A stretch of DNA of 64,000 nucleotides. Source: Stappia sp. 28M-7 (lineage in GTDB: Bacteria > Pseudomonadota > Alphaproteobacteria > Rhizobiales > Stappiaceae). Each line of letters starts with the position of its first letter. Within the stretch, counting starts at the first letter, position 1. Made by a program: the position numbers and the translations under genes. This document shows, piece by piece, positions 1 through 64,000 of this stretch. The stretch is from assembly GCF_014252955.1 (NCBI RefSeq), contig NZ_JACMIA010000001.1:3060258-3124257 (forward strand), in the 5' to 3' direction. The notes beneath the pieces are model-generated. The model was not told where the DNA came from, ran no database searches, and was given only the letters and a program-made list of their open reading frames with translations.

Positions 1-378
1 GACCGCGCCGAGGCCTATCTGGAGGCCGGCGCCGACATGCTCTTCGTGGAGGCACCGCGCTCGCTGGAGGAGATCCGCGCCATCCATGCCCGCTTCGGCG
101 GACGGGTGCCGCTGATGGCCAACATGGTGGAGGGCGGCAAGACCCCCATCGTCAACGCCGCCGGGCTGGAGGAGCTGGGCTTCAGCTTCTGCATCTTCCC
201 CGGCGGGATCGTCCGCGCGCTGGCCGCCACCGCGCGCGACTATTACGGGAACCTGGTCGCGAACGGCTCCAACGAGGCGTTCCGCAACCGCATGTTCGAC
301 TTCGCCGGCCTCAACGGCGTCATCGGCACGCCCGAGATGCTGAAGACCGGCGAGCGCTACGACACGGGAGCCGCCTGA
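1..378 (+). CDS. Isocitrate lyase/PEP mutase family protein (C-terminal part)
   Basis: This reading frame is open from the first base, so the gene starts before the window and only about 125 C-terminal residues are seen. The segment FVEAPRSLEEI, followed by NMVEGGKTP and the FCIFPGGIVRA stretch, is typical of the ICL/PEPM superfamily of TIM-barrel lyases (oxaloacetate decarboxylase, 2-methylisocitrate lyase and carboxyphosphonate mutase types). The catalytic loop lies outside the window, so the substrate cannot be told. Its TGA shares a base with the ATG of the next gene (TGATG), implying translational coupling to hyuB and a shared catabolic operon. Confidence 0.85.
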   Translation, partial: DRAEAYLEAGADMLFVEAPRSLEEIRAIHARFGGRVPLMANMVEGGKTPIVNAAGLEELGFSFCIFPGGIVRALAATARDYYGNLVANGSNEAFRNRMFDFAGLNGVIGTPEMLKTGERYDTGAA

Positions 379-2114
379 TGGCGATCGATACCGTCACGCT
401 GGCGATCCTCAAGGGTCGCCTGGAACAGATCGCCGACGAGATGGACGCGACGCTGTTCCGCTCCGCCTTCAACCCGATCATCGCCGAGGCTCATGACGCC
501 TCGCACGGCATCTACGATGCCACGACCGGCGAAACCCTGGTGCAGGGCAAGTCGGGCCTGCCGATCTTCGTCGGCGTCATGGCCTTCGCCGTGAAGGCGG
601 TGATCGACAAGGCGGCGAAGGCCGGCGGCGTCCACGAGGGCGACGTGTGGATCTTCAACGACCCTTACGACGGCGGAACGCACCTGTCCGACTTCCGGCT
701 GGTCAAGCCGGTGTTCCGGAACGGCAAGCTGTTCTGCTTCCTCGCCTCGGTCGGCCACTGGCACGATGTCGGCGGCAATGTGCCGGGCAACTACAACCCG
801 GCCGCGACCGAATGCTTCCAGGAAGGCATGCTGATCCCGCCGGTGAAGCTCTACGACCGCGGCGAGTTCCGCCAGGACGTGGTGGACATCCTGTCCGCCA
901 ACTCGCGCCTGCCACTGTCGCTATACGGCGACCTCAACGGCCAGATCAACGCGCTGGAGCTCGGCGAAAAGCGCATGCACGCGCTGCTCGACGACTACGG
1001 CGATGCCACCGTCGCCACCTGCCTCATCGAGCTGAAGGCGCGCGCGGCGCGGATGATGCGCGCCCAGATCGCCGAGCTGCCGCAGGGCACCGTCTCGGCC
1101 GAGGACTGGCTGGACAATGACGGCATTGTCGACACGCCGCTGAAGATCGCCCTCGACCTGACCATCGACGGCGACCGCATGGTGATGGACTTCTCGCGCT
1201 CCTCGCCCGCTTGCGCGGGGCCGGTCAACATCTCGCGCTCCACCGCCATCGCCGCCTGCTACGTCGCGCTGAAGCACATCTTCGGCGAGGTGCCGGCCAA
1301 TGCCGGCGTGCTGGAGCCGGTGGAGTTCCGCATCGACGACGGCTCGCTGCTGGCGGTGCGCGCGCCCAAACCCGTCGGCGGCTACACCGAGACCATCCTG
1401 CGGCTGATCGACGTGGTGTTCCAGGCGGTGGCGAAGATCGCGCCGGAGCCGGCCATGGCCTGCGCCTATGGCACGATCAACGCCCTGTCGCTGGCCGGCC
1501 ATCGCAAGGACGGCCGCCGCTGGGTGATGTTCTCCTTCTTCGGCGGCGGCCACGGCGCCCATGCCGGGGGCGACGGGCTCAACCACGGCAACGCGCCGAT
1601 CTCCACCGCGACGATCCCGCCGCTGGAAATCCTGGAGGCGGCCTATCCGGTGCGCTTCACCCAGTGGGCGCTCAGGCCGGACTCGGCCGGTCCCGGTGAG
1701 ACGCGCGGCGGCCTCGGCGCGACCTACGAGATCGAGCTGCTGGAGGAAAACGCCGACGTCTTCCTGTTCGGCGAACGCGGGCGCCATGCCCCTCCCGGCG
1801 TCGTCGGCGGCGGCCCGGCCGCCCTCAACCGCTTCTCCTTCGAGCAGGTCGACGGATGGCACGAGCCGCCGATGGCCTCCAAGATGGTCGGCATCCGCAT
1901 CGCCCGCGGCCAGCGGCTGCGGCTGGAAACGCCCGGCGGCGGCGGCTACGGCGCGCCAAGCGCCCGCGATCCGCAGGCCGTCGCCCGCGATGTGGCGCAA
2001 GGCTATGTGACCCGCGACAGCGCGCAGGCGGATTACCGCGTCGCGCTGAATGAGGACGGCAGCATCGATGCCGCCCGCACCCAGTCCCTTCGTTCCCGGG
2101 AGGCCGCCGAATGA
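378..2114 (+). CDS. Hydantoinase B/oxoprolinase family protein
   Basis: A 578-residue protein of the HyuB family, the partner subunit of ATP-dependent hydantoinases, oxoprolinases and acetone-type carboxylases. Family hallmarks are the N-terminal ARSAFN-like stretch (LFRSAFNPIIAEAHDAS), NDPYDGGTHLSD near residue 95, the GGHGAHAGGDG loop near residue 390 and the C-terminal GGGGYG segment. Length is normal for the family. It overlaps the upstream lyase by one base and hyuA by four (ATGA), so the pair is almost certainly translated together in stoichiometric amounts. The actual substrate (N-methylhydantoin, 5-oxoproline, a lactam or a ketone) cannot be read from sequence. Confidence 0.92.
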   Translation: MAIDTVTLAILKGRLEQIADEMDATLFRSAFNPIIAEAHDASHGIYDATTGETLVQGKSGLPIFVGVMAFAVKAVIDKAAKAGGVHEGDVWIFNDPYDGGTHLSDFRLVKPVFRNGKLFCFLASVGHWHDVGGNVPGNYNPAATECFQEGMLIPPVKLYDRGEFRQDVVDILSANSRLPLSLYGDLNGQINALELGEKRMHALLDDYGDATVATCLIELKARAARMMRAQIAELPQGTVSAEDWLDNDGIVDTPLKIALDLTIDGDRMVMDFSRSSPACAGPVNISRSTAIAACYVALKHIFGEVPANAGVLEPVEFRIDDGSLLAVRAPKPVGGYTETILRLIDVVFQAVAKIAPEPAMACAYGTINALSLAGHRKDGRRWVMFSFFGGGHGAHAGGDGLNHGNAPISTATIPPLEILEAAYPVRFTQWALRPDSAGPGETRGGLGATYEIELLEENADVFLFGERGRHAPPGVVGGGPAALNRFSFEQVDGWHEPPMASKMVGIRIARGQRLRLETPGGGGYGAPSARDPQAVARDVAQGYVTRDSAQADYRVALNEDGSIDAARTQSLRSREAAE

Positions 2115-4162
2115 GCGGATCTGCATTTGTCATCGGCGTCGATGTCGGCGGCACCTTTACCGACGTCTTCATCCTCGACGAGGCGAACGGGCGCATCACC
2201 ACGGCGAAGGTCCCCTCCACCCGCGGCGACCAGTCGAAGGGCTTCATCGAGGGCATCGCCTCGCGCGTTGCCGACTTCGGCGAGATCCGCACCGTCGTGC
2301 ACGGCACCACGGTCGGCACCAACGCGCTGCTGGAGCGCAAGGGCGCGCGCACCGGCATCATCACCACGGAAGGCTTTCGCGACGTGCTGGAAATGCGCCG
2401 CCGCGACCGGCCGACGACCTGGGGCCTGAAGGGCGCCTTCACCCCCGTCGTCGCGCGCACCGACCGGGTCGAGGTCACTGAGCGCGTGCTCGCCGACGGC
2501 TCGGTGCTGCGCGCGGTCGACGAGGCGGAAGTAACGGCGCAGGCGAAGGCGCTGGCCGACGCCGGCTGCGATGCGGTCTGCGTCTTCTTCATCAACGGCT
2601 ATGCCAACAACGACAACGAGCGCCGCGCCGTGGAGGCGGTGCGCTCGGTCTGGCCGAACCCCTATGTCACCGCCGCGACCGAGATCCTGCCCGAGATCCG
2701 CGAGTTCGAACGCCTGTCGACGGCGACCCTCAACGCCTATCTGCAGCCCGTCGTCTCGTCCTATCTCGACCGGCTGGAAACCGGGCTGACGGCCGAGGGC
2801 TTTGCCGGGGATATCCTGATCGTCCAGTCGAACGGCGGCGTCATGTCCATCGACACCGCCAAGCGCTACCCGGTGCGCACTGCCCTGTCCGGCCCGGCCG
2901 CCGGCGTGATCGCGGCAACGCGCATCGCCAGCGCCGCCGGCTTCGACAACATCATCACCTGCGACATGGGCGGCACCTCCTTCGACGTGTCGCTGGTCGC
3001 CGGCGGCGAGGCGGCGCTGGCCGCCCAGACCGCCATCGACTTCGGCATGGTGGTGCGCACGCCGATGATCGAGATCACCACCATCGGCGCGGGCGGCGGC
3101 TCCATCGCCGCCGTCGACAAGGGCGGGCTGCTGCAGGTGGGTCCGGAATCGGCCGGCTCCGACCCCGGTCCCGTGGCTTACGGCCTCGGCAACACCCGGC
3201 CCACCGTCACCGATGCCAATGTGGTGCTCGGGCGCATCAACCCGGACCGCCCCATCGGCGGCAAGCTCGACCGGCTCGACATCGAGGCCGCCCGCGCGGC
3301 CATCGACAGCCATATCGCGACCCCGCTCGGCCTTTCCGTCGAGCAGGCCGCGGAGGCGATCCTCAAGCTCGCCAATGCCAAGATGGCCGGCGCCATCCGC
3401 CTCGTCTCCATCGAGAAGGGCCATGACCCGGCGAAATTCGCCGCCATGCCCTTCGGCGGCGGCGGCGCGCTGCATACCGGCGCCTTGATCAAGGAAGTCG
3501 GCCTTGCCTCGGCGCTGGTGCCGCGCTTCCCCGGTGTCACCTCGGCGCTCGGCTGCGTCGTCGCCGACATGCGGCACGACCGGGTGCAGACGGTGAACCG
3601 GCTGCTCTCCGAGCTCGACGCCGCAGAGCTCGGCCGCGCCATCCTGCGCGATGCCGAGGAGACCCGCGCCGTGCTCGGCAGCGCCGGCGTCGGCTTCTCC
3701 GCCATCGACCGCCTGGTCGAGCTCGACATGCTCTATCTCGGCCAGACCCACACGGTCGGCGTGCCGCTGGAGATCGGCGAGGACGACGTCACCGCGGATG
3801 CCATCCGCGAGGCCTTCGAGGCCGCCTATCGCAGCGCCTTCGGCCGGCTGCTCGACGGCATCCCGATGCGGGTGATGAACTACCGGATCGCGGTAATCGG
3901 CCGCCGGCCGCAGCTCGACATGGCCCTGTTTGCCCCGCAGGGCGGCAAGCCGGCCGCCGAATGCCGCACCGGCACGCGGCGGGTCTATGCGGAAGGGGCC
4001 TGGCACGAGGCCGGCATCTACGAGCGCCTGTCGCTCGCCGTCGGTGCGCGGGTCGCAGGTCCAGCCCTGCTTGAGCAGGCGGACACGACGATCTTCGTCG
4101 ATCCGGGCCTCGTTGCCGAGGTCGATGGCTTCGGCAATCTCGTGATCTCGCGGGCGGGCTGA
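2111..4162 (+). CDS. Hydantoinase/oxoprolinase family protein, subunit A
   Basis: A 683-residue HyuA-type subunit with the actin-like ATPase fold. The phosphate-1 motif DVGGTFTD is at residues 11-18, VHGTTVGTNALLERKG follows near residue 64, and CDMGGTSFD with GAGGGSIA marks the phosphate-2/adenosine region. HyuA phosphorylates the substrate carbonyl or lactam with ATP, allowing HyuB-assisted ring opening or carboxylation. The start ATG overlaps the hyuB stop (ATGA). A hydrolase gene follows after three bases. Together with the neighbours this suggests cytoplasmic breakdown of a cyclic amide or urea-type compound; the substrate is inference only. Confidence 0.92.
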   Translation: MSGSAFVIGVDVGGTFTDVFILDEANGRITTAKVPSTRGDQSKGFIEGIASRVADFGEIRTVVHGTTVGTNALLERKGARTGIITTEGFRDVLEMRRRDRPTTWGLKGAFTPVVARTDRVEVTERVLADGSVLRAVDEAEVTAQAKALADAGCDAVCVFFINGYANNDNERRAVEAVRSVWPNPYVTAATEILPEIREFERLSTATLNAYLQPVVSSYLDRLETGLTAEGFAGDILIVQSNGGVMSIDTAKRYPVRTALSGPAAGVIAATRIASAAGFDNIITCDMGGTSFDVSLVAGGEAALAAQTAIDFGMVVRTPMIEITTIGAGGGSIAAVDKGGLLQVGPESAGSDPGPVAYGLGNTRPTVTDANVVLGRINPDRPIGGKLDRLDIEAARAAIDSHIATPLGLSVEQAAEAILKLANAKMAGAIRLVSIEKGHDPAKFAAMPFGGGGALHTGALIKEVGLASALVPRFPGVTSALGCVVADMRHDRVQTVNRLLSELDAAELGRAILRDAEETRAVLGSAGVGFSAIDRLVELDMLYLGQTHTVGVPLEIGEDDVTADAIREAFEAAYRSAFGRLLDGIPMRVMNYRIAVIGRRPQLDMALFAPQGGKPAAECRTGTRRVYAEGAWHEAGIYERLSLAVGARVAGPALLEQADTTIFVDPGLVAEVDGFGNLVISRAG

Positions 4163-4165
4163 GCC

Positions 4166-4780
4166 ATGCACGACGCTCCTCTCGACATCGCCCGCACGGG
4201 CCTGCTGATCGTCGATCTGCAGAACGACTTCCTGCACGCGGACGGCGCCTATGCGCGCGGCGGCCAGACCAGCGCGGACATCGCCGCGCTCCCCGAGCGC
4301 GTGCTGCCGCTGGCAGACAGCCTGCGGCGCAAGGGCGGCTGGGTGATCTCCACCCAGTTCACCCTGGTGCCGGGCAAGGGCGGAGAGCCCTTCATCTCGC
4401 CGCACCTGAAGGCGCTGCGCCCCTTCCTGCGCAAGGGGGATTTCTGCCCCGGCGCGTGGGGGCACCAGCTCGTCGACGAGCTGCAGCCGGCCGATCTCAC
4501 CGTGGAAAAGGTCGCCTATTCGGCCTTCTACATGACGCGGATGGAGTGGGTGCTGCGCAAGGCCGGCATCGACACGCTGATGGTCTGCGGCATCGTCACC
4601 AATGGCGGCGTCGCCTCGACCGTGCGCGATGCGCATGTGCGCGATTTCCGTACGATGGTGCTGAGCGACGGCTGCGCCGCCTTCTCGCCCGAGACGCACC
4701 AGCGGGCCATCGGCGATCTCGGCACGGTCGCCCGGGCGCTGACCTGCGCCGAGGCGCTGGCGCTGGTCGAGGCCGCGTGA
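4166..4780 (+). CDS. Isochorismatase-fold hydrolase (cysteine hydrolase family) lacking the usual Cys
   Basis: A 204-residue alpha/beta protein of the isochorismatase/nicotinamidase superfamily. The catalytic Asp is D17 (LLIVDLQNDF) and the Lys is K115 (VEKVAYSAFY). The nucleophile motif, normally TN-x-C-V, reads TNGGV (residues 145-149), so the Cys position holds Gly148. EntB- and PhzD-type isochorismatases, which hydrolyse a vinyl ether and need no thioester, also have Gly here, whereas N-carbamoylsarcosine amidohydrolase needs Cys. It starts three bases after hyuA and is followed one base later by a flavoprotein, so it is an operon member. It may be non-amidase or inactive as an amidase. 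Confidence 0.85.
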   Translation: MHDAPLDIARTGLLIVDLQNDFLHADGAYARGGQTSADIAALPERVLPLADSLRRKGGWVISTQFTLVPGKGGEPFISPHLKALRPFLRKGDFCPGAWGHQLVDELQPADLTVEKVAYSAFYMTRMEWVLRKAGIDTLMVCGIVTNGGVASTVRDAHVRDFRTMVLSDGCAAFSPETHQRAIGDLGTVARALTCAEALALVEAA

Positions 4781-4781
4781 G

Positions 4782-6221
4782 ATGAGCGGCGCCCCCCCGG
4801 CAACAGCCCCCGCGATCTCGCGGGAGATCCCGGCCGCGCCCGACATCGAGACCGACGTGCTGGTGATCGGTGCGGGCGCCTGCGGCCTCACCGCGGCGCT
4901 GGCCGCACACGATGCCGGCGCCGAGGTGGTGGTGGTGGAGCGCGACGCCTCGCCCTCCGGCTCCACGTCGATGTCTTCCGGCTTCATTCCCGCTCCGGCG
5001 ACGGCCGCGCAGCGCGCGGCGGGCATATCCGACGACGACGCCGGGCGCTTTGCCGCCGACATCCAGGCCAAGGCCAAGGGGACAGCCAACGAGGCGCTGG
5101 TGGCCCTTGCCGCCCGCGAGATCGGGCCGGCGCTCGACTGGCTCGCCGACGCGCACAGCCTGGAATGGCAGGTGCTGACCGACTTCCTCTATCCCGGCCA
5201 CAGTCGCCACCGCATGCACGCGGTGCCCGAGCGCACCGGCGAGGCGCTGCTCGCCCGCCTGATCGCCGCCGTTGAGGCGGCCGGCATTCCGCTGGTCACC
5301 GAGGCGCATGCGCAGGTGCTGCATCTGGACGAGGCCGGCACTGCGCGCGCGGTGACGCTGGCCCGACCGGGCGGCGCGCGCGAGACCATCGCCTGCAAGG
5401 CGCTGGTGCTGGCCTGCAACGGCTATGGCGGCAACCCGGAGCTCGTCGCGCGGAACATTCCCGGCATGGCCGGCGCGCTCTATTATGGCCACGCGGGCAA
5501 TACGGGCGATGCCGTGCTGTGGGGCGAGGCGATGGGCGCGGCGCGCTGGCAGTTGAGCGGCTGCCAGGGCCATGGCTCGCTCGCCCATCCGCATGGGGTG
5601 CTGATCTCCTGGGCGCTGATGATGGAGGGCGCGATCCAGGTCAACGCGGAGGGGCGGCGCTTTTCCAACGAGCATGGCGGATATTCCGAGCAGGCCGTCA
5701 ACGTGCTGGCCCAGCCGGGCGGCATCGCCTGGAACATCCTCGACGGGCGGCTCCACGCCTTCGCGCAGGGCTTTCCGGACTACCGCGACGCGATGGCGGC
5801 CGGCGCGATCCGCGAGGCGGGCGACATCGCCGCCCTTGCCGCGGTTACCGGCCTTCCCGAAACCGCGCTGCACGAGACGCTGGAGACGGCGGCGGAGTTT
5901 GCAGCGAGCCGCCAGGCCGACCCGTTCGGCCGCGATTTCACCGGCCGGCCGGCGCTGCAGGCGCCGTTCTACGCGGTCAAGGTGACCGGCGCGCTGTTCC
6001 ACACGCAGGGCGGGCTCGGCATCGACGAGAGCGCAAGGGTGCTGGCCGAAGACGGGACGCCGTTCGCCAACCTCTTTGCCGCCGGCGGGGCCGCCTGCGG
6101 CGTGTCGGGACCCGATATTTCCGGGTATCTCTCCGGCAATGGGCTGCTGACCGCCATCGCCTTCGGCCGCGTTGCCGGCCGCTCGGCGGCTAGCCTCAGG
6201 AGCTCCAGCCTCAGGAGCTGA
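4782..6221 (+). CDS. FAD-dependent oxidoreductase, fumarate reductase/3-ketosteroid dehydrogenase-like
   Basis: A 479-residue flavoprotein. The N-terminal Rossmann motif VIGAGACGLTAAL (near residues 27-39) binds FAD ADP, with an acidic VVVER strand end. The C-terminal AAGGAACGVSGPD..YLSGNGLL region matches the FAD-binding end of the FAD_binding_2 family (flavocytochrome c fumarate reductases, 3-ketosteroid-1-dehydrogenases, tricarballylate dehydrogenase). No signal peptide or heme motif is visible, so it is predicted cytoplasmic. It is the last gene of the plus-strand operon and its 3' end overlaps the convergent oxidase gene by 11 bases. Confidence 0.85.
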   Translation: MSGAPPATAPAISREIPAAPDIETDVLVIGAGACGLTAALAAHDAGAEVVVVERDASPSGSTSMSSGFIPAPATAAQRAAGISDDDAGRFAADIQAKAKGTANEALVALAAREIGPALDWLADAHSLEWQVLTDFLYPGHSRHRMHAVPERTGEALLARLIAAVEAAGIPLVTEAHAQVLHLDEAGTARAVTLARPGGARETIACKALVLACNGYGGNPELVARNIPGMAGALYYGHAGNTGDAVLWGEAMGAARWQLSGCQGHGSLAHPHGVLISWALMMEGAIQVNAEGRRFSNEHGGYSEQAVNVLAQPGGIAWNILDGRLHAFAQGFPDYRDAMAAGAIREAGDIAALAAVTGLPETALHETLETAAEFAASRQADPFGRDFTGRPALQAPFYAVKVTGALFHTQGGLGIDESARVLAEDGTPFANLFAAGGAACGVSGPDISGYLSGNGLLTAIAFGRVAGRSAASLRSSSLRS

Positions 6222-7311
6222 AGCGGCCGGGATCGAGCGCGGCAACGACCGCCGGGGCAAGCGCGGGCGCGCGGCCAAGGATGAGGTCCGCCGCCAGCCG
6301 CGACAGGGCCGGCGAGGTCTGGATGCCGTAGCCGCCCTGCCCCGCGAGCCAGAGGAAGCCATCCGCCCGATCCGAAAAGCCGGCGACCGGTGTGCGGTCG
6401 GGCGCGAAGGATCTGAGGCCCGCCCAGCTGCGCTCAACGCGCGTCACCGAGACAGTCGTCGCCTTCTCGAAGCGGTCGAGCCCTTCGGCCAGAACCATGT
6501 CGTCCGGCCAGGCATCCTGCGGCTCCAGCGGATCTTCGTCGGCCGGCGAGACCAAGAGCTTGCCGGCCTCAGGCTTGGCGTACCAGGCCTCTGAAGCGCT
6601 GACCACCGCCGGCCAGGAGGCGACATCCATGCCCTCCGGGGCCGGCAGGATCGCCGCCGAGCGCCGGTAGGGCTGGATGCCGAGCGGCGACAGGCCGGCA
6701 AGACCGGCAATGGTGTCGGCCCAGGCGCCTGCGGCGTTGACCAGCACCGGCGCCTCATAGGTTTCACTGCCCGCCTCGACCTGCCAGACATCGCCCTTGC
6801 GGGAAATCGACGAGACGCGCGCGGAAGTCTCCAGCCGGCTGCCGGCATGACGGGCCGCACGCAGATAGGCCTGCAGCAGCCGGTCGACGTCGATATCGGC
6901 CGCGCCCGCCTCATGGGCGGCGGCCACATGGTCATCCGAGAGGATCGGGAAGAGCCGCCGCGCTTCGGCGACGGGGATCTCCTCCAGCCCGTCTGCGCCC
7001 TGCAGATAGGCCGAAAACCGCTCCATCTCGTCCGCCTTGGCGACCACCAGCTCGCCGCGCGGACTGAGGAACCCGGTTTCGGCAAAGCCGCCGCCGCCGG
7101 CCAGAACCTCGACCGAGGCACCGTTCAGGGCGCGCAAGGTGGCATTGCCGTAGTTGCGGATGAAGATCGCCGCCGAGCGGCCCGTGGCATGGCGGCCGGG
7201 CGCGTCTTCCATCTCCAGAACCACGGTGGAACGCTCCGCGCCCAGATGCGCGGCGAGACCGATGCCGGCAATGCCGCCGCCGATGATCAGGCAGTCGCAG
7301 GTGATGGGCAT
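6211..7311 (-). CDS. FAD-dependent amine/amino-acid oxidase-like protein (DAO family)
   Basis: A 366-residue protein with an N-terminal dinucleotide-binding motif CLIIGGGIAGIGLAAHL and the C-terminal WLAGQGGYGIQTSPALSRL stretch of the DAO family (D-amino-acid, glycine and sarcosine oxidases or dehydrogenases). I chose the ATG at 7311 rather than codons further upstream because AAGGAG lies eight bases before it and the Rossmann fold then begins at residue 7. It is convergent with the flavoprotein operon and overlaps it by 11 bases. If the Hyu cluster degrades an N-methylated ring compound, this could oxidise the released amino acid, but the substrate is unknown. Confidence 0.86.
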   Translation of the reverse strand: MPITCDCLIIGGGIAGIGLAAHLGAERSTVVLEMEDAPGRHATGRSAAIFIRNYGNATLRALNGASVEVLAGGGGFAETGFLSPRGELVVAKADEMERFSAYLQGADGLEEIPVAEARRLFPILSDDHVAAAHEAGAADIDVDRLLQAYLRAARHAGSRLETSARVSSISRKGDVWQVEAGSETYEAPVLVNAAGAWADTIAGLAGLSPLGIQPYRRSAAILPAPEGMDVASWPAVVSASEAWYAKPEAGKLLVSPADEDPLEPQDAWPDDMVLAEGLDRFEKATTVSVTRVERSWAGLRSFAPDRTPVAGFSDRADGFLWLAGQGGYGIQTSPALSRLAADLILGRAPALAPAVVAALDPGRFSS

Positions 7312-7395
7312 GGCGAAGCTCCTTGGGCAAGATTCGGCCATGATACTGGCACGCATGAACAATTCCGGGAAAGAGGCGCCGGGAAAGGCGTGCCC

Positions 7396-8289
7396 TCACG
7401 TCGCGTCGGCAGGTACTTCCAGCGATTGAAGGAAGGCGCGCGCGGCCGGGGAGAGGTGCCGGGCGCGGTGACGCAGCACGAAGAAGGGGCGCGGCGGCAG
7501 GCTGAGCTCCAGCGCCGAAAGCTGACCCGAACGCACCGCGCCTTCCGCCACCAGGGAGGACAGGACGGCCGCACCCGCCCCTGCCTCGACGGCGCCGCGC
7601 AGCGCCTCGTTGGAGGGCAGCTCCATCGAGATCCGCAGATCGCCGGGCGCAAGGCCGAAGCTTTTCGCCAGCCGCTCCAGCATCAAGCCGGTGCCGGAAC
7701 CGGCCTCGCGGGCAACAAAGGTCAGCGCCGTCAAGGCATCGGCATTGACGATGCCACGCCGGGCGACGGGATGGTCGCGCGGCAGCACCAGGACCATGCG
7801 GTCGTGGCCCACCTCCACCGGCGAAAGATCGGGATCGGCCACCGGCCCCTCGACCATGCCGAGATCGGCCTCGCCCTCGCGGGTCCAGGCGGCGACCTGC
7901 TCGCTGTTGCCGATGGACAGCGACACGCCAAGACGGGGATGCGCCTCGCGAAACGCCTTGAGCCGGGCCGGCAGCCAGTAGTTTCCGACCGTTTGGCTGG
8001 CGGCGATGCGCACGTTGCCGCGCCGCAGGCCGGCAAGCTCCGCCAGCACCTCGCCGGCGGCCTCGGCCCGGGCGAGGACGGCGCGCGCCTCGCCCAGGAA
8101 CACCCGCCCGGCCTCGGTCAGGCGGATGCTGCGGCCGACCCGGTCGAACAGGCGCACATCGTGGCGAGCCTCCAGCGCGGCGATGGCCGCGCTGATCGTC
8201 GACTGGGTGAGATTGAGGGCTTCGGCCGCGCGGGTGACATGCTCGCGCTCGGCGACCGCCACGAAAATCCGCAACTGTTCCAGCGTCAT
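7396..8289 (-). CDS. LysR family transcriptional regulator
   Basis: A 297-residue LTTR. The N-terminal winged helix (MTLEQLRIFVAVAE..., recognition part NLTQSTISAAIAALE, residues about 23-38) is followed by a substrate-binding domain with the RIAASQTVGNYWLP segment. It lies 19-20 bp downstream of the yeiH-like transporter on the same strand, so the two are probably cotranscribed. LysR-type genes paired with YeiH transporters (for example yeiE-yeiH in enterics) are known; here the order is transporter first. It may also control the neighbouring DAO-type oxidase, 85 bp downstream. The ligand is not evident. Confidence 0.93.
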   Translation of the reverse strand: MTLEQLRIFVAVAEREHVTRAAEALNLTQSTISAAIAALEARHDVRLFDRVGRSIRLTEAGRVFLGEARAVLARAEAAGEVLAELAGLRRGNVRIAASQTVGNYWLPARLKAFREAHPRLGVSLSIGNSEQVAAWTREGEADLGMVEGPVADPDLSPVEVGHDRMVLVLPRDHPVARRGIVNADALTALTFVAREAGSGTGLMLERLAKSFGLAPGDLRISMELPSNEALRGAVEAGAGAAVLSSLVAEGAVRSGQLSALELSLPPRPFFVLRHRARHLSPAARAFLQSLEVPADAT

Positions 8290-8308
8290 GGCATCCTGCC
8301 CGAAATGG

Positions 8309-9355
8309 TCACATCCAAACGGTCACCATTAGCAGGGAGATCGCGGCGATGAACAGGGCGGCAATGGCGGCAAGCAGCAAGGGGCGGATGCCGCGCGCGC
8401 GGATTTCGCCCAGATCCGTGGAGAGGCCAAGGCCGGCGAGCGCCATGGTCATCAGGAACGTCGTCGCCTCGCCCGCCCCGGTGCGGACCGGATCTGGCAG
8501 TTCCACGCTGCTGGCAACCAGCACCATGGCCAGGAACCCGAAGACGAACCACGGCACGGGAAGGCGGGCGGCAACGCCCTCGCCCGTGATGTCGTTGGTC
8601 CGGCCGCGCCGGCACCAGGCGGCGAGAACCAGCACCATGGGCGCCAGCAGCAGGACGCGCGAGAGCTTGGCGACCATCGCCGCCTCGCCGGCTTCCGCCG
8701 AGTGCCGGAAGCCGGCGCCCGCCACCTGCGCCACCTCATGCACCGAGGCGCCGACGAAGAGGCCGTAGCCGGCGGCATCCAGCCCGGCGAGCGGCGGCAC
8801 CAGGGGCATCAGGACCATGGCGAGCGTGCCGAAGAGGGTGACGCAGGCGACCGCATAGGCGGTGTCGCCCGCCCCGGCCCCGGTCGCCGAGCGGGTGGCG
8901 GCCACGGCGGAGGCACCGCAGATCGAGGTGCCGGCGGCGATCAGCCGGGCAAGGTCCGGCGCAACGCCGAGCAGCCGGCCAGCCCACAGGGTGAGAGCGA
9001 AGGTGGCGACGAGCGCGGTCGTGGTGACAGCCAGCCCGCCGAGCCCGAGCGACAGGAGGTCGGCCAGCGTCAGCTGCAGGCCGAGCAGCACCACGGCGGC
9101 CCGCAGCAGCGTCACGGCGGACAGGCGCACGCCCGGCATGACGCCCTCGGACAGCGGCATCGCCGCGCGGATAACCAGCCCGAGCGCCATCGCCAGCGCC
9201 ATCGGCCCGAGCAGGTCGAGACCGGGGACAAGCCGCAGGGCCTTGCCGGCAAGCGCGAGGACGACGCAAAGCAGGACGCCGGGCAAAACGAGACCGAAAT
9301 TTGCGACGGATTTTGCAAATTTCATCTCAATATTCGAGATTCCGGCGAAACTCAT
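8309..9355 (-). CDS. YeiH/UPF0324-type putative sulfate/sulfonate exporter
   Basis: A 348-residue polytopic inner-membrane protein with about ten hydrophobic segments. Family signatures include LAKLIAAGTSICGASAV-like text (ARLIAAGTSICGASAVAAT), the GASVHEVAQVAGAG motif and the C-terminal TFLMTMALAGLGLSTD region. The ATG at 9355 is preceded by AGGAGG at good spacing, which decides it over a more upstream codon. YeiH proteins are assigned as conserved transporters of sulfur oxyanions on weak experimental evidence. It heads a two-gene unit with the LysR gene. Confidence 0.88.
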   Translation of the reverse strand: MSFAGISNIEMKFAKSVANFGLVLPGVLLCVVLALAGKALRLVPGLDLLGPMALAMALGLVIRAAMPLSEGVMPGVRLSAVTLLRAAVVLLGLQLTLADLLSLGLGGLAVTTTALVATFALTLWAGRLLGVAPDLARLIAAGTSICGASAVAATRSATGAGAGDTAYAVACVTLFGTLAMVLMPLVPPLAGLDAAGYGLFVGASVHEVAQVAGAGFRHSAEAGEAAMVAKLSRVLLLAPMVLVLAAWCRRGRTNDITGEGVAARLPVPWFVFGFLAMVLVASSVELPDPVRTGAGEATTFLMTMALAGLGLSTDLGEIRARGIRPLLLAAIAALFIAAISLLMVTVWM

Positions 9356-9945
9356 GCCTTGCCTCCTGCAATTCTCACGCAAGATGACAGCGAAATTTCA
9401 TTCGTACAAACTGATTGTTTTCGTGATTATGATCGATAGGATCGATTGATTATCGCGGACGACAAAACAGAGGCCGCTTCAGCCCCCTGCGCGCCGGCAA
9501 CACCCGGGACTTATCCCCGTCAGCGTGCCGGCCGCGGCCGGGGAAAAGCCATGCATCCCCGCTGCTGCTCTGGAAACCAATAGACCCCGGCGCGCGCTTC
9601 GCTTGGCCGGGGTGACGGCCGAGGGGATGCGAGGCCGTGCGTCAGCACAGAGTGGGGCCCAGAGACAACCTCAGCAGGTGCGAGGCGGAAGGCGCTCATC
9701 CCACTCTCGCTTGTCATACCTGCGAAGGCAGGTATCCAGTATCCGCCGGGGCGGATGGCGCGCGAAGCTAGCCGCCACCGGCGGTCCGGCGGCAGTGCCG
9801 AAGCCCAACGCGAACCGTTCGGGGTTACTGGATCCCGGTCTTCGGCTTCGCCGAAACCGGGATGACATCCTGCGGCGAGAGGGAGCGTGGAAGGGACTGC
9901 GCGCCTTAGCCGCTGCTCTGGCAACCAACAGGCCCCGCCGCGCCG
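9356..9945. repeat. 590-bp intergenic region with dispersed repeats
   Basis: There is no plausible gene here. From about 9565 to 9660 lies a unit with CTGCTCTGGAAACCAATAG and GGTGACGGCCGAGGGGATG that recurs at 15738-15812 and 16138-16213. A shorter copy (CTGCTCTGGCAACCAACAG) sits at about 9913-9931. Between them, about 9712-9870, is a dispersed element whose antisense frame reads WIPAFAGMT, ending in a self-complementary stretch (TCCCGGTCTTCGGC with its near mirror GCCGAAACCGGGATG). Such palindromic units are common between genes in alphaproteobacteria and often generate false ORFs. The part 9356-9560 is comparatively AT-rich and should hold the yeiH promoter. Confidence 0.75.
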
Positions 9946-10932
9946 TCACATCACCGGCAGGATGCGCGGCGAGGTGGACTGGCCGGTCTTGGCCGAGGCG
10001 GTCTCGAAGGCGAGGATCGCGCCGGCGAGATCTTCCAGCGCCGCGCCGACCGACTTGAACAAGGTGATGTCGTCGGACTGGCGCAGCACCGCATGGGTGC
10101 CGCGGGCAAGGTCGAACAGGTCGGCCTCGATGCCGTCCTCCTCGAGCGCACCGGAGGCCAGCGCCCGAACGATGTCGCCGCCTTCCTTCATCGCGCCCTC
10201 GCGCGTGTCGACGAAGACGCGGGCCCGCGAAACGGCCTCGTCGTCGCTCTCGCGCATGGTCGGCTTGAACGCGCCGACCAGATCGAGATGGCTGCCCGGC
10301 TTCAGCCAGGCGCCCTGCACCAACGGCGTTTCAGACAAGGTGGCGCAGCTGACGATGTCGGCATCGCGCACGGCGGCTTCCAGATCGCTGGCCGGCTGAG
10401 CGAGAATGTCGAGTTCCTCGGCGATCTCGTCGGCCACAGCTTGCGCCTTCTCCGGATCGCGGCCCCAGACCGAGACCCGCGACAGCGGCCGCACCGAGGC
10501 ATGGGCGGCGGCAAGATTGCGCGACAGGCGGCCGGTGCCGACCACGAGCAGATGGCGGGCATCCTCGCGCGCCAGATAGTCCGCCGCCAGAGCGGAGGCC
10601 GCCGCCGTGCGCCGGGCGGTGAGCTCGCCGCCGTCGATCATCGCCAGCATCTCGCCGGTGCGGGCATCGTTGAGCAGGTAGCTGGCCATCACCGCCGGCA
10701 GGCCGCGCGCGCCGTTGCCCGGCACCACGGTCGCAAGCTTGGTGCCGAGATAGCGCCCCGGAACCCAGGCCGGCATCAGGAGCAGCGTGCCGTCCGCCTC
10801 GCCCGGCACCTCGAAATCGTGATGGTGACGCACCGGGCTCTCGCAGCCGTCGCGGAACATCGTCCGCAGCGCCTCGATCAGAGGCCGCCATTCGAGCGCG
10901 TTGCGGGTGGCATCCGGGTCGAGTTGCAGCAT
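9946..10932 (-). CDS. Ornithine cyclodeaminase/mu-crystallin family protein
   Basis: A 328-residue NAD(P)-binding protein. Diagnostic segments are the substrate-side GTKLATVVPGNGARGLPAV near residue 65, ARRTAAASALAADYLAR near residue 107, the Rossmann segment HLLVVGTGRLSRNLAAAH, and ATLSETPLVQGAWLKPGSHLDLVG near residue 200. Members include ornithine cyclodeaminase, alanine dehydrogenase of archaea and ketimine reductases. It is cytoplasmic and monocistronic here, separated from ssb by a terminator. The exact amino or imino acid substrate cannot be chosen. Confidence 0.9.
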   Translation of the reverse strand: MLQLDPDATRNALEWRPLIEALRTMFRDGCESPVRHHHDFEVPGEADGTLLLMPAWVPGRYLGTKLATVVPGNGARGLPAVMASYLLNDARTGEMLAMIDGGELTARRTAAASALAADYLAREDARHLLVVGTGRLSRNLAAAHASVRPLSRVSVWGRDPEKAQAVADEIAEELDILAQPASDLEAAVRDADIVSCATLSETPLVQGAWLKPGSHLDLVGAFKPTMRESDDEAVSRARVFVDTREGAMKEGGDIVRALASGALEEDGIEADLFDLARGTHAVLRQSDDITLFKSVGAALEDLAGAILAFETASAKTGQSTSPRILPVM

Positions 10933-11080
10933 GGGAGCCTCCGTGAAAGACCGGAAAAGATGCTGGCAGATGAGAGCATCCGCCGGGTGGGACGGCGAGT
11001 TTGCGTCTCAAACCCGGCAGCGCCAAGGCAGGATCGCCGCAGCGAGCCACCGGAGGGAAGGAGCGCGTGCCGGCCGGCTG

Positions 11081-11117
11081 GAAAAAGGTGCCGCCCCGCG
11101 AAGAACCGGGGCGGCAC
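11081..11117 (-). terminator. Rho-independent terminator of ssb
   Basis: Perfect 11-bp stem GTGCCGCCCCG/CGGGGCGGCAC (11088-11098 with 11107-11117) and an 8-base loop. Read on the minus strand the hairpin is followed by a CCTTTTTCC tract. It is placed 40 bp after the ssb stop. Confidence 0.8.
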
Positions 11118-11156
11118 GTATCGCAAAAGGCCGCAAAGGGCCGGATCAAAGCCCGA

Positions 11157-11744
11157 TCAGAACGGGATCTCGTCGTCCATGTCCGGGCCGCCGCCGAAGC
11201 CGCCGCCCGAACCGCCGGACCCGCCGGAGCCACCGCCCGAGCCGCCGCCGTAACCGCCGCCACCGGAGCCGCCGCCATAGCCGCCGCCGCCCGAACCGCC
11301 GCCGTAGCCGCCACCGCCGGAGCCGCCCTCATAGCCGCCGCCACCGCCGCCTTCGACAAAGCGGCCGCCGCCACCGCCGCCGCCGCCCTCGCCGCGACCG
11401 TCAAGCATGGTCAGCGTCGAGTTGAAGCCCTGCAGCACGACTTCCGTGGAATAGCGCTCCTGGCCGGACTGGTCCTGCCACTTGCGGGTCTGCAGCTGGC
11501 CCTCGATGTAGACCTTGGAGCCCTTGCGCAGATAGTTCTCGGCGACCTTGGCCAGCCCCTCGTTGAAGATCACCACGCGGTGCCACTCGGTGCGCTCCTT
11601 GCGCTCGCCCGAGCTGCGGTCCCGCCAGGTCTCCGAGGTGGCGATGCGCAAGTTGACCACCGGGCGCCCGTCCTGCATCCGGCGGACCTCCGGGTCGGCT
11701 CCCAGATTGCCCACCAGGATCACCTTGTTGACGCTTCCCGACAT
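11157..11744 (-). CDS. ssb: Single-stranded DNA-binding protein
   Basis: A 195-residue SSB. The N-terminal OB fold (about residues 1-112) begins [19 protein letters not shown] and contains the [12 protein letters not shown] strand. It is followed by a long, almost purely Gly/Ser/Tyr linker and the acidic tip DMDDEIPF that docks repair and replication partners. The start at 11744 has AAGGAG upstream. Longer in-frame extensions upstream were rejected because SSBs start at this MSGSVNK. It is divergent from uvrA and shares the SOS box at 12094-12119, the usual alphaproteobacterial arrangement. Confidence 0.97.
11250..11333 (-). repeat. 27-bp tandem repeat encoding the SSB glycine linker
   Basis: Tyr codons recur every 27 bases (11250, 11277, 11304, 11331), giving GGGGYGGGS-type units in about three copies, flanked by shorter GGS repeats. 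DNA identity between units is high but not perfect, so the linker could vary in length by slippage. Confidence 0.8.
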
Positions 11745-12501
11745 TGTCGTCTCCTTGCCTGCCGGTCGTTGCCGGCCTGTCCATGAGCCGGCCGGTGCCC
11801 GGCCAGGCTCGTCGATGTGAGGCGATCCGCCGACAGCAGCGGCGGGATCCCTTCGTTGCATGAGGCCGGCCGGCGGCACGCATGCGCGCGCCCCGGGGCC
11901 CGTGATCATCCCGAGGACCTTAGCCCCGGGCAGGAGGCCGGCGAAAGGCCCGCGACCTTCGAACTGCGCTTTTGGGCGCGGAGCTCCCGTTTTTCCACAA
12001 TCGCTTTGCCGGCGGGACGGGACGCGCGGGCACGGAGAGGCGAACACCCCTTGCCCGGCGGGCGCACCCGCACCACATGCCGACGATCTTGCGGAACAAT
12101 ATATGTTCCTGATATGTTCACGCAATCGGATTCGCGAACGCCTGCGTAGACTCTCCCCGAAGGTCATGGCGGACTGCGGTACGGATGGCGGTTCGGCCGG
12201 CCGAGCGATCATCGGGCCGGTCGGCCGGCGGCCTGATGCTGCGTGCGCCGATGGGACGTTCGGGAATCCGCCGAGCGGAATCGACGGATGCCGGCGCATG
12301 TCGTAGAAGAGCGCTGCCGCCGCCCGCCCCGCACCAAACGCCCGGCAGTGCCGGGTACGCTTCTGCCCCGGACCGCCGGGGCGCCTGTCATTCCCGGCCC
12401 GGCCGGGCCGTTTCACTTAAGCTGCCGCCGGCCCTCGCCCTCCCGCGTGACGCCCGGCAGCCCTCCAGATGCCGCAAGGCCGTCATCCAGGGACCGCACG
12501 C
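11745..12501. other. 757-bp ssb-uvrA divergent intergenic region
   Basis: No convincing gene is seen. Open frames here have no recognisable product and are artefacts of GC-rich codon bias. The only clear signal is the SOS box at 12094-12119, with a local AT-rich stretch around it. A possible plus-strand promoter (TTGCGG at 12089-12094, TATGTT at 12113-12118) overlaps the box, which would suit repression. Confidence 0.6.
12094..12119. promoter_or_regulatory. LexA (SOS) box between ssb and uvrA
   Basis: GTTC-N7-GTTC at 12105-12119 is the exact alphaproteobacterial LexA consensus. It is preceded at the same spacing by GAAC (12094-12097), giving GAAC-N7-GTTC-N7-GTTC. The site sits about 380 bp before uvrA and 350 bp before ssb, both known SOS genes. 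Confidence 0.85.
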
Positions 12502-15462
<2,961 letters not shown>

Positions 15463-16563
15463 GCGCTCCTCCCTGGCGGGGGGAACCGCGGACGTGCGGC
15501 CGGCATGCGCTTGCCGGCGTCAGGAAACCAGGGCCCGGGTGTGCCGCCCGCGGCTGGTATCTGGACGCCGGATCGCGCCCGGATCGAGCGATTGCGCCGC
15601 CGCGGTCAGGCATGACCGGCGCGGGGAAGCGACTGGCGCGGGCGCCCCCCTCTGTCGGCTGCGCCGACATCTCCCCCTCATCGTCCCTTCTTGGGGGAAG
15701 AGAGGAGCCAGCTGCTCGACCAGCGCATCATCGCGACCGCTCTGGCAGCCAATAGGCCCCGGATCTCGCGATGCTCGTCCGGGGTGACGGCCGAGAGGAT
15801 GTGAGGCCGTGCACCACCCGCAGGAGGTCATCCCGGCCGCAGGCGAAGCCGGAGAGCCGAGACCCATTGGCACCCTCAGCCAGCGTGAGGCGGGAGGTGC
15901 GGTGCCTCTCCCAGCTGCCGTCTTGCTGGCTCCGCCCCTGCCTTCGTCCTCCCGGGCAAGGCGAAGCCTCGACCCGGGACCGGGGAGGCAAGGCGTTTGC
16001 GGCCCGTGCCTGAGCGCTCCCGCACCCGCTCGCCGATCCCGGCTCGGCGCTGCGCACCGTCCGGGAAGACGCGGGGAAAGGACTGCGCTCGGGATGGCGC
16101 GCGAAACGGGGATGCTGCTCGGCCTCCGTCTCCTCGCGACCGCTCTGGCAGCCAATAGGCCCCGGATCTCGCGAGGCTCGTCCGGGGTGACGGCCGAGGG
16201 GATGCGAGGCCGCGCAACCTTCTCAGCAGGTCCTCCCGGGCAAGGCGAAGCCGGAGAGCCGGGACCCATTGGCACCTTCAGCCGGCGTGTGTCGGGAAGA
16301 CCTCTCGTCGCATCAATCCGGCCAAGCGTGAACTGCGGCCTGGGGCCGGAGAGGTACAAGCAGCCTCAAGGCGGTGTTGGAGCAACTTGGCCGACTGGCC
16401 CTCTCCCGCGTCCTCCCGGACGGCGCTTGCCCACCGCCGACGCGACACACCCCGTCGGGCAAGGCGGGAGAGGTACTTCCTTCCCGCCTTTCCGGAAATT
16501 CGCGGTTCAGCCTGCGCCGCTGATCTTGCAGGCGTGGTGACGGCGTCGCGTCATCCGGGCCTG
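15463..16563. repeat. 1.1-kb repeat-rich intergenic region after uvrA
   Basis: I see no gene. A block of about 165 bp occurs twice, at 15731-15898 and 16134-16300 (offset about 403 bp), sharing TCTGGCAGCCAATAGGCCCC, GGGGTGACGGCCGAG and AGACCCATTGGCACC-type text. The first half of the block also matches 9565-9660. Between the copies, about 16030-16075, is GATCCCGGCTCGGCGCTGCGC followed by CCGTCCGGGAAGACG, another member of the dispersed palindromic family. The region is best read as repeat accumulation between two transcription units. Confidence 0.75.
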
Positions 16564-16800
16564 TTATTTGTAGCCGTCGCTCTTCAGTTTCTTCTTCCAC
16601 TTCTCGAAGTTCGCAGCGCCCCCGGCCCCAAGTCGCTTCTGAGGACCTGACTTGAAGAAGGAGATGCGCTCGGCGATGAAGCAGCCGGCATTCGAGCAAT
16701 TCAAGGTATAAGACTTCCCATCCTTCTTCAGGACAGCATTACCTGCCAAGGCGGTGGCGGGAAGGACCAAGAGAAAGAACACAAAAAACAACCGTCTCAT
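16564..16800 (-). CDS. Small secreted two-cysteine protein, copy 1 (unknown function)
   Basis: A 78-residue precursor. A signal peptide (MRRLFFVFFLLVLPATALAG) should be cut after ALA/AG near residue 19-20. It leaves a basic peptide with two Cys (C35, C40 in LNCSNAGCFI), likely one disulfide, and a lysine-rich C-terminus ending FEKWKKKLKSDGYK. GGAG lies seven bases before the ATG at 16800; longer in-frame starts were rejected because they would bury the signal peptide. It is a near duplicate of 17912-18148, and the upstream flank is duplicated too. I recognise no family. Confidence 0.75.
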   Translation of the reverse strand: MRRLFFVFFLLVLPATALAGNAVLKKDGKSYTLNCSNAGCFIAERISFFKSGPQKRLGAGGAANFEKWKKKLKSDGYK

Positions 16801-17042
16801 CGAATTCTCCAATATCTCAAGAATAAAAGGCCCTTGATCAAAAGACGCTTGCTCGCAGGTGTCAAGAAAATTGGCGGCCACGTCCTCCCCTCCCCGCCGC
16901 CGCGGAGCGCGTTTCGCCGGCGGGCAGCGATAGGGCGGATCGGGCGGGCATAAGCCCGAAAGCCCACCGCCTCTCGCAGGCACCTTGCGTCGGCATCGCT
17001 GGCCGGACATACCGGATAGGTTGCCATGTCAGGGATTTGCGG

Positions 17043-17798
17043 ATGCTGAGAATTGCAGTTCATACTGTCTGGGTTCTGGTCCTCACGCTGCTGACCCAGA
17101 TCGGCGGGCTGGCATGGCTGATCGCCCTGCCCTTCCGCAGGCGACTGGCGGTTTTTGCTCTCGCCTATGTCGCGCTGAGCGTCGGGGCGCTGTGGGCGGC
17201 CCCGCTCATGGGCCGCGTCCCGCTGAGCTGCCTTGCGAACGGGCCGCTCCAGGTCGGCTCCTGGATCTATTGCGCCCTCAACCGCAACTACGTGACACCG
17301 GCCATGCAGACCGTGCTCGTGGACACCGCAGAGGCGGTCGACGACGCGTTTCCGGGCACGCAGACGCTCGTCCTGGATGCGAACTTCCCGTTCCTGAACG
17401 GCTTTCCGCTGCTGCCTCACCTGTCGCACGACGACGGCGAAAAGGTCGATCTCGCCTTCTACTATCGCGACGCGTCCGGCTACCTGCCCGGACGGACCCG
17501 CTCGCCCATCGGCTATTTCGCCTTCGAGGACGGCCCGACGCAGTGTCCCGGCGCCTTGCTGTCGCTGCGCTGGGACTTCGCCGCGCTGCAACCGCTCTGG
17601 CCGGATCTTGCACCCGAGCCGGAGCGGCTGCGCTTCGTCGTCGGGCAGCTTGTCGCGGACGAGCGGGTCGGCAGGATCTTTCTGGAGCCGCATCTGGTCG
17701 AACGCTTCGCCCTCGCCGATCCCAAGATCCGCTTCCAGGGCTGCCGCGCCGCCCGCCACGACGACCATCTCCACTTCGACCTCAGGGCCGAGCGTTAG
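17043..17798 (+). CDS. Membrane-anchored MepA/LAS-metallopeptidase-like protein
   Basis: A 251-residue protein with two N-terminal membrane segments (about residues 5-30 and 35-55) and a following extracytoplasmic domain. It shows the two zinc motifs of LAS peptidases: SHDDGEKVD, that is H129-x6-D136, and HDDHLHFD with H242-x-H244. The latter resembles the HDDHFHVR motif of murein endopeptidase MepA (family M74). I infer a periplasmic peptidoglycan or peptide hydrolase, or a pseudo-enzyme, tethered to the inner membrane. AGGGA precedes the ATG at 17043. It lies between, and opposite to, two duplicated secreted-peptide genes. Confidence 0.65.
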   Translation: MLRIAVHTVWVLVLTLLTQIGGLAWLIALPFRRRLAVFALAYVALSVGALWAAPLMGRVPLSCLANGPLQVGSWIYCALNRNYVTPAMQTVLVDTAEAVDDAFPGTQTLVLDANFPFLNGFPLLPHLSHDDGEKVDLAFYYRDASGYLPGRTRSPIGYFAFEDGPTQCPGALLSLRWDFAALQPLWPDLAPEPERLRFVVGQLVADERVGRIFLEPHLVERFALADPKIRFQGCRAARHDDHLHFDLRAER

Positions 17799-17911
17799 TT
17801 TCGCTCAACACGCCGCAGCCGACCCGCCTGCAGGAACAGGGCCTGCCCGCGCAGACTGCGGAAGGGGGCACCGGCAAGCTGCTCGCCCGTCCTCCTCCCG
17901 CATGATCGGGG

Positions 17912-18148
17912 CTATTTGTAGCCGTCGCTTTTCAGCTTCTTCACCCATTTCTCGAAATTCGCGGACCCGCCGGCTCCAAGTCGCTTTTGAGGTCCCGACT
18001 TGAAGAAGGAAACTCGTTCACTGAGGAAGCAGCCCGCATTCGAGCAGTTCAGGGTGTAGGATTTCCCGTCCTTCTTCAGGACGGTGTTCCCCGCCAACGC
18101 AGAGGCAGGAATGAGCAGGAGAAAGAAGACAAAAGCAATTTTTCTCAT
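17912..18148 (-). CDS. Small secreted two-cysteine protein, copy 2 (unknown function)
   Basis: A 78-residue precursor almost identical in the mature part to 16564-16800. It has the same LKKDGKSYTLNCSNAGC core, the same FFKSGPQKRLGAGG stretch and the same LKSDGYK end, with changes mainly in the signal peptide and a few residues (I/L, A/S, K/V). I chose the ATG at 18148 to match the other copy; one four codons earlier is possible. The 5' flank (CAAAAGAC..GCTCGC.GGTGTCAAG) is shared as well, so the duplication took the promoter region along. Function unknown; secretion to the periplasm is inferred from the signal peptide. Confidence 0.75.
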   Translation of the reverse strand: MRKIAFVFFLLLIPASALAGNTVLKKDGKSYTLNCSNAGCFLSERVSFFKSGPQKRLGAGGSANFEKWVKKLKSDGYK

Positions 18149-18225
18149 TTGACCATCCATTATTTGAAAATTACGAACACGTTAACCAAAAGACACGCGC
18201 TCGCGGGTGTCAAGGGAAATGGGAA

Positions 18226-18948
18226 TCACTTCCCCTCGCCCCCGCATTGCACAACTCGCAGCCGTCCCGCCTGCAGAAACACCGCCCGGTCGAACAGGGA
18301 AAGATCGAGCGGATTGGGCAGGCGCAGGTCGGCAAGGTCCGGCAAGGGTTTCAGCGCCGGATCGAAGGTGCGGTCGACCTGCGAGACGAAGACGAGCACC
18401 GCGCCGGACCGCCGGGCGAAGGCGGAGAGCTCCGCGACCTGCGTCTGAAGGTCCGGCGTATCGCGCCGCTGGTCGAGGATCTGCAGGTAGTCGATCACCG
18501 CGAGCGTGCCGGGCGCGCAGCCCTGCAGCCGCCCGGTGATGCGGGCCGAGCAGATCCCGTCGGAACAATCGAGCGCGAGGAGATCCTTGAGCGCCCCCCG
18601 CGCGCCGAGCCGCTCGAGCCGCGCCTCCACCTCGCGCTCTACATATTCCAGCGTGAAGACGGCGGCGCGGTTGCCGGCCTTCATCGCCTCGACGCCCAGT
18701 TCGAGCGCCAGAAGCGTCTTGCCCTGGCCGGGACGGGCGGCGACGAGGATCATCTCGCCGGGGCGAAGGCGGGGATGGATCAGCGCGGCGGGCGAGCGCT
18801 CGGCGGCGCGCTGCGCCAGCAGGCTCCAGCGGGCATGCCCCTCGCGGGCAGCGATGCGGTCGAGCGCGGCGGCAAGGGGAATTCCCGCCTCGCGGGACAG
18901 AAGGCGCGCCTCGCGCTTGAGGCGGTAAAGGGGTGCGGACAGGTGCAT
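18226..18948 (-). CDS. DnaB C-terminal-domain-like RecA-fold ATPase
   Basis: A 240-residue single-domain protein. A short basic N-terminal helical part (residues 1-50) precedes a RecA-like core with Walker A ARPGQGKT (71-78), the LEYVEREVEAR stretch like the DnaB H2 region, Walker B VIDYLQIL (D153, with the DYLQ typical of replicative helicases) and a FVSQVDR segment matching the DnaB sensor strand. It is half the size of DnaB and lacks the primase-binding N-terminal domain. The role is unknown; a DNA-processing ATPase is likely. The ATG at 18948 (MHLSAP) was chosen over upstream codons because the domain starts there and GGAG lies nine bases away. Confidence 0.72.
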   Translation of the reverse strand: MHLSAPLYRLKREARLLSREAGIPLAAALDRIAAREGHARWSLLAQRAAERSPAALIHPRLRPGEMILVAARPGQGKTLLALELGVEAMKAGNRAAVFTLEYVEREVEARLERLGARGALKDLLALDCSDGICSARITGRLQGCAPGTLAVIDYLQILDQRRDTPDLQTQVAELSAFARRSGAVLVFVSQVDRTFDPALKPLPDLADLRLPNPLDLSLFDRAVFLQAGRLRVVQCGGEGK

Positions 18949-19344
18949 GCCGGATAACTCCGTCTGCGGGCGATGAGCGCAATCCCTCCTCATGCGGCGC
19001 CCGAACGGGTGGTCCGGTGATGCGAAAGGCCCGGCATGGCACATGCTTTCCCGAAGCGGAGGGGGGAGGCGCGGGCAGCACCCGACTCGCAATCTAGCCC
19101 ATTCGCCCCCGCCATGGAAATCGCCTCGAGCCGCCGCCGGGATGGCCGGGCGAGCGGCGAGGCACCGGCGCATGGCCCGCGGCCGTGCTTTCCGCTCTCC
19201 ACACGCCATTCATCAAGATCGACGCGGTGCACGGCAAATTGCGAGAACCCCTTTGCCGCGAGGGCACGCATCGCCTAAGTATGGGAAACGAGACCGGGCC
19301 CGGCGGGGCCCGATTCCGTCTTCATGAAGGAGCTGATCTTGCAC
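18949..19344. other. Divergent intergenic region, no gene seen
   Basis: This 396-bp stretch separates the minus-strand DnaB-like gene from clpP. It must contain both promoters, but I see no clear -35/-10 pair, hairpin or conserved element. Open frames across it have no recognisable product. Confidence 0.5.
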
Positions 19345-19962
19345 ATGACCATCAAGCCGAACGATGTGCCGAGCCGCCTCGACGACGAGGACGACGACGA
19401 GAAGACCAAGACGCCGCCTTCGATCCAGGTCGACAAGCATCTGTTCGACGCCCGCACGGTGCTGATCACCGGCCCGATCAACCAGGAACTGGCGCGCGAC
19501 GTCTGCGCCCGCCTGCTGGCGATGGCGCAGGTCTCCAACGACCCGATCACCGTGATCGTGTCCTCGCCCGGCGGCCATGTCGAGTCGGGCGACATGATCC
19601 ACGACACCATCAAGTTCATCAGCCCGGAAGTGCGCATCCTCGGCATGGGCTGGGTGGCGAGCGCCGGCGCGCTGATCTACATCTCGGTGCCCAAGGAGCG
19701 CCGTTACTGCACGCCGAACACCCGCTTCCTGCTTCATCAACCGTCCGGCGGCGCCGGCGGCCAGGCTTCCGATATCGAGATCCAGGCACGCGAGATCCTC
19801 AAGATGCGCGACCGCCTGAACAAGCTCTTCGCGGCGGCCACCGGCCAGCCGATGGAGCGGATCGAGAAGGACACGGACCGCGACTACTGGATGGGCCCGG
19901 ACGAGGCCATGAGCTACGGCCTGGTCGGCAAGGTCGCGGCCTCGGTCAGCGACCTCGACTGA
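19345..19962 (+). CDS. clpP: ATP-dependent Clp protease proteolytic subunit (ClpP paralogue)
   Basis: A 205-residue ClpP-family serine protease. It has the [19 protein letters not shown] segment, the nucleophile Ser in [11 protein letters not shown], the His in [11 protein letters not shown] and the Asp in [12 protein letters not shown], so the triad is complete. The N-terminus carries an unusual acidic stretch (RLDDEDDDE) instead of a housekeeping-type propeptide. No clpX, lon or tig is nearby, so this is probably an accessory ClpP rather than the core copy. The start is uncertain: ATG at 19324 lacks a ribosome site, while AAGGAG inside its first codons points to the ATG at 19345, though with long spacing (12). 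Confidence 0.88.
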
Positions 19963-20122
19963 CGACCCACCGGCGCCCCCTTGCTAGAGAGGCGGCGCCG
20001 GTCCGACATTCCGGCCCGGCCGACGCTCGCCCTTCCATGCAGGAGGGGCGGGTGTCCGCCGGGCCGTTTTCGTTTGCGGGGTCCCTCCCCGCCTTTCGCG
20101 ACTTCCGAACAGGAGCAGTGCC

Positions 20123-20953
20123 ATGAACCACCATCTCACTCTCGGCGGCATCGACATCCCGGTGCTGGGGCTCGGGACCTGGCCGCTGAAGGACGAGCCG
20201 TGCCGCGACATCGTCCGCGCCGCGCTGGAAAGCGGCTGGGACCATGTGGACACGGCGGCGATGTATGCCAACGAGAAGGCGGTGGGCGCGGGCCTGCGCG
20301 CCTCGGGCCGCGCCCGCGACAGCTACCACGTGACGACCAAGGTCTGGCACGACAACCTGGACCCGGAAAAGCTGATCCGCTCCTGCGAGGACAGCCTCGA
20401 CCGACTGGGGCTCGATCATGTCGACCTGTTCCTGATCCACTGGCCCAACCCGCGGGTGCCGCTGAACGAGCAGATCGAGGCGCTGCTGGAGCTGCGCCAG
20501 CGCGGCTGGACGCGCGCCGTCGGCGTTTCCAACTTCACCGCCGCCATGGTGCGCGAGGCGCAGGACCTCGCAAAGGGGCAGCTCGTCGCCAACCAGGTGG
20601 AGTACCATCCGTTCCTGTCGCAGAAGCGGGTGCGCGCGGCGCTGGAGGCCGCCGGCATGGCGCTGATCGCCTATTCGCCCATCGCCAAGGGCCGCGTCAT
20701 CGGCAACGAGACGATCCGCGACATCGCCAAGCGCTACGGCAAGAGCGAGGTGCAGGTGACGCTGCGCTGGCTGCTGCAGCAGGAAAACACCATTGCCATC
20801 CCCAAGACCGGCACGCCGGCGCGGCTGGCCGAAAACGCCGCCGTCTTCGACTTCGAGCTGGACGAGGCCGAGATGGCGGCGATCTCCGCGCTCGGCAGCG
20901 CGGAGGGACGCGGCATCGACCCGGACTGGGCGCCCGACTGGGACAAGGAATAG
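20123..20953 (+). CDS. Aldo/keto reductase
   Basis: A 276-residue NADPH-dependent reductase of the 2,5-diketo-D-gluconate reductase/YvgN group. The tetrad is visible: Asp in WDHVDTAAMYANE, the following Tyr, Lys in HVTTKVWHDNL and His in LFLIHWPNP. The NADP site is IPKTGTPARLAENAAVFDFEL. AGGAG precedes the ATG. It is a cytoplasmic detoxifier or carbonyl reductase; the substrate is not predictable. The gene is alone, with a 12-bp stem-loop downstream. Confidence 0.93.
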   Translation: MNHHLTLGGIDIPVLGLGTWPLKDEPCRDIVRAALESGWDHVDTAAMYANEKAVGAGLRASGRARDSYHVTTKVWHDNLDPEKLIRSCEDSLDRLGLDHVDLFLIHWPNPRVPLNEQIEALLELRQRGWTRAVGVSNFTAAMVREAQDLAKGQLVANQVEYHPFLSQKRVRAALEAAGMALIAYSPIAKGRVIGNETIRDIAKRYGKSEVQVTLRWLLQQENTIAIPKTGTPARLAENAAVFDFELDEAEMAAISALGSAEGRGIDPDWAPDWDKE

Positions 20954-20994
20954 GCCCTGCCCGCCGCCGCAAGGTCGCGTGCTGCACGCCACCG

Positions 20995-21024
20995 GCCTGC
21001 CATCGCTTTGCCGCGATGGCAGGC
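20995..21024 (+). terminator. Stem-loop after the aldo/keto reductase gene
   Basis: Perfect 12-bp stem GCCTGCCATCGC/GCGATGGCAGGC with a six-base loop, 41 bp after the stop. It is followed by AAGACTG rather than a T-run, so it is a weak or factor-dependent terminator candidate. Confidence 0.45.
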
Positions 21025-21089
21025 AAGACTGACAATGGGAGTGGCCCGGCGTCCGAAAGGCCGGGCGCGACAACAGGGGGAGACCCGGC

Positions 21090-21437
21090 ATGCGCATCGA
21101 CCGTTTGACGAAAGCAGGAACCGGCCTGGCCGTGGCAGCCCTTTCCGCCCTGATGCTGATGACACTTGCCCCGCAGCCGGCGGCCGCCCAGCGCCCCGAC
21201 CTGAGGCGCATGAGCTGCAACCAGGCACAGGACCTCGTCGCCCGGCGCGGCGCGGTGGTGATGACCACCGGCCAGTACACCTACGAGCGCTTCGTCGCCG
21301 GCCCGCGCTGGTGCGACCACTGGGAAACCGTGCGCCCGGCGCAGGTGCGCACCCGCGACACGGGCCGCTGCATCGTCGGCTATATCTGCGAGACGCCACT
21401 GTTCTCGCCATGGGAGCGGCGCGGCGGCTGGCGCTGA
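21090..21437 (+). CDS. Secreted hypothetical protein with four cysteines
   Basis: A 115-residue protein with a clear Sec signal peptide (LAVAALSALMLMTLAPQPAAA-Q, cut near residue 34). The mature part has four Cys (SCNQAQDLVARRGAV, WCDHW, GRCIVGYICE), consistent with two periplasmic disulfides. This looks like the small YARHG-less periplasmic proteins widespread in Hyphomicrobiales, but I cannot name a family. Its TGA abuts the stop codon of the convergent WYL gene (TGATCA), with no base between. Confidence 0.8.
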   Translation: MRIDRLTKAGTGLAVAALSALMLMTLAPQPAAAQRPDLRRMSCNQAQDLVARRGAVVMTTGQYTYERFVAGPRWCDHWETVRPAQVRTRDTGRCIVGYICETPLFSPWERRGGWR

Positions 21438-22115
21438 TCACAAGCTCGCAAGATAGTCCTCGAACCGCCGCCCGCGCTCGCTCAGTGCCCGCTCGCCCGT
21501 CTCCTCCACGGCCGTGATGCGGTCGAGGCGGAAATTGCGGAAGTCGCCGCGCTCCTCGCACCAGCCGGTCAGCAGCCAGACCTCGTCGAACACCGTGAGG
21601 CCGAGCGGGCGCACCCGCCTGCGGCTCTCCCGACCGCCGAGATCCACATAGGCGAGCTGAAGCATCCGCTGCCGGCGGATGGCACGGCGCAGCCCCGGCA
21701 GCCAGCGATTGGCGGTCTCCGCCTGCGGGCGCTCGCGCGTCACCGCGCGCAGCGGTAGGTGCAGGGCCGCCTCCCCGCCCGCATCGCCCGAGGCCGCTCC
21801 GATCTTGCCGGAAACCCGCAAGGCGGCCTCGCGCAAGGGCGCATCGCCCCGCGCCCTCACCAGCCGCATGCCGAGCGCAATCGCCTCCATCTCCTCCTCG
21901 TCGAAGCTGAGCGGGGGCAGGAAGTAACCGCGCTCCATCTGGTAGCCGATGCCCGCTTCGCCCCGCACCGGCGCCCCCATCGCCTGAAGCGTGGCCATGT
22001 CGCGGTAGATCGTGCGCGGCGACACCTCGAGCGCGCGGGCCAGTTCCTCGGCGGACACCGGGCCGCCGGCGCTGCGCAAGCGGTCGAGCAGGGAGAACAG
22101 ACGAAACACCTTCAT
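21438..22115 (-). CDS. YafY-type transcriptional regulator with WYL domain
   Basis: A 225-residue protein. An N-terminal HTH (LLDRLRSAGGPVSAEELARALEVSPRTIYRDMATL, given in part here) is followed by a WYL ligand-sensing domain with QLAYVDLGGRESRRRVRPLGL and the LLTGWCEERGDFRNFRLDRI motif. It is divergent from a two-domain ABM protein that is its likely target. The family start is MKVFRLFSLLD at 22115. An in-frame ATG inside the left inverted repeat of the MITE (22142) could add nine residues. No good ribosome site precedes either, perhaps because the insertion displaced it. Confidence 0.87.
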   Translation of the reverse strand: MKVFRLFSLLDRLRSAGGPVSAEELARALEVSPRTIYRDMATLQAMGAPVRGEAGIGYQMERGYFLPPLSFDEEEMEAIALGMRLVRARGDAPLREAALRVSGKIGAASGDAGGEAALHLPLRAVTRERPQAETANRWLPGLRRAIRRQRMLQLAYVDLGGRESRRRVRPLGLTVFDEVWLLTGWCEERGDFRNFRLDRITAVEETGERALSERGRRFEDYLASL

Positions 22116-22125
22116 GGCGCCATCA

Positions 22126-22395
22126 CTAGGTCGTGGACTCATAATTGTGCCGGAAACGGCGTCCGTTCGGGCAATGATATGCCAGGAGGAGCGCGATGGC
22201 CGGGGCAGCCCCCCCGGCCGAGCGATCCGACGCCGCAGATCGAAGCTCGAACGACGCCCTTCGGGTATGCCCGAACCCGCCGGCAACAGCGTCGCAAGCC
22301 CTTGAAAACCTAATGGTTTCCTGCGGCCTTGCTCCTTGTATCCGATCGGGTTCGGGCATACCGTTTCTCGACAGAATTATGAGTCCACGACCTAG
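22126..22395. mobile_element. MITE-like element with 21-bp perfect terminal inverted repeats
   Basis: The ends 22126-22146 and 22375-22395 are exact reverse complements of 21 bp, beginning CTAGGTCGTGGACTCATAA. Similarity continues inward with one indel (GAAACGG at 22153-22159 and its complement near 22361-22367). A second, nested perfect 16-bp inverted repeat (GGTATGCCCGAACCCG at 22264-22279 and its complement at 22347-22362) lies in the right part. The outer CTAG at each end may be or include the target duplication, as in IS5-related elements. The 270-bp element has no transposase. It sits between the WYL regulator and the operator-like palindrome at 22404-22422. Confidence 0.75.
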
Positions 22396-22403
22396 CGCGT
22401 GCC

Positions 22404-22422
22404 CCTGACAGAAGGTGTCAGG
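22404..22422. promoter_or_regulatory. Candidate operator, CCTGACA-N5-TGTCAGG
   Basis: A perfect 7-bp inverted repeat with a five-base spacer lies 48 bp before the monooxygenase-like gene and just outside the MITE. Its position between a WYL regulator and a divergent gene makes it the likely binding site of that regulator. This is inference from position and symmetry. Confidence 0.5.
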
Positions 22423-22470
22423 AGCCTTGGCGTATCTCCCGCTGCGCATCACGCAGAACAGGAGCATCGC

Positions 22471-23067
22471 ATGCAAGACCATTGCCTCGAAGTCGTCGCC
22501 TATCAGGTGGACGATCCGGCCCGCGCCGATGACGAACGCAGGCACGCGCTCGCCAAGGTCCGCTCGTTTCCCGGGTTTCTTGCCTGGACGCAGCTGACGG
22601 ACACGGGCGATGCGACCCGGCGCGTCGACCTCGTCGCCTGGAAGACCAGGGATGCGGCGCTGTCGGCCGCGCGCGCGGTCGGCGAGGGAGAAGACTTCGC
22701 CGGCTTCCGCGCCACGATCAGCGGCGTTGCCAGCATGGGCCACTACGCGGCGAGCCAGCCGGCGCCGGTCGGTCTCCTTGCCGGAGACGGTATCGAGGTC
22801 GGCCGCTTCCGCCTGAAACCCGGCGTTGCGGAGGAGAACATGCGCGCGGCCCATGCCCGGATGGTGGAGCACCACCTCTCGCGCCAGCCCGGCTGGCTGG
22901 GCCAGCGGCTGGTGCGGCTCGAAAGCGGCATCTTCCTGGATATCGCCGTCGCGGACAGCCGGACACGGGCCATCGCGATCTGCAACGCCTGGCAGGGCAA
23001 CGCGGAGTGCGAGGCATTTCTCGCCCTGATCGAACCGGAAAGCATGGAGTTCGGCGAACTGGTCTGA
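22471..23067 (+). CDS. Two-domain antibiotic-biosynthesis-monooxygenase-like (ABM/dimeric alpha-beta barrel) protein
   Basis: A 198-residue protein that appears to be two ferredoxin-like ABM repeats: VVAYQVDDPARADDERRHALAK...FPGFLAW...DLVAWKT, and then GIEVGRFRLKPGVAEENMRAAHAR...QPGWLGQRLV...FLDIAVAD. Fold members include monooxygenases, heme-degrading enzymes and stress proteins. The usual Asn/Trp/His catalytic set cannot be assigned. AGGAG precedes the ATG at 22471, which decides it over an upstream in-frame start. It is divergent from a WYL regulator and preceded by a palindrome, suggesting induction by a small molecule or stress. Confidence 0.72.
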   Translation: MQDHCLEVVAYQVDDPARADDERRHALAKVRSFPGFLAWTQLTDTGDATRRVDLVAWKTRDAALSAARAVGEGEDFAGFRATISGVASMGHYAASQPAPVGLLAGDGIEVGRFRLKPGVAEENMRAAHARMVEHHLSRQPGWLGQRLVRLESGIFLDIAVADSRTRAIAICNAWQGNAECEAFLALIEPESMEFGELV

Positions 23068-23096
23068 ACAGACCGGCCTTCGAAGCCCGGCACAGC

Positions 23097-23122
23097 GGCG
23101 CGTTCCTTCGCAGGAATGCGCC
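23097..23122 (+). terminator. Stem-loop after the ABM-like gene
   Basis: GGCGCGTTCC and GGAATGCGCC pair over ten positions (one G-T) around TTCGCA, 30 bp after the stop. No T-run follows, so termination is only suggested. Confidence 0.35.
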
Positions 23123-23285
23123 GACTCAGGCTCGGTGACACCGCGCGGCTCAATGTCCTGCCTCCATAGCCGGGCAGCGCGAATAAAAGTTCTCGGTTCC
23201 TGAAACTTAGCCCGCCCCCGTTCACACATTTTTCAATTGTCACCGTCACCCTCCGTAAAGTTATCAATGCCTCGCGGAGGTTATT

Positions 23286-25076
23286 ATGCGCATAATTACC
23301 TACATCCTTGCAGGGGGATGTGCGGCACTGGCGACGTCGGTCGCCCTGATCTACTCCGTCAACGAAACAAGTGTCGCGACGCAGCACGTCGCCGAGGCAA
23401 TTGATCTCAAGTACAAATCATATCTGCTCGCAGATGAAATGCGCCAGGGCTCGGACGATCTCACGCGGCTCGCGCGAACCTATGTCGCGACAGGCGATCC
23501 CGCCTACGAGCAGCAATACAACGACATCCTCGCCATTCGGGACGGCAAGAAGCCCAAGCCGGAAGCCTATCACCGGATCTACTGGGACTTCGTTGCAGCC
23601 GGCAACGCCAAGCCCCGCCCGGACGGCCAGCCGGTCGAACTGCTCGGCGAGATGCGCGCCCTCGGCTTCACCGAGGCGGAATTCGACCTGCTGAACGAGG
23701 CCAAGAAGAATTCGGACGGTCTCGTCGCGCTTGAGGTCGAGGCGATGAATTACGTGAAGGGCCTGGACAAGGACGGCAAGCCCATCAGCGCCGACGATCC
23801 CCTCTACCCGATCCGGATGCTGCACAGCAGGCAGTATCACGAGTTCAAGGCCGGGATCATGACGCCCGTCGACAAGTTCTACCAGCTCATGGAGTCGCGT
23901 ACCCAGGCAGCGGTAGACGAGGCCGAGGCGTCCAGGAGTGCGGCCCAGACGCTGCTGTTTGCCAGCGTTCTGGCAACACTCATGACGCTCGCCGGTATTG
24001 TCGGCATCGTCTATTTCCGGGTGCTGCGCAGCATGAACGGCCTCGGCGACGAGATGACGGCCGTGGCGTCCGGCGAGATCGATACCAGCATCCGCGCGCT
24101 CGGGCGCAAGGACGAGATCGGCGAGATGGCGGTTTCACTCGAGGCCTTCCGTCAGTCGCTGATCGACAAGCGGCGCATGGAGGAACGCCAGCAGGAAGAG
24201 ACGGCCGCGATGAACCAGCGCCTCGTCGACGAGCGCAACCGGATCGCCAGCAGCTTTCAGGAACGTGTTTCCTCGATCTTTCGCGAGCTGGCCGGCTCCG
24301 TTCACGACCTGCAGAGCATGTCTGGTGAATTGAAGCAGTCTGCGCAGGCGACGGACACGGAGTCCCGCAGTTCGCTGGCCGCAACCAGCGAGGCAGGGTC
24401 GGCCGCACAGACCGTGGCATCGGCCACGACCGAATTGACTTCGTCGCTTGCCGAGATTTCGTCCCGCATCGCCGACGTGAAGACGCGGATCGGGTCCGCG
24501 ACCGGAATGTCGTCGGAAGCGAGCGACAACATGACCCGCCTCGACCAGATGGCCGAGAGCATCGGCACCGTGGTCGGATTGATCCAGGACATCGCCGAGC
24601 AGACCAATCTCCTGGCGCTGAACGCAACGATCGAGGCGGCACGGGCCGGAGAATCCGGCAAGGGCTTCGCGGTCGTCGCCTCGGAGGTCAAGACGCTCGC
24701 CAGCCAGACCGCGCGTGCCACCGAGGATATCCGCAACCAGATCGAGGCCATCCAGACGTCCACCACGTCGTCGGTCACGTCGATCAACTCGATCAACAGC
24801 ATCATGGTCGAGATCCAGGGCTTCATCGACGACCTCGCCTACTCGGTCCAGCAGCAGGAAGAGGCGACAGGCGAGATCGCCCAGGCGGCCCAGGTTTCGA
24901 CGAGCAACACCGAAACCCTGACGCTCTCCGTCAACAAGGTCGGCGAAATGACGCAGGACAACAGTCTTCTGGCCGACAAGCTGCAGGAGGAAGCCGAGAC
25001 GCTGAACCGGCGGGCGGGCCAATTGCAGACGGCGATCGACAGCTTCGTTTCGGAGGCAAGCGGCAAGGCAGCCTGA
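23286..25076 (+). CDS. Methyl-accepting chemotaxis protein
   Basis: A 596-residue transducer. Its N-terminal membrane helix is at residues 1-22, followed by a periplasmic sensor of about 200 residues with an [21 protein letters not shown] stretch (given as seen, in part). The second helix is near residues 219-242 ([20 protein letters not shown]), followed by HAMP with [10 protein letters not shown]. The cytoplasmic signalling domain carries the hairpin tip [20 protein letters not shown] and [15 protein letters not shown]. No CheR-docking pentapeptide is seen at the C-terminus (SGKAA). It is a stand-alone chemoreceptor with a strong terminator after it; the ligand is unknown. Confidence 0.95.
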
Positions 25077-25101
25077 ACGAACCGACCCAAACAACACGCG
25101 C

Positions 25102-25134
25102 AAGGACGGCTTCATCGCGGAGCCGTCCTTTTTT
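25102..25134 (+). terminator. Rho-independent terminator of the chemoreceptor gene
   Basis: Perfect 10-bp stem AAGGACGGCT/AGCCGTCCTT with a nine-base loop, followed by TTTT, 25 bp after the stop. Confidence 0.92.
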
Positions 25135-25502
25135 CATGGACCGTCGGGCGGCTGCATCCATGGCCGGTCTCGCGGCCGGATTTGACAGCGGCCGGAGCGC
25201 GCCAGGTCCTTTCCCGCGCAGCGTTCCCGGCGGGAATGTGCCGTTTCGCATAGCGTGAAACCTCCCGATTTGACGTAAGCCCCCTGGACGTTAAGCTTGT
25301 TGCCGCAGGGTCCGCTCCCGGTCGGTCTGCCTGCCGGGCATGCAGATGGGGGTCTTTGCTGGCGCATTTTCGGACTTGGAAGGCGCCTTGCCGGCTTGCA
25401 AACATGGGTTCCATCGGCGAGGCGCCACACCGCTTCGCCTTCAGAACGAAGACCTGACGAGAAGAACAAGACGACGTTTCGCACGAGGGGTTAGAGACAC
25501 GC
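25135..25502. other. 368-bp leader of the ATP-grasp cluster, no gene seen
   Basis: This lies between the chemoreceptor terminator and the ATP-grasp gene and must hold the promoter of the four-gene cluster. I see no clear palindrome or conserved riboswitch. A comparatively AT-rich patch lies at about 25248-25300. ORFs across it lack support. Confidence 0.5.
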
Positions 25503-26924
25503 ATGGGGGAGAGCACCATTTTCAACGAGATGCTGACCGCCGACGGCAAGCCCCGCGCGCCCTACAGGCGGCTCGCCGAATGGTTCGACACCCTGTCCCC
25601 GGCGGACATGCGCAAGAAGTCGCGCGAGGCGGAGACGATCTTCCGCCGCCTCGGCATCACCTTCGCCGTCTATGGCACGTCCGAGGCCACCGAGCGGCTG
25701 ATCCCGTTCGACATCGTCCCGCGCGTGCTCTCGGCCTCCGAGTGGCGACGCCTGTCGGCTGGCATCGACCAGCGGGTGCGCGCGCTCAACGCCTTCCTCT
25801 ATGACATCTACCACCGCCAGGAGATCGTGCGGGCCGGCCGGGTGCCTGCGGAGCTGATCCTGCAGAACGAGGCGTTCCTGCCGGAGATGATCGGCTTCAC
25901 CCCGGCGCGCCGGGTCTATGCCCATATTATAGGCACCGACCTCGTGCGTGTCGGCGAGGACGATTTCTACGTGCTTGAGGACAACACCCGCACCCCGTCC
26001 GGCGTCTCCTACATGCTGGAGAACCGCGAGACGATGATGCGGATGTTCCCCGAGCTGTTCCAGCAGAACCGGGTGGCGCCGATCGAGCACTATCCGGACA
26101 TGCTGCGCGAGACGCTGGAGAGCGTCGCGCCGGAGAACTGCGACGGCGATCCGACCGTCTGCATCCTGACGCCGGGCATCTACAACTCCGCCTATTTCGA
26201 GCATGCCTTCCTCGCCGACTCGATGGGCGTGGAGCTGTGCGAGGCGCGCGACCTCTATGTGGAGGACGGCAAGGTGTGGATGCGCACCACCCAGTCGCCG
26301 CAGCGGGTCGACGTGATCTACCGGCGCATCGACGATGCCTTCCTCGATCCGCTGACCTTCCGCCCCGACAGCATGCTCGGCGTACCGGGCCTGTTCGACG
26401 CCTACCGGGCGGGCAACGTGACGATCTGCAACGCGCCGGGCACGGGCATTGCGGACGACAAGGCGATCTATGCCTATGTGCCGGACATCATCGAGTTCTA
26501 CACCGGCCAGAAGCCGATCCTGAAGAACGTGCCGACCTGGAACTGCGCCAAGCCCGACGACCTGGCCTATGTGCTGGACCGTCTGCCGGAGCTGGTGGTG
26601 AAGGAGGTGCACGGCTCGGGCGGCTACGGCATGCTGATCGGCCCGACCGCCTCCAAGCGCGAGATCGCCGAATTCTCCAAGCGGCTAAAGGCCAATCCCG
26701 CCAACTACATCGCCCAGCCGACGCTGGCGCTGTCGGCCTGCCCGACCCATGTGCAATCGGGGCTGGCTCCCCGCCATGTCGACCTCAGGCCCTATGTGCT
26801 GGTCGGAGACAAGGTGCGCATCACGCCCGGCGGACTGACCCGCGTGGCGCTGAAGAAGGGCTCCCTGGTGGTGAATTCCAGCCAGGGCGGCGGCACCAAG
26901 GACACCTGGGTTCTGGAGGACTGA
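25503..26924 (+). CDS. Circularly permuted type 2 ATP-grasp protein
   Basis: A 473-residue cytoplasmic protein of the circularly permuted ATP-grasp family (often listed as DUF404/DUF407). Family landmarks are NAFLYDIYHRQEIVRAGRVP near residue 100, DFYVLEDNTRTPSGVSYMLENR near residue 157 (DNxRxPSG, metal/ATP region), NAPGTGIADDKAIYAYVPD near 309 and LVVKEVHGSGGYGMLIGP near 365. ATP-grasp enzymes join a carboxylate to an amine, so a peptide ligase or tagging role is proposed in the literature on this cluster. The next gene (alpha-E) starts six bases after the stop, and transglutaminase and Anbu genes follow. The substrate is unknown. Confidence 0.92.
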   Translation: MGESTIFNEMLTADGKPRAPYRRLAEWFDTLSPADMRKKSREAETIFRRLGITFAVYGTSEATERLIPFDIVPRVLSASEWRRLSAGIDQRVRALNAFLYDIYHRQEIVRAGRVPAELILQNEAFLPEMIGFTPARRVYAHIIGTDLVRVGEDDFYVLEDNTRTPSGVSYMLENRETMMRMFPELFQQNRVAPIEHYPDMLRETLESVAPENCDGDPTVCILTPGIYNSAYFEHAFLADSMGVELCEARDLYVEDGKVWMRTTQSPQRVDVIYRRIDDAFLDPLTFRPDSMLGVPGLFDAYRAGNVTICNAPGTGIADDKAIYAYVPDIIEFYTGQKPILKNVPTWNCAKPDDLAYVLDRLPELVVKEVHGSGGYGMLIGPTASKREIAEFSKRLKANPANYIAQPTLALSACPTHVQSGLAPRHVDLRPYVLVGDKVRITPGGLTRVALKKGSLVVNSSQGGGTKDTWVLED

Positions 26925-26930
26925 CGAAAC

Positions 26931-27878
26931 ATGCTCGGCCGTACCGCCGCATCCCTGTTCTGGACCTCGCGCTACAACGAGCGGGCGGAGAACATGGCCC
27001 GCCTGCTGGAGGTGGGATACCGCATTGCCATGACGCCGCGTCTGGGCCAGGACGCCGCCGACGACTGGCGTTCGACGCTGGTCAGCGCCGGCTGCGACCA
27101 GGGCTTCTTCAAGAAGCACGAGGAACTGACAAAGCGCTCCGTCGTCTCGCACATGCTGTTCGACCCGGAAAACCCCTCCTCCGTGCGCTCCTGCATCGAG
27201 GCGGCCCGCAACAACGCCCGCTCGGTGCGCACCGCCATCACCGGCGAGATGTGGGAGAGCCTGAACACGACCTATATCGACTTCATGGAAGTGCGCCCGC
27301 AGCACATGACCGACGACAAGCTGCCGGGCTTCCTGACCTGGATCAAGCAGCGCTCCATGCTGTTCCGCGGCGCCATGCTCGGCACCTTGATGCGCGACGA
27401 GGGCTACCACTTCTCGCAGTTCGGCTGCTTCATCGAGCGGGCCGACAACACCTCGCGCATCCTCGACGTGAAATACTGGATCCTGCTGCCGGACAACGAA
27501 GTGGTCGGCGGCGAGCTCGACCGGTACCAATGGTCGACGATCCTGAGGTCGGTCTCTGCCCATCGCAGCTATCGCCATGCCTATCGCGATGCGCAGATAC
27601 GCCCGTTCAACATTGCCGAGTTCCTCATCCTGCGAAAGGAGATGCCGCGCTCGCTGGCCTATTGCTACGACTGGATCACCGAGAGCATGGAGGGGCTCAC
27701 CCTGCGCTACGGCGAGCGGCCGATGAGCTACGACATGGCCCAGCGCACCCACGAGCTGCTGGACCAGGGAACCATGCGGCAGATCTTCCAAGGGGGACTG
27801 CACGAGTTCCTCGGCAACATGATCGCGAGAAACAACGGACTAGGCGCGCAGCTCGCCGCGGACTACCACTTCGCCTGA
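26931..27878 (+). CDS. Alpha-E domain protein (DUF403 family)
   Basis: A 315-residue all-helical protein with family signatures LGRTAASLFWTSRYNERAENMARLLE at the N-terminus (in part), FGCFIERADNTSRILDVKY near residue 165 and LRKEMPRSLAYC near 225. The biochemical activity is not established. It is nearly always adjacent to the circularly permuted ATP-grasp gene and is thought to work with it, either as a helical partner or as a substrate-handling domain. The six-base gap to the upstream gene implies co-translation. Confidence 0.92.
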   Translation: MLGRTAASLFWTSRYNERAENMARLLEVGYRIAMTPRLGQDAADDWRSTLVSAGCDQGFFKKHEELTKRSVVSHMLFDPENPSSVRSCIEAARNNARSVRTAITGEMWESLNTTYIDFMEVRPQHMTDDKLPGFLTWIKQRSMLFRGAMLGTLMRDEGYHFSQFGCFIERADNTSRILDVKYWILLPDNEVVGGELDRYQWSTILRSVSAHRSYRHAYRDAQIRPFNIAEFLILRKEMPRSLAYCYDWITESMEGLTLRYGERPMSYDMAQRTHELLDQGTMRQIFQGGLHEFLGNMIARNNGLGAQLAADYHFA

Positions 27879-27957
27879 CAGGAAACGCGAACCGAACGAT
27901 CGGAAGCCGGCGGCGACAAGACGCGAAGCCGACCGAACACGAGGAAGCCCGAGAGCC

Positions 27958-28779
27958 ATGCGCCTCAACGTCAGACATGTGACCCGCTATCGGTACGAGC
28001 ACCCGCTCGCCCATATGGTCCAGCAGCTGCGCCTGACGCCGCCGAGCCTGGCCGGACAGAAGGTGATCTCCTGGACCATCGACGTGCCGGGCTACGAGCG
28101 CTCTGCCCGCTACATCGACGCCTTCGGCAATCCGGTCGCCATCGTCAGCCACCGCGAGGCGATGAGCGAGCTGACCATCGCCGTCGAGGGGCTGGTGGAA
28201 ACGCAGGACCGCGCCGGCGTCGTCGGTCACCCGCGCAGCCCCGCCCCCGACAACGTGTTCTGCCGCTTCACCTCGCTGACCCGCGCCAACCCGGCGATCC
28301 GCCGGCTGGGCGCCATCGCCGAGCGCGACGGGCCGGACGCGGTCGCCGGCTTTCACGACCTGATGCACGCGATCCGCGACAAGGTCGCCTATCGCACCGG
28401 CGTCACCGAGGTGCACACCACCGCCGCCGAGGCGCTGAACGCCGGCGAAGGCGTGTGCCAGGACCACGCGCATATCTTCATCGCCGCGGCCCGCACCATC
28501 GGCGTGCCGGCGCGCTATGTCTCGGGCTACATGCTGCTGGAGGGCGGACAGGATTCGGAGGCGCATCACGCCTGGGCCGAGGTTCTGCTGCCGCAGCTCG
28601 GCTGGGTCGGCTTCGACATTTCCAACGGCATGTGCCCGACGGACCGCTACATCCGCCTCACCTGCGGGCTCGACTCGCGCTCCGCCGCGCCGATCCGCGG
28701 AATCCGCATGGGCGGGTCCGGCGAGAACATGGATGTGGAAGTGGCGGTTTCGCAGGAATCGCAGCAATCTCAGCAATAG
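27958..28779 (+). CDS. Transglutaminase-like cysteine protease family protein
   Basis: A 273-residue protein with an N-terminal beta domain (MRLNVRHVTRYRYEHPLAHM, bacterial transglutaminase-like N-terminal) and a papain-like core. The triad is visible as Cys in GEGVCQDHAHIF, His in SEAHHAWAEVLLP and Asp in WVGFDISNGMCPTD. No signal peptide is visible, so it is predicted cytoplasmic. It follows the alpha-E gene by 79 bp. In this context it may hydrolyse or form amide bonds on the product of the ATP-grasp enzyme; that is inference from conserved association. Confidence 0.92.
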   Translation: MRLNVRHVTRYRYEHPLAHMVQQLRLTPPSLAGQKVISWTIDVPGYERSARYIDAFGNPVAIVSHREAMSELTIAVEGLVETQDRAGVVGHPRSPAPDNVFCRFTSLTRANPAIRRLGAIAERDGPDAVAGFHDLMHAIRDKVAYRTGVTEVHTTAAEALNAGEGVCQDHAHIFIAAARTIGVPARYVSGYMLLEGGQDSEAHHAWAEVLLPQLGWVGFDISNGMCPTDRYIRLTCGLDSRSAAPIRGIRMGGSGENMDVEVAVSQESQQSQQ

Positions 28780-28900
28780 GACCGTTGCCGGAACGGCAGC
28801 GAACCTGTCAAATCTGCCGGAGCCGGCGCAACGCGCGAATCGCCGCCGCGCGCGATCCGGCCGGGCGCGCGCCCTTCCCGTTTTCGGAGACTGCCTGATC

Positions 28901-29632
28901 ATGACCTATTGTGTCGGTCTGAAGCTCGATCGCGGCATCGTGATGGCCGCTGACACGCGCACCAATGCCGGGCTCGACAATGTCGCCACCTTCAAGAAGC
29001 TGCATGTGTGGGAAAAGCCCGGCGACCGGGTGATCTGCATGATGGCGGCCGGCAACCTGGCCGTCACCCAGTCGGTGGTGAGCCTGCTCAGCGAGCGGCT
29101 GAAGAGCGAGGATCCGGGCCGGCCGACGCTGCATTCGGTGGACACCATGTTCCAGGCGGCGCGGCTGGTGGGCAGCGCCGTGCGCGACGTGCGCGCCATC
29201 GACGGCGAGGCGCTGGCCGCCAATTCGGAGAGCTTCAGCGTCACCTTCCTGCTGGGCGGTCAGATCAAGGGCGAGGCGCCGCGCCTCTTCCAGATCTATT
29301 CCGCCGGCAACTTCATCGAGGCCTCTGCCGACACGCCCTTCCTGCAGATCGGCGAACACAAATACGGCAAGCCGATCCTCGACCGGGTGACGCAGGCGGA
29401 CATGCGCCTCGGCCAGGCCGCCAAGCTCGTGCTGCTGTCGTTCAACTCGACGCTGCGCTCGAACCTGTCGGTCGGCATGCCCATCGACATGCTGCTCTAC
29501 AACACCGACAGCTTCTCCGCCCATCGCCAGACCCGCATCCGCGAGGACGATCCCTATTTCGCGGACCTGTCGCGCATGTGGTCGGAAAAGCTGCGCGACG
29601 CGGTGGCCGAGATTCCCGACTTCGAGATCTGA
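28901..29632 (+). CDS. anbu: Anbu-type bacterial proteasome-like protease (peptidase family T1)
   Basis: A 243-residue NTN-hydrolase. Removing the initiator Met from MTYCVGLKLDRGIVMAADTR would expose Thr as the N-terminal nucleophile, as in proteasome beta subunits. The GIVMAADTRTNAG strand and the KKL segment further on (FKKLHVWEKPGDRVI) fit the Anbu (ancestral beta subunit) family. GGAG lies 11 bases before the chosen ATG at 28901; the in-frame region upstream has no family similarity. It follows the transglutaminase gene by 121 bp. Known Anbu proteins form open or helical assemblies and have no proven substrate. Confidence 0.9.
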   Translation: MTYCVGLKLDRGIVMAADTRTNAGLDNVATFKKLHVWEKPGDRVICMMAAGNLAVTQSVVSLLSERLKSEDPGRPTLHSVDTMFQAARLVGSAVRDVRAIDGEALAANSESFSVTFLLGGQIKGEAPRLFQIYSAGNFIEASADTPFLQIGEHKYGKPILDRVTQADMRLGQAAKLVLLSFNSTLRSNLSVGMPIDMLLYNTDSFSAHRQTRIREDDPYFADLSRMWSEKLRDAVAEIPDFEI

Positions 29633-29657
29633 CGCCCTTCCCTCTGCCTCACGCCGC

Positions 29658-30356
29658 TCACCCCTCGACGATGCGGCCGTCCTCCATCCGCACGATGCGG
29701 TCGGCAAGGTCGAGGATGCGGTTGTCGTGGGTGACCATGAGCGTGGTCGTGCCGCGCTCGCGGCCGAGCCGGCGCAGCATCTCGACGACGGCAAGCCCGC
29801 TGTCGCGGTCGAGCGCGGCGGTCGGCTCATCGGCCAGCACCACCGGCGGATTGCCGACCAGCGCACGGGCCACGGCAACGCGCTGCTTCTGCCCGCCCGA
29901 CAGGTTGCCCGGCAGGTAGTCCACCCGCTCCGACAGGCCGACGAGGCCGAGCACATGGCGCGAGGCCTCGCGCCAGTCGCCGGCAACCCGGTCCCCGTGC
30001 ACCGCGAGCCCCATGCGCACGTTCTGCAGCGCCGTCAGGCTTTCATGCAGGTTGTGCGCCTGGAAGATGAAGCCGAGGTCCCGCCGGCATGCGACGAGAT
30101 CATCCTCGCTGGCGCCGTTGAGCTCGCGCCCGAGCAGCGCCACCGACCCGGCCTCGACCCGGCGCAGGCAGCCGATCAAGGTGAGCAGCGTGGTCTTGCC
30201 GGAGCCCGACGCACCCATCAGCACCACCAATTCGCCGTGCCGGATCTCCAGGTCGATGTCGAACAGCACCTGCTTGCGCGCTTCGCCCGTCCCGAACCAG
30301 TGATCGAGACCGCGCACGGCAATGGCCACGGACCCGGACGCCATATCGCTGCCCAT
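29658..30356 (-). CDS. devA: ABC transporter ATP-binding protein, DevA type
   Basis: A 232-residue ATPase with Walker A GASGSGKT, Q-loop FIFQAHNLHESL, signature LSGGQKQRVAVARAL, Walker B VVLADEPTAALD and the switch His in LMVTHD. The downstream edge of the membrane permease lies two bases before its ATG at 30356, so the two are coupled. Similarity to DevA/LolD/MacB-type exporters is clear; the neighbouring permease makes DevA the better name. It powers efflux from the inner membrane. The open frame extending far upstream through the permease gene was rejected as out of frame with it. Confidence 0.9.
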   Translation of the reverse strand: MGSDMASGSVAIAVRGLDHWFGTGEARKQVLFDIDLEIRHGELVVLMGASGSGKTTLLTLIGCLRRVEAGSVALLGRELNGASEDDLVACRRDLGFIFQAHNLHESLTALQNVRMGLAVHGDRVAGDWREASRHVLGLVGLSERVDYLPGNLSGGQKQRVAVARALVGNPPVVLADEPTAALDRDSGLAVVEMLRRLGRERGTTTLMVTHDNRILDLADRIVRMEDGRIVEG

Positions 30357-30358
30357 GA

Positions 30359-31546
30359 TCAGAACAGCTCCGCCGGATTGGCCCGCGCCAGCCGCCGCGT
30401 GGCGATGGCGCCCGAGAGCGCGCACATGGCGAGCGTGCCGAGAAAGACCAGGACCGGCCGGCCGGCGGGCATGAAGATCGGCAGGCCGGTGCCGGCGGCG
30501 ACCGCCGCATAAAGGCCGAGCGCAACCAGCACCCCCGGCACGAAGCCGAACAGGGCGAGGATGAACGCTTCCTCGAAGACGATGCCGAGGAAGAAGCGCT
30601 GCGGATAGCCCATCGCCTTGAAGGTCGCGTATTCGCGGATGTGGTCGGCAACGTCGGTGGACAGCACCTGGTAGACGATGATGACGCCGACAAGGACGCC
30701 GATCACCACGCCGAAGCCGAAGACGATGCCGACGGGCTTTTGCGTCGTCTGGAAGCGCTGGTCGCGGGCGGCGGCCTCGTCCAGCGTCCACACCGCGCTG
30801 TCGGAGGCCGGCAGCGCCGCGCGCAGGTCCGCAAGTACCGCCGTCAGGTCGGCGCCCGGTGCAAGGCGCACCAGCACGTAGTTCGGCGCGCCCGGCAGGC
30901 GGGCGGGGAACAGACGCAGGAAGGTCTGGTCGGAGACGACGAGATAGCCGTCGGCGGAAAAGCCGCCGCCGATCTCGAAGGTGCCCGTCACCGTGATCTC
31001 CCGGCCTCGCGTCTCGAAGCGATAGGGCGTGCCGGCCTCGATGCCGGCGAACAGGTCGCCCGGCACGTTGCGGGTCTTGCTGTCCATCAAGGCGGTGTCG
31101 GGCAGCATCAGGCTCTCGGCCTGGCGGGCGAGCAGAGGATCGCTGAAGGGCGCGCTGGTCGGGTCGATGCCGAACAGGTCCATGGTGCGGATGGTGCCGT
31201 CGGGCTGCTTCCAGTCGATGCGGCCGTAGTAGAAGCCGGTGGCGGAGGCGACGCCCTCCACGGCAAGCGCCTGATAGAGCCGGTTGCGCGGCAGCGGGCT
31301 GCCGTCGAACAGGGTGTTGGCATCGGAGGCGGAGACGAGAATGTCGCCGTTCAGCACCGTGTAGGGCAGACGGATGCTCTCCACCAGCGCCCCGAGAAAG
31401 CCGAGCTGCATGAAGATCAGCACATTGGCGAAGGCAACGCCCGACAGCGCGGCGGCCAGGCGCCCCTTGTTGTGCACGAGTTGCAGCCAGCCGATGGGCA
31501 GCCGGCCGAGCAGCGCGGTGAGCATGGGAGTGAGCGGGCCGGTCAC
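30359..31546 (-). CDS. devC: ABC transporter permease, DevC family
   Basis: A 395-residue FtsX-like/MacB-type permease with four membrane helices: one near residues 25-50 (LAAALSGVAFANVLIFMQLG), and three at the C-terminus (VIGVLVGVIIVYQVL, FEEAFILALFGFVPGVLVAL, FLGTLAMCALSGAIATRRL). A large periplasmic domain lies between. The IGWLQLVHNK start and HIREYATFKAMGYP motif are typical of DevC. Its ATG overlaps the stop of the upstream membrane fusion protein gene by four bases. The exported compound is unknown; cyanobacterial DevBCA exports glycolipids. Confidence 0.9.
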   Translation of the reverse strand: MTGPLTPMLTALLGRLPIGWLQLVHNKGRLAAALSGVAFANVLIFMQLGFLGALVESIRLPYTVLNGDILVSASDANTLFDGSPLPRNRLYQALAVEGVASATGFYYGRIDWKQPDGTIRTMDLFGIDPTSAPFSDPLLARQAESLMLPDTALMDSKTRNVPGDLFAGIEAGTPYRFETRGREITVTGTFEIGGGFSADGYLVVSDQTFLRLFPARLPGAPNYVLVRLAPGADLTAVLADLRAALPASDSAVWTLDEAAARDQRFQTTQKPVGIVFGFGVVIGVLVGVIIVYQVLSTDVADHIREYATFKAMGYPQRFFLGIVFEEAFILALFGFVPGVLVALGLYAAVAAGTGLPIFMPAGRPVLVFLGTLAMCALSGAIATRRLARANPAELF

Positions 31547-32778
31547 GTGCCCTCCCCCGTGCTGATGCGGGCGGTGACCTGCAGGTTGGTGAAGCGGCGC
31601 ACGCGGGCGATGTCTGCCGGCTCGATGGCGACATAGACCTTGATCACGCGCGCATCGGTGCGCGCGGCCGGATCCGCGCCGGTCGCGGTCTGGCGGCCGA
31701 CATCCCAGCCGATCCGCTGGACCTTGCCCGCAATCGTGCCGTCGAAGGCCTCGCCGGTGATGGCGACGGCATCGCCCGTCTTCACCGCGCCGATCCGCGA
31801 CTGGTAGATCTCGATCTCGGCCATCATCTTGTCGATGTCGCCCATGTCGAGAATGCCGCGCTCGCCCGGCCTTTCGCCGGGGCGCACATGGATGTCGAGG
31901 ACGACGCCGCCGGCGGGCGCCAGAACCTGCGAGCGCGCAAGGTCCGCCTGCGCCAGGGCAAGGGCGGCCTGCGCGGCCTCGATGTTGCGCAGGGCAACGG
32001 CGATATCCGCCTGGGCATCCGGCGTGTCGGCGAGGTAGCGCCCGAGCGTTGCGCGCGCGCTTTCCACTTCCTGCTCCGCCGCGTCCGATCTTGCGACCGC
32101 ATCGTCATGGGTGGCGCGGGTGACATGGCCGCGGGCGAGAAGCTCCTGCGAGCGCGCAAGGTCCCTGCGCGCGGTGGCGGCGGCTACCTCGGCCCGCTGG
32201 AGCCCGGCGCGCGCCTCCTCCCGGCTGGCGGCGACGGAAACCCGCTGGCGGGCCAGCTCCGCCTGGCGCTGGCGCACGGCGGCCTCAGCCGAGGCAAGGG
32301 CTGCCAGAAGCTGCGGACGGTTGTCGAGCTCGGCCAGTGGCTGGCCCTGCGCGACCGCCTCGCCCTCCGCCACCAGCAACCGCGCGACACGGGCATCCCC
32401 CGCCCCGAAGGGCGGGGCGACGGTGACGACGAACCCGTCGGGCAGCAGGCGGCCGAGGCCGAAGACGGCAGTGGTCTCCTGCACCGTTGCCGCAGACATC
32501 GACACGCGCGGTGCGCCCGTATCGACGGCCGCGAAGGGCAGGATCCCCCGCGCCTGAAGCGCAGCGCCAGCGGCAATGCCGCCGCCGATGAGAACCAGCC
32601 CGAGCGCAAGACTACGCAGGCGGGAGAGGATCGGCCATAGTCGCCGGCGGGACGCCCCGGAGCGCGGCGACTCGCGCCGCACCACCGCCAGCGGCAAGTC
32701 GGACGTCTCGCCGGACGATGCGGCGGGGTGCGAAGGTTCGGCTCGACCGCCCGCAGCAGGGCTCGAGGTTGAGGACAT
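31543..32778 (-). CDS. devB: HlyD/DevB-type periplasmic adaptor (membrane fusion protein)
   Basis: A 411-residue adaptor. After a polar N-terminus, a membrane anchor lies near residues 50-72 (LRSLALGLVLIGGGIAAGAAL). It is followed by a lipoyl-like half (FVVTVAPPFGAGDARVARLLVAEGEAV), a long coiled-coil hairpin rich in Ala/Arg/Glu (about residues 155-275) and a closing beta domain. It should link DevAC to an outer-membrane TolC, which is not encoded nearby. It is the first gene of the devBCA operon, divergent from a TetR regulator across a perfect palindrome. Confidence 0.9.
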   Translation of the reverse strand: MSSTSSPAAGGRAEPSHPAASSGETSDLPLAVVRRESPRSGASRRRLWPILSRLRSLALGLVLIGGGIAAGAALQARGILPFAAVDTGAPRVSMSAATVQETTAVFGLGRLLPDGFVVTVAPPFGAGDARVARLLVAEGEAVAQGQPLAELDNRPQLLAALASAEAAVRQRQAELARQRVSVAASREEARAGLQRAEVAAATARRDLARSQELLARGHVTRATHDDAVARSDAAEQEVESARATLGRYLADTPDAQADIAVALRNIEAAQAALALAQADLARSQVLAPAGGVVLDIHVRPGERPGERGILDMGDIDKMMAEIEIYQSRIGAVKTGDAVAITGEAFDGTIAGKVQRIGWDVGRQTATGADPAARTDARVIKVYVAIEPADIARVRRFTNLQVTARISTGEGT

Positions 32779-32787
32779 GACACGATC

Positions 32788-32815
32788 CTGTTAATGACTG
32801 GAAAGTCATTAACAG
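32788..32815. promoter_or_regulatory. Perfect palindromic operator of the devBCA/TetR pair
   Basis: Twelve-base arms CTGTTAATGACT and AGTCATTAACAG surround GGAA. The site lies 10 bp before devB and 25 bp before the TetR gene, in a 61-bp divergent promoter region. It is the expected autoregulatory TetR site covering both promoters. Confidence 0.85.
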
Positions 32816-32839
32816 TACGCAACGGGAAGTGCAAGGACG

Positions 32840-33508
32840 ATGACGCAGAGCGATTCCGCCGCGGAAACACCGAAGCCCCGGCGCCGGCGCAAGGAGGCCA
32901 GGCCCGGCGAGATCATCGATGCGGGACTTCAGGAGTTTGCCGAGAACGGCTTTGCGGCGACGCGGCTGGAGGATGTCGCCAAACGCGCGGGCGTCGTGAA
33001 AGGCACGATCTACCGCTATTTCTCCAGCAAGGAGGAACTGTTCGAGGCCGCGCTCGCCTCGCGCATCACCCCCTTCTTCGACGATGTGGCGGGGCTGGTC
33101 GCGGCCTATCCCGGCTCGTCGGAAGAGCTGGTGCGCACCGCCCTGCCGCGCATCTACAAGGCGCTGTTCGAGGACGGGCTGCACGTGTTGATGCGCATCA
33201 TCATCACGGAAGGCGGGCGCTTTCCCGCGATTGCCGAGCTGTACCATCGCCGCGTCATCAGCCGCGGCCAGGAGGTAATCGCCGCCCTCGTGCGCCGGGG
33301 GGTGGAACGCGGCGAGTTCCGCCGCAGCGCGCTGACCGACCTGCCGATCGTCGTCGTCGCTCCGGCGGTGATGACCATCGTGTGGAAGATGACCTTTGAC
33401 CGGTTCGAGCCGATCGAGACCCGGCGTTTCCTCGCCGCCCATGTCGACATGGTGCTGGAGGGCCTGCTGGCGAAGGACAAGGGCGAGCCGCCAAGGGCGG
33501 GAGGCTGA
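32840..33508 (+). CDS. TetR/AcrR family regulator of the devBCA operon
   Basis: A 222-residue regulator with an N-terminal basic tail (RRRRKEARPG) and a TetR HTH (IIDAGLQEFAENGF...LEDVAKRAGVVKGTIYRYFSSKEELF, residues about 25-70 in parts). The effector domain has the long helices typical of the group. It is divergent from devB with the 28-bp palindrome between them, so repression of the efflux genes and autoregulation are likely. The inducer is unknown. Confidence 0.92.
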   Translation: MTQSDSAAETPKPRRRRKEARPGEIIDAGLQEFAENGFAATRLEDVAKRAGVVKGTIYRYFSSKEELFEAALASRITPFFDDVAGLVAAYPGSSEELVRTALPRIYKALFEDGLHVLMRIIITEGGRFPAIAELYHRRVISRGQEVIAALVRRGVERGEFRRSALTDLPIVVVAPAVMTIVWKMTFDRFEPIETRRFLAAHVDMVLEGLLAKDKGEPPRAGG

Positions 33509-33529
33509 CGGACGCGGGGCAAACGCGGC

Positions 33530-34387
33530 TCACGCCACCTCTTCGTCCCAGTCCATCTCGTCGGCCTTGTCGTAGCCGTCCATGTTCCACACGGCGTCGT
33601 ACTGGATCGGAGCGTGGTCGTTCTCGTCCCAGCCGTCATACGGGTGCATGGGAGGATCGGCCCGGCTCACCGTCACGCCGCCGTTGTGCCACATATAGTC
33701 GAGCACCGACGAGTTGTACCGCGCGCCCCGCGACTTGAAGGTCGCGGGCATACCGGGCGGTCTGCGCTCCCATCCCCACATCGCAAGCTCGCGCTCCGTC
33801 TCAGCCGGAAAGGCCTTGTAGGGGATGTTCATGTCGCCGATCAGCACCGCCCGTTGCCGATAGTTCCGGTAAAGGTAGATGCAGCTCTCCAGAATCTCCT
33901 GCCGCGCAAGATCGCGGCGCGCCGACTTGGCGTGCAGCCCTCCCACGACCAGCGTCCCGCCTTGCAGGACGATCATCGGCCGTACCCAGTCGCGCTCCCA
34001 GTAGAATTCTACGCGGTTCCCGAGCCCGGTCAGTTCCGGGAGGCCGTCATTCCAGATCGCAATGTAGTTGCAGGGACCGACCCGGCCGCCATTGCCCTCG
34101 AACCAATGGAAGGAGCCCTGCATGTTGCACCGTCGCAGACCGAAACTCCGGCTGAGCCGTGTCGCCAGCGTCCGGGCGAAGTCTTCGCCGCCGGTTCGCC
34201 GCTGCGCGACCTCCGCAAGGATCAGTACATCGAACTGCGAGACCGAGAACCAGCTTTCGATGGTCCGCATCACGTAGTTGCTGCGCCGAAGCATCTGGCT
34301 TTCGAACACCGCCTGCCCCTCTTCGGGCAGCACATTGTGCTTCTCGATGTTCCAGAAGCCGACAGTCAGATAGTCCCGGCCGCGCAT
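33530..34387 (-). CDS. Endonuclease/exonuclease/phosphatase (EEP, DNase I-fold) family protein
   Basis: A 285-residue protein with the EEP core motifs in order: VGFWNIEKHN (Asn, Glu metal ligands), LILAEVA, GGLHAKSARRD (with its catalytic-type His), LIGDMNIPY (Asp/Asn), LDYMWH and DENDHAPI (Asp-His pair). The active site therefore looks complete. The C-terminal tail is acidic (KADEMDWDEEVA). No signal peptide is seen. The ATG at 34387 has GGAGGG upstream. The family includes nucleases, phosphatases and sphingomyelinases, so the substrate is open. It is divergent from two beta-rich proteins that may be membrane-active. Confidence 0.8.
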   Translation of the reverse strand: MRGRDYLTVGFWNIEKHNVLPEEGQAVFESQMLRRSNYVMRTIESWFSVSQFDVLILAEVAQRRTGGEDFARTLATRLSRSFGLRRCNMQGSFHWFEGNGGRVGPCNYIAIWNDGLPELTGLGNRVEFYWERDWVRPMIVLQGGTLVVGGLHAKSARRDLARQEILESCIYLYRNYRQRAVLIGDMNIPYKAFPAETERELAMWGWERRPPGMPATFKSRGARYNSSVLDYMWHNGGVTVSRADPPMHPYDGWDENDHAPIQYDAVWNMDGYDKADEMDWDEEVA

Positions 34388-34539
34388 TCGCAATCCCTCC
34401 GAACGGTCAGAAGCTGCCGGCCAAGAAAATCATCCGCACCCGTTAATTGCAACAGTATGAAATACAATTTTTGATATTGAACACCTCCGCACCCCTTGAT
34501 AGCGTTCCGTAACGTTTCAGCCAGAAGGTGTGCCCTCAA

Positions 34540-35427
34540 ATGAAAGATCTCTACGCCCGGGCCCTGACCAACCAGCTCTACGCCGCCGAGACGGACACTG
34601 TCGTGACCGTACAGGTCTACAACAACCTTCCGGTGAAGATCGCGGTCTACAACTCGACCAGCACCGGAGCGCGCCAGCTTCTCGGCCATATCTCGCCGGG
34701 CTCCAACGCCCCCGTCACCGGGACCGATGGCGACTATCTGGTGATCGCGTCGGCTCTCAGCGGCAGCTTCATCAGCGCCTATGCGCTGAACACCAGCGAG
34801 AGCAGCTACACGGTCGACAATTCGGTGCTGACCTCGCCGAACAATATCGGCTCGATCCCCGTGCCGACCACCGATGTGCTGGTGCCGGTGAACTCGCCGC
34901 TGGTGATGGTCGCGATCTCCACCATCACGCCGGACGGATCGACCACCAACTACATCACCCGCGAGCAGTACTGGAACCTGCAGGGCGACAGCTACAGCCT
35001 GAGCGTCGGCGAGAGCCGGACCGTGAGCTACACGGTGGTTTCCGGCCGCCAGACCACCTCCTCGACCCAGGACACCGTCGGCGCCAGCATCGGCGTCGAC
35101 GCCCATGCGGGCTGGGGACCGATCTCGGCCGGCATATCCGCCAGCCTGAATGCGGAATCGACGACCTTCCAGCAGGTCACGGTCAACGAGCAGAACACGT
35201 CCTACATGTCCGACACGGTGACCAATTCCGGCACCGACGACCTGGCGGTGCTGCGCTGGCAGATGACGGACGTGATCACGATCTTCTCGCCGAGCTACCA
35301 GCCGCTGGCCTCCATCGTCAGCGGCCTGAACCCGATCATCGTCAAGAGCTACAATATCTCCGACCTCATCGCGCCCGAGGTCCCGGCGGATGTCATGATG
35401 CGCAAGATCCCCGTCGCCATGGGCTGA
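34540..35427 (+). CDS. Ser/Thr-rich beta protein, possible aerolysin-like pore-former
   Basis: A 295-residue protein without signal peptide or cysteines. From about residue 145, alternating Ser/Thr-rich strands (SYSLSVGESRTVSYTVVSG, then TTSSTQDTVGAS) lead into a short, more apolar loop (GVDAHAGWGPISAGIS) and out again (ASLNAESTTFQQVTVNEQ). This strand-loop-strand layout resembles the membrane-inserting hairpin of aerolysin-type toxins. That is a pattern argument; I recognise no named family with certainty. AGAAGG precedes the ATG at 34540. A 131-residue beta protein follows 62 bp later under the same terminator, suggesting a two-component system. Confidence 0.6.
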   Translation: MKDLYARALTNQLYAAETDTVVTVQVYNNLPVKIAVYNSTSTGARQLLGHISPGSNAPVTGTDGDYLVIASALSGSFISAYALNTSESSYTVDNSVLTSPNNIGSIPVPTTDVLVPVNSPLVMVAISTITPDGSTTNYITREQYWNLQGDSYSLSVGESRTVSYTVVSGRQTTSSTQDTVGASIGVDAHAGWGPISAGISASLNAESTTFQQVTVNEQNTSYMSDTVTNSGTDDLAVLRWQMTDVITIFSPSYQPLASIVSGLNPIIVKSYNISDLIAPEVPADVMMRKIPVAMG

Positions 35428-35489
35428 ACGACCGCCGCCGGCCTCCGAACCGGCGGGCCCGCCCCGTCCCTCAAGCAAGGACCGCCAAC

Positions 35490-35885
35490 ATGAGCTGCTG
35501 TGATGCCAGCCTCGTCAAGATCGTCAATAACTCCGGCACCGACTTCACGGTCACCGCATCCGACGGCGTGGTCGGCAACCTGCATGACCTGGACAAGGGC
35601 ACGACCATCGCCAACCAGGGCAGCGCCAGCGGCACCGCCTATTCCAGCGGCGGCACGGAAGGGAACTGCTCGGGCTATGTGACGGTCACCACCTCCAACG
35701 GCAGCTATTCCCTGACGCTGAACTACGCCTTCACCGCGGCCAACAAGCGCGGCTCCTGCCCCTGCACCGCCACCTCGCAGGATCAGGTGACGAGCGCCAA
35801 CTACGTCGCCACCGCAGTGGCGACGACCGGCTCCAGCGACGGCACGGCCAGCACCGTGTGGACCATCACCACCCAGCTCACCTAG
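35490..35885 (+). CDS. Small beta-rich protein, possibly aegerolysin-like
   Basis: A 131-residue protein, rich in Ser, Thr, Gly and Asn and without signal peptide. The N-terminus MSCCDASLVKIVNNSGTDF, the GTEGNCSGYVTV stretch and NGSYSLTLNYAF loosely follow the order seen in aegerolysins (VxIxNxSG..., SGTEGSF...). A CPC pair occurs near residue 92. The match is weak and unverified. AAGGA precedes the ATG. It is cotranscribed with the larger beta protein upstream and followed by a strong terminator. Binary toxins of aegerolysin plus aerolysin-type partner (Cry34/Cry35 style) exist, which motivates the hypothesis. Confidence 0.5.
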   Translation: MSCCDASLVKIVNNSGTDFTVTASDGVVGNLHDLDKGTTIANQGSASGTAYSSGGTEGNCSGYVTVTTSNGSYSLTLNYAFTAANKRGSCPCTATSQDQVTSANYVATAVATTGSSDGTASTVWTITTQLT

Positions 35886-35919
35886 GCGCAAGGCCGCACG
35901 GCACAGCGCCCGAATGCTG

Positions 35920-35953
35920 AAAAGGCCCGCCGGAGCGATCCGGCGGGCCTTTT
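35920..35953. terminator. Bidirectional rho-independent terminator
   Basis: Perfect 15-bp stem AAAAGGCCCGCCGGA/TCCGGCGGGCCTTTT with a GCGA loop, A-run on one side and T-run on the other. It lies between the convergent beta-protein pair and the ATP12 gene and should stop both. Confidence 0.95.
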
Positions 35954-35979
35954 CATGGTCTGCTGATGCAGGCGGGCGC

Positions 35980-36774
35980 TCAGTCGAGGCCGCGGCCCGC
36001 GCAGACGTTCAGGATCAGCGCGGCCGCATCGAAGTCCCGGCGGCGCGAGGCGCGCAGCGCAGCCGCTTCCGGGTCCTCGCCCCAGTGCTCGATGTTCCAG
36101 TCCTCGTCGACGAAGGCAGCCGCCCAGGCCTCGTCGGCCGACAGCTCGCCCTCCATCAGCGCTAGCGCCAGCAGCGCCGAGCCGCTCAGCGTCGTTGCCA
36201 CATGCAGCGCCGCAAGCGGCAGGGGCGCAAGCGGCGACAGCGCCTCGCGGATGCGCGCCAGCAGCGCCGCGTCCTGGCGCACCGGCATGACGCCCTCCGC
36301 CAGCACGAAACGGCCGCCGAACCGCGCCTCGGCCCAGGACAGCACCGGCCCCCAGATGGCGTTCTGCCGCTCGACCAGCGATTGCGGGGTTTCCGCCCGG
36401 TAGAACAGCAGATCGTTGCCGGCATAGGCGGCGACGTCGTCGGCGACCTCCCCGGCCCGCTCCGGCACCGCATCGATGGCCACATTGGCGATGCGGGTAA
36501 GCGGCATGGTGGCGGGATCGATCTCCTTGCCCTGCGCGTCCCATTCGCCGGCGATGCCACGGGCGATCTCTTCCTCGGCAAGCGCCAGAAGGTTGCGCCC
36601 CGTCGTCTTCACCGGGCGTCCGTCGAGCTGCACCGCGTGCAGCCCGTCGTCCTGCCGCGCGACCTGCACCTCCTTGTAGAAGCGCTTGGGCAGCTCGCGG
36701 CGGGACAGGGCCCTGGCGCGCTTGACCGGATCGACGGTGCTGCCGGCCTCGATATCGCTCAACAGGTCGCGCAT
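35980..36774 (-). CDS. ATP12 family F1-ATPase assembly chaperone
   Basis: A 264-residue protein. ATP12 chaperones bind the F1 alpha subunit during ATP synthase assembly and are found in mitochondria and alphaproteobacteria. Visible family features are the N-terminal RRELPKRFYKEV..., VQLDGRPVKTTGRNLLALA near residue 50, EWDAQGKEIDPATMPLTRIANVAID near 78 (in part) and the C-terminal ALALMEGELSADEAWAAAFVDEDW. Its ATG at 36774 overlaps the HAD stop (TGATG), with GGGAG upstream. It is third in a chain rluC, HAD, atp12 that is translationally coupled. Confidence 0.92.
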   Translation of the reverse strand: MRDLLSDIEAGSTVDPVKRARALSRRELPKRFYKEVQVARQDDGLHAVQLDGRPVKTTGRNLLALAEEEIARGIAGEWDAQGKEIDPATMPLTRIANVAIDAVPERAGEVADDVAAYAGNDLLFYRAETPQSLVERQNAIWGPVLSWAEARFGGRFVLAEGVMPVRQDAALLARIREALSPLAPLPLAALHVATTLSGSALLALALMEGELSADEAWAAAFVDEDWNIEHWGEDPEAAALRASRRRDFDAAALILNVCAGRGLD

Positions 36775-37466
36775 CACGCAAGCTCCCTTTCTTCCATGTC
36801 GCCCCAGCCGAGCAGGGTGCCCAGCGCCGGTACGAGCTCGTCGAAACGGTCGAGAATGCGCGCCGCGCCCGCCGCCTCCAGCCGCGCCCGCGGATGGTAG
36901 CCCCAGCTGACGCCGAGCCCCGCAACGCCGGCCGCGCGCGCCATCTCCATGTCGAAGCCGGTATCGCCGATCATCACCGTGCGCGCCGCCTCTGCCCCCG
37001 TCTCCGCCATCGCCTGCAGGATCATGCCCGGATGCGGCTTGGACGGCGCCTTGTCGGCGGTCTGGATGGTGATGAACCGCCCCTCCAGCCCGTGGCTTTC
37101 CTGCATGTGGTGGACGCCGCGCATGGCCTTGCCGGTGGCGATGCCGAGCAGCACGTCGTCGCGGGCCGAAAGCGCGTCGAGCGCCTCGCGCGCGCCGGGA
37201 TAGAGCGGATCGTGATCGAGCCCGGCAAGCCGGCGGGAGACCTTGGACTGGCGATAGGCCTCCGCCATCGCCGGCACCAGATGATGATGCTCGGGCGCCG
37301 CCAGCTGCCGGAAGGCCACTTCCAGAGACAGGCCGACGATCGAAAGACCCGCCTCGCGCGAGGGCGGTGCGAGACCGACGGCCTCGAACCCGACGGCAAG
37401 GCCGTGCAGGATGGTGTCCTGGCTGTCGACCAGCGTACCGTCACAATCGAAGATGACCAGATACAG
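36774..37466 (-). CDS. HAD-IA family hydrolase with apparent CTG start
   Basis: A 230-residue phosphatase-like HAD protein. Motif I is FDCDGTLVD (D7, D9), motif II sits in LLGIATGKAMRG, the motif III Lys in DKAPSKPHPGM and motif IV in MIGDTGFDMEMA, so the active site is complete. No ATG, GTG or TTG precedes motif I after the rluC stop. The only suitable codon is CTG at 37466, which follows GGAGGAG at six bases. The first standard codon (GTG at 37319) would delete motif I. The gene is in the same frame as rluC, directly after its TAG. Resembles phosphoglycolate phosphatases; substrate not known. Confidence 0.85.
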   Translation of the reverse strand: MYLVIFDCDGTLVDSQDTILHGLAVGFEAVGLAPPSREAGLSIVGLSLEVAFRQLAAPEHHHLVPAMAEAYRQSKVSRRLAGLDHDPLYPGAREALDALSARDDVLLGIATGKAMRGVHHMQESHGLEGRFITIQTADKAPSKPHPGMILQAMAETGAEAARTVMIGDTGFDMEMARAAGVAGLGVSWGYHPRARLEAAGAARILDRFDELVPALGTLLGWGDMEERELA

Positions 37467-37469
37467 GGC

Positions 37470-38480
37470 CTACTCCTCCGGGTCGTTCGTCTCGGGGTCG
37501 TACTGCGAGGCATCGAAGCCGAGCAGGTTCCAACTCTGCTGCATATGCGGCGGCAGCGGCGCCGAGACATCGATGGTGCCGCGCCCCGAAGGATGCGGAA
37601 TGACGATGCGACGGGCATGCAGATGCAGCTTGTTCTGCAGGCCGCCGGGGAACTCCCAGTTCTCGATGTTGAAGTATTTCGGATCGCCGACGATGGGATG
37701 ATGGATATGGGCGGTGTGGGCGCGCAGCTGGTGCGTGCGGCCGGTGATCGGCCGCAGCGAGACCCAGGACACCTTCGGCCCGGCATTTTCCACCACCGAA
37801 TAGAGCGAGACGGAATGCTGTGCCTCGTCCTCGCCGTGGCGGGCAACGCGCATGCGCTCCTCGCCCTCATCGCGGGCCAGATAGGTGGACACGCGGCCCT
37901 GGCGCGGCTTCGGCACGCCGGCGACCAGCGCCCAGTAGATCTTGCGGGTCTGGCGGGCGCGGAAGGACTTGGCCATCTCGGACGCGGCCTTGCGCGTCTT
38001 GGCCAGCAGCAGGATGCCGGAGGTCTCGCGGTCGAGCCGGTGGACGAGACGGGGCTTCTCGCCCTTTGCGTCGCGGAACGCCTCGAGCATGCCGTCGAGA
38101 TGGCGCGTCAGGCCGGAGCCGCCCTGCACGGCAAGGCCCGCCGGCTTGTTCAGCACCATGACCTCGCGGTCCTCGTAGAGGATCATCGCCTCGACCGCCT
38201 CACGGTCGCCGGCCACCAGCTTGCGCGGCTTGGGCTTGGCGTTGGCACTGTCCTTCGCCGCCACATGGGCATCGACGGTGAGCGGCGGGATACGCACCAC
38301 CTGGCCGGTGCCGACGCGGGTGGAGGTTTCCGCGCGCTTGCCGTCGACGCGCACCTGGCCGGTGCGCAGCAGCTTCTGCAGGTGGCCGTGGCCGAGCCCC
38401 GGATAGTGGGTCTTGAACCAGCGGTCGAGCCGCATGCCGGCCTCGTCCGAGGTGACGGTCTTCTGTTCGATACCGGACAT
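37470..38480 (-). CDS. rluC: RluA family pseudouridine synthase (RluC-type)
   Basis: A 336-residue enzyme that converts specific uridines of 23S rRNA to pseudouridine. It has an N-terminal S4 RNA-binding domain (GMRLDRWFKTHYPGLGHGHLQKLLRTGQVRVDG, in parts, residues 14-55) and the catalytic motif LVHRLDRETSGILLLA with its Asp. The GRTHQLRAH segment is also typical. A longer N-terminus (starting 38546) was rejected because MSGIEQ at 38480 has GGGAAG upstream. It leads a coupled cluster with the HAD and ATP12 genes. Confidence 0.93.
   Translation of the reverse strand: MSGIEQKTVTSDEAGMRLDRWFKTHYPGLGHGHLQKLLRTGQVRVDGKRAETSTRVGTGQVVRIPPLTVDAHVAAKDSANAKPKPRKLVAGDREAVEAMILYEDREVMVLNKPAGLAVQGGSGLTRHLDGMLEAFRDAKGEKPRLVHRLDRETSGILLLAKTRKAASEMAKSFRARQTRKIYWALVAGVPKPRQGRVSTYLARDEGEERMRVARHGEDEAQHSVSLYSVVENAGPKVSWVSLRPITGRTHQLRAHTAHIHHPIVGDPKYFNIENWEFPGGLQNKLHLHARRIVIPHPSGRGTIDVSAPLPPHMQQSWNLLGFDASQYDPETNDPEE
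37473..37479 (-). promoter_or_regulatory. Strong ribosome binding site deciding the CTG start of the HAD gene
   Basis: GGAGGAG on the minus strand, inside the last codons of rluC, followed by TAGGCC and then CTG. The six-base spacing is ideal and supports initiation at CTG 37466 coupled to rluC termination. Confidence 0.75.
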
Positions 38481-38607
38481 GATGCTTCCCGTTGCAGGAA
38501 AGGGCCCGCGCGCTGATCGCAGCTGCTCGCCCCGCCCCTTTTTCAAGCGCCCTACCTAATCCCGACGCCGCCCGAGGGCAAGCGCAGCATGGTGCCGGCG
38601 CAGCGCT

Positions 38608-39210
38608 TCACTGCCCGTCCCTGCCCCGCAGCAGCCCTTCCGACATCGCCTGGAACGCCTCGACCGCCCGCGGCAGGGCGGAACGCGGGTCCTCGCTCGC
38701 CGCGACCCAGAGCGCTGCGTTGAGCGCGGCACCGCTCAGCAGCCGCGCGGCGGCGTCCACATCGACAGGCTTCATGACGCCGGCCTCGACCAGCCGGGCG
38801 ACCGTCTGGCGGGTGCCCTGCAGGCAGGCATTCTGGCTCGACCATTGCGACGGGTCGCCGAGAAACGCGGGCCCGTCCAGCAGCACGATGCGCTGGACCT
38901 CCGGATCCAGCGCCATCTCGATATAGGCGGCCCCTTCCGCAAGCAGCCCCTGCCACGCATCGCCGAGCCCCGCCCCGACCGCCTTGGCCCGGGCGGCCAT
39001 CTCGCCGTCGACCTGGGCAACGACGGCGGCAAGAAGCCCCTTCTTGTCGCCGAAATTGTGGTAGAGCGCGCCGCGCGTCAGGCCGGCCTCCGCCGTCAGC
39101 TCATCCATCGAGGCCGCAGCGAACCCCTTCTCGGCAAAGGCCTTCCGCCCCGCCGCGATCAGCTTCGCGCGGTTTTCCTCCATCGTCTCGGCACGCCGTC
39201 TTGGCGCCAT
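38608..39210 (-). CDS. TetR/AcrR family transcriptional regulator
   Basis: A 200-residue regulator. The HTH is at the N-terminus (AAGRKAFAEKGFAAASMDELTAEAGLTRGALYHNFGDKKGL in parts, residues about 18-60). The C-terminal domain resembles the TetR_C group found with YcdF/BetI-like proteins. It is divergent from a RidA gene, and two palindromes lie between them. The ATG at 39210 has GGAG nine bases upstream. Repression of ridA and itself is the simplest reading. Confidence 0.92.
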   Translation of the reverse strand: MAPRRRAETMEENRAKLIAAGRKAFAEKGFAAASMDELTAEAGLTRGALYHNFGDKKGLLAAVVAQVDGEMAARAKAVGAGLGDAWQGLLAEGAAYIEMALDPEVQRIVLLDGPAFLGDPSQWSSQNACLQGTRQTVARLVEAGVMKPVDVDAAARLLSGAALNAALWVAASEDPRSALPRAVEAFQAMSEGLLRGRDGQ

Positions 39211-39250
39211 CACCCGCACTCCATCCAGATCCGGAGTGCATGCCAGTTGA

Positions 39251-39290
39251 CATACGCTCCGTATGTGAAATTATACATACGAAGCGTATA
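39251..39290. promoter_or_regulatory. Double TetR-type operator between the TetR and ridA genes
   Basis: CATACG-CTC-CGTATG at 39251-39265 and CATACG-AAG-CGTATA at 39276-39290 are two nearly identical inverted repeats whose starts are 25 bp apart. They sit in the AT-rich divergent promoter, 41 bp before the TetR start and 67 bp before ridA. Confidence 0.8.
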
Positions 39291-39356
39291 TCAAATTCCC
39301 GCGCTCCGGTCAGCCCCGCAACGGGCGACCGTCACGCCAGCAAAAAGGCCGCCATC

Positions 39357-39755
39357 ATGACCACCCCCACCCCCGTCTTTCCCGAAAACCGCCATGCGCT
39401 TTACGAAGCGCACGGCTATTCCGCCGCCATCCGCTCCGGCGACCTTCTCTTCGTCTCCGGACAGGTGGGCAGCCGCGAGGACGGCTCGCCCGAACCCGAC
39501 TTCGCCGCGCAGGTGCGCCGCGCCTTCGCCAATCTGGAGGCGACGCTTGCGGCAGCGGGCTGCAGCTTCGCCGATCTGGTGGACGTGACCACGTTCCACA
39601 CGGACCCGGAGGCCCAGTTCGCGACGATCATGGAGGTGAAGAACGAGATCTTTCCGAAGGCGCCCTATCCGAACTGGACGGCGGTCGGCGTCACCTGGCT
39701 CGCCGGCTTCGACTTCGAGATCAAGGTGATCGCCCGCATTCCGGCGAAGAACTGA
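39357..39755 (+). CDS. RidA family protein
   Basis: A 132-residue member of the YjgF/YER057c/UK114 family of enamine/imine deaminases. Family features include GDLLFVSGQVGSREDG, FANLEATLAAAGCSFADLVDVTTF (in part) and PYPNWTAVGVTWLAGFDFEIKVIA. The usual catalytic Arg of RidA (in a VARVEVSALP-like end) is not seen; this end reads DFEIKVIARIPAKN, so it belongs to another Rid subgroup and its activity is open. The ATG at 39357 has AAGG upstream; a longer frame from 39201 is not supported. Likely controlled by the divergent TetR protein. Confidence 0.88.
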   Translation: MTTPTPVFPENRHALYEAHGYSAAIRSGDLLFVSGQVGSREDGSPEPDFAAQVRRAFANLEATLAAAGCSFADLVDVTTFHTDPEAQFATIMEVKNEIFPKAPYPNWTAVGVTWLAGFDFEIKVIARIPAKN

Positions 39756-39781
39756 CGCCGAACGCGCGAAGAGCGGCAGGA

Positions 39782-40168
39782 TCAAGCGGCCGTCAGCGTG
39801 CGCATCACCATCAGCCCGGCGAACAGCGCGGCAACCGACACCACGACAGAAACGGCGGCGTAGAAAAGCGCCGTCGTCGCCTCGCCGCGCTCCCACAGGG
39901 TAACGACGTCGAGCGAGAAGGCCGAGAAGGTGGTGAAGCCTCCGAGAAAGCCGGTTGCAAGGAACAGCCGCAGGCCCGGCCCCACCCCGTCCGGGCGCGA
40001 GGCGAGCCAGCCCACCAGCAGCCCCATCGCCAGCGAGCCGACCACGTTGACCGTCAGCGTGCCGGCAGGAAAGCCGGGGCCGAAGGTCCTGAGCGCGGCG
40101 AGATTGACGAGATGGCGGCCGGCCGCTCCCAGTCCGCCGCCCAGCGCCACCAGAAAGAGGTGCTGCAT
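39782..40168 (-). CDS. crcB: Fluoride exporter CrcB/Fluc
   Basis: A 128-residue membrane protein with four helices. Fluc signatures are GGGLGAAGRHLVN, GTLTVNVVGSLAMGLLVGW and the pore motif GFLGGFTTFSAFSLD. It forms a dual-topology dimeric fluoride channel. The start at 40168 (MQHLFL) is that of homologues; a longer upstream frame was rejected. I see no fluoride riboswitch in the 109 bp upstream. It is convergent with ridA, 26 bp apart. Confidence 0.93.
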   Translation of the reverse strand: MQHLFLVALGGGLGAAGRHLVNLAALRTFGPGFPAGTLTVNVVGSLAMGLLVGWLASRPDGVGPGLRLFLATGFLGGFTTFSAFSLDVVTLWERGEATTALFYAAVSVVVSVAALFAGLMVMRTLTAA

Positions 40169-40277
40169 ACCTAGAGCCCTTTCGATCAATTCGCAGTCAA
40201 TTCTGCTTCTCGACTGGGGCGGCGATCCGACGTCGAAACGGTCGCCGCGCGGTGCCGTAGCATCGGCCAAACGGGCT

Positions 40278-40706
40278 CTACCCCATGAAATTCGCCCAGA
40301 GCGGCGGGGCCGCGAACTCCACCACGTTGCCGTCCGGATCGTCGACATAAAGGCTGGTGCCGCCGGCCGGCCAGGTCACCTCGCTGCGAAGGGGAACACC
40401 GCAGGCGGCAAGATGCGCGCGCCACGGATCCAGCTGATCGGCGGTGATGCGGAAGGCGAAATGGGCCGGTCCGTCGCTGTGATGGCCGGGAATGACGCCG
40501 CCGTCGGTCTCGACATCCTCCGCGGTATGCCCGCGCGCGAAGACCAGCAACGTCTCGCCGGGGCCCGCGTCGTAGGCACAAAGGCGATCGCCTCCCACCA
40601 TGCGCTCCAGCCCGATGACGCCCGCGTAGAAGGCGTGCGCCTTTTCGAGGTCATCGACATAGACGGCGGTTTCCAGGATGCCCTGAAGCGGCGGCGGTGT
40701 CGGCAT
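40278..40706 (-). CDS. VOC family (glyoxalase/bleomycin-resistance fold) protein
   Basis: A 142-residue protein with paired beta-alpha-beta-beta-beta modules: GILETAVYVDDLEKAHAFYAGVIGLE (in part) and HFAFRITADQLDPW...SLYVDDPDGNVVEF. Potential metal ligands are the His of HFAF and the Glu of VVEF; the first module lacks an obvious His. This fits fosfomycin-resistance-like or ring-cleavage-dioxygenase-like VOC proteins, with unknown function. AAAGGA precedes the ATG at 40706. It lies 37 bp downstream of mgtE on the same strand. Confidence 0.9.
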   Translation of the reverse strand: MPTPPPLQGILETAVYVDDLEKAHAFYAGVIGLERMVGGDRLCAYDAGPGETLLVFARGHTAEDVETDGGVIPGHHSDGPAHFAFRITADQLDPWRAHLAACGVPLRSEVTWPAGGTSLYVDDPDGNVVEFAAPPLWANFMG

Positions 40707-40743
40707 GACGATTCCTTTCAATCCTATGCCGGGCCACAGTGCC

Positions 40744-42156
40744 TCAAAGCGGCAGGCCGAACCAGAGCGCCGCGATGCCGAGGAAGGCGAAGAAGCCGAT
40801 GACGTCGGTGACCGTGGTCACGAAGACGCTGGAGGCAATCGCCGGGTCGACGCCCGCCTTTTCCAGCGCCACCGGAATCAGCAGTCCCGCCACACCGGCG
40901 AAGAACAGATTGATGGTGATGGCCATGGCAATGACCACACCGAGGCCCGGATTTCCCGACCACAGGGTCGCGCCGGCGCCCAGCAGGACGGCGAGCGTCA
41001 TGCCGTTCAGGAACGCCACCAGCACCTCGCGTCGCAGCACGCGCAGCATGTTGCGCGCCGTGAGCTCGCGGGTGGCCAGCGCGCGCACCGCAACGGTCAT
41101 GGTCTGGGTCGCCGCGTTGCCGCCGAGGGACGCGACCACCGGCATCAGCACCGCCAGCGCCACCATCGCGGCAATCGGCGCCTCGAAGAAGGAAATCACC
41201 GTGGCCGCAAGGCCGGCGGTGCACAGGTTGACCAGGAGCCAGGTCAGGCGCGAGCGTGCCGTCACCAGCACCGTATCGGAGATTTCCTCGTCGCCAAGGC
41301 CGGCAAGACCGCGAAGGTCCTCCTCCGCCTCTTCCTGGATGACGTCGACGATGTCGTCGATCATCAGCATGCCGACCAAGCGGCCAGCATCGTCGACGGC
41401 GGCGGCGGAAACGAGGTTGTAGCGCTCGAAGGCCCGCGCCACGTCTTCCCGGTCGTCGGTCGCCTTGAAGGTCTGCGGGTCCTCCGTCATGATTTCGGAG
41501 ATCTTCGTCGCCCGCTTGGTACGCAGGATCTTGTCCAGCGGCACCGAGCCGATCAGGCGGAAGCCGGGATCGACCACGAAGATCTCGTGGAACGTGTCCG
41601 GCAGGTCCTCCGTCTCGCGCATGTGGTCGATGGTCTGGCCGACGCTCCAGAACGGCGGTACGGCGATGAAGTCCGTCTGCATCAGACGGCCGGCCGATTC
41701 CTCCGGATAGTCGAGCGAGCGCTGGAGCTGGATTCGGTCCGAATAGGGCAGCTGTTCGAGAATCGCTGCCTGGTCCTCGGCATCGAGGTCTTCCAGAATG
41801 TAGACCGCGTCGTCCGAATCGAGTTCGCCGATGCCTTCGGCAAGCGTATCGGAGGGCAGATTCTCCAGAATGGAGAGGCGGACGGCCTCGTCCAGTTCGG
41901 TCAAGGTGGCGTAGTCGAACTCGTCGCCCAGCAGCCGCACCAGCGGGACCCGATGGTCGGCCGGCAGCGCCTCGATCAGATCGGCGACATCCGCCTCGTG
42001 CAGATCGCCGGCAAGGCCGATCAGGGCGGGCGTATCCTCGGCGGCGATTCCCGCCTCGATCAGGGCAAGGAAGTCGGCGCTGATGCGCCCGTCCTCGTCA
42101 CGGACGGCCGGAATCTGGACGGTTTCGGGAATGTCGGTGTGGTCGGCCTCGGTCAC
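40744..42156 (-). CDS. mgtE: Magnesium transporter MgtE
   Basis: A 470-residue Mg2+ channel. It has a cytosolic N-domain of helical repeats (HEADVADLIEALPADHRVPLVRLL, in parts, residues about 50-150) and two CBS domains (PEESAGRLMQTDFIAVPPFW; ISEIMTEDPQTF...AAAVDDAGRLVGML). A five-helix membrane domain follows with MPVVASLGGNAATQT (pore lining) and TINLFFAGVAGLL. I chose the GTG at 42156, preceded by GAGGGGG; upstream codons would give a non-homologous tail. The acidic Mg2+-sensing residues of the N and CBS domains are present, implying gating by internal Mg2+. Confidence 0.93.
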   Translation of the reverse strand: MTEADHTDIPETVQIPAVRDEDGRISADFLALIEAGIAAEDTPALIGLAGDLHEADVADLIEALPADHRVPLVRLLGDEFDYATLTELDEAVRLSILENLPSDTLAEGIGELDSDDAVYILEDLDAEDQAAILEQLPYSDRIQLQRSLDYPEESAGRLMQTDFIAVPPFWSVGQTIDHMRETEDLPDTFHEIFVVDPGFRLIGSVPLDKILRTKRATKISEIMTEDPQTFKATDDREDVARAFERYNLVSAAAVDDAGRLVGMLMIDDIVDVIQEEAEEDLRGLAGLGDEEISDTVLVTARSRLTWLLVNLCTAGLAATVISFFEAPIAAMVALAVLMPVVASLGGNAATQTMTVAVRALATRELTARNMLRVLRREVLVAFLNGMTLAVLLGAGATLWSGNPGLGVVIAMAITINLFFAGVAGLLIPVALEKAGVDPAIASSVFVTTVTDVIGFFAFLGIAALWFGLPL

Positions 42157-42363
42157 GCAAGTGCCCCCTCTCGCCTGCCGCAAGGTTTGCCCGCCCGCCG
42201 CAGAATGAAACCCGTCGCCCTTCCTTGAGAAAGACGCCCGAACCCAGTCCTAACATGGGAATTGCGACAATGCTGCGCCGCATCCGATGATTTCGCAGTT
42301 GCTCACGGCGAAAATCGGGCGAGATCTGCCTTCACGAGGATTTTTATAGGCTGGAGAAAGACA

Positions 42364-42390
42364 CAAAAAAACCCGGCATATCTGCCGGGT
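42364..42390 (-). terminator. Rho-independent terminator of tRNA-Leu
   Basis: Stem ACCCGGCA/TGCCGGGT (42371-42378 with 42383-42390) with a four-base loop. On the minus strand it is followed by seven T. It begins eight bases after the tRNA 3' end. Confidence 0.92.
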
Positions 42391-42397
42391 TCTTTTT

Positions 42398-42484
42398 TGG
42401 TGCGGTCGAGAAGACTCGAACTTCCACGGGTTTTACCCCACAGCGACCTCAACGCTGCGCGTCTACCAATTCCGCCACGACCGC
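42398..42484 (-). tRNA. tRNA-Leu (anticodon GAG)
   Basis: An 87-nt cloverleaf with CCA encoded. The acceptor stem is GCGGTCG pairing with CGACCGC, discriminator A. The anticodon stem CAGCG/CGCTG encloses the loop TTGAGGT, anticodon GAG, reading CUC and CUU. A long variable arm (TGGGGTAAAACCCG) confirms a class II tRNA. The T-arm contains GTTCGAGTC. Confidence 0.96.
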
Positions 42485-42610
42485 TTGTCGTTTCCGCTGC
42501 GCTCCATCGGCTCAGCGGAGCCCTCGTCTAGCAAATAGGTTTTTCCCGCGCAAGCGCTTTGCGACAGGATATTCACAAGGGGAAAGTTGCACGTCGCCCC
42601 AAGGGCAGTA

Positions 42611-42877
42611 TCACAGAGCTCCGCTCATCCGCGCCGGGCGAGCCTCGGGCGGGCGCATCAGGACCTCGGTGACGGAAACGCCGACCCGCTCGCCCTGCAG
42701 AACGACCTGTCCGCGGGCAATGGGAATGTTGTTGGCGAGGATCTGGACGTCGTCCTCCTCGCGCGACATCAGCTCGATCACCGCGCCGCGGCCCATGCGC
42801 AGCAACTGGTGAATCGGCATCTCGGCCTTGCCGAGAACGACCGAGATCTCGATGGAAATATTATCGAAAGTACCCAT
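42611..42877 (-). CDS. Stand-alone FliN-like (SpoA domain) protein
   Basis: An 88-residue protein that is essentially one SpoA/FliN C-terminal domain: ISIEISVVLGKAEMPIHQLL, then GAVIELMSREEDDVQILANN and IPIARGQVVLQGERVGVSVTEVL. This follows FliN closely (ILVNxxxIARGEVVVVxxxxGIRITDI). FliN is a C-ring component of the flagellar switch. Here no flagellar gene is nearby; the neighbours are tRNA-Leu and lipB. It could be a displaced fliN or a paralogue with another role. No signal or membrane segment is seen. It is divergent from lipB. Confidence 0.8.
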   Translation of the reverse strand: MGTFDNISIEISVVLGKAEMPIHQLLRMGRGAVIELMSREEDDVQILANNIPIARGQVVLQGERVGVSVTEVLMRPPEARPARMSGAL

Positions 42878-43002
42878 ATGACCACCGGACCGATGTCGCT
42901 TGGCAATGCTGTCGGCTTCATTCTATACGGGCCGGGCCGATGCCGCCCCGTCCGCCGACCTTGGCGGGCGTCTGGTTAACAAACTCCTAACGGGCTTGCA
43001 AA

Positions 43003-43713
43003 ATGACAGAGCGTGCGGAACTGGCCGGCTCCTTCTTCCCCAGCGCCGGCTCTCCCCCCGTCGAATGGGCGATCAGCGACGAGCCGGTCGCCTACGACGT
43101 CGCGCTGGAAGAGATGGAGCGGCGCGTGACCGGCATCGCCGAGGGCACGATGGCCGAGCGGGTCTGGCTGCTGGAGCACCCGGCGCTCTACACGGCCGGC
43201 ACCAGCGCCAAGGACCAGGACCTGATCGCCCCCGACCGCTTCCCCGTGCACAAGACCGGGCGCGGCGGCCAGTTCACCTATCACGGCCCCGGACAGCGGG
43301 TCGCCTATGTGATGCTCGACCTCAAGCGCCGCCGGGCAGACGTGCGCGCCTTCGTCGCCGCGATGGAGGACTGGGTGATCGGCACCTTGTGGGAGCACCA
43401 TGTGCGCGGCGAACGGCGCGAGGACCGCGTCGGCGTGTGGGTGCCCCGCCCGGACAAGGGCACCACCCGGGAAGACAAGATCGCCGCCATCGGGATCCGC
43501 ATGCGCAAGTGGGTCAGCTTTCACGGCCTGTCGCTGAACGTGGACCCGAATCTCGAGCACTTTTCCGGCATCGTGCCCTGCGGCGTCACCGAGCACGGCG
43601 TGACCAGCCTCGTCGATCTCGGCCTGCCGGTGACCCTGGCCGATGTCGACATCGTGCTGCGGCGCTGCTTCGAGGAACGGTTCGGCCCGACCGTATCGGT
43701 TCCCCCTCTGTAA
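43003..43713 (+). CDS. lipB: Octanoyl-[acyl carrier protein]:protein octanoyltransferase (LipB)
   Basis: A 236-residue enzyme that moves octanoyl from ACP to lipoyl domains, the first step of lipoate synthesis. The family motif [22 protein letters not shown] carries the catalytic region (given in part). [17 protein letters not shown] precedes it, and [22 protein letters not shown] contains the catalytic Lys-like segment. [17 protein letters not shown] holds the nucleophile Cys. Length is normal. It is followed 152 bp later by folB. Confidence 0.95.
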
Positions 43714-43865
43714 GCCGCCCTCCCCCTGGCGACGACGAGATGCCGCGGAACTGCACCCCCGCCATGCCGGTTTGAGCGATTGCGATTGCCGGCCGGCTGG
43801 CCTACCCATGCCGGCAACCAATTCCGGCGGACCCGACGGGCCGCCACAGACCAGCGAGCCCTTCC

Positions 43866-44234
43866 ATGGACGCCATCCACCTCCAGGACCTTGCCTTCTA
43901 CGCCTTCCACGGTGTGCACGAGGAAGAGGCGCGGCTCGGCCAGCGCTTCATCGTCGACCTGACCTGCCGGCTGGACCTCACCGCTCCCTCGCTCAGCGAC
44001 CGCTACGAGGAGACGGTGTGCTACGCGACGCTGACCAGAACCATCGAGAAGGTGGTCACCGGGTCGCGCTACAAGCTGATCGAGCGGCTGGCCGGCGCCA
44101 TCGCCGATGCGGTGCTGGAGGCCGAAGGCCGGATCCGCGAAGTGACCGTGCGCGTGCACAAGCCCGGCGCGCCGCTGCCCATCGCCGCCGGCCGCGTCAG
44201 CGTCGAGATCACGCGGACGCGGACAGAGAGCTGA
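43866..44234 (+). CDS. folB: Dihydroneopterin aldolase
   Basis: A 122-residue enzyme of folate synthesis that splits dihydroneopterin to 6-hydroxymethyl-dihydropterin and glycolaldehyde. Family motifs are FYAFHGVHEEEARLGQRFIVD (Tyr and Glu of the active site region; given in part), TVCYATLTRTIEKVVTG, YKLIERLAGAIAD and the C-terminal VRVHKPGAPLPI with the catalytic Lys. Its 3' end overlaps the convergent patatin gene by 26 bases. No folP or folK is in the window. Confidence 0.94.
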   Translation: MDAIHLQDLAFYAFHGVHEEEARLGQRFIVDLTCRLDLTAPSLSDRYEETVCYATLTRTIEKVVTGSRYKLIERLAGAIADAVLEAEGRIREVTVRVHKPGAPLPIAAGRVSVEITRTRTES

Positions 44235-46701
44235 TCTTCTCGCCCGCCTCGGGCGCGGCCCCGGCCGCCTCCGTGGCAAGCATGCGCTCCACCTCGGCCA
44301 GCAGGTCCGGCACCAGACGGGCGTCGGCGACCAGGCGGCCATCCTCCTCCCGCAGGATCGCCAGGAACACCTCGCGCCGGATCGCGGCCAGCGCCTGCGG
44401 ATCCACATGCACGATCGGAGCGGCGGCGCGGGTTGCCATCGTCATCAGCCGATCGGCCGCCGACAGCCGCCCCCACAGATAGTCGTGCTCCCGCCAGCGG
44501 CGGTTGAAGAACGCGCCGAAGGCGTTGAGGTTGTTGCCCTTCAGCTTGACGCCCTCGGGCCGCAGCGAATGCGGGTCGGACGGGCTGATGCGGTCGATCA
44601 GGATCTCGTTGTATTCCGAGCTTGCAAGCCGGCGCAGCACCGGCAGCGTGACGAGATCGTAGAAGGCGAAGCCGATATAGGCGGCCACGAGCGGCAGGCG
44701 CAGCGGCTGCGGCAGGTAGCTGTAGGCCATCACCGAGAAGGCGTCGTCGCAAAGCTGGTCGAGATCGGCCAGCCCCATGCGGGTTGCGAGCTGGTCCAGC
44801 ACCTCGCCGATGGTCTCGACATCGTCCGGGGCACAGGCGGCGAGCCGGGCTGCTGCATCGGCCGTCTCCGCACCGTAGAAGCTGACCAACCAGCGCTGGC
44901 CGAGATGATCGACCTGTTCGTAGAGCGTGCTCTTGAGCTCGTCCATTTCCGCCGGACGCAGCTCCATTTCCGCGCCCGCCGCACGGTAGAGCCGGTTCAG
45001 CCGGCGGATCACGAAGCGCAGCCGGCGGGTTCGGTAATCGACATCGAGACCGCGCAGGAAGCGGATGATCGGCTGCGGCGTCGGCCCCTCGACCCCGCCA
45101 TGGCCGGAGGCCGCCTTAGCGTGCTGGCGCGCCAGCCAGGTCTCGATCCGCATTTCGCAGTCGCGCGGACTGGTCACCGTTCCGCCCACCGTCCCGGCCC
45201 GCGCCGTCGCGAGCTGGGCCAGCAGGTCCGACACCCGCGTCACCACCCCGGACAGCTTCAGCCGCTGGTAGCCGTGATAGGCATAGCCCGCCGAAGCGTG
45301 GGCGCGCTGGTTGGCCAGCATCCGGCAGCGGGTGAGCTCGGGAACCGTCATCGGCCGGTCGAGATCGGCACGCAGGATCGACGCCACCTCCCGCTCGACG
45401 ACCGGCTCGGCCGCGGCGATCACTTCCGCCACCTGGCGGACGTCGCGATTGTACTCCTCAACCTGCTCCAGCGCGTCGCCGATGGGCTCGTTGCGCGGGA
45501 TATGGGCGAGCGAGGCCAGGATGACGCGGAAGAAGCCGGGCAAACTCCCCTCCCCCGCGCCAAGTGCTTCCTCCGCGACGCCATGGCCATTGCCGGGGGC
45601 CGGCGCCTCGTCCTTGCGGCCGAGGACATTGGCCATCGGGTCGACATAGACGATGCGCCGCACGACCTCGCGCGCTGCAGGGCGTCCGGCAATCGCCTCG
45701 ATCACCGGCTGGAACGGCTTGTTCATGACGACGCTGCCGTCGACCAGGATGCGGGCCTCGGCAGGCGTCTCGCTGCGCCCGAAGGCGCGGTGCAGGAAGA
45801 TGCCGCGCAGCGGCCAGCTCTCGCCGCGCGCCTCAAGCACGCGGTCCATCTCGCCCACCGTCATCGGCGGAAAGGCCCCGGGAAAGGCGGAGGTCGCCCG
45901 CGCAGAGAAGATGAGGTCGGGAATACGTGCATCCGTGAAGTCGGAGACGATATTGCCATTGCCCCGGCTGCTGGCGGAATAGCGCAGGATCAGCCGGTGC
46001 TCCGTCTCCTCCACCTCCACCGGATCGTCGATGGCAAAGCGCCGCCTCTCGCCGTGGAAATCCGTCACGGTGACGAAGAGATCCAGCGACTGTCCTTGCG
46101 GGATGAGCGAGTGGGGCGCGCCTGGCGAGCTGTCCGGCCGCATCCCCTTGGCCGCATCCAGCATCCAGCCGACATAGCGCTCGCCGGAAAAGGGCGGCGT
46201 GAACCAGCGCGCCTGCATGAACTGGCGCAGCTTGGTGCGCGTCTCCGGGTCGCCGAGCTCGGACTTCAGCGCCATGCCCACCAGCCGGTCGAGGACCGGG
46301 GCAATGGAGCCCTTGAGATAGCGGCTGAGGCCGACGGGCTCGTTGGACAGCCGCGTGACATCGGCATTTTCCAGCCAGAGGTCGCGGTGGCCGTCGAGGG
46401 TGAGATTATGCGCCAGCGCCCGCGCCAGCATCACGCCGTTGACGCCGCCGGCGGAGGCCCCCGCAATCACGTCGACGACGACCCGCAGGTCCAGCGCCGG
46501 CGCGAACAGCGCCAGAAACCGCTCGTAGACCTCGGTGCTGGTCTCGTCGCGCGCGGACGCCCCGGCCCCGGCTCCGTTCGCCTCAAGACGCCGCGACGCC
46601 CGCACCAGGTTCAGGAATTCCCGCGTGATGCCGTGCATGTAGACGGCAAGGGAGACCCCTCCGTAAAGCACCAGCGCCAGACGCAACTCGATCTGTTTCA
46701 T
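44209..46701 (-). CDS. Large patatin-like phospholipase family protein (DUF3376 type)
   Basis: An 830-residue protein. The N-terminal patatin domain has the oxyanion segment LYGGVSLAVYMHG (12-24), the nucleophile elbow GASAGG (81-86, S83) and the Asp of the DGSVVMNKPF motif. It is followed by a long helical region (residues about 430-830) typical of the patatin/DUF3376 architecture. No signal peptide is seen; a cytoplasmic or membrane-associated acyl hydrolase is inferred. TAGGAT precedes the ATG at 46701. It lies 69 bp after rarA on the same strand and overlaps folB by 26 bases. Confidence 0.88.
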   Translation of the reverse strand: MKQIELRLALVLYGGVSLAVYMHGITREFLNLVRASRRLEANGAGAGASARDETSTEVYERFLALFAPALDLRVVVDVIAGASAGGVNGVMLARALAHNLTLDGHRDLWLENADVTRLSNEPVGLSRYLKGSIAPVLDRLVGMALKSELGDPETRTKLRQFMQARWFTPPFSGERYVGWMLDAAKGMRPDSSPGAPHSLIPQGQSLDLFVTVTDFHGERRRFAIDDPVEVEETEHRLILRYSASSRGNGNIVSDFTDARIPDLIFSARATSAFPGAFPPMTVGEMDRVLEARGESWPLRGIFLHRAFGRSETPAEARILVDGSVVMNKPFQPVIEAIAGRPAAREVVRRIVYVDPMANVLGRKDEAPAPGNGHGVAEEALGAGEGSLPGFFRVILASLAHIPRNEPIGDALEQVEEYNRDVRQVAEVIAAAEPVVEREVASILRADLDRPMTVPELTRCRMLANQRAHASAGYAYHGYQRLKLSGVVTRVSDLLAQLATARAGTVGGTVTSPRDCEMRIETWLARQHAKAASGHGGVEGPTPQPIIRFLRGLDVDYRTRRLRFVIRRLNRLYRAAGAEMELRPAEMDELKSTLYEQVDHLGQRWLVSFYGAETADAAARLAACAPDDVETIGEVLDQLATRMGLADLDQLCDDAFSVMAYSYLPQPLRLPLVAAYIGFAFYDLVTLPVLRRLASSEYNEILIDRISPSDPHSLRPEGVKLKGNNLNAFGAFFNRRWREHDYLWGRLSAADRLMTMATRAAAPIVHVDPQALAAIRREVFLAILREEDGRLVADARLVPDLLAEVERMLATEAAGAAPEAGEKISSLSASA

Positions 46702-46770
46702 GGATCCTACCGGAACAGGACGCCGCCGCCATGGTCCGCCTGTTCGCCGCAAAGCGCAATGGGCAAGCTG

Positions 46771-48084
46771 TCAGGAGCGCCCGCCGCGCTCCCGCCGAAG
46801 CTTGTCCCAATAGTCGAGGCGCTTGCGCAGCTCGCGCTCGAAGCCCCGCTCGGGCGGGTCGTAGAAGCGCTGGCGGCCCATCGCTTCGGGAAAGTAGTCC
46901 TGCCCCGAGAAGGCGTCCGGCTGGTCGTGATCGTAGGCGTAGCCGTTACCATAGCCTTCCGACTTCATCAGCTTGGTCGGGGCGTTGAGGATGTGCTTGG
47001 GCGGGGCCAGCGAGCCGTGCTGCTTGGCCGCGCGCATCGCCGCCTTGTAGGCGACATAGGCGCCGTTCGACTTTGGCGCCGTCGCCAGATAGACGACCGA
47101 CTGCGCCAGCGCCAGTTCGCCCTCCGGCGAGCCGAGCATCTGGTAGGCATCGCGCGCCGCATTGGCCTGGACCAGCGCATTGGGGTCGGCAAGGCCGATA
47201 TCCTCGACCGCCATGCGGATCAGCCGCCGGGCGAGGAACAACGGATCCTCGCCGCCGTCCAGCATGCGGCAGAACCAGTAGAGCGCCGCATCCGGATCGG
47301 AGCCGCGCACCGACTTGTGCAGCGCCGAGATGAGATTGTAGTGGCCGTCGCGCGACTTGTCGTAGACTGGGGCCCGGCGCTGCACCAGCTCCTGCAGCCG
47401 CTCTGCATCGAAGGTCTCCCCGCCGCGCGCGGCGCGCCAGACGTCCTCGGCCAGCGTCAGGGCGGCGCGTCCGTCGCCATCGGCCATGCGCAGGAGCGCG
47501 GCGCGCGCGCCCTCATCGAGCGGCAGGGGCCGCCCCTCCTCCGCCTCGGCACGGGCAAGCAGGCGCTCCAGCGCCTCGCTATCGAGCGTGCGGAAGGTGA
47601 GCACATGCGCCCGCGACAGCAGCGCGGCATTGAGCTCGAAGCTCGGGTTCTCGGTGGTGGCGCCGACCAGCGTCACCGTGCCGTCCTCCATGACGGGCAG
47701 GAAGCTGTCCTGCTGGGCCCGGTTGAAGCGGTGGATCTCGTCGACGAAGAGCAGCGTCGCCTTGCCGGTGAGGCGCGAGGCGCGCGCGGCCTCGAACACC
47801 TTCTTCAGCTCGGCAACGCCGCTGAAGATCGCCGAGATCTGCTCGAAGCGCAGGTCCGTCGCATCCGCCAGCAGCCGGGCCACCGTGGTCTTGCCGGTGC
47901 CCGGCGGCCCCCAGAACACCAGCGAGCCGAGCGATCCCGTCTCCAGCATGCGGGTCAGCACGCCGTCGGGGCCGAGCAGGTGATCCTGCCCGACCACGTC
48001 GGAAAGCTGCGCGGGCCGCAGCCGGTCGGCAAGCGGCCGCCGGGTCTGCGCCCCGAGCCCTGCGGACTGGAAAAGATCGCTCAT
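46771..48084 (-). CDS. rarA: Replication-associated recombination protein RarA (MgsA)
   Basis: A 437-residue AAA+ ATPase acting at stalled replication forks with SSB. The Walker A motif is GPPGTGKTTVARLLAD, Walker B LLFVDEIHRFNRAQQD, and sensor 1 lies in LVGATTENPSFELN. The C-terminal YHYNL-like SALHKS region and VYLATAPKSNGAY tail are family-typical. The start MSDLFQ at 48084 matches homologues; the longer frame was rejected. It lies 28 bp after the Deg protease gene and is likely cotranscribed with it. Confidence 0.95.
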   Translation of the reverse strand: MSDLFQSAGLGAQTRRPLADRLRPAQLSDVVGQDHLLGPDGVLTRMLETGSLGSLVFWGPPGTGKTTVARLLADATDLRFEQISAIFSGVAELKKVFEAARASRLTGKATLLFVDEIHRFNRAQQDSFLPVMEDGTVTLVGATTENPSFELNAALLSRAHVLTFRTLDSEALERLLARAEAEEGRPLPLDEGARAALLRMADGDGRAALTLAEDVWRAARGGETFDAERLQELVQRRAPVYDKSRDGHYNLISALHKSVRGSDPDAALYWFCRMLDGGEDPLFLARRLIRMAVEDIGLADPNALVQANAARDAYQMLGSPEGELALAQSVVYLATAPKSNGAYVAYKAAMRAAKQHGSLAPPKHILNAPTKLMKSEGYGNGYAYDHDQPDAFSGQDYFPEAMGRQRFYDPPERGFERELRKRLDYWDKLRRERGGRS

Positions 48085-48112
48085 GGGGGATGCCTTGCCC
48101 TCGCCTCTCGCC

Positions 48113-49549
48113 TCAGCCCCGCAGCGCGATCCGCAGGACCCGGCCGCCGCGCCGGATCTCCAGCCGCCACACGCCCGGATCGCTGCCGGCGATGCGCTGC
48201 AGGGTACGGCTGGAATCGACCGCGCGCCCGTTGATCGTCTGCACCACGTCGCCGACCTGCAAACCGACACGCGCCGCCGGCGAGCCCGGCTCGACCTTGG
48301 CGATGACGACGCCCGTGTCGAACCCGTCGAGCCGCAGCTCCTCGGCAACGGCCGGCGACAGGTTCATCACCGTCGTGCCGGCGAAGGGCGAATAGTCGGA
48401 AATCTCGCGCGCATCGCGCGGGGTCGTCTCCGGGGCCGCCTCCAGCGTCACCTCCAGCTTCACCTCGCCGCGCGGCCGCAGGACCGTCAACGTGGTGGTG
48501 GAGCCGAGCGTGCGGGTGGCAAAGCGATAGCCGAAGCTGTCCGGATCGGTCACTTCCGTATCGCCGACATGGGTGATGAGGTCGCCGACCTTCAGCCCGG
48601 CCCGGTCCGCCGGGCTGCCGTCGCCGACCACGGTCACCAGAACGCCGCTCGGACGGTCGAGGCCGAGCGCCTCGGCGATCTCCGCGCTGACGGTCTGCAG
48701 GCTGGCACCGAGCCAGGGCCGGCGCACGCGGCCGTCATTCTCCGCCGCATCGACGACGAAATGCACCATGTTGGAGGGAATGGCGAAGCCGATGCCGTTC
48801 GACCCGCCGGAGCGCGAGAAGATCGCCGTGTTGATGCCGACCAGCCGGCCATCCATGTCGACCAGCGCACCGCCGGAATTGCCCGGGTTGATGGCCGCGT
48901 CCGTCTGGATGAAGAACTGGTAGTCGGAGACCCCCACCCGGGTGCGGGCCAGCGCCGAGATGATGCCCTGCGTCACCGTCTGGCCGACGCCGAAGGGATT
49001 GCCGATGGCCAGTACGATGTCGCCGACGGCGAGCTGGTCGGAATCGGCGAACTCGATATGCGGGAAGGTTTCGGACGCATCCCTCACCCGCAGGATGGCG
49101 AGATCCGTGCGCTCGTCCTTCAGCACGATCTCGGCGTCGAACTCGCGCCGGTCGGCCAGCGCCACCCGCACCGCGTCCGCCTCGGCGATCACGTGGTTGT
49201 TGGTGACGATGATGCCGTCGGCCGACACGATGACGCCGGAGCCGAGCGAGGACTGCACGCGCTCGCGCGGGCGGCCCATGTCCTGCCCCGGCCCGCCGAA
49301 GAAGCGCCGGAAGAACGGATCGTCGAAGAAGGGCGAGACCGGCCGGCTCTGCACCGTGCGGCTGGCATAGACGTTGACGACCGCAGGCGCGGCCTGCTGC
49401 ACCACCGGCGCGAAGGACAGGCGCAGCTCGGCCGCATCGCGCGGCGCTGTCCGCTCCTGGGCGCCTGTGCTGGAAACGCCGGCGAGCGCAATGAGAAGAA
49501 CGGTGGCAAGCGCGAACGAAGCGCGGCCTGCGAGGGTGTAGACGGACAT
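48113..49549 (-). CDS. degQ: Periplasmic Deg/HtrA-type serine protease
   Basis: A 478-residue protease. The signal peptide is near residues 1-29 (SVYTLAGRASFALATVLLIA). The triad is His in VTNNHVIAEA, Asp in ERTDLAILRV and Ser in NPGNSGGALVDMDG. Two PDZ domains follow (PWLGASLQTVSAE...LKVGDLITHVGD; VEPGSPAARVGLQVGDVVQTING). It degrades or refolds damaged periplasmic proteins. The chosen ATG at 49549 has GAGG upstream; an ATG at 49600 is possible. It starts 149 bp after the rplQ stop, past the ribosomal terminator. Confidence 0.92.
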   Translation of the reverse strand: MSVYTLAGRASFALATVLLIALAGVSSTGAQERTAPRDAAELRLSFAPVVQQAAPAVVNVYASRTVQSRPVSPFFDDPFFRRFFGGPGQDMGRPRERVQSSLGSGVIVSADGIIVTNNHVIAEADAVRVALADRREFDAEIVLKDERTDLAILRVRDASETFPHIEFADSDQLAVGDIVLAIGNPFGVGQTVTQGIISALARTRVGVSDYQFFIQTDAAINPGNSGGALVDMDGRLVGINTAIFSRSGGSNGIGFAIPSNMVHFVVDAAENDGRVRRPWLGASLQTVSAEIAEALGLDRPSGVLVTVVGDGSPADRAGLKVGDLITHVGDTEVTDPDSFGYRFATRTLGSTTTLTVLRPRGEVKLEVTLEAAPETTPRDAREISDYSPFAGTTVMNLSPAVAEELRLDGFDTGVVIAKVEPGSPAARVGLQVGDVVQTINGRAVDSSRTLQRIAGSDPGVWRLEIRRGGRVLRIALRG

Positions 49550-49633
49550 CCCTGGAAACCTCACCGATTTGCGGCGCCGGGCATGGCCGGAACGACTCAT
49601 GCCCCGCCTTTGGACAGTCGAGCCAAACCTAAC

Positions 49634-49660
49634 AAAAAAGGCGACCCGAAGGCCGCCTTT
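49634..49660 (-). terminator. Terminator of the ribosomal protein operon
   Basis: AAAGGCG (49637-49643) pairs with CGCCTTT (49654-49660). On the minus strand the hairpin is followed by six T. It lies 38 bp after rplQ. Confidence 0.88.
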
Positions 49661-49697
49661 CCGTGTGCGAATGCGAACGCGAGGTTCGCCCGCAAGA

Positions 49698-50123
49698 TCA
49701 AGCCGCAGCTTCGGCGCTCTCGGCAGCCTCGTTGCGCGCCCGGTCGACCGCACCCTTGGCGTCGACGTCGCGATCGACGAACTCGATCACGGCCATCGGG
49801 GCGTTGTCGCCGTAGCGGAACCCGGCCTTGAGGACGCGGGTGTAGCCGCCGTTGCGGCCCTTGTAGCGCTCGGCAAGCGTGTCGAACAGCTTGCGAACGA
49901 GGGCAACGTCGCGGATCTGCGCGATCGCCTGACGGCGGGCATGCAGGTCACCACGCTTGCCGAGAGTGACGAGCTTTTCCACGATCGGCCGCAGTTCCTT
50001 GGCCTTCGGGAGGGTCGTCACGATCTGCTCATGCTCAATCAGCGAAGCGGACATGTTGGCAAACATCGCCTTGCGATGGCTGGATGTCCGGTTGAGCTTG
50101 CGGCCGCGATTGCCGTGGCGCAT
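49698..50123 (-). CDS. rplQ: 50S ribosomal protein L17
   Basis: A 141-residue L17. [20 protein letters not shown] at the N-terminus is diagnostic, followed by [20 protein letters not shown]. The C-terminal tail is Ala/Glu-rich ([10 protein letters not shown]). Last gene of the alpha-operon portion, 78 bp after rpoA and before the terminator at 49634-49660. Confidence 0.98.
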
Positions 50124-50201
50124 GGCTCTCTCCTTTTTCTCTGGCGGTCACGTCTCTTGCGTGCCGCCGCCTGTCCCTTGGAAGACCGCGCTTTCGCGCG
50201 A

Positions 50202-51224
50202 TCAGTACTGATGATCCTCGTAGCGCTTGGCGAGCTCGTCGATGTTCTCCGGCGGCCAGTTGGCCACTTCCATGCCGAGATGGAGACCCATCTGGGCGAG
50301 AACTTCCTTGATCTCGTTGAGCGACTTGCGGCCGAAGTTCGGGGTGCGCAGCATCTCCGCCTCGGTCTTCTGAATGAGATCGCCAATATACACGATATTG
50401 TCGTTCTTCAGACAGTTGGCCGAACGCACCGACAGCTCCAGCTCGTCGACCTTCTTCAGAAGCGCCGGGTTGAACGCGAGCTCGGGGACGGTGTCCTCCT
50501 TCACTTCGCGACGCGGCTCTTCGAAGTTGACGAAGATCGAAAGCTGGTCCTGCAGGATACGCGCCGCGAATGCGACGGAATCTTCCGGAGAAACCGAACC
50601 GTCGGTCTCCACGTTCAGGGTCAGCTTGTCGTAGTCGAGAACCTGGCCCTCACGGGTGTTCTCGACCTTGTAGGAGACCTTCTTGACCGGGGAGTAGAGG
50701 CTGTCGACCGGGATGAGCCCGATCGGAGCATCTTCCGGACGGTTGCGCTCCGCCGGCACGTAGCCCTTGCCGGTGTTGACCGTGAACTCCATGCGGATCT
50801 CCGCGCCCTCGTCGAGGGTGCAGAGAACGAGATCGGGGTTGAGAACCTCGATGTCGCCGACCGTCTGGATGTCGCCAGCCGTCACCACGCCCGGACCCTG
50901 CTTGCGCACGACCATGCGCTTGGGGCCCTCGCCCTGCATGCGCAGCGCGATTTCCTTGATGTTCAGGACGATGTCGGTGACATCTTCCCGCACGCCCGGA
51001 ATGGACGAGAACTCGTGCAGAACGCCGTCGATCTGCACCGCAGTCACTGCCGCGCCCTGGAGCGAGGACAGAAGCACGCGGCGCAGGGCATTGCCCAGCG
51101 TCAGACCAAAGCCACGCTCAAGCGGCTCGGCGACGACCGTACCGACGACACGCGGGTCGTGGCCGGGCTTCACCTCGAGCTTGTTCGGCTTGATCAGTTC
51201 CTGCCAGTTTTTGTGAATGCTCAA
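50202..51224 (-). CDS. rpoA: DNA-directed RNA polymerase subunit alpha
   Basis: A 340-residue alpha subunit. The N-terminal assembly domain has [21 protein letters not shown] (in part) near residue 34. The C-terminal domain that contacts UP elements and activators ends with [22 protein letters not shown]. Length is typical for alphaproteobacteria. It sits between rpsK and rplQ, the standard order. Confidence 0.98.
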
Positions 51225-51303
51225 TTCTTATCCTCCGGCTGTCCCGCCGACCTCGAGGGCCGGCCATGCTGTGCCATGGGAATGAACGGTATGCGGCTGA
51301 GCG

Positions 51304-51693
51304 TCAGACGCGGCGGCGCTTGCGCGGACGGCACCCGTTGTGCGGGATCGGCGTCACGTCGCGAATCGAGGTCACCATGAAGCCGGCGGCCTGCAGGGCG
51401 CGCAGAGCGGACTCACGGCCCGAACCGGGACCGCGAACCTCGACCTCGAGGGTGCGCATGCCGTGCTCGGCAGCCTTGCGGGCAGCGTCCTCGGCCGCGA
51501 CCTGAGCCGCATACGGGGTCGACTTGCGCGAGCCCTTGAAGCCCATCGCACCGGCGGACGACCAGGAGATCGCGTTGCCCTGTGCGTCGGTGATGGTGAT
51601 CATCGTGTTGTTGAACGTGGAGTTCACATGCGCCACGCCGGAGGAAATATTCTTTCGCTCGCGGCGGCGGACGCGCGTGGTGTCTTTAGCCAT
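51304..51693 (-). CDS. rpsK: 30S ribosomal protein S11
   Basis: A 129-residue S11, with the family block [20 protein letters not shown] and the basic end [13 protein letters not shown]. It forms the platform of the 30S subunit with S18 and S21. Located between rpsM and rpoA. Confidence 0.98.
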
Positions 51694-51764
51694 GTCTTTG
51701 TCCTTTGGTCGATCTCGTCACCGCCGTAACTCGGCGGCTCCACCGGGCCTGATTGCCAGTGAGA

Positions 51765-52133
51765 TTACTTCTTCTTGCCGGCAATCGGCTTCGCCGGACC
51801 CTTGCGGGTGCGGGCGTTCGTATGGGTACGCTGGCCGCGCACCGGAAGGCCGCGACGATGGCGCAGGCCGCGGTAGCAGCCCAGGTCCATCAGACGCTTG
51901 ATGTTCATGGCCGTCTCACGACGCAGGTCGCCCTCGACGATGTAGTCGCGGTCGATGGTCTCGCGGATCGCGAGCACTTCGGCGTCGGACAGCTCGTTGA
52001 CGCGGCGCTCGGGAGCGATGTTCACCTTCTCGATGATCTCCGCCGCGAACTTCGCGCCAATGCCGTGAATGTACTGAAGCGCGATGACGACGCGCTTGTT
52101 TGTCGGGATATTTACACCTGCGATACGGGCCAC
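51765..52133 (-). CDS. rpsM: 30S ribosomal protein S13
   Basis: A 122-residue S13 that contacts the 50S head and P-site tRNA. The helix-two-turn-helix core and [20 protein letters not shown] tail are diagnostic. I place the start at the GTG of 52133 (reading [14 protein letters not shown]), which has GGAG six bases upstream and gives the usual S13 N-terminus. An ATG four codons earlier is possible. First gene of the alpha-type block after a hairpin-containing gap. Confidence 0.97.
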
Positions 52134-52224
52134 TGCCGTCTCCATGTTAATGGCGCGACCTCGGGGTGAGGAGCGCGCCGGGTTGTCCCCGCGTCCGGTG
52201 GAGCCCGGCCCCTGCGGAGGAAAG

Positions 52225-52277
52225 CGCAAACGCACCCGCGCCGCGCGCTTTGCGCGGCCCGGGTGCAGGCGTTTTGC
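52225..52277 (-). terminator. Imperfect stem-loop between adk and rpsM
   Basis: GCAAACGC-ACCCG pairs imperfectly with CGGGTGC-A-GGCGTTTTGC around a GC-rich centre. It follows the adk stop by 15 bp. It could attenuate spc-to-alpha read-through; the T content after it is low. Confidence 0.4.
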
Positions 52278-52291
52278 TGGAGCCGCGAGCC

Positions 52292-52888
52292 TTAGCCCGC
52301 AGCCGCCACCGCGTCAAGCGCGGAATCGATCTGTGCCGAGACCCCGTCGATCGGCTGCATGCCGTCGATCCCGACCAGCTGTCCGCGGTTGCGGTAGTAG
52401 GGAGCCACGACCGCGGTATCGCGGTTATAGGCCTCAAGGCGCTGCTTGAAGACTTCCGGATCGTCGTCCTTGCGGACCGGCTGTCCGGCAGCCTTGGCAT
52501 CGGCGGCGCGCTTGATGATGCGGTCGACGAGGATCGACTGATCGACCTCCAGTTCCAGCACCATGTCGAGCTTCAGGCCCTTGCTCGCCAGCATGTGGTC
52601 GAGCGCTTCGGCCTGGGCAACGGTCCGCGGGAAGCCGTCGAGGATGAACCCCTTCTGGGCGTCCGCTTCCTCGATCCGGTCGGCGACGATGCCGATGACG
52701 ATCTCGTCGGACACGAGCCCGCCGGCATCCATCACCGCTTTGGCCTTCAGTCCGACCGGCGTGCCGGCCGCAACGGCGGCGCGCAGCATATCACCGGTGG
52801 AGAGCTGCGGGATTCCGTACTTCTCGACCAGCCGAGCGGCCTGCGTTCCCTTGCCGGCGCCCGGCGGTCCGAGAAAAATCAACCTCAT
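52292..52888 (-). CDS. adk: Adenylate kinase
   Basis: A 198-residue enzyme catalysing ATP + AMP to 2 ADP. The P-loop is [10 protein letters not shown], the NMP-binding part [12 protein letters not shown], and [17 protein letters not shown] carries the AMP/ATP Arg. The LID is short and has no zinc Cys ([16 protein letters not shown]), the short bacterial form typical of alphaproteobacteria. Its start overlaps the secY stop by four bases. Confidence 0.97.
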
Positions 52889-54219
52889 CTACGCTTCCCC
52901 CTGAGTTTCGCCTTCTTGACAAGGCCTTCGTACTGATGCGCAAGCAGGTGCCCCTGGATCTGGGAAACCGTATCCATGGTCACGCTGACGATGATCAGCA
53001 GCGAGGTGCCTCCGAAGTAGAACGGAACGCCGGTCGCGGAAATGAGGAATTCGGGTAATAGACAGACCAGGACGATATAGATGGCACCGACCACCGTGAT
53101 GCGGGTCAGCACATAGTCGATGTACTGGGCGGTGCGCTCGCCCGGACGCAGGCCCGGAATGAAGCCGCCATGCTTCTTCAGGTTGTCGGCGGTGTCCGAC
53201 GGATTGAACACGATCGCCGTGTAGAAGAAGCAGAAGAACACGATCAGGGCCGCGTAGAGCAGCATGTAGAGCGGCTGGCCGTGGCCAAGCAGCGCGGTCA
53301 CCGTCGTCAGCCAGCTGCTCTCGTCGCCGGTCGTGCCGAGGCCCGACAGGGTGGCCGGAACCAGCAGCAGAGAAGAGGCGAAGATCGGCGGAATGACGCC
53401 GGCGGTGTTGAGCTTCAGCGGCAGGAACGAGGTGTTGCCCTCGACCATGCGATTGCCGACGTTGCGCTTCGGATACTGGATCCGCAGCCGGCGCTGCGCA
53501 CGCTCCATGAACACGATCAGGGCGATCACAACGATCGACAGTGCGATGATGCCGATGATGATCGGGGTAGCGAGCGCGCCCTGGCGGCCGAGCTCCAGCG
53601 TCGAGGCGACCGCGGACGGCAGGCCCGCGACGATGCCGGCGAAGATTATCAGCGAGATGCCGTTGCCGATGCCGCGGGCGGTGATCTGCTCGCCCAGCCA
53701 CATCAGGAACATGGTGCCGCCGACCAGCGTGATCACCGCGGAAATGCGGAAGAACCAGCCCGGATCGACCACCACATTGGCGGCGCTCTCGAGGCCGATG
53801 GCGATGCCGTAGGCCTGGAAGGTCGCCAGAACCACCGTGCCGTAGCGGGTGTACTGGTTGATGACCTTGCGGCCCTGCTCGCCTTCCTTCTTCAGCTGCT
53901 CCAGCGAGGGAACAACCGAGGTCAGCAGCTGGATGATGATCGACGCCGAGATGTAGGGCATGATTCCGAGGGCCAGGATCGCCATGCGCTCCACGGCACC
54001 GCCGGAAAACATGTTGAACAGCCCGACGATGCCCTGCTGCGCCTGGCCAAAGGCCTGCGCGAAGGCATCCGGATTGATCCCGGGCAGCGGCACGTAAGTG
54101 CCGAACCGATACACAAGAAGCGCACCCAGTGTGAACCAGATACGCTTCTTCAATTCCTCGGCTTTGGCGAAAGCTGAAAAGTTCAGATTAGCCGCTAGCT
54201 GTTCGGCAGCAGATGCCAT
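52885..54219 (-). CDS. secY: Protein translocase subunit SecY
   Basis: A 444-residue, ten-helix channel protein of the Sec translocon. Landmarks are the plug/first-helix region ([22 protein letters not shown]), [27 protein letters not shown] (in parts), [13 protein letters not shown] with RGIGNG, and the cytoplasmic loop [19 protein letters not shown], given in part. It overlaps adk by four bases and follows rplO, the standard spc order. Confidence 0.98.
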
Positions 54220-54268
54220 TCCGGGCTCCGGTCAATTCTCGAGCAATCTGACGTGGGAAAACCCAGGC

Positions 54269-54739
54269 TTATTCAGCCTGGGCTCCGATAATCGTGACCT
54301 TGCCACCGGCCTTCTCGACCGCGGCAAGCGCGTTCTTGGAGGCACCGGCGACCTCGAAGGTCACACCCGCCTTCAGCTCACCATCGGAGAGCAGGCGGAC
54401 ACCGTCCTTGACGCGGCGGATGACGCCAGCGGCCTTGAGGGCCTCTGCAGTCACCGTCTGGGAAGCATCGAGCTTGCCAGCATCGATCGCAATCTGGACA
54501 CGGCCAAGCGAGACCGCGTTGAACGACTTTGCGAAGATGTTGGTGAAGCCGCGCTTCGGCAGGCGACGATGCAGCGGCATCTGGCCGCCCTCGAAGCCCT
54601 TGATCGCGACGCCCGAGCGGGACTTCTGACCCTTGACACCACGGCCACCGGTCTTGCCCTTGCCCGAACCAATGCCACGGCCGACGCGCATGCGCTCCTT
54701 GGTGGCACCCGGATTGTCCCGGAGTTCATTCAGTTTCAT
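54269..54739 (-). CDS. rplO: 50S ribosomal protein L15
   Basis: A 156-residue L15 with [20 protein letters not shown] at the N-terminus, the Gly/Lys-rich [20 protein letters not shown] extension and [18 protein letters not shown]. It lies between rpmD and secY. Confidence 0.98.
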
Positions 54740-54759
54740 CGTATGTCTCCCCGCATCCC

Positions 54760-54951
54760 TTACGCGTCTTCGACGACGCGCACGAGGTGCTGAACCTTCC
54801 GGATCATGCCACGCACTTCCGGGGTATCCTTCAGCGTCGAGCGGCGGTGCATCTTATTCAGACCGAGACCGACGAGCGTTGCCCGCTGGTCCTTCGGGCG
54901 CCGAATCGGGCTACCCACCTGCTCGACCGTGACGGTCTTTTCGTTCGCCAT
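54760..54951 (-). CDS. rpmD: 50S ribosomal protein L30
   Basis: A 63-residue L30. The pattern [20 protein letters not shown] followed by GLGLNKMHR is diagnostic for the short bacterial form. It sits between rpsE and rplO. Confidence 0.97.
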
Positions 54952-54993
54952 GGAACCAAGCCTTTCTCAAGCTGGGGTCGGCAACTGCCGGGT

Positions 54994-55566
54994 TCAAGCC
55001 TCGGCGGCCGGAACGCTGTCGTCGATGTCGCGGCGACGCGACTGGATCTGCGAAACCTTGAGGCCGCGGCGGGCAGCAACCGAACGCGGGCTGTCCTCCT
55101 GCTTGAGGGCCTCGAAGGTGGCGCGCACCATGTTGTAGGGGTTCGCCGAACCGAGCGACTTCGCCACCACGTCCTGGACGCCGAGCGTCTCGAACACGGC
55201 GCGCATCGGGCCGCCGGCGATGATGCCGGTACCGGCCGGAGCCGCACGCAGCACGACCTTGCCGGCGCCATGACGGCCGTTGACGTCGTGGTGCAGGGTC
55301 CGACCCTCGCGCAGAGCGACGCGGATCATCGAGCGCTTGGCAGCCTCGGTCGCCTTGCGGATCGCCTCAGGCACCTCACGCGCCTTGCCGTGACCAAAGC
55401 CGACGCGGCCCTTCTGGTCGCCGACCACGACGAGTGCGGCAAATCCGAAGCGGCGTCCGCCCTTCACGACCTTGGCGACGCGATTGATGTGGACGAGCTT
55501 GTCGACAAACTCGCTGTCGCGCTCGGCGCGATCGCCACCGCGCTCCCGTGTATCCTGTCTCGCCAT
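54994..55566 (-). CDS. rpsE: 30S ribosomal protein S5
   Basis: A 190-residue S5. The double-stranded RNA-binding part has [20 protein letters not shown], and the C-terminal domain [21 protein letters not shown]5 contributes to decoding accuracy. Located between rplR and rpmD. Confidence 0.98.
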
Positions 55567-55606
55567 AATATTCGCTTCCGTTTGTCTGTGAGCGTCTTGA
55601 CGACGA

Positions 55607-55969
55607 TCAGAATTCCAGTCCGCCCTCGCGCGCGGCGTCGGCCAGAGCCTTCACGCGCCCGTGGTACATGTAGCCGCCACGGTCGAACACGACCTTGGTG
55701 ACACCGGCAGCCTTGGCGCGCTCTGCGATGAGCTTGCCGACCTCGGCCGCAGCCGAGATGTTGCCGCCGGTCTTCAGCGAGCCACGAAGATCCTTCTCGA
55801 CCGTCGAGGCGGATGCCAGGGTGTGACCCTGCACATCGTCGATGATCTGAGCATAGATCTGCTTGGACGAACGGTGAACCGACAGACGCGGACGGCCGTT
55901 CAGAACCTTCTTGATCGAACGACGGACGCGGTCGCGGCGGCGTTCGAAGCCATTGTTTGTCTTCGCCAT
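55607..55969 (-). CDS. rplR: 50S ribosomal protein L18
   Basis: A 120-residue L18, the 5S rRNA-binding protein. [20 protein letters not shown] and [20 protein letters not shown] are family signatures. Located between rplF and rpsE. Confidence 0.98.
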
Positions 55970-55980
55970 GATCCGGTCCG

Positions 55981-56514
55981 TTACTTCTTCTTGCCTTCCT
56001 TACGGACGATGTATTCGCCCGCATAGCGGATGCCCTTGCCCTTGTAGGGCTCCGGCGGCCGGTACTTGCGGATTTCCGCAGCAACCTGACCAACGCGCTG
56101 CTTGTCGATGCCGGTGATGACGATTTCCGTCGGCTTCGGGCAAGCGGCCTCGATACCCTCGGGCATCGAATAGACCACGTCATGGGAGAAACCGAGCGCG
56201 AGCTGCAGGTTCTTGCCCTGCACCTGTGCGCGGTAACCGACGCCAGTGATCTCAAGCTTCTTCTCGAAGCCCTTGCTGACGCCCGTCACCAGGTTCTCGA
56301 CCATCGTGCGGGACATGCCCCACATGGCGCGGGCAGGCTTGCTGTCCTCACGCATCTTGATCGAGATACCGTCGTCGTTCATTTCGGCCAGAACGAGGCT
56401 GTTGAGCACGAAGGACATCTGTCCCTTCGGGCCCTTAACCTCAACCGTCTGACCGTTGATCGTTGCCGTTACCCCGCTAGGCACGGGGACTGGCTTCTTG
56501 CCAATTCGAGACAT
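55981..56514 (-). CDS. rplF: 50S ribosomal protein L6
   Basis: A 177-residue L6 with [19 protein letters not shown] at the start, [12 protein letters not shown] and the C-terminal [20 protein letters not shown]. It lies near the sarcin-ricin loop in the 50S subunit. Located between rpsH and rplR. Confidence 0.98.
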
Positions 56515-56558
56515 ATGACCAACCTGTCTAGTTCAACTTCCTGGCGGGGACCGCCGCA

Positions 56559-56957
56559 TCAGAAGATGCGGCAGAGAACCTCGCCACCCACGTTCTGCTC
56601 ACGGGCATCATGATCTGCCATCACACCACGCGGCGTGGACAGGATCGAGACACCCAGGCCGTTTGCGACGCGCGGGATATTCTTCACCGAAGAGTACACC
56701 CGCCGACCCGGCTTCGAGACGCGCTCGATAGAGCGAATCACCGGCTCGCCGTCAAAATACTTCAGCTCGATCTCGAGCTCGGACTTGCCGCCCTCGTACT
56801 CGACCATCGAGTAGCCGCGGATATACCCTTCCGCGACCAAAACGTCGAGCACATGTTCGCGCAACTTCGAAGCCGGCGTCGAGACCTTGCTCTTGCGCCG
56901 CATCTGGGCATTGCGGATCCGGGTGAGCATATCGCCCAAGGGATCAGAAATCGCCAT
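56559..56957 (-). CDS. rpsH: 30S ribosomal protein S8
   Basis: A 132-residue S8: [21 protein letters not shown] at the N-terminus (in part) and the C-terminal [21 protein letters not shown]8 binds helix 21 of 16S rRNA and often represses the spc operon. Located 12 bp after rpsN. Confidence 0.98.
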
Positions 56958-56969
56958 CGGACCGTCTCC

Positions 56970-57275
56970 TTACCAGCTCGACTTCACGAGGCCCGGGACC
57001 AAGCCCTTGGAGCCCAGCTCGCGAAGCGCAACGCGCGACATCTTCAGCTTGCGGTAGTAACCGCGCGGACGACCGGTGACTTCGCACCGGTTGCGCACGC
57101 GAATCTCCGCCGAGTTGCGCGGCAGCTTGGCGAGCTTGAGGCGCGCTGCGTAGCGCTCCTCCAGCGAAAGGCTCTCGTCCTTCGCCGCCGCCTTCAGTTC
57201 CGCACGCTTTTCGGCGTACTTCTTAACGAGCCGCTCGCGCCGCTTGTTCTTCTCGATCGCGCTCTTCTTCGCCAT
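56970..57275 (-). CDS. rpsN: 30S ribosomal protein S14
   Basis: A 101-residue S14 of the long, zinc-free form: [40 protein letters not shown] and the end [11 protein letters not shown]. The CXXC pairs of the zinc-binding type are absent. Confidence 0.98.
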
Positions 57276-57298
57276 CGTCTGTCCTCGTTCTTTCCCGT

Positions 57299-57856
57299 TT
57301 ACTTACGGAACGGGAAGTTGAACGCGCGCAGAAGCTCGCGCGCCTCGTCATCATTATCCGCGGACGTGCACACGATCACGTCAAGGCCCCAGATCTGGTC
57401 GACCTTGTCGTAATTGATCTCCGGGAACACGATGTGCTCCTTGATGCCCATGGCATAGTTGCCACGCCCGTCGAAGCTCTTCGCGTTCAGGCCGCGGAAG
57501 TCACGAACGCGCGGAAGCGCGATGGTGATCAGGCGGTCCAGGAACTCGTACATGCGCTCGCCACGCAGCGTGACCTTGGCGCCGAGCGGCATGCCCTCAC
57601 GCACCTTGAAGGTGGCGATGGACTTGCGGGCACGGGTGATCACCGGCTTCTGACCGGCGATCATGGCCAGGTCCTCAGCGGCGATCTTCGCCTTCTTGCT
57701 GTCCGCCACAGCCTCGCCGACGCCCATGTTGAGAACGATCTTCTCGAGCGACGGGATCTGCATCGGGTTCTTGTAGTTGAACTTCTCCTGCAGGGCCGGA
57801 CGGATCTTTTCAAGATATTCCGTCTTCAGCCGCGGAGCGGTCTTGGTCTCAGCCAT
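57299..57856 (-). CDS. rplE: 50S ribosomal protein L5
   Basis: A 185-residue L5, which binds 5S rRNA and contacts P-site t[43 protein letters not shown] and the FPEINYDKV segment identify it. Its start overlaps the end of rplX by eight bases. Confidence 0.98.
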
Positions 57857-58166
57857 CGATCAGATCCCCCGAACGCTTGGCCACGCGCACCTTGGTGCCG
57901 TCTTCCTTGATCTGGAACCCGACACGCGTCGGCTTGCCATCCTTGGGGTCGGCAAGCGCCAGGTTCGATACGTGAACCGGCAGCTCCTTCGAAACGATGC
58001 CACCTTCCGACTGGGCGGTCTGGCGCTGGTGGCGACGAACCACATTCACGCCACGCACCACAGCCTTGTTCTCGTCCGGCAGCATGCGGACGATTTCACC
58101 GGTCTTGCCCTTGTCACGACCGGTAAGCACGACGACAGTGTCGCCCTTCTTGATCTTGGCGGCCAT
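57849..58166 (-). CDS. rplX: 50S ribosomal protein L24
   Basis: A 105-residue L24, an early assembly initiator, with the KOW motif [20 protein letters not shown] and [19 protein letters not shown]. Its start shares a base with the rplN stop (TAATG) and its end overlaps rplE. Confidence 0.98.
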
Positions 58167-58534
58167 TACAAAACCTCCGGCGCGAGCGAGATCACCTTCA
58201 TGTGGTTCTTCGCACGCAGTTCACGCGGAACCGGGCCGAAGATACGGGTCCCGATCGGTTCCTTGTTGTTGTTGACCAGCACGGCCGCATTGCGGTCGAA
58301 CCGGATCACGGAGCCGTCGGGCCGGCGGATATCCTTCGCCGTGCGCACAACGACCGCTTTCATCACGTCGCCCTTTTTGACGCGGCCGCGCGGATTGGCC
58401 TCCTTGACGCTGACGACGATGATGTCGCCGACGCTGGCATATTTCCGCTTCGAGCCGCCGAGCACCTTGATGCACATGACACGACGGGCGCCGGAATTAT
58501 CCGCCACGTCGAGGTTTGTTTGCATCTGAATCAT
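58166..58534 (-). CDS. rplN: 50S ribosomal protein L14
   Basis: A 122-residue L14: [20 protein letters not shown], the loop [20 protein letters not shown] and the C-terminal [20 protein letters not shown]. It forms intersubunit bridges with 16S rRNA. Coupled to rplX. Confidence 0.98.
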
Positions 58535-58590
58535 GACTGGCCGCCTTATTCTTCTTTCACCGCGCCCGACACCGGACGCCGGAAGTCACG

Positions 58591-58833
58591 TCAGTCCGCG
58601 GTCGACCCTTCGACAACGGTCCAGGTTTTGGTCTTCGAGATCGGCGCGCACTCCTGGATGAGGACGGTGTCCCCCACCTTGTGCGCGTTGGTCTCGTCAT
58701 GCGCCCGATACTTCTTCGAGCGACGAACGGTCTTCTTGTAGAGCGGATGCGTGAAGCGCCGCTCCACACGAACCGTCACCGTCTTTTCGTTGGCGTCGCT
58801 GACAACGACACCCTGCAGAACGCGTTTCGGCAT
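58591..58833 (-). CDS. rpsQ: 30S ribosomal protein S17
   Basis: An 80-residue S17 with the OB-fold block [20 protein letters not shown] and [18 protein letters not shown]. The ATG at 58833 follows a good AAGGAG; the longer upstream frame overlaps rpmC and is not the gene start. Confidence 0.97.
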
Positions 58834-58843
58834 TTCGATCTCC

Positions 58844-59044
58844 TTACGCGCTTGTCGCCACGCGCTTCTCGCGCATGATCGTCTGGATGCGGGCGATGTC
58901 GCGGCGCACCTGGCGAACCCGCGCCGTGTTCTCAAGCTGGCCGGTCGCCCGCTGGAAGCGCAGGTTGAACTGCTCCTTCTTCAGGCTCTCGAGCTCCGTT
59001 CCCAGCTCGTCCATGGTCTTTGCCCGAACGTCTGTCGCCTTCAT
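58844..59044 (-). CDS. rpmC: 50S ribosomal protein L29
   Basis: A 66-residue L29 at the peptide-tunnel exit: the hairpin helices [20 protein letters not shown] and [19 protein letters not shown] are diagnostic. The start is MKATDVR at 59044. Confidence 0.97.
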
Positions 59045-59067
59045 GGCACTAGTCTCCTGGTCGCGCC

Positions 59068-59481
59068 TCAGTCGGCGATACGCTGGACGAAGCGGCACTT
59101 GATCGGCAGCTTGGCTGCCGCAAGGCGCATCGCCTCACGTGCCGTATCTTCCGGCACGCCGTCGATTTCGAACATGATCCGACCGGGCTTGACCTTGCAG
59201 GCCCAATAGTCCGGCGAACCCTTACCCTTACCCATACGGACTTCGGTCGGCTTCGACGAAACCGGCACGTCCGGGAAGATCCTGATCCAAACACGGCCCG
59301 CACGCTTCATGTGACGGGTCATGGCACGACGGGCCGCCTCGATCTGGCGCGCGGTCACCCGCTCCGGCTCGACGGCCTTCAGGCCGAAGGCGCCGAAGTT
59401 GAGATCCGTACCGCCCTTGGCGGTGCCGTGGATCCGGCCCTTGTGCTGCTTGCGGAACTTCGTTCGCTTCGGTTGCAGCAT
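59068..59481 (-). CDS. rplP: 50S ribosomal protein L16
   Basis: A 137-residue L16 near the A-site: [40 protein letters not shown] and the [20 protein letters not shown] loop, whose Arg is the hydroxylation site in other bacteria. Confidence 0.98.
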
Positions 59482-59526
59482 CTCTTCTCTCGCTCTTTGC
59501 TTCTGTCCAAGACCGACCGGGCGCCG

Positions 59527-60249
59527 TTAGGCAGCGCGGCCGCGCTCGCGCTCGCGGCGTCCGCCGCCCTGGTTCGTTCCGTCGCCCTCGACAGCGCGCC
59601 GCTCCGAGGCCATCGGATCATGCTCAAGGATTTCGCCCTTGAAGATCCAGACCTTGACGCCGCAGGTGCCGTAGGCGGTGTGCGCCGTGGACACGCCGTA
59701 GTCGATGTCCGCACGCAGCGTGTGCAGCGGCACGCGGCCCTCGCGGTACCACTCGGTACGCGCGATTTCCGCGCCGCCCAGACGGCCACCGCAGTTGATG
59801 CGGATGCCCTGGGCGCCCATGCGCATCGCCGACTGAACGGCGCGCTTCATGGCGCGGCGGAACGCCACGCGGCGCTCGAGCTGCTGTGCGATCGAGTCGG
59901 CCACCAGCTGGGCGTCGACCTCGGGCTTGCGCACTTCAACGATGTTGATGTGCACGTCCGAAGAGGTCATGTCGGAAAGCGCCTTGCGGAGCTTCTCGAT
60001 GTCGGCGCCCTTCTTGCCGATGATCACGCCGGGACGGCCGGAATGGACCGTGACGCGGCACTTGCGGTGCGGGCGCTCGACGACGACCTTGGAAACGGCT
60101 GCCTGCTTCAGCGCCTTGAGGATGTACTCGCGGATGCGGAAATCCTCGTGCAGCAGCTTGCCGTACTCGCCCTTGTCCGCATACCAGCGCGAATCCCAGG
60201 TGCGGTTGATGCCAAGCCGCAGACCGATCGGATTTACTTTCTGTCCCAT
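59527..60249 (-). CDS. rpsC: 30S ribosomal protein S3
   Basis: A 240-residue S3. The N-terminal KH domain has [20 protein letters not shown] and [20 protein letters not shown] (GxxG loop). The C-terminal domain ends in a basic Arg/Gly/Glu tail ([13 protein letters not shown]). It shares one base with rplV (ATG/stop overlap). Confidence 0.98.
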
Positions 60250-60629
60250 CAGGCAGTCTCCTCGACTTCGCGGACGACGATGGTCAGGTTCGAAAACGGC
60301 TTCTCGATCCGACCGACACGGCCACGAGCACGCGCCTGGAACCGCTTGATCACAAAAGCCTTGCCCACATGAGCCTCGGCGACGACAAGGCTGTCGACGT
60401 CGAGATCATGGTTGTTCTCGGCATTGGCGATCGCCGACATGAGCGTCTTCTTGACGTCGTCGGAGATCCGCTTGCGCGAGAAGGTGAGGTCGGCGAGAGC
60501 CTTCTCGACCTTCTGGCCGCGGATCGTTGCCGCGACGAGGTTGAGCTTGCGCGGGGAGACCCGCAGCATCCGGGCGACCGCCTTCGCCTCGTTATCGGCG
60601 AGCGCGCGCCCGCCCTTCGGCTTGCCCAT
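60249..60629 (-). CDS. rplV: 50S ribosomal protein L22
   Basis: A 126-residue L22 lining the exit tunnel: [20 protein letters not shown] near the start, and the tunnel hairpin [20 protein letters not shown], macrolide-contact region. Overlaps rpsC by one base. Confidence 0.98.
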
Positions 60630-60631
60630 CG

Positions 60632-60910
60632 TTACTTCCTCTTCGCCTTCTTGTCAGCGCCGTGGCCGTAATAGGTCCGGGTCGGCGAGAACTCGCCGAA
60701 CTTGTGACCGATCATGTCCTCGGACACCATAACCGGAACGTGCTTCTGACCATTGTAGACGCCGAAGGTCAGACCGACGAACTGCGGCAGGATGGTCGAG
60801 CGCCGGCTCCACATCTTGATGACTTCGTTGCGACCCGAGGCGCGGACCTTTTCTGCCTTCTTCAGCAGAAAGCCGTCGACGAACGGGCCTTTCCAAACAG
60901 AACGTGCCAT
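60632..60910 (-). CDS. rpsS: 30S ribosomal protein S19
   Basis: A 92-residue S19 of the 30S head: [40 protein letters not shown] and [20 protein letters not shown]. Located between rplB and rplV. Confidence 0.98.
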
Positions 60911-60922
60911 TCCAGGCCCCTC

Positions 60923-61756
60923 TTACTTCTTGCGCGCGTGGCGGCTGCGGACGATGAACTTGTCCGTGGCCTTGTTGCGACGCGTGCGCTTGCCCTTGGT
61001 CGGCTTGCCCCACGGCGTGACCGGATGACGGCCACCCGAGGTGCGACCCTCGCCACCACCGTGCGGGTGGTCGACCGGGTTCATCGCGACACCGCGGACA
61101 TGCGGGCGACGACCCATCCAGCGCGACCGACCGGCCTTGCCGAGGTTGATGTTGCCATGGTCCTGGTTGGACACGGCGCCGATCGAGGCCATGCAGGTGC
61201 CGAGAATGCGGCGCTGCTCGCCAGACTGCAGGCGGACCGTGGTGTAACCCTGGTCACGGCCGACGATCTGGGCATACGCACCGGCGGAACGGGCCACCTG
61301 GCCGCCCTTGCCCGGCTTCAGCTCGACATTGTGCACGATCGTGCCGACCGGGATCGACGCCAGCGGCATCGCATTGCCCGGCTTCACGTCAACGAGCTTG
61401 CCCGAGACAACCTTGTCGCCAACGGCCAGGCGCTGCGGCGCCAGGATGTAGGCGAGCTCACCGTCCTCATACTTGATGAGAGCGATGAAGGCGGTCCGGT
61501 TCGGATCGTATTCGATCCGCTCGACGGTCGCGAACATGTCGGCCTTGGTACGCTTGAAGTCGATCAAGCGGTACCGACGCTTGTGGCCGCCACCACGGTT
61601 TGGCGACGTCGTACGGCCGAGATTGTTGCGGCCGCCCGTCTTCGACAGGCCTTCCGTCAGCGTCTTGACCGGCTTGCCCTTGTAAAGGGACGAGCGGTCG
61701 ACCATCACCAGCTGGCGACGACCCGGCGACGTCGGATTAAAGGTCTTGAGTGCCAT
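60923..61756 (-). CDS. rplB: 50S ribosomal protein L2
   Basis: A 277-residue L2, essential for peptidyl-transferase centre assembly. [40 protein letters not shown] and [20 protein letters not shown] (with the conserved His of the PTC loop) identify it. The start at 61756 is that of all homologues. Confidence 0.98.
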
Positions 61757-61772
61757 CTTTCCTTCTCCGCCC

Positions 61773-62066
61773 TCAGAGTCCGGTGGTGACGTCGATGGAC
61801 TGGCCATCGGCAAGCGTCACGACCGCCTTCTTGACGTCGGACTGCTGGCCGAGACGACCGCGGAAGCGCTTCGCCTTGCCCTTGCGGACCAGGGTGTTCA
61901 CTGCCGTGACCTTGACGCCGAAGAGCGCCTCAACCGCCGCCTTGATCTCGGGCTTGGTCGCCGTCGGGGAGACGTTGAACACGACCTTGTTCTGCTCCGA
62001 AGCGAAGGTCGCCTTCTCGGTGATCACCGGGGAAACGACCGTGTCGTAGTGCTTCAGGTTGGTCAT
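61773..62066 (-). CDS. rplW: 50S ribosomal protein L23
   Basis: A 97-residue L23, docking site for trigger factor and SRP at the tunnel exit. [20 protein letters not shown] and [20 protein letters not shown] identify it. Four-base overlap with rplD. Confidence 0.98.
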
Positions 62067-62683
62067 TTGAACCGCTCCTCGAGAGCCGTCACCGCCGACT
62101 TGGTCAGCACCAGCTTCTCACGACGCAGGATGTCATAGACATTCAGGCCTTCGACGGGCAGCAGGTCGATCGCCGGGATGTTGCGCGAGGCGAGGCGGAA
62201 GTTCGCATCGATCTCGCTGCCGTCCACGACGAGCGCGTTGCTCAGGCCCAGGTTCGCCAGACGCGCGGCCAGAGCCTTGGTCTTGGCTTCCTCGGCGCTC
62301 GCCACGTCGACGATGATCAGGCCGTCGGCCTTGAACTTCGCCGAAAGGGCGTGACGCAGGCCGAGGGCGCGAACCTTCTTCGGCAGATCGTGAGCGTGGC
62401 TGCGCACGACCGGGCCGTGAGCCTTGCCACCACCGCGGAACTGCGGGGCCTTCTTGTTACCGTGACGCGCGCCGCCGGAACCCTTCTGGCGGACGAACTT
62501 CTTCGTCGAGCCGGAAACTTCCGAGCGCTGCTGCGCCTTGTGGGTACCGGCCTGGCGCTTGGCAAGCTGCCAGCGCACGACGCGGTGGATCAGGTCGGTG
62601 CGCGGATCGAGACCGAAGATCTCGTCCGACACCGTGATCGAACCGGCGGCGGCCCCGTCCAGGGTCTTCACCTCAAGTTCCAT
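62063..62683 (-). CDS. rplD: 50S ribosomal protein L4
   Basis: A 206-residue L4. The tunnel loop [20 protein letters not shown] with [20 protein letters not shown] is diagnostic. In enterics L4 also autoregulates the S10 operon; no such leader is visible here. The ATG at 62683 overlaps the rplC stop (TGATG). Confidence 0.98.
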
Positions 62684-63393
62684 CACTCGCTCTCCTTCTC
62701 GACCGCAGCCTCGGCAGCGGAAGCACGGAACGCACCCGGCATCGGCACGCCATCCGGCAGGGCCTTCTTGACGGCATCGCGAACCACGATCCAGCCACCC
62801 TTCGACCCCGGGACAGCGCCCTGGATCATGATCAGGCCGCGCTCCGGATCGGTGCGGACGATCTTCAGGTTCTGCGTGGTCACCTGCTCGGCGCCCATGT
62901 GTCCGGCCATCTTCTTACCCTTGAAGACCTTGCCCGGATCCTGGCACTGACCGATCGAGCCATGCGAACGGTGCGAAATCGACACACCGTGCGAGGCGCG
63001 CAGGCCACCGAAGTTGTGACGCTTCATGGCACCGGCGAAGCCCTTACCGATCGAGGTGCCCGTGACGTCCACGAACTGACCCTCGACGAAGTGGTCGGCC
63101 GTGATCTCCGCACCCACCTCGATCACGTTCTCCGAGGAGACGCGGAACTCGGCAAGCTTGCGCTTCGGCTCGACGCTGGCAACGGCGAAATGTCCGCGCA
63201 TGGCCTTCGACGTATTCTTCACCTTGGCCAGACCGGCGCCGACCTGCAGCGCGACATAGCCATTCTTCTCTTCCGTCCGGTGGGCAACAACCTGACAGTT
63301 TTCGAGCTTCAGCACCGTCACCGGCACATGCTCACCCGCATCGTTATAGATGCGAGTCATACCCACCTTCTGTGCGATCACTCCAGAACGCAT
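62683..63393 (-). CDS. rplC: 50S ribosomal protein L3
   Basis: A 236-residue L3: [20 protein letters not shown], the long loop [20 protein letters not shown] and [20 protein letters not shown] (Gln is the usual methylation site). Located between rpsJ and rplD. Confidence 0.98.
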
Positions 63394-63416
63394 CGGCGTG
63401 TCCCCTTGTGAGCGCC

Positions 63417-63725
63417 TTACAGCTTGATCTCGACGTCGACACCGGCCGCAAGGTCGAGCTTCATGAGCGCGTCCACGGTCTGCGGCGTCGGATCAACGAT
63501 GTCGAGGAGGCGCTTGTGAGTGCGCATCTCGAACTGATCACGGCTTTTCTTGTCGATATGCGGACCACGAAGCACGGTGTACTTCTCGATCCGCGTGGGC
63601 AGCGGCACGGGGCCGCGCACTTGTGCACCGGTCCGTTTCGCCGTGTTGACGATCTCACGGGTCGACGCATCGAGAACCCGATGGTCGAACGCCTTGAGAC
63701 GGATCCGAATGTTCTGACCGTTCAT
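63417..63725 (-). CDS. rpsJ: 30S ribosomal protein S10
   Basis: A 102-residue S10: [40 protein letters not shown] and the C-terminal [20 protein letters not shown]. First gene of the S10 block in this direction, 53 bp after tuf. Confidence 0.98.
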
Positions 63726-63746
63726 CTCTCAATCCCCGAGCGGGAC

Positions 63747-63771
63747 GGCGGAACGGTTATCCCGTTCCGCC
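63747..63771 (-). promoter_or_regulatory. Stem-loop between tuf and rpsJ
   Basis: Perfect 10-bp stem GGCGGAACGG/CCGTTCCGCC with a five-base loop, 7 bp after the tuf stop. No T-run follows, so it may be an attenuator, processing site or 3'-end stabiliser rather than a full terminator. Confidence 0.5.
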
Positions 63772-63778
63772 TTGTTGG

Positions 63779-64000
<222 letters not shown>

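Follow-up and report, generated by a model that had tools for sequence, protein, structure and literature searches.

A conserved glutamine-rich tail on the transglutaminase-like protein of a typical Anbu operon in Stappia sp. 28M-7

Anbu is a proposed ancestor of the proteasome. For the operon that encodes it, peptide tagging and proteolysis has been put forward in print as a guess (Iyer et al. 2009, as cited by PMC5666114 and PMC6376114), and the available portions of these two papers name no Anbu substrate, partner or peptidase activity. The window, a 64,000-nucleotide stretch of the Stappia sp. 28M-7 genome, carries four such genes on the + strand in the order ATP-grasp (G), Alpha-E (E), transglutaminase-like TG (T) and Anbu (A).

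The first gene (25503..26924) encodes a circularly permuted ATP-grasp ligase of 473 aa (PF14403, E=5.8e-170). Its residues 6-473 align with PDB entry 3n6x (E=2.8e-201), a full-length family match, and many columns are invariant in an alignment of 14 sequences. The Alpha-E protein (26931..27878, 315 aa) matches PF04168 (E=6.2e-92); comparison of its sequence with solved structures gives no credible relative. TG (27958..28779, 273 aa) matches PF08379 (1.9e-21) and PF01841 (3.7e-22), and alignments place its intact catalytic triad at Cys167-His204-Asp220, with the Cys167 codon at 28456..28458. Anbu (28901..29632, 243 aa) matches PF00227 (3.7e-11) and PDB entry 5nyj (8.9e-97); its start lies inside a longer reading frame, 28517-29632. 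The gaps G-E, E-T and T-A are 6, 79 and 121 bp. Upstream lie a chemoreceptor and a weakly matching ABM-like protein, and downstream an FtsX permease and an ABC ATPase, convergent with the operon. No AAA+ unfoldase is present among these four flanking genes. Profile and PDB matches thus agree with the original prediction on gene identities, direction, triad and the missing unfoldase neighbor, and the association that it described as known is indeed the published Anbu operon, with the same families in the same order. PF14403, Alpha-E, the TG N-terminal domain and Anbu each have a single match in the genome. HslV also has one match, away from the operon at C1:186253; the Anbu gene does not match that family.

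The best PDB match of the window Anbu, 5nyj, is the Hyphomicrobium Anbu; 5nyf, 5loy, 5nyw and 5lox also match. Read by eye and from the PDB alignments, and by the published numbering, the protein has Asp17, Lys32 and a Thr2 that becomes Thr1 once Met is removed, so that the threonine could serve as nucleophile as predicted. The S1 pocket, also read by eye, is Thr20-Phe30-Ala48-Leu52-Thr55, identical at 3 of 5 positions to that of Pseudomonas aeruginosa Anbu (Thr20-Phe30-Thr48-Leu52-Ser55) and clearly different from the Anbu-2 pocket (Ile-Ala-Arg-Arg-Thr). The locus is a typical copy of the known Anbu operon, most likely of the Anbu-1 type. Anbu is characterized by a 12-14-mer lock-washer particle and by labelling of Thr1 with epoxomicin. 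In the available part of PMC6376114, Anbu peptidase activity is not detected with standard substrates, nor is a stable complex.

Conserved adjacency had been proposed as a mark of a single pathway, and this is borne out in part. The order G-E-T-A occurs at 71 of the 101 Anbu loci examined, far above chance, but at 21 of the 101 tblastn detects no partner gene at all in the stretch fetched around each locus. Alpha-E is found in 158/161 Anbu genomes versus 74/236 genomes without Anbu; the link has limits, as it is missing from 3 Anbu genomes and Anbu is missing from 74 of 232 Alpha-E genomes. Judged from gene content, and with the published tests finding neither peptidase activity nor a stable complex, the tagging and proteolysis hypothesis appears partly supported. 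Since so many Alpha-E genomes do without it, Anbu looks like an accessory, and the ATP-grasp/Alpha-E pair looks like the core of the operon. No conserved fifth gene was found: when reading frames of at least 90 aa were compared across the flanks of the 101 loci (some 3 kb on the upstream side and 1.5 kb on the downstream side), other families recurred in at most 9.

The C-terminus of TG carries a glutamine-rich tail, QESQQSQQ (28753..28776, + strand), that is conserved in relatives. All 14 genus members end in QQ, and both CAA and CAG are used at each of the two positions. The tail is not a common feature of this genome: a QxQQ-stop pattern occurs at 8 sites and with a true stop at only 4, namely TG, a 400-codon frame (L282) and frames of 84 and 322 codons that, on visual inspection, do not look to us like genes. 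The wider census covered 166 unique TGs adjoining separate ATP-grasp and Alpha-E genes, all from Pseudomonadota. A Q-rich tail is found in 152 of them, including 122 of the 127 with Anbu adjacent, where 107 have glutamine exactly as the final residue; background reading frames show 52/782 and 40/782, respectively. In the first sample the tail is present by majority in 26 of 31 families. It is right-anchored, with the terminal Gln retained and the length and inner residues variable. Fourteen of the 166 modules lack it, and some of these have Anbu as well as a complete catalytic Cys site (L094, L106, L265, L268), so the tail is not universally needed. Terminal Gln is found in 0/15 TGs beside a fused ATP-grasp/Alpha-E gene and in 0/7 other TGs. 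Of four extra modules with separate G and E, taken from plasmid records, L275 and L276 have the tail, and Tsukamurella L272 and Burkholderia cenocepacia L280 lack it. Outside Pseudomonadota, two plasmids were read, from Tsukamurella (not fused) and Granulicella (fused), and both have a small TG with a last residue other than Gln. The conserved tail is apparently a new observation; the accessible text of PMC5666114 and PMC6376114 does not mention it.

A shift of the tail to another protein where the small TG is missing was rejected as a general claim. Single cases exist on G (L134, L135, L138), E (L169, L277, L278) and a large TG (L267). By a fixed measure, more stringent than that applied to TG and with L277 and L278 outside the count, such tails occur in 2/33 TG-less, 3/124 tailed-TG and 4/43 untailed-TG modules, and two of the last four are Alpha-E proteins merely ending in YLQ.

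What could the tail interact with? It is kept in 30 of the 39 modules without adjacent Anbu, among them 9/9 genomes of a single family (L153-L161) in which Anbu has no match at any site. Of the 8 TGs that have lost the catalytic Cys, 4 keep it as well. Separate G and E are always present. Because the tail survives both the loss of Cys and the absence of Anbu, its most likely partner would be, by elimination, the ATP-grasp/Alpha-E pair. A plausible alternative, though less likely than not, is that the tail serves in docking or assembly rather than as a substrate: it would hold TG on ATP-grasp/Alpha-E or insert between Anbu subunits as the activator tails of HslUV do. Docking explains the right-anchored conservation equally well, and the groove that separates Anbu subunits could accommodate a tail like that of HslU (Piasecka et al., PMC6376114, in the part available). 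Terminal Gln is also commoner with Anbu adjacent (107/127) than without (14/39; Fisher 1.8e-8, kinship ignored). However, of 15 phylogenetically separate pairs just 4 differ, all toward Anbu, which is too few to count, and tails persist in most modules without adjacent Anbu. The link between terminal Gln and Anbu is thus strong by raw count only. The published pull-down and co-expression, as far as the accessible text describes them, gave no complex, albeit with a TG carrying a C-terminal FLAG tag (Piasecka et al. 2018, PMC6376114). Such a tag would mask the tail, which may therefore bear on that negative result. According to the same portion of the paper, ATP-grasp from Yersinia frees phosphate from ATP and is not stimulated by glutamine, glutamate, Anbu or HslV; the assay was run without TG or Alpha-E.

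Related genes are upregulated under nitrogen limitation or by NtrC in Pseudomonas putida and B. cenocepacia. In P. putida KT2440 the operon is PP_2685-PP_2688, and published data show its induction when nitrogen is limiting. In the first strain of one P. putida study, Anbu (PP_2685) rose only 1.1-fold and its three neighbors 11- to 15-fold; the related B. cenocepacia cluster depends on NtrC and sigma-54 (PMC5491218, seen in part). In the window, the 420 bp ahead of the ATP-grasp gene contain no sigma-54 -24/-12 site even by a relaxed pattern, so the case for nitrogen control is carried over from other species. Among 197 ATP-grasp upstream regions, a strict site occurs in 22 (against 1 with the strand reversed) and a relaxed one in 33 (against 13 with the strand reversed). 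By analogy, the tie of this operon type to nitrogen limitation would rest on those relatives. We consider it rather unlikely that the enzymes simply serve nitrogen supply, making or salvaging a small peptide or amide, with Anbu a co-induced general protease and the tail of little importance. The induction in both species would suit this, as would the 21 Anbu loci without a nearby partner, the 3 genomes without Alpha-E and the 14 tailless modules; it leaves unexplained why 152/166 TGs against 52/782 background frames are tailed and why the tail is anchored at the very C-terminus.

The reading we prefer, tentatively and with less than even confidence, takes the TG tail as a peptide presented to an ATP-grasp/Alpha-E core, with Anbu as accessory and nitrogen limitation as the setting. 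The glutamine-rich C-terminus would most likely be the working end. The pair would activate a carboxylate there, either the C-terminal one or that of a Gln deamidated to Glu, and then ligate an amine or peptide to it. Hydrolysis or transfer of the ligated bond would then fall to the Cys of TG and the Thr of Anbu, with Anbu as accessory peptidase, and in several proteobacteria the cycle would be active under nitrogen limitation. Covalent modification of the tail is a guess, and a full ligation cycle on the operon's own TG, in which ATP-grasp/Alpha-E adds to the Gln-ended C-terminus and the product is cleaved or passed on by TG and Anbu, seems to us improbable. The conserved tail of the neighboring TG is a first candidate for an Anbu substrate or partner, and a concrete, testable lead to the operon's function.

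Compared with the published Anbu operon (PMC5666114, PMC6376114), the window locus shows no difference in gene content and has the four families, their order, Thr1/Asp17/Lys32 and the lack of an AAA+ partner in common. The NtrC-regulated B. cenocepacia cluster I35_5080-5083 shares ATP-grasp, Alpha-E and a small TG, but its fourth gene is a large TG where the window operon has Anbu (PMC5491218, in the part available). Burkholderia loci with this layout (L217, L218) have a small TG with Ser at the Cys position and without the Gln tail; in B. cenocepacia L280 the large TG is undetected and the small, tailless TG keeps its Cys. Modules with a fused ATP-grasp/Alpha-E and a large TG have the same domains as the window operon, with G and E as one protein of about 850 aa and a small TG without terminal Gln. 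The Pup system, which works with a true 20S proteasome and an AAA+ ATPase, resembles the operon in a terminal Gln, a ligase and a proteasome relative. Mycobacterial Pup ends in a Gln that is deamidated and then ligated, as the available text of PMC7947786 describes. By the same logic TG would deamidate the terminal Gln to Glu, ATP-grasp would ligate it to target lysines and Anbu would degrade or release the product; genes for an ATP-grasp, a protein of the transglutaminase fold and a proteasome relative do indeed stand together. We regard this as very unlikely, since the tail belongs to an enzyme rather than a free small protein, is kept by half of the Cys-less TGs and by genomes without Anbu, no nearby fifth gene of at least 90 aa is conserved, and the ligase and deamidase folds are unlike PafA and Dop. 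In that source, also seen in part, the Pup system uses a free tag protein and glutamine-synthetase-fold enzymes, unlike the window operon. Were the tail-ligation cycle true, bacteria would have a second way to proteasome-linked modification at a terminal glutamine, using enzyme folds different from the first.

The window contains four same-strand genes at 25503–29632, all on the forward (+) strand, in the composition of the original prediction, and each is identified by an open reading frame and a family match. The circularly permuted ATP-grasp protein (G, 25503–26924) aligns over almost its whole length with PDB entry 3n6x. The Alpha-E protein (E, 26931–27878) has no credible relative of solved structure that could be found by sequence. 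The transglutaminase-like protein (TG, or T in gene orders; 27958–28779) has 3isr as its best solved match, and alignments place Cys167, His204 and Asp220 in it, so that the predicted catalytic triad is intact. For Anbu (A, 28901–29632), five different sequences of solved structure match, labeled as Anbu, designed Anbu or peptidase; the best is Hyphomicrobium 5nyj (E = 8.9e-97). In searches of the genome each family was matched once, and a single HslV lies elsewhere. Next to the operon are a chemoreceptor gene on the upstream side and, downstream, convergent genes for an ABC ATPase and an FtsX permease; of the four flanking genes that were scanned, none encodes an AAA+ unfoldase, as had been noted from the sequence. 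The operon is of a known type, and the copy in the window is unremarkable.

Of 397 Pseudomonadota genomes, 161 have Anbu, 232 Alpha-E and 228 the N-terminal domain of TG. Alpha-E occurs in 158 of the 161 genomes with Anbu versus 74 of the 236 without (Fisher 6e-48, kinship ignored). We compared 101 Anbu loci: the window, 11 from closer relatives (second copies among them) and 89 from a search of the phylum, which represent 88 genera; the 10 genera that matched most weakly are not among them. The proposed adjacency of the four genes holds by tblastn in 71 of these loci, which have the order G-E-T-A (one with an extra T), but not in the 21 that have no partner gene in the stretch fetched; nine show other arrangements. 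Among ORFs of 90 aa or more, no further family recurs in more than 9 of the 101 loci as a fifth operon gene. From the co-occurrence and these arrangements, therefore, G and E are the core of the system, TG is common and Anbu is accessory.

Three genomes (G134, G287 and G377) have Anbu but match neither Alpha-E nor the TG N-domain. Eight loci of one GTDB family (L084, L098, L101, L102, L111, L114, L117 and L120) have Anbu without a partner nearby, and their Anbu proteins share the C-terminal extension K-[IL]-[ST]-x(3)-[ED]-K-L-I; a neighboring ORF cluster in six such stand-alone loci (e.g. L117) is what we take to be MutS. A complete G-E-T-A operon is found on the Klebsiella pneumoniae plasmid pKp_SB612_1 (L275), typed as conjugative IncFII. 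In ten loci (L085, L089, L097, L100, L115, L116, L162, L163, L275 and L276) the last residue of the ATP-grasp protein is Cys, versus mostly acidic or other residues elsewhere.

The TG of the window ends in QESQQSQQ. TG C-termini were collected from the window and L032–L191 (sample 1; 100 loci around Anbu and 60 hand-picked from Alpha-E/TG matches) and from a second sample of 80 loci; these are the top 80 among at least 594 matches, which biases them to near relatives. After L225, a duplicate of L075, was removed, there were 166 unique TGs whose G and E neighbors are separate genes (matches above 160 bits). A TG was scored as having the tail when it ends in Gln or has two or more Gln among its last six residues, and Anbu was called adjacent when on the same strand within 3.5 kb. 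With adjacent Anbu, 122 of 127 TGs have the tail and 107 end in Gln; without it, the numbers are 30 and 14 of 39, although Anbu lies at another place in some of these genomes. Of the five TGs that lack the tail next to Anbu, one (L192) comes from a split gene, the second part of which does end in QQ. The difference in terminal Gln shrinks to 4 versus 0 discordant in 15 independent pairs (L192 left out), and its association with Anbu is only a hint. Background ORFs of at least 150 aa in sample-1 loci have the tail in 52 and terminal Gln in 40 of 782 cases. By family, sample 1 (95 modules) has Gln-ended TGs in 24 of 31 and the tail by majority in 26 of 31. Outside the 166, four separate-G/E modules from plasmid records have the tail in L275 (SQQAQQQ) and L276 and lack it in L272 (Tsukamurella) and L280 (B. 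cenocepacia). In the genus of the window all 14 TGs end in QQ, encoded by both CAA and CAG, whereas the tails differ in length and in their inner residues, as would be expected under selection on the protein. The literature searched, including the portions available of two Anbu papers (PMC5666114, PMC6376114), gave no mention of the tail; Iyer et al. 2009 and the Hyphomicrobium Anbu paper, outside the search, may have it.

Terminal Gln is found in 0 of 15 TGs beside a fused G-E gene, 0 of 7 other TGs and 0 of 3 large TGs. When the two samples are pooled and the wider measure is applied, 1 of 16 small TGs beside fused G-E and 0 of 2 other small TGs have the tail. This near-absence indicates that the tail does not come with the TG fold as such. 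Eight of the 166 TGs have lost the catalytic Cys; 7 of the eight have no Anbu next to them (Fisher 1.7e-4), and four (L045, L149, L170 and, by its last residue only, L194) keep the tail, which makes a role solely for its own active site unlikely. In nine genomes of one family, none of which has an Anbu match anywhere (L153–L161), the tail is Q-rich in 9 of 9 TGs, despite a last residue of Ser or Gly in seven. Elimination leaves the separate ATP-grasp/Alpha-E pair as the most likely partner of the tail.

Two Devosia loci without adjacent Anbu have a Cys-less TG with a Q-rich insert at the dead active-site loop (QSQSQGG in L194, QTQGQG in L197). Some modules without an adjoining small TG have a Gln-rich end (e.g. 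QSQSQ, RQQ or QQQ) on G (L134, L135, L138), Alpha-E (L169, L277, L278) or a large TG (L267); movement of the Gln end to another operon protein when the small TG is missing is not a general rule.

The physiology comes from papers on other species, none from the organism of the window. In the tables available for P. putida, the first strain column has PP_2686–PP_2688 raised 11- to 15-fold by nitrogen limitation but PP_2685 (Anbu) only 1.1-fold, and the other two columns give 4.8 and 1.5 for PP_2685 (PMC7801951); PP2685 is up 11-fold in the first column of another study (PMC3325844), and nitrate versus ammonium raises PP_2685 by log2 4.4 and PP_2688 by log2 4.0 (PMC8050072). The B. cenocepacia cluster is described as NtrC- and sigma-54-dependent (PMC5491218), and a sigma-54 regulon survey includes COG3484 (PMC12316311). 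A strict sigma-54 site occurs in 22 of 197 G upstream regions versus 1 on the reversed strand (relaxed pattern, 33 versus 13), and none, even by the relaxed pattern, lies in the 420 bp upstream of G in the window.

Epoxomicin and MG132 bind to P. aeruginosa Anbu at Thr1, but the protein cleaves no standard substrate (PMC5666114, PMC6376114), and Yersinia ATP-grasp releases phosphate from ATP with no effect of Anbu, HslV, glutamine or glutamate (PMC6376114). The TG in the pull-down of operon proteins by Piasecka et al. (PMC6376114) carried a C-terminal FLAG tag, which, if the Yersinia TG has the tail, possibly covers the residue conserved here; this does not contradict the pull-down. With the pair as partner, we tentatively prefer that the tail is offered to it for ligation, such that ATP-grasp/Alpha-E would take the TG tail as substrate. 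Close behind, and also only possible, is a docking or assembly peptide, which would account for the conservation of the tail equally well. Somewhat less likely is nitrogen salvage in which the tail has no role, and a true Pup-like tagging system is improbable. Among ATP-grasp enzymes, those of the glutathionylspermidine-synthase and RimK types work on the C-termini of peptides.
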